33,360 bases of DNA from Phycisphaerales bacterium (GTDB lineage Bacteria; Planctomycetota; Phycisphaerae; WQYP01). Below are positions 1 through 33,360 of this stretch, one piece after another. Positions within the stretch are counted from its first letter, which is position 1; the number at the start of each line of letters is the position of its first letter. The notes under the pieces are model-generated. The model worked only from the letters and a program-made list of their open reading frames with translations. It was not told the origin of the DNA and searched no databases. A program made the translations under genes and the position numbers. The stretch covers positions 1-33,360 of the forward strand of contig DAHVEJ010000021.1 in NCBI GenBank assembly GCA_027313145.1, given 5' to 3'.

Positions 1-27
1 ATTGTCGCTTGATTTGGAGTCGCGGAA

Positions 28-186
28 ATGGCGCGTGAATGGGCATGGTTGCAGTGTAGTGAGACCAAAGATCTCAACTACCGTATCAGCATCAACCCTA
101 AGGAGATGGATGTGAAGAAGACATTCTTCAAATTCTCTCCGCGGTTGCGTAAGCATACGGATCATAAGATCAAGAAAGGTAAATAA
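28..186 (+). CDS. rpmG: 50S ribosomal protein L33
   Basis: My translation: MAREWAWLQCSETKDLNYRISINPKEMDVKKTFFKFSPRLRKHTDHKIKKGK*; size and composition typical of L33; lies before tRNA-Trp/secE/nusG as in many bacteria. Confidence 0.9.
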   Translation: MAREWAWLQCSETKDLNYRISINPKEMDVKKTFFKFSPRLRKHTDHKIKKGK

Positions 187-223
187 TTGTTCGGAGCCGA
201 CCCGAGCGGTTTTCAAGGCATTT

Positions 224-296
224 ACGGCAGTAGCTCAATTGGCAGAGCACCGGTCTCCAAAACCGGGGGTTGCAGGTTCAACTCCTGCCTGCCGTG
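224..296 (+). tRNA. tRNA-Trp (anticodon CCA)
   Basis: Acceptor ACGGCAG/CTGCCGT, T-arm GCAGG-TTCAACT-CCTGC, anticodon loop CTCCAAA; CCA tail not encoded. Confidence 0.95.
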
Positions 297-446
297 TTGT
301 TGGTGACGTTGCCGGTCTTTCGGCAACCGCAATGGATTGGTTTGCCAATAATTTTGCCAATAGTCCCGGCACGGCTTGGCAGAGCGGAAACGACGGCCAA
401 AAAGGCGTGCGAAGCCCGGCCGCGGCAGTGAAGTCTGGAGTAGGTT

Positions 447-836
447 TTGTCGTTCTTTAATATCTATAAAAAAGGGCAGGGAAAGTGGGTACGCCTGGGC
501 ACGGTTATTGGCCTGGGGCTGCTGATTGCTTTGGGGATTTTGTGGATTAAGAACACATTTATGCCCCTGGCTCCGGCATATTCCAAGATGATTATGGTGG
601 TGCTGGTTGGTTCGTTGGGCGCGCTTTTCTGCTTTTACGTGGTGAACCGACCCAACCTTGCGGATTTTATGATCCTGACGGAAAGTGAAATGCGTAAAGT
701 GGTGTGGCCCACGCGGGCGGCTGTGATCAGAGCCACGCGGCTGGTGGTGCTGTCCACCCTGGGGTTGGCACTGATGTTGTTTCTGGTGGATACGTTTTTC
801 GTGTGGTTGTTCCGCGCGATTCATGTAATCCGATAA
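447..836 (+). CDS. secE: Preprotein translocase subunit SecE (TTG start)
   Basis: C-terminal 'ESEMRKVVWPTRAAVIRATRLVVLSTLGLALMLFLVDTFFVWLFRAI' is a typical SecE signature; directly upstream of nusG. Confidence 0.92.
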   Translation: MSFFNIYKKGQGKWVRLGTVIGLGLLIALGILWIKNTFMPLAPAYSKMIMVVLVGSLGALFCFYVVNRPNLADFMILTESEMRKVVWPTRAAVIRATRLVVLSTLGLALMLFLVDTFFVWLFRAIHVIR

Positions 837-902
837 TGCGGAATAATCCGGATTATTCATTGAAGTGTCGGCGGTTTAATTCCGCCGGCAAGTTTTGGCG
901 AA

Positions 903-1496
903 ATGAGCACTGAACAAATAACGGAGCGTCAAGTGACCGAATCTTCTATGAAACACTGGTGTGTACTGAAGGTCGCTTCCAACAAGGAAGACCAGGTTCG
1001 CGACACGCTGGAGCGCAAAATAAAGGCGGAAAATCTTACCGATATTATTGGCCGGCTGTTAGTGCCGCGGGAACGTGTCAAAAAAGTCAAAGCCGGTCAG
1101 CAAAAAGTTGCGGAGAATAAAACGTACCCGGGGTACGTGTTTGTCGAAATGGAATTAAATTCCGATGGCACCATCCCGGAGCGGGCCTGGTACGTGTTTA
1201 AGGAAACGGCGGGGGCCGGCGATTTTATCGGTCAGAAAAACAAGCCGGATCGCATGGGGGCGAAAGAAGTCGAAAAGCTCATTGCCGATTCGGAGAAGCC
1301 GGAGGCCGGTCCGGCGGTGAAGGTTGAATTCCTCAAGGGTGATGCGGTGAAGGTCCGGGAAGGGCCGTTTGAGAATTTTGAAGGCGCGGTGGATGAAATT
1401 TTCCCGGACAAAGGCATGGTACGCGTCATTGTAACGATTTTCGGCCGTGCTACGCCGCTGGAGCTGGAATACTGGCAATTGGAAAAAGTCCAATAG
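903..1496 (+). CDS. nusG: Transcription termination/antitermination protein NusG
   Basis: 'KHWCVLKVASNKEDQVRDTLERKI...VPRERVKKVKAGQQKVAENKTYPGYVFVEMEL' plus C-terminal KOW region 'GDAVKVREGPFENFEGAVDEIFPDKGMVRVIVTIFGRATPLELEYWQLEKV'. Confidence 0.97.
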   Translation: MSTEQITERQVTESSMKHWCVLKVASNKEDQVRDTLERKIKAENLTDIIGRLLVPRERVKKVKAGQQKVAENKTYPGYVFVEMELNSDGTIPERAWYVFKETAGAGDFIGQKNKPDRMGAKEVEKLIADSEKPEAGPAVKVEFLKGDAVKVREGPFENFEGAVDEIFPDKGMVRVIVTIFGRATPLELEYWQLEKVQ

Positions 1497-1637
1497 ATTC
1501 AGTAAAATGATGAATTCTCCGCGGCAATGCCCGGCAACATTTCAAGGCTATAATTGGAATGTTGCAAGACCCGCCCGGAATGGAAAATGTTGTTCAGTCG
1601 TTTTCGCACCGGGAGAAAGAAAAAGATACGTGCCGCG

Positions 1638-1958
1638 ATGAATTTACTTACGGATGTCAACATTACCGCCTCTGCCCCTCGTCGCCTGGTGCCGAAAACG
1701 GCGCTGGGAAAGTGGTTGTGGGTGATCGGGTGCATTCTGGTGCTGGTGCCCCTGGTGATGGTAGGGCTGCTCTTGACGGTGGCGGCCATTGGCGCGGTGC
1801 TGGTGCTGGGCCTGATATCCGTGTTCATTATTGCGATACGAAAAATTGGGCGGCGGCCTGATAACGAAGCCAACCGGCCGTCGCTTTCGCAACGATGGAT
1901 GGCCAGTGATGGCCGCAGAAATGTAAGAGTGGTTCCAAGGTCCAATACAGAGAGTTGA
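1638..1958 (+). CDS. Small hydrophobic/membrane protein of unknown function (start uncertain; ORF opens at 1554)
   Basis: ORF between nusG and rplK with a long hydrophobic segment 'KWLWVIGCILVLVPLVMVGLLLTVAAIGAVLVLGLISVFIIAI'. Confidence 0.5.
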   Translation: MNLLTDVNITASAPRRLVPKTALGKWLWVIGCILVLVPLVMVGLLLTVAAIGAVLVLGLISVFIIAIRKIGRRPDNEANRPSLSQRWMASDGRRNVRVVPRSNTES

Positions 1959-2038
1959 TCATGCGTCGGATGTGACCGATGCTAGTTTTTCGGTGAATCA
2001 GGTTTTTTTAGACGTACAGGATTTTTGAGGTTTAAGTT

Positions 2039-2470
2039 ATGGCCAAGGTTAAGGAAATAGCCAAAAAGTTTAAGATGCAGGCCCCCGGCGGAACCGCCAC
2101 GCCCGCCCCACCGATTGGGCCGGTATTGGGTGCCAATGGCGTAAACCCTGGCCAGTTCATCCAACGCTTCAATGCCGCGACCGCTGCACTGAAAGGCAAG
2201 GTCGTCGGCGTGGAAGTTACCGTGTACACGGACCGTTCGTTTGATTTTGTCATCAAAACGCCGCCGGCATCGGTGATGATCAAAGACATTCTGGGGCTTG
2301 AAAAAGGCAGCGGTGAGCCGAACAAAAATAAGATCGGCAAGCTCACCAAAGCTCAACTGCGCAAACTGGCCCAGGAGAAATTGCCTGACTTGAACGCCGT
2401 GAATGTGGAATCCGCGGAAAAAATTCTGGCGGGTTCCGCCCGTTCGATGGGTGTTGAAATCACGGAATAA
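2039..2470 (+). CDS. rplK: 50S ribosomal protein L11
   Basis: 'MAKVKEIAKKFKMQAPGGTATPAPPIGPVLGANGVNPGQFIQRFNAAT...' canonical L11. Confidence 0.98.
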   Translation: MAKVKEIAKKFKMQAPGGTATPAPPIGPVLGANGVNPGQFIQRFNAATAALKGKVVGVEVTVYTDRSFDFVIKTPPASVMIKDILGLEKGSGEPNKNKIGKLTKAQLRKLAQEKLPDLNAVNVESAEKILAGSARSMGVEITE

Positions 2471-2471
2471 A

Positions 2472-3293
2472 ATGAAGCTAGCTTTTTCCACCAATGCCTT
2501 CAAAAAAACATCTCTGGAAGAAGCCGTTGATTCCATCGCCGCCGCCGGGTATGGCGGCGTGGAAATCATGGCGGATGTTCCGCATGCCTATCCGCCGCAC
2601 ATGCCGGACGGACGGATTGCGGATTTGCGGCGACAACTCGATTCGCTGAAGCTGCGCGTGTCCAATGTGAATGCGTTTACGTTTTTTGCCATCGGCGACA
2701 CGCTGCATCCTTCATGGATTGAAAATGACCCCGCCCTGCGGGAACAGCGCATCCGTCATACGGAAAACTGTATTCGCATGGCTGCGGCCCTGGGGGCGAA
2801 AACCATTTCACTGGAACCGGGTGGGCCGGTGGAAGCTCGACCCCGTGAAGAGGCGTTGTCGCTGTATCAGGCCGGACTCATGCGGGTTCTTCCGCTGGCG
2901 CAGCAGTTCAATATGATGCTGCTGGTGGAGCCTGAGCCGCGGCTTTTGATTGAAACAACAGACCAATGCGTGGAATTTTTGCGGCGGGTAAATCACCCGA
3001 ATTTGCGGATGAACTGCGATCTGGGGCATCTGTTTTGTGTGGGGGAAGATCCGGCGGAATCATTTGTGAAATGTCATTCGTGGGTATCGCATGTGCATGT
3101 AGAGGATATTGCGTCCAGTCGCGTGCATCACCATCTGATTCCCGGGCGCGGGGCCATGGATTGGGCGGCCATTTTCGCGGCCTTTCAGCAGGTGGATTAT
3201 AAGGGTTGGGCGACCGTGGAGCTTTATCCTTATGAAACCACGGCACGCGAAGCGGCGGATGAGGCGTTCGCATTTCTTCAGCGGTTTTTGTAA
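2472..3293 (+). CDS. Sugar phosphate isomerase/epimerase (xylose isomerase-like TIM barrel)
   Basis: 'MKLAFSTNAFKKTSLEEAVDSIAAAGYGGVEIMADVPHA...NCDLGHLFCVGEDP...HVHVEDI...LIPGRGAMDWAAIFAAFQQVDYKGWATVELYPYE'; ORF track start 2403 moved to ATG 2472 just after the rplK stop. Confidence 0.88.
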   Translation: MKLAFSTNAFKKTSLEEAVDSIAAAGYGGVEIMADVPHAYPPHMPDGRIADLRRQLDSLKLRVSNVNAFTFFAIGDTLHPSWIENDPALREQRIRHTENCIRMAAALGAKTISLEPGGPVEARPREEALSLYQAGLMRVLPLAQQFNMMLLVEPEPRLLIETTDQCVEFLRRVNHPNLRMNCDLGHLFCVGEDPAESFVKCHSWVSHVHVEDIASSRVHHHLIPGRGAMDWAAIFAAFQQVDYKGWATVELYPYETTAREAADEAFAFLQRFL

Positions 3294-3338
3294 GCTTTCC
3301 GTCGTGGCGGGGGCGGGCGTTCAACATCGGAAATAAAT

Positions 3339-4619
3339 ATGGACAATTTTCAATATATCAATGATCAACTGCATTGCCAGCGCGTGGCGGTGCGGGATAT
3401 TGTGGAAAAAACCGGCACGCCGACCTACATCTACAGCCAAGCCACGCTGCTGTCCCATTTTGACCGCATCGCATCCGCGTTTGCGCCGCTGAAGGCGCTT
3501 ATTTGTTATTCCATTAAATCCTGCGGGAATCTGGCCATTCTTCAGGCTTTGCGCCTACGCGGCAGCGGCTTTGATGTGGTGTCGGGCGGAGAGCTTTTTC
3601 GGGCGCTACAAGCCGGTGCGGACCCCGGCATGATTGTATTCGCGGGCGTCGGCAAAACAGATCAGGAAATCAACGAAGCGCTGGATGCCCGCATCGGCTG
3701 GTTCAATATTGAAAGCGAAGAGGAATTCTGGAATTTGGATCGTCTGGCCGGTGCCAAAAAACTCGTCGTGCACGGGGCGTTGCGGGTTAACCCCGATGTC
3801 AGCAGTGCCGGCACGCACCAGAAAACGCTTACGGGAAAAAAAGAGACGAAATTTGGCGTGGATATCGACCGGGCCGAAGTCTTTTATATTCAGGCGGCGG
3901 CGGCCAAAAATGCTCGGTTAAGCGCCCTGCATTTGCATATTGGTTCACCGATTAAATCCACGCAGCCGTATGTGGATGCCATTACCAAGGCGTTGAATCT
4001 GATCGACCGTTTGGCGGCGCGCAATATTATGATTGATACCCTGGATATCGGCGGGGGTTTTGCCGCTTTTTATGAAGGCAATGAAGCTCCGTCGGCCGCT
4101 GATTATGCCGCGGCGATTATCCCCCTGCTGAAGGATCGCAAACTGCGGATTATTCTGGAGCCGGGGCGGTCCATTTCCTGCAATGCCGGCATTCTGGTAA
4201 CGCGTGTGCAATACACTAAGCAGGGGGGGGCTAAGAAATTTATTATTGTAGATGCGGCCATGAATGATCTGATTCGTCCCACGCTGTATGAAAGCTATCA
4301 CTTCATCTGGCCGGTGGATGTCAGCGGATCGTGCCCGCCGGAAAATCGGTATAGTACGCTGCGAACGGCCAATGATGAAAAAGTGGATGTGGTCGGCCCG
4401 GTATGTGAGAGCGGAGATTATCTGGCAAAGGACCGGTATTTGCCGCGAGCCAAACGCGGAGATTTACTGGCCGTATTTTCAGCCGGTGCCTATGGGTTTG
4501 CCATGAGCAGCCAATACAATGCCCGTCCGCGGGCCGCGGAAGTGCTCGTGGATGGCAACGCCTGGCGGATTATCCGTCGGCGTGAAACGTACCAAGATTT
4601 AATTGCCGCGGAAATATAA
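3339..4619 (+). CDS. lysA: Diaminopimelate decarboxylase (PLP-dependent fold type III)
   Basis: 'TPTYIYSQATLLSHF...ICYSIKSCGNLAILQALRLRGSGFDVVSGGELFRAL', 'LDIGGGFAAFYEG', 'IILEPGRSISCNAGILVTRV', 'VVGPVCESGDYLAKDR'. Confidence 0.93.
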   Translation: MDNFQYINDQLHCQRVAVRDIVEKTGTPTYIYSQATLLSHFDRIASAFAPLKALICYSIKSCGNLAILQALRLRGSGFDVVSGGELFRALQAGADPGMIVFAGVGKTDQEINEALDARIGWFNIESEEEFWNLDRLAGAKKLVVHGALRVNPDVSSAGTHQKTLTGKKETKFGVDIDRAEVFYIQAAAAKNARLSALHLHIGSPIKSTQPYVDAITKALNLIDRLAARNIMIDTLDIGGGFAAFYEGNEAPSAADYAAAIIPLLKDRKLRIILEPGRSISCNAGILVTRVQYTKQGGAKKFIIVDAAMNDLIRPTLYESYHFIWPVDVSGSCPPENRYSTLRTANDEKVDVVGPVCESGDYLAKDRYLPRAKRGDLLAVFSAGAYGFAMSSQYNARPRAAEVLVDGNAWRIIRRRETYQDLIAAEI

Positions 4620-4624
4620 GCTTG

Positions 4625-5032
4625 ATGCTGCGCAAGAGTCAATATGTCGCTTCGGTTCCCATGCTCACGCGGCAATGGATTGTGGAAGGTTATATCTGGC
4701 AATGTGGCGGCCCGTGCGATCAACTGCCGGAAGACGCGAAATTTGTTGCCGTTCTTCCGGACCACAGCACACTTGTTGCCACAGCATCCCCAGCCGTTCC
4801 GCTCTCAGCGGCCGGTGTATTTGCACCATGGAAAGTAGTAATTTACAGTGATGCGGCGGAACAAACGCCTCTGGCGGTGTTGGATACGCTGGGCCATTAC
4901 GCCCAGATCGAATCATTCAGCGTTCCGCTCACAGATGATGAACCCGAAGACCCCGATACGATAGCGGCACCATCATTTTGCCGATTTCTCTGCGGAGAAA
5001 CCACCGGCGAACTGCACATCTGCCCGGATTAA
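4625..5032 (+). CDS. Hypothetical protein, ~135 aa, immediately downstream of lysA
   Basis: ORF 'MLRKSQYVASVPMLTRQWIVEGYIWQCGGPCDQLPEDAKFVAVLPDHSTLVATASPAVPL...'; opens 3-5 nt after the lysA stop, so likely co-transcribed. Confidence 0.6.
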   Translation: MLRKSQYVASVPMLTRQWIVEGYIWQCGGPCDQLPEDAKFVAVLPDHSTLVATASPAVPLSAAGVFAPWKVVIYSDAAEQTPLAVLDTLGHYAQIESFSVPLTDDEPEDPDTIAAPSFCRFLCGETTGELHICPD

Positions 5033-5143
5033 ATCAAGGGTATGGCTTCAACGACCCCAGCGCGTATCGCAACGCCGCCAACTCTCCCGGCGCTGGCGTA
5101 TTGGCCCCCATGAGAAAAATGGCAAATAACGGGATGCCGGGCT

Positions 5144-5182
5144 AAAAAAAAGGCCGACGATTCAGGGGGAATCGTCGGCCTT
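5144..5182 (-). terminator. Rho-independent terminator of the rplA-rplJ-rplL operon
   Basis: Inverted repeat AAGGCCGACGATTC-AGGGG-GAATCGTCGGCCTT, followed on the minus strand by an uninterrupted T run. Confidence 0.92.
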
Positions 5183-5238
5183 CGATTGTTTGAGCGGATC
5201 TGCTTTTGAAAGCAAACCAGGCTACTGACTTGTCAAAC

Positions 5239-5634
5239 TTATTTGAGTTCGACAGTTGCGCCTTCCGCTTCAAGCTCTTTCTTGAGCTTCTCGGCTTCAG
5301 CCTTATCAACACCGGCCTTGACCACCTTGGGGGCGGCTGTGACCAGATCCTTGGCTTCTTTGAGGCCCAAGTTGGTAGCAGCGCGGACGATTTTGATAAT
5401 CTGGATGGTTTTCTCACCGGGGGCTTTGAGCACCACATCAAAGGTGCTCTGCTCTTCCGCGGGAGCCGCCGCACCACCACCCCCTGCTGGGGCGGCCATC
5501 ATTACGCCACCGCCGGCAGCGGCTTCGATGCCGTGCTTTTCCTTGAGATAATCGCTGAGCTGTTTAGCCTGCAGCAGCGAGAGGGCAACAATCTTATCGC
5601 CCAGTTCCATGATGTCAGCAGCAAATTCTGCCAT
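5239..5634 (-). CDS. rplL: 50S ribosomal protein L7/L12
   Basis: '[40 protein letters not shown]...[72 protein letters not shown]'; internal Met chosen as start. Confidence 0.97.
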
Positions 5635-5766
5635 AGTAAAACTCCACAACTTCGCTTGTCTCCACCAGCCAGGGCGACGCGCCCCGTTTTAACTGCTCCA
5701 GGCAGGCTGAATGAATGACAAAAGACATAAAAAACAAATTAAATCGAGCTTATTGCACCGGTTCGC

Positions 5767-6303
5767 TTACGCGGCGACCGGGGCTTCTTTTTCCTTCTTT
5801 TCAATAACCGCTTTTACCAGACCCGCCACATTGCGGCCCGGCCCAACAATCTGACCGGCCAGTTTGCGGCCCGGAGAAATGGCCAGTGTCGAAATCTGGG
5901 AAAGCAATTCTTTGCGCCCGGGCAGTTTGGCCAAGGCTTCAGTGGCTGGTTTATCCAGCAAGTGGCCCTCAACGACCGATCCTTTGATTTTTAGCTTGGC
6001 GATTTCCTTGCCTTGTTCGAGCAATTCCTTTACGGAATCAACCACGGATTCGCCGCCATAAACCAAGGCGTTGGTGCCCAAAAGAAGATCGCCACCGGCC
6101 TTCAGGCCGACCTTTTCCATGGCCCGACGCCCCTGGGCGTTGGCAATGACGGTCATCCGCACATTTTTCTTCTTCAGGCCGTTGCGCAGTTTGTTGGTGT
6201 CGTTGGCGCTGATGCCGGAATAGTCCACAATCACCACGTTGTCGGCACCGGTCAGGCGCTTCTCAAGTTCCGCGGCAATCAGGTTTTTAATACGCTTACT
6301 CAT
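5767..6303 (-). CDS. rplJ: 50S ribosomal protein L10
   Basis: 'MSKRIKNLIAAELEKRLTGADNVVIVDYSGISANDTNKLRNGLKKKNVRMTVIANAQGRRAMEKVG' typical L10. Confidence 0.96.
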   Translation of the reverse strand: MSKRIKNLIAAELEKRLTGADNVVIVDYSGISANDTNKLRNGLKKKNVRMTVIANAQGRRAMEKVGLKAGGDLLLGTNALVYGGESVVDSVKELLEQGKEIAKLKIKGSVVEGHLLDKPATEALAKLPGRKELLSQISTLAISPGRKLAGQIVGPGRNVAGLVKAVIEKKEKEAPVAA

Positions 6304-6336
6304 AATGTAAACCTCTTAAGTGTTGTTTAGAAAATC

Positions 6337-7056
6337 TCAGGCGGTCTCAATGACATCCAGATGACTGGTGTCAATTTGCACGCCCGGGCTCATGGTGCTG
6401 TGGATCGTTACCTTTTTCACGTACTGGCCTTTGGACGTGGGGGGCTTTAACCGGCGAATGGTATTGATAAACGCGTGAATATTGGCTGCCAGATCGCCCT
6501 CGGCAAAACTCAATTTGCCGACAACGGCGTGAATATTACCGCCTTTATCATTGCGGAATTCCACCTTGCCGGCGGCGTATTCCTTAACGGCACTGGTAAC
6601 ATCGGTTGCGACGGTGCCGGCTTTGGGACTGGGCATTTTGCCCTGGGGGCCAAGGACCTTACCCAACCGAGTAATTTTCGGCATCATTTCTGGTGTCGCC
6701 ACGGCAACGTCAAAGTCCAGCCAGCCATCATTGACCTTTTTAATCAGGTCATCAGCCCCGGCTTCCACCGCTCCTGCGGCCTTGGCGGTTTCAATATCGT
6801 TGCCCTGAACGAATGCGATTACGCGGCGTGTCTTGCCAATACCTTTGGGCAAGCTTACCGAACCACGGACGTTTTGGTCGGCCTGGGTGGCATCAATGCC
6901 CAGATGAAGGACAATATTTACGCTTTCGTCAAATTTTGCCGCCTTGAACTTTTTGAGCACAGGAATGGCCTGCTCAACAGTCACCGGGGCTTTTGGCAAA
7001 TGTTCCACTGATTGACGATAGCGTTTTCCGCGCTGGTTTAGTGCTTTAATCGCCAT
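6337..7056 (-). CDS. rplA: 50S ribosomal protein L1
   Basis: '...LPKAPVTVEQAIPVLKKFKAAKFDESVNIVLHLGIDATQADQNVRGSVSLPKGIGKTRRVIAFVQG...LGPQGKMPSPKAGTVATDV' canonical L1. Confidence 0.97.
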   Translation of the reverse strand: MAIKALNQRGKRYRQSVEHLPKAPVTVEQAIPVLKKFKAAKFDESVNIVLHLGIDATQADQNVRGSVSLPKGIGKTRRVIAFVQGNDIETAKAAGAVEAGADDLIKKVNDGWLDFDVAVATPEMMPKITRLGKVLGPQGKMPSPKAGTVATDVTSAVKEYAAGKVEFRNDKGGNIHAVVGKLSFAEGDLAANIHAFINTIRRLKPPTSKGQYVKKVTIHSTMSPGVQIDTSHLDVIETA

Positions 7057-7331
7057 AACGGCATAGACTCCTCAAGATAAGCAGCAGCGGCACAAAGTGA
7101 TCATGCCATTGCGCTTAGGCCATGAAAAATTCAGCTCGGAAATAATTACTTTAACTGACAGAGAGGACAAGGATGGCCAATTAATTCTATTGGCTATTTT
7201 CCGGCACGTTTGCCGGAAAAACAGAAAATCAGGAATTTTCGCGGCCTGATTCTTTTTTTTGTCCGCTCCGGAGTTTATTCCGAGCTTCCACTATTCCGGC
7301 CCGTGGTCCGGCCTCCCGTAGGGGAGCAAAC

Positions 7332-7360
7332 AAGATACCTAGACCAGAAAAAAATGTCAA
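7332..7360 (-). promoter_or_regulatory. Predicted sigma70-type promoter for rplA-rplJ-rplL
   Basis: Minus strand TTGACA (7360-7355), 17 nt spacer, TATCTT (7337-7332). Confidence 0.65.
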
Positions 7361-7375
7361 GTAGACCTATTACGC

Positions 7376-7404
7376 TTGCGTTAAGGCTTAAGGGTGTATA
7401 GAAT
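7376..7404 (+). promoter_or_regulatory. Predicted sigma70-type promoter for rpoB
   Basis: TTGCGT (7376-7381), 17 nt spacer, TAGAAT (7399-7404); divergent from the rplA promoter. Confidence 0.5.
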
Positions 7405-7544
7405 ACAGGACTATGAATAGCCGGGCTACCATTGTTGTTTGTGTTTGTTCTTCTTTCCCCCCCTTCATAGTAGATTCATACTTTTTGGTTGCAGTGGACT
7501 GAAAGAAACTGTTCTTCGGTTCCTTGAATGTCGGAGGTTAAACC

Positions 7545-10500
7545 ATGCGTGTACGTGTAACGCAAGTGCGTGATTATTCAAAACGTGGCGATGCCTTGCC
7601 CATCCCGAACCTTATAGAGGTTCAGACCGCCGCCTATCGGCGCTTCCTGCAAGCGGACACAGAACCCGAAAAGCGAAAAAATGACGGCATAGAAGCGTTG
7701 TTGCGGGAAGTATTTCCCATTGAGTCGTATGACGGCTCCATGAAATTGGAATACATCAGCTATGAACTGGGCAAAGCGCGGTATTCGCGCGACGAATGCC
7801 GGGCGCTGCGTTTAACCTACGGCATGCCTCTGCGCATTAAGGTGCGCTTAAGCCGCAAGGACAAACCGGATATTGTCGAGGAATCGATTTATCTGGGTGA
7901 TGTACCAATTATGACGGGCGGCGGGGAATTTATTATCAACGGAGCGGAGCGCGTGATTGTTTCGCAGCTTCACCGTTCACCGGGCGTGGACTTTCTGATC
8001 CAATCCCAGGAAGGTGACCGCCCCTTACATTCCTGCCGGGTAATTCCCGAACGCGGAAGTTGGATTGAAATCAATGTCACCAAGAAGGACGTTCTGGTGG
8101 TACGCATTGACCAGTCGGGCAAGATTCCGGCTACCAGCTTCCTGCGGGCTATGGACGAGAAATATGGCACCGACGAAGCTTTAATCCGGGCCTTTTACGA
8201 AACCCGCACGGTTGCCGTCGGGCAGTTGAAGGCGGATTATTATGCGGTGGGTTCCATCGTGGACACCGAAACCGGCGAAGAGCTTGTGAAGTCCGGTGCG
8301 CAACTCGGTGATCGGGTGGCTAAAATTCAGGCCAGCAGCCTGAAAAAAATCGAAGTTATTGAGAAACTTGCGGATCCACTGATCCTTAATACTCTTCAGG
8401 AAGATGATTCCCATAGCCATAAAGAGGCTTTGCGTAAAATTTATAGTCGTCTGCGGCCGGGCAATCCACCCAATGATGACAAGGCCAAAACGCTGTTTGC
8501 GGAAAAATTCTTTGATGTGGCCCGTTATCGCCTGGGGCGGGTGGGGCGGTTCCGCATTAACCGCAAATTTGAGCAGAACGTTCCTGAAGATGTCATGACC
8601 CTGCGGCCGGAGGATATTCTCGGCAGCATTAAATACATTTTGGAACTGCGCGGCGGGCGCGGTTATGTTGATGATATTGACCATCTGGGCAATCGTCGCC
8701 TGCGTACCATTGACGAATTGGCGCAGGAAGAGTTGCGCAAGGGCTTCCTGAAACTGCGCCGCACGGTGCAAGAGCGCTTAAGCATGAAGGCCCCGGAAGA
8801 AGTTGCCAAGATTGTGGAACTGGTGAACTCCAAGAGCATCAGCAGTTCCATTGAATACTTCTTTGGTCGCAGCGAGCTATCGCAGGTGGTCGATCAGACC
8901 AATCCGCTTTCGCAGCTTACGCATGAACGTCGCCTGTCGGCCCTTGGGCCTGGCGGTTTAAACCGCAAGCGCGCGGGCTTTGAAGTTCGCGACGTGCACA
9001 TTTCGCACTATGGGCGTATCTGCCCGATTGAAACGCCGGAAGGCACCAACATCGGTCTGATTGCGTCATTGTCAATTTATGCCGGCGTTGATGACTATGG
9101 CTTCCTGATCACGCCGTATCGTGTGGTCGAAGGCGGCAAGGTCAACGGGGTGCATAAATATCTCCGTGCTGACGAAGAAATGAAAGCTGTTCTGGCTCCG
9201 CCTGAAGTGGCATCGCCGGAATCCGGGAAAGTGCGGCAGGACCTTCTCCTGGCCCGCGTGAACGGGGATTTGCAGCAGGTTCGCGGATCGGAAATTAACT
9301 ATGTTGATATTTCTCCCAAGCAAACGGTGGCCATCTCGGCGGCGTTAATTCCGTTCTTGGAGCATGATGATGCGAATCGCGCCCTGATGGGATCGAACAT
9401 GCAACGTCAGGCGGTGCCTCTGCTGATTACGGATCCTCCCGTGGTCGGAACCGGGCTGGAAAAGATTATTCCTTATAACAGCGGCATGGTGATCAAGGCG
9501 GACCGGGCCGGCGTCATCACCTTTGTTGATGCTTGCCGGATTGTCATTGACAATTCTGATGAATATGTCCTTCGGAAAAATGCGGGGTTAAATGACAAAA
9601 CCTGCATGACTCAGAAACCGCTGGTGGCGGTGGGACAAAAAGTTAAGAAGGGCCAGATAATTGCCGACGGCCCGGCCTGCCGCAATGGCGAATTGGCGCT
9701 GGGACGCAATGTTCTCGTGGCCTTTATGACCCTGGACGGCTACAACTATGAAGATGCCATTGTCGTTTCCGAACGGTTGATCAAGGGCGATGTATTTACG
9801 TCCATCCACATTGAGGAATTCGATGTGGAAGTGCGCGAAACCAAGCTCGGACGTGAAGAATTCACGCGGGATATTCCCAACGTCAGCGAAAAGGCTTTAA
9901 AAAACCTGGACGAAAACGGAATTGTCAGCATCGGCACGCATGTCAGCCCCGGTGATATTCTCGTAGGCAAGGTTTCACCCAAGAGCAAGACTGAACTATC
10001 GCCGGAAGAAAAACTTCTGCACGCCATTTTCGGTCGCGCCGGCGAAGACGTGAAGAATGATTCTCTGGAAGTTCCCGCCGGAACGGAAGGCGTGGTGATT
10101 GGCGCGCAGCGGTTCAGCCGGCGCATGCACATGAACGACGACCAGAAGAAAATTCTCCAGAAGGAAATGAAAGAGTACGGCAAGCAGATGGATGTGCGCA
10201 TCGCCGAACTATTTCGGAAAATGGCCGATGAAATCAATGAGGCCACCGGCCAGACCATGGTGGATCCGTCAACCCGGCAAAAAGTCGGTAAGTCGGATCA
10301 GGACGAGGTCATTCTGGAGCAGGTTGAAAGCTTTTCGGTAAGCTGGATCAAAGGCGCGGAAGATGCCCGTAAGCGCGGTGAGCAGATTTATCACCGTTAC
10401 AAAGCGACGCTGCAATCCATGCGTGAAGAAAAGACCAGAAAAATGGAGCACATGAAACGCGGTGATGAACTGCCTTCCGGTGTTCTTGAGATGGTCAAGG

Positions 10501-11297
10501 TTTATCTGGCAACGAAGCGTCAACTTTCGGTCGGTGACAAGATGGCAGGCCGCCACGGAAATAAGGGCGTCATTGCCCGTATTGTTCCCGAAGCGGATAT
10601 GCCGTTCCTGGAAGATGGAACACCGGTGGATATTGTGTTAAATCCGCTGGGCGTGCCGTCGCGTATGAACATTGGGCAGATTCTCGAAACGCACCTGGGT
10701 TGGGCTGCGGCGGTGCTGGGCTTCCAAGCGGTTACGCCGGTATTTGACGGTGCCACCGAATCGGAAATTCTTAAAGCTGTCGAAGAGGCCAATGCGCATG
10801 TGCGCAGTCGACGCGTGGAATTGGCTGAGAAGAAACTTCCACCGCCTCCTGGGGAAATTTCAGTTGAAATGCCGGCCCTTTTGAAAATCAACCTGTACGA
10901 CGGGCGTACCGGCGAACCGTTTGAGCAAAAGGTGACCGTGGGTTACATGTACATGCTTAAACTTCACCATCTGGTTGATGAGAAAATCCATGCCCGGTCC
11001 ACCGGTCCATACAGTCTTATCACCCAGCAACCGCTTGGCGGAAAAGCCCGCACCGGCGGTCAGCGATTCGGTGAGATGGAAGTGTGGGCCTTGGAAGCCT
11101 ACGGTGCCGCCTATGTGCTGCAGGAGCTTTTGACCGTTAAATCTGATGATGTGGAAGGCCGCACCAAGATTTATGAAAGCATGGTCAAAGGTACCAACAC
11201 GCTCGATGCCGGCACGCCGGTTTCCTTTGATGTGCTGTGCAATGAAATCCGCGGCTTAGGTTTGAATATTACTCTGGAAAAGAAGAAAGGAATATAG
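7545..11297 (+). CDS. rpoB: DNA-directed RNA polymerase subunit beta
   Basis: 1250 aa with canonical RpoB motifs such as '[21 protein letters not shown]', '[14 protein letters not shown]', '[58 protein letters not shown]'. Confidence 0.99.
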
Positions 11298-11348
11298 CGT
11301 TATAGCTCTGACAAGATAGTTTATGTTGTGTGCTTTAAGGAATTCATC

Positions 11349-11717
11349 TTGGGTGCGTGGTCTGAAATTAGTCGGGATAATTGGAAAGCGGCTCAAGCCC
11401 TGCGAGAGCGGTATCCTCGAAGCAGTGTGAGTCGCGCCTATTATGCCGCGTTTGCGGCGCTTACCCAGAAATTCGCGCATAAACGATTGTCTTTTTCAGG
11501 CAAGGAGTCGCCCCGGCATCGCGATATTCCCGACATGGTGAATCAAACTTTTTCGTCAAGGGAAGGTGCCAGGGATATTCGCCGAAATATCAGGGCATTA
11601 TATGCCATGCGATTGAACGCTGATTATTCTGCGGGCCGGTCTACCGATGCCCACGCCGCCAGGGAAGCAATCCGATCGTCGGCCATTGTATTACGAGCAT
11701 GCGGAGTAAACCTATGA
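11349..11717 (+). CDS. HEPN-like domain small protein (start uncertain; ORF opens at GTG 11328)
   Basis: 'SRDNWKAAQALRERYPRSSVSRAYYAAFAALTQKFAHKRLSF...RNIRALYAMRLNADYSAGRSTDAHAAREAIRSSAIVL' matches the HEPN pattern (SRAYYAAF..., R..ADY, helical C-terminus). Confidence 0.72.
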   Translation: MGAWSEISRDNWKAAQALRERYPRSSVSRAYYAAFAALTQKFAHKRLSFSGKESPRHRDIPDMVNQTFSSREGARDIRRNIRALYAMRLNADYSAGRSTDAHAAREAIRSSAIVLRACGVNL

Positions 11718-11974
11718 GCCTGCAATCGGAAGATTTGAGCGGGGTATCGAAGGTGGTTGAGAAATATTTAAAAAAGCACCAACCGCGAAATTATAAGTTG
11801 GTCGTTAAACAAGCAGGATCAAGGCAAGACGGTGACTGGTGGTATATTCTGGTTCAACCTGACAAAAAGACAGTAAGCTCATTTGACTATGCCAGCAGGC
11901 TGGCGAAAACGGAGGATGAGTTAAGTGAAAATGAGCATTTGAAGGTACTGCTTGTTCCTGTGATACCGGAATAA
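11714..11974 (+). CDS. Small unknown protein (~86 aa), partner of the HEPN-like gene
   Basis: 'MSLQSEDLSGVSKVVEKYLKKHQPRNYKLVVKQAGSRQDGDWWYILVQPDKKTVSSFDYASRLAKTEDELSENEHLKVLLVPVIPE'; ATG overlaps the upstream TGA (ATGA). Confidence 0.75.
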   Translation: MSLQSEDLSGVSKVVEKYLKKHQPRNYKLVVKQAGSRQDGDWWYILVQPDKKTVSSFDYASRLAKTEDELSENEHLKVLLVPVIPE

Positions 11975-12015
11975 TGTAAGAATCGAATTTGTAACTCTTT
12001 TGGGAGTCAATAACC

Positions 12016-15000
12016 ATGGCTGAAACAGCAGTTTATGATCGAATTAATGACTACGGCGCGGTAAAAATCGCCTTGGCCAGCCCGAACGACATTCGTTCCT
12101 GGAGCTTTGGCGAAGTCAAAAAGCCTGAAACGATTAACTATCGCACCTATCGTCCGGAAAGGGACGGTTTGTTCTGCGAACGCATTTTTGGCCCGGAACG
12201 GGACTGGGAATGTGCCTGCGGAAAATATAAGGGCACAAAGTACAAGGGTGTTATCTGTGATCGTTGCGGGGTGAAAGTAACCCACAGCCGCGTGCGGCGC
12301 AAGCGCATGGGGCATATCAGCCTCGCGGCCCCCATTGTTCATATCTGGTTTTTCAAGGCCATGCCCAGTCGCTTGGGCAACTTGCTGGATATGAAGACCA
12401 GTGATCTGGAAAAAGTGGTCTATTACCAAGATTATTGCGTGACCGACCCCGGCACGACCCCCTTAAAGAAGAAACAGTTGCTCACGGAAGAAGAGCACCG
12501 CGATGCGCGCGAGAAATATGGTGATTCCTTTAAGGCTGAGATGGGAGCCGACGCAGTACGTTCCCTGCTCAATGCGATGAATCTTGCGGAAGTGTCCAGC
12601 CAGATTCGTGAAGGTATTGAGACCACCAACAGCAAGCAGAAAATTAAGGACTTCACGAAACGTCTGAAAATCGTGGAAGCGATTCGCCAGTCGCAAAATA
12701 AGCCCGAATGGATGATCTTTGAAGTCATTCCGGTTATTCCGCCGGACCTTCGGCCTCTGGTGCTGCTGGAATCAGGCAACTTTGCCACCAGTGATCTTAA
12801 TGATCTCTATCGCCGAATTATCAACCGCAACAACCGCCTGCGCAAGCTTGTGGATCTTAATGCGCCGGAAGTGATCATCCGCAATGAAAAGCGAATGCTG
12901 CAACAGGCCGTCGATGCGTTGTTTGACAACGGACGCTGCCGCCGGCCAGTGCTGGGGGCCTCCAATCGGCCGCTGAAATCTCTGACCGATATGATCAAAG
13001 GCAAGCAGGGGCGATTCCGTGAGAATCTTCTGGGCAAGCGCGTGGATTATTCCGCCCGTTCGGTCATTGTGGTAGGGCCGGAATTAAAACTCCATCAATG
13101 CGGTATGCCTAAGAAAATCGCTTTGGAGCTTTTCCAGCCGTTTATCATCCGTAAGCTCAAAGAGCATGGGTACGCGGACACCATCAAGTCCGCCAAGAAA
13201 ATGATTGAGCGTCGGGATCGGGAAATCTGGGACATCCTGGAAGAAGTCATTAAGGGACACCCCGTGCTGCTGAATCGTGCCCCCACGCTGCACCGCATTG
13301 GTATTCAGGCCTTTGAGCCGGTGCTCATTGAAGGTAACGCTATCAAAATTCACCCGTTGGTCTGTAAGGGTTTCAACGCCGATTTTGACGGCGATCAGAT
13401 GGCCGTGCATTTACCGCTATCGGTGGAAGCACAGGCTGAAGCACAAATGTTGATGCTTTCCACGCATAACATTTTCTCATCCGCCAATGGATCGCCCATT
13501 ATTGGTCCTTCCCAGGACATCGTGATGGGGATTTACTACATCACCACCATGCGGCAGGGTGAACCAGGCTGGCGTGAGCCTGGCAAGGAACTGGCGTTCC
13601 ATAATTATCACGAGGCTCTGCTGGCTTATGACCGCAAGCAGATCGGTATTCATACGCCAATTCGTATCCGCATCACGCGCGGTAAAGTAGTCAATGGGCA
13701 GGGCAAAGCTCCGGAAGCCGCTCCGGCTAACCGGGTTATCGTATCGACCGTCGGTCGCTGCATGTTTAACGACATCCTGGCACCGGCCATGCCGTTTTAT
13801 AATTACACGCTTTCCAGCAAGGGCGGCAGCCGCGTCATTGCGGACTGCTATCAGTTGCTGGGTCGCCCGGCCACGATTGACCTGCTGGACAACATGAAGG
13901 AACTGGGCTTTAAGATGTCCACCCTTGCGGGATTAAGCTTCGGTATAACCGATCTGCGAATTCCCGCCCGCAAGTCCCAGATTATTGACGAATCCCAGAA
14001 GAAGGCGGATCGCGTTGAGAAAAATCTCAACCTCGGTGCCATTACTGAACGTGAACGTTATAACCAGCTTCTGGACATCTGGGCGCACGCCCGTGAAGAA
14101 GTCACAAAAGACATGATGCTGGAACTCGAACATGACACTCGTGATGAGAAAAACCTTACTCCCATGGCTCCCAAAGACCCCAAGGGTAAGCCTTATCTGA
14201 ATCCGGTTTTCCTCATGGCGGATTCCGGTGCCCGCGGTAACGTCGATAACTTCCGGCAGCTTGCCGGTATGCGTGGTTTGATGAGCCGGCCATCCGGTGA
14301 AATCATGGAAACGCCTATCAAAACCAATTTCCGTGAAGGTTTGTCCGTGTTGGAATATTTCACATCGACGCACGGTGCCCGTAAGGGATTGGCCGACACG
14401 GCATTGAAGACGGCCGACTCCGGTTACCTGACGCGTAAATTGGCGGACGTGGCGCAAAATGTCATTGTTTCGCAACATGATTGCGGCACGCAAAACGGCA
14501 TTCGCAAGAGTGCCATTTACAAGGGTGAACAGGTTGATGTGCCTTTGCGGGACGTTATCATCGGTCGGTGCGCGGCTGATACCTTGATTAATCCGGTAAC
14601 GGATGAAGTGATTGTCCGCGAGGCACAAATCATCACCGATGTCATTGCCCGCAAGATTGAAGATCTGAACATCGAAACCGTTCGGGTTCGCAGCCCATTA
14701 ACCTGCGAAAGCCCCAACGGCATTTGCGCCAAATGCTATGGTGTTGATCATTCCACCAACACGCTGGTGGAAGAGGGCTTGGCGGCCGGAATTATCGCCG
14801 CACAGTCCATCGGTGAACCCGGCACGCAGCTTACCATGCGTACCTTCCATACCGGCGGTTCGGCCACACGTATTCTGGAAAAGAATGACGTGCGGGCCGG
14901 CGTTGCGGGTATTGTTGAATATCGTGACCTCAATGCCGTTGAAGTTGTGGATGCCGAAGGCAATAAACATATTGTCGTACTCAAACGTAACGGCGAAATT

Positions 15001-16371
15001 GCCATTAAGGATTCCAAAGGTCGCGAACTGGAGAAATCCCGCGTTCCCTATGGCGCTTCGATTCTGGTGAAAGAAGGCGATAGCGTCCGAGGCGGTCAGC
15101 AACTTTGCAGTTGGGATCAACACCGTACCCCGATTCTCGCTGAAAAGGGTGGCCGCGTGAAGTTTGAAGATATCCAGGACGGTGAAACCGCACGTGCCGA
15201 AAGTGAAGGCAAGGGCGGCAGCAAGCGTCTGGTGATTGTCGAGCACCGTGGCGAACGCCATCCACGTATCGTCATTGAAGATCCCTCGGATGGCAAGATT
15301 CTGGACTTCCATTATCTGCCCGCCAAAGCCCGTATTGACGTTGACGAAGGTCAGATTGTTCAGCCGGGCACATTGCTGGCCCGTCAGCCGCGGGAAATCA
15401 AGGGTACGTCGGATATCACATCCGGTCTGCCCCGCGTAACGGAAATTTTTGAAGCGCGGAAACCCAAGGATACCGCCATCATGGCGGAAATTTCGGGCAC
15501 CATCGAACTGCGTTCCGATAAGCGCCGGGGTAAGATGACCATCATTATCCGCGGCCCCGGCGGCGTGGAAAAGGAACACCATGTCCCGCAGGATCGGCAG
15601 TTGCGTGTGCATACGGGCGATCAGGTGGAGGCCGGCGATTCATTGATCGATGGACCGCTGGTACCGCATGACATTCTTCGCATCAAGGGCGAAGACGCTC
15701 TTCAGCAGTATCTGCTAGGTGAAGTTCAAAATGTGTATCGCACACAGAACCAACGGATCAGTGATAAGCACATTGAAATCATTGTTTCCCAGATGCTTCG
15801 CAAAGTGAAAGTTGAAAACCCCGGCGACACCAAGTTCCTGCCGTCGGAAGTTGTTGATAAGTTCAAGTTCCGAAAGCAGAATGAAATGCTTGCCAAGATG
15901 CTGCGGATTGATGATCCGGGCACCAGCGAATATACGGTCGGCCAGTTGGTCAACCGTGATGAGCTTAAGGAAACCGTGGCCGCGATTGAAGCCAAGGGCG
16001 GGACCGCTCCCAAAACCCGTCGTCCCAAGCCGGCGACTGCTAAAACCCTGCTGCTGGGTATTACGAAGGCCAGCTTGCAAAGCGAGTCATTTGTATCTGC
16101 CGCCAGCTTCCAGGAAACCACCAAGGTACTCACTGAAGCCGCCATTGCCGGTCGCGAAGATACCTTGCAGGGCCTGAAGGAAAACGTGATTCTTGGTCAC
16201 TTGATTCCCGCCGGTACCGCGTTCCGGCCTTATCAGGATATGCAGGTTCTCCATCTCGGTGAGCCGATTCAGGAATTGGAACTGGAAATCCCGGTTCCCA
16301 TGCCGCTTCCGGATCCCGTCACCCCGGCCCCAGTCAAGGCCCCTCAGGTGGCTCAACCCGCCGGTGCCTGA
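12016..16371 (+). CDS. rpoC: DNA-directed RNA polymerase subunit beta'
   Basis: 1451 aa with '[16 protein letters not shown]', '[20 protein letters not shown]', '[61 protein letters not shown]'. Confidence 0.99.
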
Positions 16372-16401
16372 CACGGCGTGTATATTGATTTGACGTTCCT
16401 G

Positions 16402-16438
16402 AGAGCCGATGGTGTTTACCGTCGGCTCTTTTTTTTTC
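16402..16438 (+). terminator. Rho-independent terminator downstream of rpoC
   Basis: AGAGCCGA...GGT-GTTT-ACC...TCGGCTCT hairpin followed by a T run. Confidence 0.92.
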
Positions 16439-16487
16439 TCCCGCCGCGGACTGGCGGCCACCGGTGTTAAAGAGTATCCTGAATCCT

Positions 16488-17309
16488 ATGAATCAAGGCG
16501 AATACCGAGTCGAATTGGATGTCTATAACGGCCCGTTGGAGCTGCTGCTTTTTCTCATAAAAAAAGAGGAAGTGGACATTCATGACATTCCCATCGCCCG
16601 CATCACCTCCCAATATCTGGCGCATGTCGAACTGATCCGCCGAATTGATATTAATCTTGCCGGCGAATTTCTCGTCCTCGCCGCCACGCTTATGGAAATC
16701 AAAAGTCGCATGCTTAATCCGCAGCCGGTGCTGGAAGGGCAGGCCGCGGTAAGCACCGGGGAATTATCCGATCCGCGGCGCGAACTCGTTGAGCAATTGC
16801 TGCAATACAAACATTTCAAAGATGCCGCCAATGCCCTGGCCCGTCGTGCCGATGTGGAGCAGCAACGTTTTGGCCGCAGTGGCCGCCGCGAGGCCGGGCG
16901 CACGCCCCTGGATATTGACGATATCAATTTATTCACACTCATTGATGCGTTTAACGCGATCATGGCCAGTGTGGGTCATTCGGCTTTCGGCCACGATGTT
17001 GTTTACGACGATACCCCCATCAGCCTGCATCAGGCGGATATTCTTGATCGGCTCATGCGTGACGGGCCGCAGACATTGCAGGCCATGTTCACCGGCCGCA
17101 AAAGTCGCTCGGAAATGATCGGGCTTTTTCTGGCGATGCTGGAACTCATTCGCATGAAAAAAATAATCATCGAACAAATAGATGCGGACCACCCGATTGC
17201 CCTGCGGATAAATCCGGATGCTCCGTCCACGCAAGCCGCGACGGCCGAACTTGCCGATGGTCCGGCTCCCGTGGTTGAAGAGCCGTTCACGTCCGGCATG
17301 GAATCCTGA
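16488..17309 (+). CDS. scpA: Segregation and condensation protein A (alternative GTG start at 16464)
   Basis: 'YRVELDVYNGPLELLLFLIKKEEVDIHDIPIARITSQYLAHVE...INLAGEFLVLAATLMEIKSRMLNPQ' typical ScpA. Confidence 0.93.
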   Translation: MNQGEYRVELDVYNGPLELLLFLIKKEEVDIHDIPIARITSQYLAHVELIRRIDINLAGEFLVLAATLMEIKSRMLNPQPVLEGQAAVSTGELSDPRRELVEQLLQYKHFKDAANALARRADVEQQRFGRSGRREAGRTPLDIDDINLFTLIDAFNAIMASVGHSAFGHDVVYDDTPISLHQADILDRLMRDGPQTLQAMFTGRKSRSEMIGLFLAMLELIRMKKIIIEQIDADHPIALRINPDAPSTQAATAELADGPAPVVEEPFTSGMES

Positions 17310-17325
17310 AAAACAAAAAATGCGC

Positions 17326-17372
17326 TTGACATCTTCTTTGCAAGGTAGTATTTTACTATTTGGTTAATTAAC
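17326..17372 (+). promoter_or_regulatory. Predicted sigma70 promoter and palindromic operator for the ArsR-family gene
   Basis: TTGACA (17326-17331), 17 nt spacer, TATTTT (17349-17354); palindrome GTTAATTAAC (17363-17372) just downstream of the -10. Confidence 0.65.
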
Positions 17373-17395
17373 TGTATGGTTTAATAAGGTTACGG

Positions 17396-17707
17396 ATGGA
17401 TCAACTCAGTACAACATTTGGAGCCTTGGCCGACCCGACGCGAAGGGCGATTCTATCCCGGCTTGCGTCCGGCGAATCATCGGTAACGGAGTTGGCCCGG
17501 CCATTTAACATGACACTGCCCGCGATTTCCAAGCACCTGAAGGTTCTGGAAAAAGCGCATCTCATCTCGCGCAGCCGCACCGCGCAATGGCGCCTGTGCC
17601 GGTTGACTCCGGCCCCCTTAAAACATGCCGGCTGCTGGATTGAGGAATACCGGAAATTCTGGGAAGAAAGTTTGGATCGGCTTGCGACGAAGTTGGAAAA
17701 ACCTTGA
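17396..17707 (+). CDS. ArsR/SmtB-family winged-helix transcriptional regulator
   Basis: 'TTFGALADPTRRAILSRLASGESSVTELARPFNMTLPAISKHLKVLEKAHLISRSRTAQWRLCRLTPAPL'. Confidence 0.93.
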   Translation: MDQLSTTFGALADPTRRAILSRLASGESSVTELARPFNMTLPAISKHLKVLEKAHLISRSRTAQWRLCRLTPAPLKHAGCWIEEYRKFWEESLDRLATKLEKP

Positions 17708-17746
17708 TAATAATGTATACGCATTAGTAATTAAGGAGAAACAAAT

Positions 17747-18163
17747 ATGGCGGAAGATACACAAGCCACTGACGTTTCAAAGAGGGCCTATTGGGCGGGG
17801 CGCATTATCAGTGCTCTGCCGGTGCTACTGATGGGCGTCGGTGGCGTTTTCATGCTCGTGAACCCCACGCCAATGCTTAAGACCTTTTCCGAACTCGGAT
17901 ATTCTGCATCCTTGGCGCAACCGATCGCATGCGTTGAAGTGGCATGTGTGATCATTTATCTTGTGCCCCAGACTGCCGTGCTGGGTGCCATTTTGCTGAC
18001 AGGCTACCTCGGCGGAGCTACCGCCAGCCACGTGCGCGCCGGCCAGCCGTTTTATCTGCCGGTTGCGGTTGGCGTGCTGGTCTGGCTGGGGCTTTATTTG
18101 CGGGATTCCCGGCTGCGGGCCTTAATTCCATGGCGATGGAAGGCGGCGCGTCGTTCGTCATAA
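17747..18163 (+). CDS. DoxX-like integral membrane protein
   Basis: Four hydrophobic segments; 'GRIISALPVLLMGVGGVFMLVNP...YLVPQTAVLGAILLTGYLGGATASHVRAGQPFYLPVAVGVLVWLGLYLRD' resembles the DoxX-like family. Confidence 0.82.
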   Translation: MAEDTQATDVSKRAYWAGRIISALPVLLMGVGGVFMLVNPTPMLKTFSELGYSASLAQPIACVEVACVIIYLVPQTAVLGAILLTGYLGGATASHVRAGQPFYLPVAVGVLVWLGLYLRDSRLRALIPWRWKAARRSS

Positions 18164-18430
18164 TTGTTTTGTTGCATTCTGGGTATCTTATGAAATGGGC
18201 ATCTGTGACATCTGGCTCGACCACCGTCTGATTAAGCGAATTGCAACTTCTACTTGATCCTGGCACGGCTTTGCAAGCAGGCTATAATATCAAGCGGTGG
18301 CAGTGAATTGATCGACTTGCGATTGCGGTACGCACGATGTGCGGGAATAATGAGGTAGGGTGCAAAGATGCGTTATGGGCTTGTTGTCAATAAACCCGCT
18401 GCCAACCTTAAATGTTTTATGGAGATTTTA

Positions 18431-18931
18431 ATGTCATACGCCGAATCTCTTCTGCCGGAATTTGACCAGGAAATGGCCAGCACACGCAAGGTGTTGGAAC
18501 GCCTTCCTGATAATAAGCTGGATTGGAAGCCTCATAGCAAATCACACACGATTGGTTGGAATGCCAATCATGTGGTCGATATGGTCAGTTGGGTTGTCAT
18601 GACAATCACAACGCCATCACTGGATATTGCGCCAATCGGCGGGCAACCCTATCAGGTCCCGGCCCTTGCCAGTCGGCGGGAAATTCTGGAACGGTTTGAT
18701 CATAATGTCGCCGCCGCCCGGAAGGCATTGGCGAGCGTTGACGATCAGCGAATCAATGAAATGTGGACGCTGCTTAAAGCGGGTGCTCCCATGATGACCA
18801 TGCCCCGCAAGGTGGTGATTCGCAGTTTTGTCCTCAACCACATTATTCATCACCGCGCCCATCTGTGCGTATATCTGCGACTGAACGACATTCCTGTTCC
18901 GGGTATGTATGGCCCCTCGGGCGACGAGTAA
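18431..18931 (+). CDS. DinB-family protein
   Basis: 'MSYAESLLPEFDQEMASTRKVLERLPDNKLDWKPHSKSHTIGWNANHVVDM...VLNHIIHHRAHLCVYLRLNDIPVPGMYGPSGDE'; conserved His residues and C-terminus typical of DinB. Confidence 0.9.
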   Translation: MSYAESLLPEFDQEMASTRKVLERLPDNKLDWKPHSKSHTIGWNANHVVDMVSWVVMTITTPSLDIAPIGGQPYQVPALASRREILERFDHNVAAARKALASVDDQRINEMWTLLKAGAPMMTMPRKVVIRSFVLNHIIHHRAHLCVYLRLNDIPVPGMYGPSGDE

Positions 18932-18957
18932 TCTTATTGGGACGTTTTCCATTACCG

Positions 18958-21900
18958 TTACTTGGCGCGTACCTCAGTGAGTTCGGCATTACCGCCCTGC
19001 GGTGATTTTACGACAATATATTGAGGAAATACAATATGTACGCGTTGACTGGGATGGGAAAATCCCAGAGTGAACAGGGCTTTTTTAATTTCTGACAGGC
19101 GTTGTCGGGCGATGGTCATCATCGTGCCGCGGGTGCGCCGCGCGGCATCGCGGTCGGCTCCGGGGGCGAGCATATTGGCAAGATAATTCAGGGACCTCTG
19201 GGCATGGGCGATGTTGGAATCGAGGCTGGCCAGACGGGCGGTACCCGCGTTAATGGCGGTGCGGGACAGCCGTATTGCCATGTCACCTCGCAGTGTGCCA
19301 AGCTCCTTGTGCCGTTGAGCCAACAAGCGGTTCCTTCGGGCCTGCAGAGCGACAATCATCTGCAGGCACTGGCTGGGGGTGGGGTTGGCGCGTAGAGCGG
19401 CAACCGCAACGTCCGCCGTGGAAATGTGTTGCCGCACGATGACTTGGAGGGATGAGTGCCGCCGCAACTGCCGCCCTAAAGCTTGCAGAGATCGCCAATC
19501 CTGTAAAGTCAAAGTGGTGGAACCGGGCGCAAATGCGAGATTTATCGGTGGTTTTTTAACCAACTTCACTTTGGCGGAGCCAAACAACCCGGCCAGGCCG
19601 TTGGCCAGTTTCAGGGGCGAACTGGCAATGCCCACCGCGACTACTTGGGCCATATCCGTAAAAACTTGCCCGCTGATTGCGGAACGTGAAAAGCCATGGC
19701 TATTCATGGGCACGGAAAGCGGAATGGTAATTGAACCATCCGGAGCCTCAATGGCGGCAATGGCGACATTCAACGGGGCCGGGAGATTCAGAAGTTTTGC
19801 CAAAATCCCGTGGGCTGGCTCGGAAATATTGAGATTCGAGAATATCAGTTTGGTATGTAGATCAATGTGATTGTTGGCGTGGAAGCGGATATCGCTGGAA
19901 CTGTCAAATGTTCCGCCCGTGAGGGTTATGCCATATTCTTTGGCCATGGGTTCCAGATCAGCCAAATAAAGGCCATTGATCGATAACGTGCTCCATCCCC
20001 GCAAATGCGGATACAAATACACATCTCCATTGACAGCGAGCTGGGAGAAAAGCGACTGTTTCGGCACCGTCGGCTGGTGGACAGCGGATTGGCCAATCGT
20101 CGTGCCCGGCGAACTCCGCCCGGCAACAGTGGCAGGCAGTGTGGTAGCAGCGGGAATCTGTGGAAGCGTGCCGACCGCTCCGGCATATGCAATGACATTG
20201 AAGCGGATCGGAATATGCCGCATCAAAGGAACCGTGCCCAGATTCCGCACCTGTGCCTCAAGTCCGGTCAATGGAATAACAATGTGCGGTATGGTCGTGC
20301 GATCAACATACTGGCCATGAACTCCGCTGATGATCAGCCGCTTGACCAAAATGGCGGGGAAATGCGGATTTTTCATCATGGCTTGCGTAGCGGGGGGCTG
20401 GACGGCGGCAATTTTCTTAATGGAATGCTTGACGACTTTTTCCAGGTTTGTCGCATGGCGTAGCGTTATCGCCCTGGCGGCGCGCGGCTGAATCTTCGTG
20501 GGCGTCTCAACCTTTACAGCTTTTACGGTGACTTTAATTTTTGCCTTGGACGGTGCAGCGGGGCGGACTTTTTTTCCAGCGGCACCCTTGGGAGTGTTCG
20601 GGGCTGATTTCAGAAGCATGCCCAGAATATGGAAACCGGCGGCATCACGGATAATGCGGAAGCTGGGCGTACGGATATTCAACAGGGCAATGGTCACGTC
20701 GGGGTGGGAAGGCTGCACATCTACGTTATTGAAATCCATTTCGGCCACTCCCGCCAGGACTGGCCCCTGGGGTCGCGCACGGAATGCGGCATGGGAGACT
20801 TTTACCGTTGCCGTAAACTCGCGGCCGAAGTTTAAATCAATGGGGGATCGCCGGTTCATTTGCACGGCTGCGGATGCATCGGCGACAAATTCACCCTGCG
20901 TTAAGGTACCGGCATCAAAATAGGTAGCTACCGCCGGAAGCACCCTGGCGATACCGGCACCTCGGATACCTTGAACGAGAATGTGAACTTTCCCACGAGG
21001 ATGATTGGCAAACGGCTTGAGATAAAGGGCGATATTCACATGCCCCGCGAGCTTATTGACCGTGCCGGTCAGTTGCAGTGCGATGGGGGGCTGTCGTGCG
21101 GGAGCGGTGCCCAGACAACGCACCGGCGCGGTGTTTTGCAGATCCATTCCCGTGAGGGTGATTGCGCGTTGCCCGGGCAGCACGCCGGTTAGCAAGATAT
21201 TTGCCGCGTGCAGATGTAAGTGCGTTAAGGTAACAAGCGGTAATTGCGTGGGTAAAAAGGAAAACGTTCCCCTCGTCACCGGCTTGGTGTGTGCTCTTTG
21301 AGTAGAAGGAGTTTTGGCATGGAGATATTGTCCGATATGTATTCCACATATTGACCACACCCCTCGGCGGCGACCCATGTGAATGCTCTTGAGATCTGCG
21401 TCAATGGAATTAATTGCCACCACGCGCCGTTGTAAATTAAAGCGCCCAAAATTGACTGCCGCGCGCGGCAGACGCAGCAGATATTGATGTTTGAATCCGC
21501 TCCCGGGGCGGGTAATATCAAAGTTGCTGATGCCCATGTTCCCCACCGCCGAGCCATCTGGTAAATGAGACAGTTGAATGTTGAATGATGTCATAAAATG
21601 CTCGCCTTTGGGAAGAAAAGCGATGCCTCGCGGAAGATAAGCATTGATGACATTGCCGTGAAGGCCGGCAGCTTGCAGATGTATATTTGCTTCAAGAGCG
21701 TTCAGGGGCACGGAAAATGACCCGTGAATGGCCATCTTGTCCGTCAACCCCCGTGCGGAAACCACCACTTGAACTGTGCCTGCGGGGGGATGGCGATGGC
21801 CAAAAAAAGCGTTGGTAACTGTGGCATTGGCGTGGAGTCGCATGTGTACCGGGCGGGGTGTTGCCAAATCCGTCCATTGCAGGATGGCGTGGGAAAGTGA

Positions 21901-24492
21901 GATTTTGTTCACGGCGGCTCGCAATGGATTTACGGAAGCGGGTGCCGGGATTGCGGCGGTTTTGCGCTTGGCCACAGCCTTTTTCAAAAGCTCCATCCCG
22001 CACAGCATCAGATTTCCATTGGCCAAGCGGGTTATGTGTAGATAGGGTGTATGAATCAGTACGTTTTGGACGGCGAGTTCACCTCGGTTGGCGGCGATAT
22101 GGGAGAGTTTGAATGACTTGAGCGCGGCCAGAGAGGCTGTGCCTTGCCGCAACTGCATATTGGCCAACTGCAAGCCTCCGGAGAGTGTTCCGCCATGCAG
22201 CGCCAAGTGGGCCGCCAACGTACCGCTGAAGGTGCCATGGTTCAATACGGGCTTGATTCCCAGCGGCTTCATGTATGGCGTAAGCAGCCGTAAATCAATA
22301 CCGGTGCTTAAAAAGTGCAGGGATGTTTGCATCGTGTTGTTGCCCGGATTTAGCGTGCCGTGCACATCGGTCCGGCGAATAACTCCCGGAGCCTGCAACC
22401 ACGCTCGGATGGTGCCGGCCTTAGGGGCCGCAGATTTTCCGGAAAGATCCAGAATGAAATTATTAAGAACCAGGCCGGCATGGCTGATCGCGAAGTGAGT
22501 TACCGGCTTGGTTTGCCGGTCGTCAAAGCCGACGCGAATTCCAGACCAGCTAAAGTGGTCAATCTGAAACCGCGGAGGAATATAAGTTGCGGGAGTATGC
22601 TTGAAAGAAGTGGTCGGCGGAATAACCGCGGTGATGGTTCTGGTCTGCTTAATAATGCGCGTGGAACTTGCCGGCACAGAGCGTTCCAGGGAGTTTTTGT
22701 CCAATAGTTGCATTCCCAAAACTGTAAAGTGCCCCGATGCTTCCCGGACAAGATCACAGCGCGGTCCGACAATATTTAATGATCCGATTTCCAATCTGCC
22801 CGTAGTTGGATTGACGCTGACTTTGTCGGCATCAATATGCTTAAAATCGCAAAGGGGGGCCTTCCCGTCGCGATAGGTCAGATCATTCAGATGCGCGCTG
22901 GCGGCAATCGCACCATCGGCCAGCCTGGTCATGGTACCGGCGAAATTTACATTCACGCTCGCGGATTTTAGTTCACTTTTTAATCCGGCGGCCAACAGGT
23001 ATGGATTTAGCGCTGCGGCGGTAATCTTTGAGGCGGCCAGATGCAGCATGAGAGTGCGGATTTTCGCAAACGGCTGCATGTTTCCCGAAATAGTAAGTGT
23101 GCCGGCAATACCGGGTGCCGCACCGGTTCCGGAAATGGCCAACTTCTGCCCCGATGTGCCAGGCAGGCCGCCGCTGCTTACTGCGTCAAAGGTATCCAGC
23201 GTAAGCTCCAGCCGGGCGTGTGGCATAACATCGGCATCACGGAACACAGCCTTCACATTATCTAATTGCAGTCGGTCCATCGAATAGACATAGCTACCGG
23301 CGTTTCTGATATAAACTTTGTGCACTCCCGGCAGTTGAATTGGAGTCCGGAGGGCGGGCTGATGACGTGTGGACACCGGGGCGCGAGGTGCAGCGGGGGC
23401 GGCCGGATGCTGCAGTATATCCAAGCCGGCGAAGTGAAACAGCCCGGCTTTATCGCGTCCTGCGTTAAGCGTGACACCTTTGAGCGATAGCGTCTGGATA
23501 TCGACGAGATGCCCGGCCAGTCGCCCTTTGGCGGTAAGGCTATCAATGCCCAGTGCGGGGCGGCTGCCGGAACTGAGAATAAAATGTTGCAACGTAAATA
23601 ATGCCGTAAGCGCCTCAGAGGCGGTCGTTTTATTTTTGATGACATGCAACGCCAATGTGCTGTTGGCGGTTAATGAAAGCCCTTCCGGCCCGGGTCTGAC
23701 GCCCATTTTGCTTAAATAACCCGCAGTGGGTTGCAGGTGTAGTCCGCGCATAAGGATGCGTGCCTTGGCCAGCAAAGCGCTAGGCCCTGTGGTTAATGAT
23801 CCTTCAATATGCAGCACATCCACCATGGTGGAGGACCATAAATCAAGGCGAAACGCTGTGGCACCATGCCGCCGGCCCAGATGGGAAACCCGCACATTAA
23901 CCGTAATACCCACATGCACCGCCGGCTTGACGCTGTGATCTATGACATGCAATTGCAGGTGTTCCAGTCGGAACGCTTCCACGCGCAGGGGCGCGGCAAG
24001 GCTGATGGATGACTTTGCATTTTTTTGAGGCGTGGTGCTATGTGAATGGGATAAAAGAGCGTCCAACAACGGACAATTTCCATTGGCGGAGCGCCGGAAA
24101 AACAAGTCCGCACCATCGGCCACAGCGCGGCGAACATACAACCGGCCACGAAACAAATTAGGTGTAGAGATATTCCCATGACAGTATTGAACATCCATGA
24201 CATTCGGGCCGCCGTTGATCGGGCGTATCTTAAGGCCCCATATTTCAGCATCGCCGCCCAGAACGTCCAGCTTGATGTCGTTGTAACTGGCGGTAAGACC
24301 GTAATAGGCCAGCACATGCTCCAGCACCATGGGGAAAATAAATATCAGCGCAACGCGCAGCAGCAACAGAACCCCGGCGATAATGAAAATCGCCCACACG
24401 CTGCGACGACGATACGTCGCGAAACGGGCGGAGCGCCGGGACCGGGTTGCTTCCGGCGTGGGCGGTGGGGTGGGGTTGGGCGTATGGGTCAC
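18958..24492 (-). CDS. Giant AsmA/DUF748-like envelope protein (1844 aa, GTG start)
   Basis: N-terminal TM 'VWAIFIIAGVLLLLRVALIFIFPMVLEHVLAYYGLTASYNDIKLDVLGGDAEIWGLKI'; repetitive beta-rich body; C-terminal 'KLIFSNLNISEPAHGILAKLLNLPAPLNVAIAAIEAPDGSITIPLSVPM' resembles DUF748 proteins. Confidence 0.78.
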   Translation of the reverse strand: MTHTPNPTPPPTPEATRSRRSARFATYRRRSVWAIFIIAGVLLLLRVALIFIFPMVLEHVLAYYGLTASYNDIKLDVLGGDAEIWGLKIRPINGGPNVMDVQYCHGNISTPNLFRGRLYVRRAVADGADLFFRRSANGNCPLLDALLSHSHSTTPQKNAKSSISLAAPLRVEAFRLEHLQLHVIDHSVKPAVHVGITVNVRVSHLGRRHGATAFRLDLWSSTMVDVLHIEGSLTTGPSALLAKARILMRGLHLQPTAGYLSKMGVRPGPEGLSLTANSTLALHVIKNKTTASEALTALFTLQHFILSSGSRPALGIDSLTAKGRLAGHLVDIQTLSLKGVTLNAGRDKAGLFHFAGLDILQHPAAPAAPRAPVSTRHQPALRTPIQLPGVHKVYIRNAGSYVYSMDRLQLDNVKAVFRDADVMPHARLELTLDTFDAVSSGGLPGTSGQKLAISGTGAAPGIAGTLTISGNMQPFAKIRTLMLHLAASKITAAALNPYLLAAGLKSELKSASVNVNFAGTMTRLADGAIAASAHLNDLTYRDGKAPLCDFKHIDADKVSVNPTTGRLEIGSLNIVGPRCDLVREASGHFTVLGMQLLDKNSLERSVPASSTRIIKQTRTITAVIPPTTSFKHTPATYIPPRFQIDHFSWSGIRVGFDDRQTKPVTHFAISHAGLVLNNFILDLSGKSAAPKAGTIRAWLQAPGVIRRTDVHGTLNPGNNTMQTSLHFLSTGIDLRLLTPYMKPLGIKPVLNHGTFSGTLAAHLALHGGTLSGGLQLANMQLRQGTASLAALKSFKLSHIAANRGELAVQNVLIHTPYLHITRLANGNLMLCGMELLKKAVAKRKTAAIPAPASVNPLRAAVNKISLSHAILQWTDLATPRPVHMRLHANATVTNAFFGHRHPPAGTVQVVVSARGLTDKMAIHGSFSVPLNALEANIHLQAAGLHGNVINAYLPRGIAFLPKGEHFMTSFNIQLSHLPDGSAVGNMGISNFDITRPGSGFKHQYLLRLPRAAVNFGRFNLQRRVVAINSIDADLKSIHMGRRRGVWSICGIHIGQYLHAKTPSTQRAHTKPVTRGTFSFLPTQLPLVTLTHLHLHAANILLTGVLPGQRAITLTGMDLQNTAPVRCLGTAPARQPPIALQLTGTVNKLAGHVNIALYLKPFANHPRGKVHILVQGIRGAGIARVLPAVATYFDAGTLTQGEFVADASAAVQMNRRSPIDLNFGREFTATVKVSHAAFRARPQGPVLAGVAEMDFNNVDVQPSHPDVTIALLNIRTPSFRIIRDAAGFHILGMLLKSAPNTPKGAAGKKVRPAAPSKAKIKVTVKAVKVETPTKIQPRAARAITLRHATNLEKVVKHSIKKIAAVQPPATQAMMKNPHFPAILVKRLIISGVHGQYVDRTTIPHIVIPLTGLEAQVRNLGTVPLMRHIPIRFNVIAYAGAVGTLPQIPAATTLPATVAGRSSPGTTIGQSAVHQPTVPKQSLFSQLAVNGDVYLYPHLRGWSTLSINGLYLADLEPMAKEYGITLTGGTFDSSSDIRFHANNHIDLHTKLIFSNLNISEPAHGILAKLLNLPAPLNVAIAAIEAPDGSITIPLSVPMNSHGFSRSAISGQVFTDMAQVVAVGIASSPLKLANGLAGLFGSAKVKLVKKPPINLAFAPGSTTLTLQDWRSLQALGRQLRRHSSLQVIVRQHISTADVAVAALRANPTPSQCLQMIVALQARRNRLLAQRHKELGTLRGDMAIRLSRTAINAGTARLASLDSNIAHAQRSLNYLANMLAPGADRDAARRTRGTMMTIARQRLSEIKKALFTLGFSHPSQRVHIVFPQYIVVKSPQGGNAELTEVRAK

Positions 24493-25910
24493 TGCTGTAT
24501 CCTCCGCATATACGCGGGATTATTTTCGGCTTTTTCCAATGCGGCGTTCCGGGCTTGATTTCCAGCCAGCGGGTTGTAATTCGGAGGTGCCAGATGATGG
24601 GTTTGCAACCAGTCATACGCGGTGAGGCGGTCGGCCGGTGATGTATCTTCAAGGTATATGAGATTCTCCTTGATAACGCGCAGTCGGTAGTCCCGGCGTG
24701 AATCCAGGTTCCGGGCGATTTCATCCAGTGAGGAAGCATGCCAGGCAGCTTCACCAAGATGCAGGGCCATGGCTATTCGCAACTGTTCCGGCAGGTGTTT
24801 TGTTTTCTGCATGTCATAGAGCAACCGATAGGTGGTTTTATCCAATACCCATCCGAGTGTTGTGACACGCATGGTTTGCGCATGGGTGGTATGGGCGGCC
24901 ACGGCCTTCACCAACGCACCGAGTACCGGCGTTTGCGCGACTGCGGCAACATCCTGCGTCAGGTGTGCCCCGGTCTGTCCCGCGAGATAAACCAGCGATG
25001 CCCTTCTTACTCCCAGTTTACCAATATTATGAATGGCCGCGATCAGATCCGGCCGGTTTAACCGTTCTTTGGGCGAATGGAAATTCCTGGTGGTCATGAC
25101 GCTTTGCCGACTGTATTTGGCTGCCAACTGATTCGCCGGTGTATCGGTCCAGGGTGAAATGGTGATCAACATGGCTACGGCCTGACTGTCGCCATTGAGA
25201 AAGCGGAATGGCATGATCGCGCCATAGGTTGTGGCAATAGCCAATTTCCGCGTTCGTAAAATCTGAAGTTGCCCAAGAAGTGTTGGCACAGCGGCGGTGG
25301 CGCTTAATCGCTTGAATTCAAAAGCGATGCCGACTTTTCCCGGCACCGCTTTGGGCTGCCATACCCACAAAGCCACTCTCTGCCGGAGTACCGAGCCATT
25401 GATCGGTAATCCGGATGAATCGGTCAGCCGCATGGCCACAGACATTCCCGGCCATAGCGCCGCGGTCGCTTGGCCACAAGATACCGCTTTCACCGCAGGG
25501 GCGTGCAGTATGGCTTGAAACGCGGGCCTGTTTTTAACGATGCCGAACCGGGCACCGGCGCTTAGTGCCGGGTAGGCCATTGTCGGGTGCGGCGAAGCCT
25601 TATTAATCATCAGCGTGCTTTGGGCGGCCAGCGCAGGCAAGGCAACGTGCGGGAAATAATAGAGTTGCCAAAACTGGGCGTGCACAATAAAGCCGGGCGC
25701 ATCATTCAACAGGCCGACGCTTTTACGCCGGCCGCTCAACGGGGTGCCAAATAGGACGTGCGAATTAAAAGTAGTGGCTGGACCGATGTTGGGACGTAAA
25801 GGCGTTGTTTGTTGGCAGCCGGCCATCAATATAACAAGAAACCCCAGCAATAGTGCGTTAAAACGCCCGAGTGCTCTGTCACTCCCGAAGATTTCGTGTC
25901 GCGCTTTCAC
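24489..25910 (-). CDS. Putative lipoprotein of unknown function (ORF extends to 25979; start uncertain)
   Basis: Signal/lipobox 'FNALLLGFLVILMAGC'; stop overlaps the GTG start of the DUF748-like gene (GTGA). Confidence 0.7.
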   Translation of the reverse strand: MKARHEIFGSDRALGRFNALLLGFLVILMAGCQQTTPLRPNIGPATTFNSHVLFGTPLSGRRKSVGLLNDAPGFIVHAQFWQLYYFPHVALPALAAQSTLMINKASPHPTMAYPALSAGARFGIVKNRPAFQAILHAPAVKAVSCGQATAALWPGMSVAMRLTDSSGLPINGSVLRQRVALWVWQPKAVPGKVGIAFEFKRLSATAAVPTLLGQLQILRTRKLAIATTYGAIMPFRFLNGDSQAVAMLITISPWTDTPANQLAAKYSRQSVMTTRNFHSPKERLNRPDLIAAIHNIGKLGVRRASLVYLAGQTGAHLTQDVAAVAQTPVLGALVKAVAAHTTHAQTMRVTTLGWVLDKTTYRLLYDMQKTKHLPEQLRIAMALHLGEAAWHASSLDEIARNLDSRRDYRLRVIKENLIYLEDTSPADRLTAYDWLQTHHLAPPNYNPLAGNQARNAALEKAENNPAYMRRIQQ

Positions 25911-26264
25911 AGACAGGTGCTTCCTAAAAATCCACCCCACTGGTTCCCTCTCACATCCGGAACTACCTTTGTTTATCAAAGACTATTCTCCGCCTGTTGG
26001 GGCCGCCATGCTCACCGCAAGATGCGGCCCTGAACAAATTATACCGTGCCCGTCCCATGAAAAGAAGGAGCAAAAAAATGGGTGCACGCACAAAGAATCT
26101 AAGCGCCGTTCGCGGTAAATATATTTGCTTCCGGCATCCTTGTGGAAAAAATGGCGCACGTTATTGTTTGTGTATTTCAGGCGGGCAATTTGGTTGTCGA
26201 CTTTATTTGGTCAGATAAAAGATACATGCCAATATTTCATCGGATAGTCAATGTGCTTGGTCCG

Positions 26265-26297
26265 GTTCCGGGCATGTATGGCCCGTCCGGCGACGAA
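26265..26297 (+). pseudogene. Remnant of a second dinB-like gene (C-terminal codons only)
   Basis: gttccgggcatgtatggcccgtccggcgacgaa encodes VPGMYGPSGDE, identical to the C-terminus of the DinB protein at 18896-18928; no intact dinB ORF around it. Confidence 0.65.
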
Positions 26298-26371
26298 GAA
26301 TATTGCGGCGATTCACCTGATGCGTTTGACTGTTAGGGCCTTTGGCCTTTCGAAGTGGTTTTCAGGCCGGT

Positions 26372-26758
26372 TTATTGGAGGTCGTGTCCGTTCGCTTCAT
26401 CGCTTTTGTCTCTTTTTTGTCGGCGTATCTGATCCCGGTAGATAAATCCCGCGATAATGACAAATGGAATAATTGGGACGATCACAGCGGTATAGGCCAA
26501 AAAGATATCGCCATGATACAGCCAGACAAAACCCATGATCGGGCCGAAACCCAGCGGTATACACCAGAAGAGTGTTAGAAGGAAAACGGCCCAAGGGAGA
26601 AATTTTTTGGTCGAACCTGGGGCGTCGAACATCATTATCCCAGCCAGCGCGCATGGCACCCAGGGAATAGAGCACATCAGGCAGATAATGGATAATATCA
26701 GAATCATTACCCCGTTAAACGTGGGATGGCTGAGCATGGAAATAACATGTGCGATCAT
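26372..26758 (-). CDS. Small integral membrane protein of unknown function
   Basis: 128 aa, about three hydrophobic segments ('VMILILSIICLMCSIPWVPCALAGIMMF', 'FLPWAVFLLTLFWCIPLGFGPIMGFVWL', 'AYTAVIVPIIPFVIIAGFIY') and a charged C-terminus. Confidence 0.6.
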   Translation of the reverse strand: MIAHVISMLSHPTFNGVMILILSIICLMCSIPWVPCALAGIMMFDAPGSTKKFLPWAVFLLTLFWCIPLGFGPIMGFVWLYHGDIFLAYTAVIVPIIPFVIIAGFIYRDQIRRQKRDKSDEANGHDLQ

Positions 26759-26939
26759 GGGAGGATTTTAGTTCAAGTGTGCCAACAAAAGCAATTTACG
26801 CATAAAGCCAATGATTTGCGTGAATGATAAATATTTCTGCGCTGGCCATACTTGCGGTCATTGAGTCGAGCGATATTGTTAGCTCATTCTGGTCGCGTGG
26901 CCAGTAAGTGTGCTTCTGTAAAGTTAAGAGACCATCCTC

Positions 26940-28460
26940 ATGCAAACATCTTATGGCTTCGTCCCAGTTTCTGGCACCATCAATGGCCGAAAAATTGAGC
27001 ATTGCGCGTGCTTGCGCCGAGTTAAACTACAACGCGCCGCGTCATTGGCGATGGCACTGCTGCTGATGCTGTTAATGGTGTCGCCGGTAAGAGCTGCCAA
27101 GCCCGTTATCTCGCTGTTGGCGGAACATGGTCGGCTGATCGGATCAAAGGTGGCCAAAACCATTCCCGGGTTTGTCGGCAAGGGTTATGTTACAGGCTTT
27201 ACCAAGCCGGGTGATCGTCTGATCTTGATGTTCCATACTCCCGCTGCCGGGTTGTATGACGCGATCATTCGCTATAGTTCTCCCGGGAAAAAAGGCTTTG
27301 TCCTTACGGTCAACGGACTCCAATATTCGAGCATGTTCCCATCATCGCCAAAGCACTTTTCCAATTTTGATTCCGGCCTGGTGGATATCAAGGCGGGAAA
27401 GAATGTGGTTTCCATCGGCGGAGGATGGGGGTATTACAGCATAGATTCCGTCACGTTTATTCCAGCCCCGCCCCCGCCGCCCCCGTCCCGGCCCAGCGCC
27501 CAATTAAGCGATCCGGAGGCCACACCCCAGGCCAGATTGCTGATGAGTCATCTTGTTGCCGTATATGGCCGGAGAATGTTGACCGGCGTATACAGCAGTG
27601 CGGATGCCGGCTACGTGCATCGAATAACTGGCCGATATCCATCTATTTTGGGTGGTGATCTTGTTAATTACTCGCCGTCACGCCTGGAACATGGTGCCAA
27701 TCCGCATCATGAAGTGCGCAAACTCATCGACGCTGCAAAGCGGGGATTTATCCTGACGGTCTCATGGCATTGGAATGCGCCGGCTGAACTTATTGATCAC
27801 AATTATGTCAACGCCCAGGGGAAAACTGTCCAATCCCATTGGTGGTCGGGTTTTTATACCAAATCCACCAAGTTTAATATTGCCAAAGTCCTGGCTCATC
27901 CGCAAAGTAAAAACTATCATCTGATGATCAGTAATATAGATGCGATTGCCGTGCAACTTAAAAAATTTGACAAGGCTGGAATTCCGATTCTGTGGCGGCC
28001 TTTGCATGAAGCCTCCGGCGGCTGGTTCTGGTGGGGGGCGCACGGCCCGAAGCCTTTCAAGAAGCTTTGGCGGCTGATGTATGATCGACTGACCTATCAT
28101 TTTCACCTGCATAATTTAATTTGGGTTTATACCACCGCCGGTACGGGCAGGTGGTATCCGGGAAACAAATATGTGGATATCGTCGGGGTGGATCAATATC
28201 CCCAAAACACCAATGACCCATTAAGCAACGTGTGGCAGAATTGCCAAAAGCATTTTCCCAATAAATTAGTTGCGATGACGGAGTTTGGTGGTGTGGTGAA
28301 CGCTCAAAAGTCATTTCATTTTGGCGTGTATTGGGATTACGCGGTGAGTTGGGTAGGTTTTGTGCGTTCCAGCCATGAGAGTCCCCGGCTGCTAAAAGAA
28401 ATATACAACCAACCCGAGGTACTTACGCACGCACAAACAAAAAACTGGCTGCAATACTAA
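26940..28460 (+). CDS. Secreted glycoside hydrolase family 26 (mannanase-like) with N-terminal CBM35-like module; alternative start ATG 27051
   Basis: Signal peptide 'MALLLMLLMVSPVRAA'; 'GLYDAIIRYSSPGKKGFVLTVNG...IKAGKNVVSIGGGWGYYSIDSVTFIPAPPPPPP' then 'LTGVYSS...ILTVSWHWNAP...PILWRPLHEASGGWFWWG...IVGVDQYP...VAMTEFGG'. Confidence 0.88.
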   Translation: MQTSYGFVPVSGTINGRKIEHCACLRRVKLQRAASLAMALLLMLLMVSPVRAAKPVISLLAEHGRLIGSKVAKTIPGFVGKGYVTGFTKPGDRLILMFHTPAAGLYDAIIRYSSPGKKGFVLTVNGLQYSSMFPSSPKHFSNFDSGLVDIKAGKNVVSIGGGWGYYSIDSVTFIPAPPPPPPSRPSAQLSDPEATPQARLLMSHLVAVYGRRMLTGVYSSADAGYVHRITGRYPSILGGDLVNYSPSRLEHGANPHHEVRKLIDAAKRGFILTVSWHWNAPAELIDHNYVNAQGKTVQSHWWSGFYTKSTKFNIAKVLAHPQSKNYHLMISNIDAIAVQLKKFDKAGIPILWRPLHEASGGWFWWGAHGPKPFKKLWRLMYDRLTYHFHLHNLIWVYTTAGTGRWYPGNKYVDIVGVDQYPQNTNDPLSNVWQNCQKHFPNKLVAMTEFGGVVNAQKSFHFGVYWDYAVSWVGFVRSSHESPRLLKEIYNQPEVLTHAQTKNWLQY

Positions 28461-28556
28461 TTTTCAGGGCTGATAAGGACTACGAATGCTGAAATCATAC
28501 CGAATACTAAAATGTGCGGCCAGATACACTTAGGTGTCAATGGCCAACAGAGTTTA

Positions 28557-28703
28557 TTATCTGGTCACACAGGTGCCCCCAAAGAGCAATCCCCAAGAGC
28601 ATGTGAGAAACATGTCTTCAATACCAATACACACGCAGAGTGCCACGCGACGAAACGGGAGGCGCAGATACGTCATCAAAACTTCTTTATATCGATTATC
28701 CAT
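28557..28703 (-). pseudogene. Truncated third copy of the permease 5' end
   Basis: Minus strand translates MDNRYKEVLMTYLRLPFRRVALCVCIGIEDMFLTCSWGLLFGGTCVTR*; the first 14 residues match the start of the 31461 permease. Confidence 0.7.
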
Positions 28704-28805
28704 GTTGCACCATTTCTAATATTCCCCGCACGGCCGGGGTTTACGTTACCCCATCTCCAAATTCATCCATCGGCGGTAAACGAAAGGAATTAGAATCAAG
28801 CCCAG
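28665..28805. repeat. Imperfect direct repeat, copy 1 (permease 3' end / spacer / permease 5' end)
   Basis: Shares 'tacgtcatcaa.acttctttat..cgatta.ccat' and 'gtttacgt.accccat.tccaaattcatccatcggcggta' with 30025-30180. Confidence 0.75.
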
Positions 28806-30071
28806 AAACATGCAAACGGCACCTCCGGCCAAGAAGCCCCAATAATTGGCGTCCGGGAAAAAAACCGGACCGAGCCCCATCGACATGCTCAGGGCTACTA
28901 CTAACGTAGCTGCGCTTCGGTATTGTGCAAGCCACCAAACCAACGCGAGAATCAGCGGCTGTGCCAACATGATGGAAATGATGAATGGAACCAATAGCAG
29001 CGCGCCAACAAGGCCACCGCCGGCGAGGTAGACTGCAACCAGAAATATGGTCGAGGAGGCCACGCAGGCCTTAAACCCGTTGAGGAAAAGGCTTGCGGCG
29101 AATCCCTTGATAAAAGCGCTCCGCGTTCCCGGACGCAGCGACTCCGTAGCAAGAAAGCGGAAATTTGCGATACATCGCCCCGCAAGGGATATTGCCGGGA
29201 ATAATGCCAAAAATGGCAGCATGTATTGGGACCCCACAACGACATCAAGCTGGCTTGGGTGCTGCGTAAGGCCGATAACGCAAACGGGTATCAGAAGGAA
29301 AGGGAGCATTGACAGCGACATCCCAAGTCGAAAGAACCGGGTTCTGCGCCACCGTCCTCGGCCGCGCATGGCAGCCGCGCTATGGGACAGCGACGCGACG
29401 CTCTGAGAAGGCAGAGACTCGGAGGCCCTAGTGCGGCGGTGCCTGCGTAACCATCCACTCATGGCCGTGAATTCAAGCGGTGCTGCATACCCGAGCCCCC
29501 CTTCCGCCAGGTAAGCCACTCGGGTGACCGCCGAGACTGTGAGTACAGTGCCGAACGCCAAAAGCCACCAAGTGAGGATGTGGTACTGGCCGGATAGGGT
29601 AGCAGCCAACGCCTGCTGGATGCCAAACTGGTTCAGGGAAAATAGGAAAAACGCGACCGCGCTCGCAGCCAATAAAATAACGCTCGGCATCGCAACAGCG
29701 ATGCCGGTGAAGCCGAAAATTAATATTGATACTGACACGGGGGCAAGGTAAGACCGGTTCTGTACGATCGCGGCTGGCAACGGCATGGCAAGAACGACAT
29801 CCAGGGCGAGAAGCCCAAACACTAAAATTTGCGGGGGAGTGTATTTCGGGGTGAGTCTACGCCACCACCCAGTCATCCGCTCCCTGAACTGGCTCCAAAG
29901 TGACCCGGCAATAAAGAACTCCCCGAGCAACCACGAGAATAGCTGCGAGTGGCCCGGCAGACATGAAAGCCCCACCCAGAGAACGCCCCCCAGAGGCATG
30001 AGCCCAGCTTGCCACGACGAAAACGGCTGCCGCACGTACGTCATCAATACTTCTTTATAGCGATTACCCAT
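28746..30071 (-). CDS. Multi-TM ABC-type permease, paralog 2
   Basis: 441 aa, many hydrophobic segments; N-terminus MGNRYKEVLMTY and C-terminus LGLILIPFVYRRWMNLEMG shared with the upstream paralog. Confidence 0.72.
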   Translation of the reverse strand: MGNRYKEVLMTYVRQPFSSWQAGLMPLGGVLWVGLSCLPGHSQLFSWLLGEFFIAGSLWSQFRERMTGWWRRLTPKYTPPQILVFGLLALDVVLAMPLPAAIVQNRSYLAPVSVSILIFGFTGIAVAMPSVILLAASAVAFFLFSLNQFGIQQALAATLSGQYHILTWWLLAFGTVLTVSAVTRVAYLAEGGLGYAAPLEFTAMSGWLRRHRRTRASESLPSQSVASLSHSAAAMRGRGRWRRTRFFRLGMSLSMLPFLLIPVCVIGLTQHPSQLDVVVGSQYMLPFLALFPAISLAGRCIANFRFLATESLRPGTRSAFIKGFAASLFLNGFKACVASSTIFLVAVYLAGGGLVGALLLVPFIISIMLAQPLILALVWWLAQYRSAATLVVALSMSMGLGPVFFPDANYWGFLAGGAVCMFLGLILIPFVYRRWMNLEMG

Positions 30072-30180
30072 TTGACACCTTTCCCATCTTTCTCGCCCCC
30101 GGCGAAAGTTTACGTCACCCCATTTCCAAATTCATCCATCGGCGGTACACAAAGGGAACCAAAATCAGGCCCAGAAGCAT
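30025..30180. repeat. Imperfect direct repeat, copy 2
   Basis: See 28665-28805; spans the junction between the two permease genes. Confidence 0.75.
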
Positions 30181-31461
30181 GGATCCTGCCGCGGTAGCCA
30201 GAAGGTCTTCATAACCAGATCGCCGGTCCAGCAGGGAGGGCACGCCATAGAAAATGGCCGGCAGCAAGGCTGCCCAAATGATCCCGCGGTTGGGCAGGCT
30301 CCACCAGGACGCGACAAAAATAATGAACTGAAACAACAGCGATGCCAAGCCGTATGGGGCGGCCAGTCGCAGGGCAGCTTGTCCGCCGCCAGCGCAAAGC
30401 ATAGCCAGAATAAACATTGCCGCCGCGATCATCCACAGGGTTATAATCTGAACCAGCATCGCAACTGCTATGCTGAGAACGAACCGCCGGCGGTCTGCGG
30501 GCTTTAGTAATTCGCCTGCGAGGCAGGGAAGAATTTGCAGCCACTCGCTTGTGGCAACCAATCCCGGAAACACAATAAGCGCAACAGAGATCGCGACGGC
30601 ACCAAGCATTATTTGGCGGGGTGATGTGTGCCGGAGGGAAAGAAAAAAGATCACCGCAAATAGGAACACCACGGCGTTAAACACTATTTCAAGCCAGCGC
30701 GACTGCGCATAGCGCCAATGGCGCACGAACGCGCTGAACAATTTCAACAGCCCGATCTTGCTTCCTCTTGCCAAGTGGTCGCGTCGTGCATATTTGATGC
30801 TCGTATGCCTGTTTTTTTCAGTAATTCGGAGCAGTTCTGCCGCGGCGTCTAACGCATCTTCCGCCGGCATTTCCATGAGACGCGGGCGCGGTGTTGCGGA
30901 TTTCCTTGCCAGCAGCCTGATCGCAATGGCAATTTCTGCGACACCAATACCCAGCAGTAACAGGGTATACAGCCATCCCTTCGGTGAAGAGGGGTTTCCC
31001 ACGCGTTGCCAAAAAACCGCTCCCACCAGCGGAAGGCACGCAATCGGAAGGATAATCGCCGAAAGATAATTCATCGCGGAAACCAGGCCCACGGCCCCAA
31101 ACAGGAAAATAGTGATGGTATAAACGCCGATGTGGCCGCCGCCATGGCGATATATGGCAATCGCGGGCAATCCTATAACCACGACTCCGGCCAGTGTGAG
31201 AAAAGCTCTAACGTGCCATCGGAAAAAATCCGGGGTCAATTTTTTCTGCGGCTCGATCATCTGTTGGCTGAAATGTGTCCACAACAGGCCGGCCGCCAAT
31301 AGCGTTCCAATGAACTGCGAGAAAAAACCGTATTGACGTGAGTCCCCCAAATCCCCCGTTACAAACGCCCAAGCCGTAAGCCCGATCCAGAACGGTACCC
31401 CAATGGATGCAACCGCCCGGCGCAGATACGTCATCAAAACCTCTTTATACCGATTATCCAT
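30115..31461 (-). CDS. Multi-TM ABC-type permease, paralog 1
   Basis: 448 aa, many hydrophobic segments; start overlaps the end of the ATPase gene by 8 nt; MDNRYKEVLMTYLRR...LGLILVPFVYRRWMNLEMG. Confidence 0.75.
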   Translation of the reverse strand: MDNRYKEVLMTYLRRAVASIGVPFWIGLTAWAFVTGDLGDSRQYGFFSQFIGTLLAAGLLWTHFSQQMIEPQKKLTPDFFRWHVRAFLTLAGVVVIGLPAIAIYRHGGGHIGVYTITIFLFGAVGLVSAMNYLSAIILPIACLPLVGAVFWQRVGNPSSPKGWLYTLLLLGIGVAEIAIAIRLLARKSATPRPRLMEMPAEDALDAAAELLRITEKNRHTSIKYARRDHLARGSKIGLLKLFSAFVRHWRYAQSRWLEIVFNAVVFLFAVIFFLSLRHTSPRQIMLGAVAISVALIVFPGLVATSEWLQILPCLAGELLKPADRRRFVLSIAVAMLVQIITLWMIAAAMFILAMLCAGGGQAALRLAAPYGLASLLFQFIIFVASWWSLPNRGIIWAALLPAIFYGVPSLLDRRSGYEDLLATAAGSMLLGLILVPFVYRRWMNLEMG

Positions 31462-32176
31462 GTTGCACCCCCTGCTGAATTTCCAGAAAGGCGTCTTCCA
31501 GGCTGGTGTGCGTGCGTTCCTTTAACGCTTCCAGTGAGCCGAACCAGGCGATTTTGCCTTCCTTCATAATCGCCACATAATCCGCCACGCGCTCCAGATC
31601 GGATGTGATGTGCGTAGAAAATAATACGGTGCGCTGTTCCGGCTCGGAAAGTTCCACCAGCAGTTGCAGAAATTGTCGGCGGGCCTGCGGGTCCAGACTG
31701 GCCGCGGGTTCATCAAGTATCAGCAGATCAGGTTGATAGGCTACGGCGGTAAGAATTGCCAGCTTCTGTTTCTGTCCCACCGATAATCCCCGTACCCGGT
31801 CGTCCAGAGGGATATCCCATTCCCGCACGAGGCGCTCGGTGAGTTCGGCATTCCATGTCGCATAAAATGACGCGGTATATTGGATCAATTCCCGCACACG
31901 CATCCACGGATATAAGCTTATTACCTGCGGCACATAGCCCAGACGCGCCTTGGCCCCGGCGGACAACGACCAGACATCTTCACCTAACAACGCACATTGG
32001 CCCGACGTGGGCCGCAGTAAGCCTAACGCGCATTTTATCAGTGTGGTTTTTCCGGCCCCGTTGGCTCCCAGCAATCCCACGGTGGCACCCGCCGGAATTT
32101 CCAGATTCACGCCACGCAGGGCCGGCTTGGAGCCGAAGGTTTTCGTCAGATTGGTAATACTGATCGCCGCGGTCAT
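31454..32176 (-). CDS. ABC transporter ATP-binding protein (YtrB/CcmA-like)
   Basis: Walker A GANGAGKTT, signature LSVGQKQKL, Walker B LLILDEP, H-loop STHI. Confidence 0.95.
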   Translation of the reverse strand: MTAAISITNLTKTFGSKPALRGVNLEIPAGATVGLLGANGAGKTTLIKCALGLLRPTSGQCALLGEDVWSLSAGAKARLGYVPQVISLYPWMRVRELIQYTASFYATWNAELTERLVREWDIPLDDRVRGLSVGQKQKLAILTAVAYQPDLLILDEPAASLDPQARRQFLQLLVELSEPEQRTVLFSTHITSDLERVADYVAIMKEGKIAWFGSLEALKERTHTSLEDAFLEIQQGVQHG

Positions 32177-32586
32177 AAGCTTCTCCTTTCAGCTTGAATA
32201 TCAGATTCCGTTTCCAGAGCCATGGATGCGGAAAGCATCTCATGTAATTCTTCTGAACTAATACCCAGCAACCGGGCCTGTTGAACCGCTTGGCGCAGCT
32301 GCGCCAGTAGAGCCTGGGTCTGCGCATTTTTATGCCCCCGTGCGCCGGGATTGGCCTTGACGAAGGTTCCGCTGCCCTGGCGGGTTTCCAACCAACCCTC
32401 GGCCGTCAGACGTTCATAGACATGCAGAATAGTGTTCTGATTAACCGCCAGTTCGCGGGCCAACTCCCGCACGCTGGGCACGCGGTCTCCGGGCTTTAAG
32501 GCCCGCGCCACGCATTGCGAACGGATCTGATCCGCAATCTGCCGGCTGATGGGCACGCCGGATGATGGCTCAATTCGAAGCCGCAT
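32173..32586 (-). CDS. GntR-family regulator, YtrA subfamily-like
   Basis: 'MRLRIEPSSGVPISRQIADQIRSQCVARALKPGDRVPSVRELARELAVNQNTILHVYERLTAEGWLETRQGSGTFV'; overlaps ABC ATPase start (ATGA). Confidence 0.92.
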   Translation of the reverse strand: MRLRIEPSSGVPISRQIADQIRSQCVARALKPGDRVPSVRELARELAVNQNTILHVYERLTAEGWLETRQGSGTFVKANPGARGHKNAQTQALLAQLRQAVQQARLLGISSEELHEMLSASMALETESDIQAERRSL

Positions 32587-32651
32587 GAATGACACTCCTG
32601 AATGCAATCCGAGCAATCGCCCGGACATTACTCGGGTTGCCCGCTAATGAC

Positions 32652-32686
32652 TATAGTACTATAACACTAGTCGGATGGGATGTCAA
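32652..32686 (-). promoter_or_regulatory. Predicted sigma70 promoter and palindromic operator for the GntR-ABC operon
   Basis: Minus strand TTGACA (32686-32681), 17 nt spacer, TATAGT (32663-32658); 12-nt palindrome TATAGTACTATA (32652-32663) covers the -10. Confidence 0.8.
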
Positions 32687-32827
32687 ACGCAAAAGAAATC
32701 CCACCGAAAAGGTACCTGACACGAATGGCACTTCCTTAAGGCATAGACGCATTATTTGCGGCACATAGACAAATTATGTCGTCTTGTGAAAATAGAAGGG
32801 GTGGACCATTAAAGCAAGGAGGCTTTT

Positions 32828-33360
32828 ATGCCAAGGTATGCCAGTCAAGGACGACGGCGCGGAAATGTGAGTCATCGGGTCAGGTGTATTTCGCGGAGTC
32901 TGCTCGCTGGGGATTTAACGGTGCTGGAGCGATTACTTCCGGCCCACAAGGTGCGGCAGGCGATCGCGGCGGAAGGAGTTCAGTTCCGGGAACGCCTGTT
33001 CCCACCGCTGGTAACGCTGTGGGTATTTCTTCTTCAGGTGCTTGATGCCGATGGTTCCTGCCGCGCGGCCGTAGCTCGGTTGATGGCATTGCTTTCGGCG
33101 GGTGGCCAAGGGAATCGCGTGCCATGCGGGGCGGGTACCGGCCCGTATTGCAAAGCGCGGCAGCGGCTGCCTGAAAAGTTATTATCTCGGCTGGCGTGCG
33201 AAACCGGGCAGGCGTTAGACCGCCAATTCCCCATTGCCGCCAAGGGCCTGCTGGGTGGCAGAGCCTTGCGGATAGTGGACGGAACCACTTGCAGCATGCC
33301 CGATACACCGGAGAACCAGGGGGCCTGGCCGCAACCGCCGACGCAGAAGACCGGGTTGGG
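32828..33360 (+). mobile_element. IS4-type transposase, 5' part (runs off window end)
   Basis: Open frame to window end: MPRYASQGRRRGNVSHRVRCISRSLLAGDLTVLERLLPAHKVRQAIAAEGVQFRERLFPPLVTLWVFLLQVLDADGSCRAAVARLMA...GTGPYCKARQRLPEKLL...GRALRIVDGTTCSMPDTPENQGAWPQPPTQKTGLG; DDE-type 'VDGTT.SMPDTPEN...PQP..QK.GLG' signature. Confidence 0.88.

Follow-up and report, generated by a model that had tools for sequence, protein, structure and literature searches.

Between rpoB and rpoC in a Phycisphaerales bacterium lie two short, overlapping open reading frames (ORFs) on the same strand, and the question they raise is what such a pair does inside the RNA polymerase operon. HEPN ribonucleases are widespread conflict effectors, and in the toxin pairs that have been studied well they are held in check through AMPylation by MNT. 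The original prediction for this window (the whole analyzed stretch of 33,360 nucleotides) was that the first gene encodes a HEPN-like protein, that the second encodes a partner of another kind, and that the two could form an undescribed module. The features on which the analysis rests are as follows.

7545..11297, + strand: rpoB, upstream flank, a 1250-aa ORF with homologues in all family genomes in which the junction was read
11339..11343, + strand: Shine-Dalgarno-like AAGGA ahead of the HEPN start, read from the sequence
11349..11717, + strand: HEPN gene, 122 aa, likely start TTG 11349 by homologues (PF05168, E 2.1e-7; predicted fold)
11517..11519, + strand: codon of H57; at least 95% of 27 modules have this histidine
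11610..11627, + strand: R88-L-N-A-D92-Y93 (the R..ADY motif), with R88, D92, and Y93 conserved in at least 95% of 27 modules
11714..11974, + strand: partner gene, 86 aa, in ATGA overlap with the HEPN stop; no family match, alpha-beta-beta-alpha-beta model, homologue adjoining HEPN in 29/31 loci
12016..16371, + strand: rpoC, downstream flank, a 1451-aa ORF

The predicted overlap of the two genes within the operon was borne out, with the HEPN stop and the partner start sharing ATGA at 11714-11717. The start of the HEPN gene, originally placed at GTG 11328, was moved to the likely TTG 11349, because homologues start at that position and AAGGA lies 7 nt upstream. As a sigma-70 scan recognized no promoter inside the cassette, it is probably transcribed together with rpoB and rpoC, so that its products would appear whenever the cell makes RNA polymerase; terminator-like sites within it are at chance level.

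The HEPN assignment goes beyond chance likeness. The predicted features SRAYYAAF and R..ADY are present, the match to PF05168 scores 31.5 bits where the curated cut-off is 22, and structure prediction, proposed at the outset as a check, gave a confident HEPN helical fold (AlphaFold, pLDDT 90.7). Searching the PDB by sequence returned noise only; the fold search instead gave matches, the top ones all HEPN (TM 0.6-0.76, none reaching E 0.001). On its family match above cut-off and its predicted fold, we take the first ORF to encode a true HEPN protein.

The catalytic motif was first sought in RSTDAH, read as RX4H near the C terminus. This candidate was rejected, as the closest relative has LTTDVA there and the motif is not conserved across modules. 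The conserved positions are R24, R29, Y31, H57, R88, D92, and Y93, and four of these (H57, R88, D92, and Y93) form the candidate active site. The stretch R88..D92 departs from the canonical Rx4-6H motif by having D for H. In part of the HEPN-T family, D replaces the usual H and a conserved H is found elsewhere (PMC3710099), a pattern into which H57 would fit as the separate histidine. It can be hypothesized that the protein cuts RNA independently of metal ions, probably as a dimer, with H57, R88, and D92 as the residues at work.

The partner was described originally as beta-rich and lacking the MNT motif. The second part stands: there is no GS...D.D, and no nucleotidyltransferase family matches at E up to 10. 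The first is half right, since strands are present, yet the AlphaFold model, of moderate quality (pLDDT 78.7), is mixed. No family in Pfam, NCBIfam, or PADLOC matches (the sole subthreshold Pfam match has E 0.19), and no known antitoxin relative was found. In a fold search, type II KH folds came up as weak matches (best E 0.018, TM about 0.5-0.6), a weak lead on which we do not rely. Searches of plasmids, phages, and viral contigs returned nothing convincing for the partner, the plasmid matches (E 0.5-8) being noise, and a scan of viral contigs found no HEPN counterpart.

Because the partner shows no nucleotidyltransferase signature, we propose that this translationally coupled protein most likely neutralizes HEPN through binding. 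The comparison with known systems is instructive here. Like HEPN-MNT (HepT-MntA, type VII) toxin-antitoxin (TA) systems, the pair is a two-gene operon joining a HEPN toxin-type protein, with a conserved Tyr near the active site, to a small partner. Unlike them, it lacks the MNT signature that defines membership, places HEPN first, and has D92 plus a separate H57 as candidate site instead of the usual H. One could suppose that this is an ordinary HEPN-MNT pair with a degenerate MNT, given that HEPN-MNT is the commonest HEPN pair and that an MNT-complex chain (7aer_A) stands far down among the fold matches of the partner (rank 50, TM 0.54); set against the failure to match any nucleotidyltransferase family, the reversed gene order, and the presence of clear MNT-HEPN pairs in the same class (G037 and G453), this is highly improbable. 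The HEPN-T family (PF05168; PMC3710099) shares the family match and the replacement of H by D with a conserved H elsewhere, whereas the partner here belongs to no described family. A HEPN protein (MAE_18760) is likewise paired with a non-MNT partner, a ParA/Soj-like ATPase (PMC3710099), in contrast to the 86-aa partner, which has no ATPase match.

Whether the two genes belong together was addressed in 400 genomes of the window's class. The partner profile matches in 30 of them, with a patchy distribution, and nearly every match is immediately preceded by a HEPN of the same subfamily or by what is left of one; a truncated partner in G513 and a marginal match in G046 have none. In the reverse direction, 31 HEPN loci were counted at 50 bits or more, all with a small ORF directly downstream, which is a recognizable partner in 29 and not recognizable as such in G226 and G671. 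Weaker HEPN matches include an ordinary MNT pair (G453). The expectation that the pair would be conserved together is thus upheld. Purifying selection acts on both genes, with dN/dS between G000 and G001 of 0.17 for HEPN and 0.11 for the partner. The pair is a real module and, as in type II TA systems, consists of two small, coupled, conserved neighbor genes.

The module recurs beyond the window's operon, and this, together with its exchange between species, goes further than the original prediction. Core-operon junctions hold 25 of the 31 loci: 17 at rpoB-rpoC (6 in the window's genus and 2 in a single junction of G535), 7 at iscS-iscU, and 1 at rpsL-rpsG, with 6 elsewhere. For some iscS-iscU copies, iscU was read directly and iscS was deduced; iscS, iscU, gltD, and rpsL were named by Pfam, and gltB and rpsG by eye. 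Two copies from another class of the phylum are associated with gltD, one at the gltB-gltD junction and the other next to a gltD-like reading frame. The counts, which come from a single class, strongly suggest a preference for core-operon sites rather than prove it, since copies within one family may share ancestry and some of the assemblies, several in number, are incomplete. A single rpoB-rpoC insertion for all copies was considered and rejected, as the tree needs 6 label changes; because at least 3 of these are forced by strongly supported branches, several arrivals or departures of the module are likely. The 4 iscS-iscU copies that the tree includes group as a single clade. In the double junction of G535 (L114, 2707-4591), an acetyltransferase-like ORF sits between the two modules, and ORFs of similar kind occur in L111 and L133.

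Within the window's genus, the cassette has been replaced between species. Comparing G000 with G006, a sister species, DNA identity is 98.3% in rpoC and 96.5% in rpoB (of the DNA compared) and 50.6% in the junction, dropping at the rpoB stop and recovering just before the rpoC start. Instead, the cassettes of G000 and G001 are 80% alike, and the rpoC genes of these two are just 80% identical. Over the last 150 nt of rpoB, G000 and G001 agree at 94%, against about 80% elsewhere, which would point to recombination in the flank; since G006 also shows 89% there, this is suggestive and not proof. The replacement and the patchy distribution mark the module as horizontally mobile, as are type II TA systems. 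Decay is one-sided, an indirect hint that HEPN may be toxic and the partner neutralizing. In five lineages (G002, G027/G018, G038, G513, and G529), HEPN is deleted or broken and partner sequence is left, intact and constrained in G002. Among the loci examined, no intact HEPN was seen with the partner position empty. Retention of the partner is not strict, because it is frameshifted in G018 and truncated in G513.

Fast allele replacement would fit genetic conflict, and it could be speculated that the module acts in phage defense by abortive infection, in that, once a phage shuts off host transcription, a labile partner would no longer be replenished and the HEPN RNase would be set free. HEPN RNases act in many defense systems (PMC3710099), and the protein has weak matches to PADLOC HEPN models. 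No defense island was seen in the contexts read, however, and the phage, plasmid, and viral collections searched yielded no copy, so that we regard this role as unlikely; it overlaps with a TA-like reading rather than excluding it.

The junction itself was sampled in 60 other genomes, which were chosen independently of the module and almost all belong to different genera. It spans 219 nt or less in 48 of them and 474 nt or more in 12. Among the cargo of the longer junctions are BrnT accompanied by an antitoxin-like ORF, a PD-(D/E)XK protein, and 23S-IVP proteins; BrnT is confirmed by Pfam in L143 and recognized by eye in L141, L175, and G015, and an antitoxin-like ORF is present in L165 and L185. 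The rpoB-rpoC junction accepts several unrelated small genes. In G015, another genus of the same family, the BrnT-like and antitoxin-like pair lies at L057 8330-8855; other families have comparable pairs (L141, L143, and L175), and L129, L134, and L138 carry 23S rRNA intervening-sequence-type and PD-(D/E)XK (GxxExxY-like) genes. Among the papers searched, we found no report of a TA insertion between rpoB and rpoC, nor of BrnT with rpoB and rpoC.

Two further explanations bear on this junction. In the first, the module would be a domesticated regulator, its HEPN RNase cutting the polycistronic mRNA at the junction to set the rpoB/rpoC ratio under control of the partner. Its place within operons needing balanced subunits, the tight spacing, and the lack of a recognized promoter agree with such a role; its occurrence in unrelated operons (iscS-iscU and rpsL-rpsG), its absence from most sampled rpoB-rpoC junctions, and its exchange and loss within one genus speak against it and leave it distinctly improbable. 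In the second, the pair would not function as a toxin system at all and would be carried along neutrally, or in a structural role, in a junction that merely tolerates small inserts, as the unrelated genes found there might suggest. Purifying selection on both genes and the conserved candidate catalytic residues make this very unlikely.

The reading that we favor, and consider reasonably probable, is a two-gene TA-like cassette, swappable in core operons, that joins a HEPN ribonuclease toxin to a new, probably binding-type antitoxin. It is based on the predicted HEPN fold, pair conservation, purifying selection, core-operon sites, cassette replacement, and one-sided decay; RNase activity, toxicity, binding, and addiction are what we infer. 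It gains support from BrnT, a known TA gene, occupying the same junction in other genera: in BrnT/BrnA (type II), as here, the (predicted) RNase toxin gene comes first and the antitoxin second, although the proteins are unrelated. Counting against it are the moderate partner model, the lack of a known antitoxin relative, the HEPN-first order, which reverses that of most MNT-HEPN pairs (PMC3710099), and the imperfect retention of the partner. The cassette would be a mobile, perhaps addictive passenger of core-operon junctions, exchanged between species probably via recombination in conserved flanks and decaying by loss of HEPN first. The original view of an undescribed two-component module is supported in that the partner matches no family and by the literature that was found; it erred in the catalytic motif chosen.

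More tentatively, and with some doubt, it is conceivable that the module represents a new class of mobile TA cassette specialized to core-operon junctions (rpoB-rpoC, iscS-iscU, rpsL-rpsG, and probably gltB-gltD), with rpoB-rpoC as a shared dock for several unrelated TA-like genes. Such a cassette would spread as the conserved genes on either side recombine, and it would persist because taking it out puts an essential operon at risk. If the TA-like reading is true, a partner from outside the described families that probably works by binding would be a further means of controlling HEPN RNases, and the core-operon niche would make it testable whether TA genes persist by becoming inseparable from indispensable genes.

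Elsewhere in the window, the ribosomal-protein cluster at 2039-7056 is rearranged, with rplK on the + strand, rplA, rplJ, and rplL on the - strand and divergent from rpoB, and a TIM-barrel-type gene and a decarboxylase-type (lysA-like) gene in between (all named by eye). At 26940-28460, a 506-aa ORF resembles, by eye, a family 26 glycoside hydrolase of the mannanase type.
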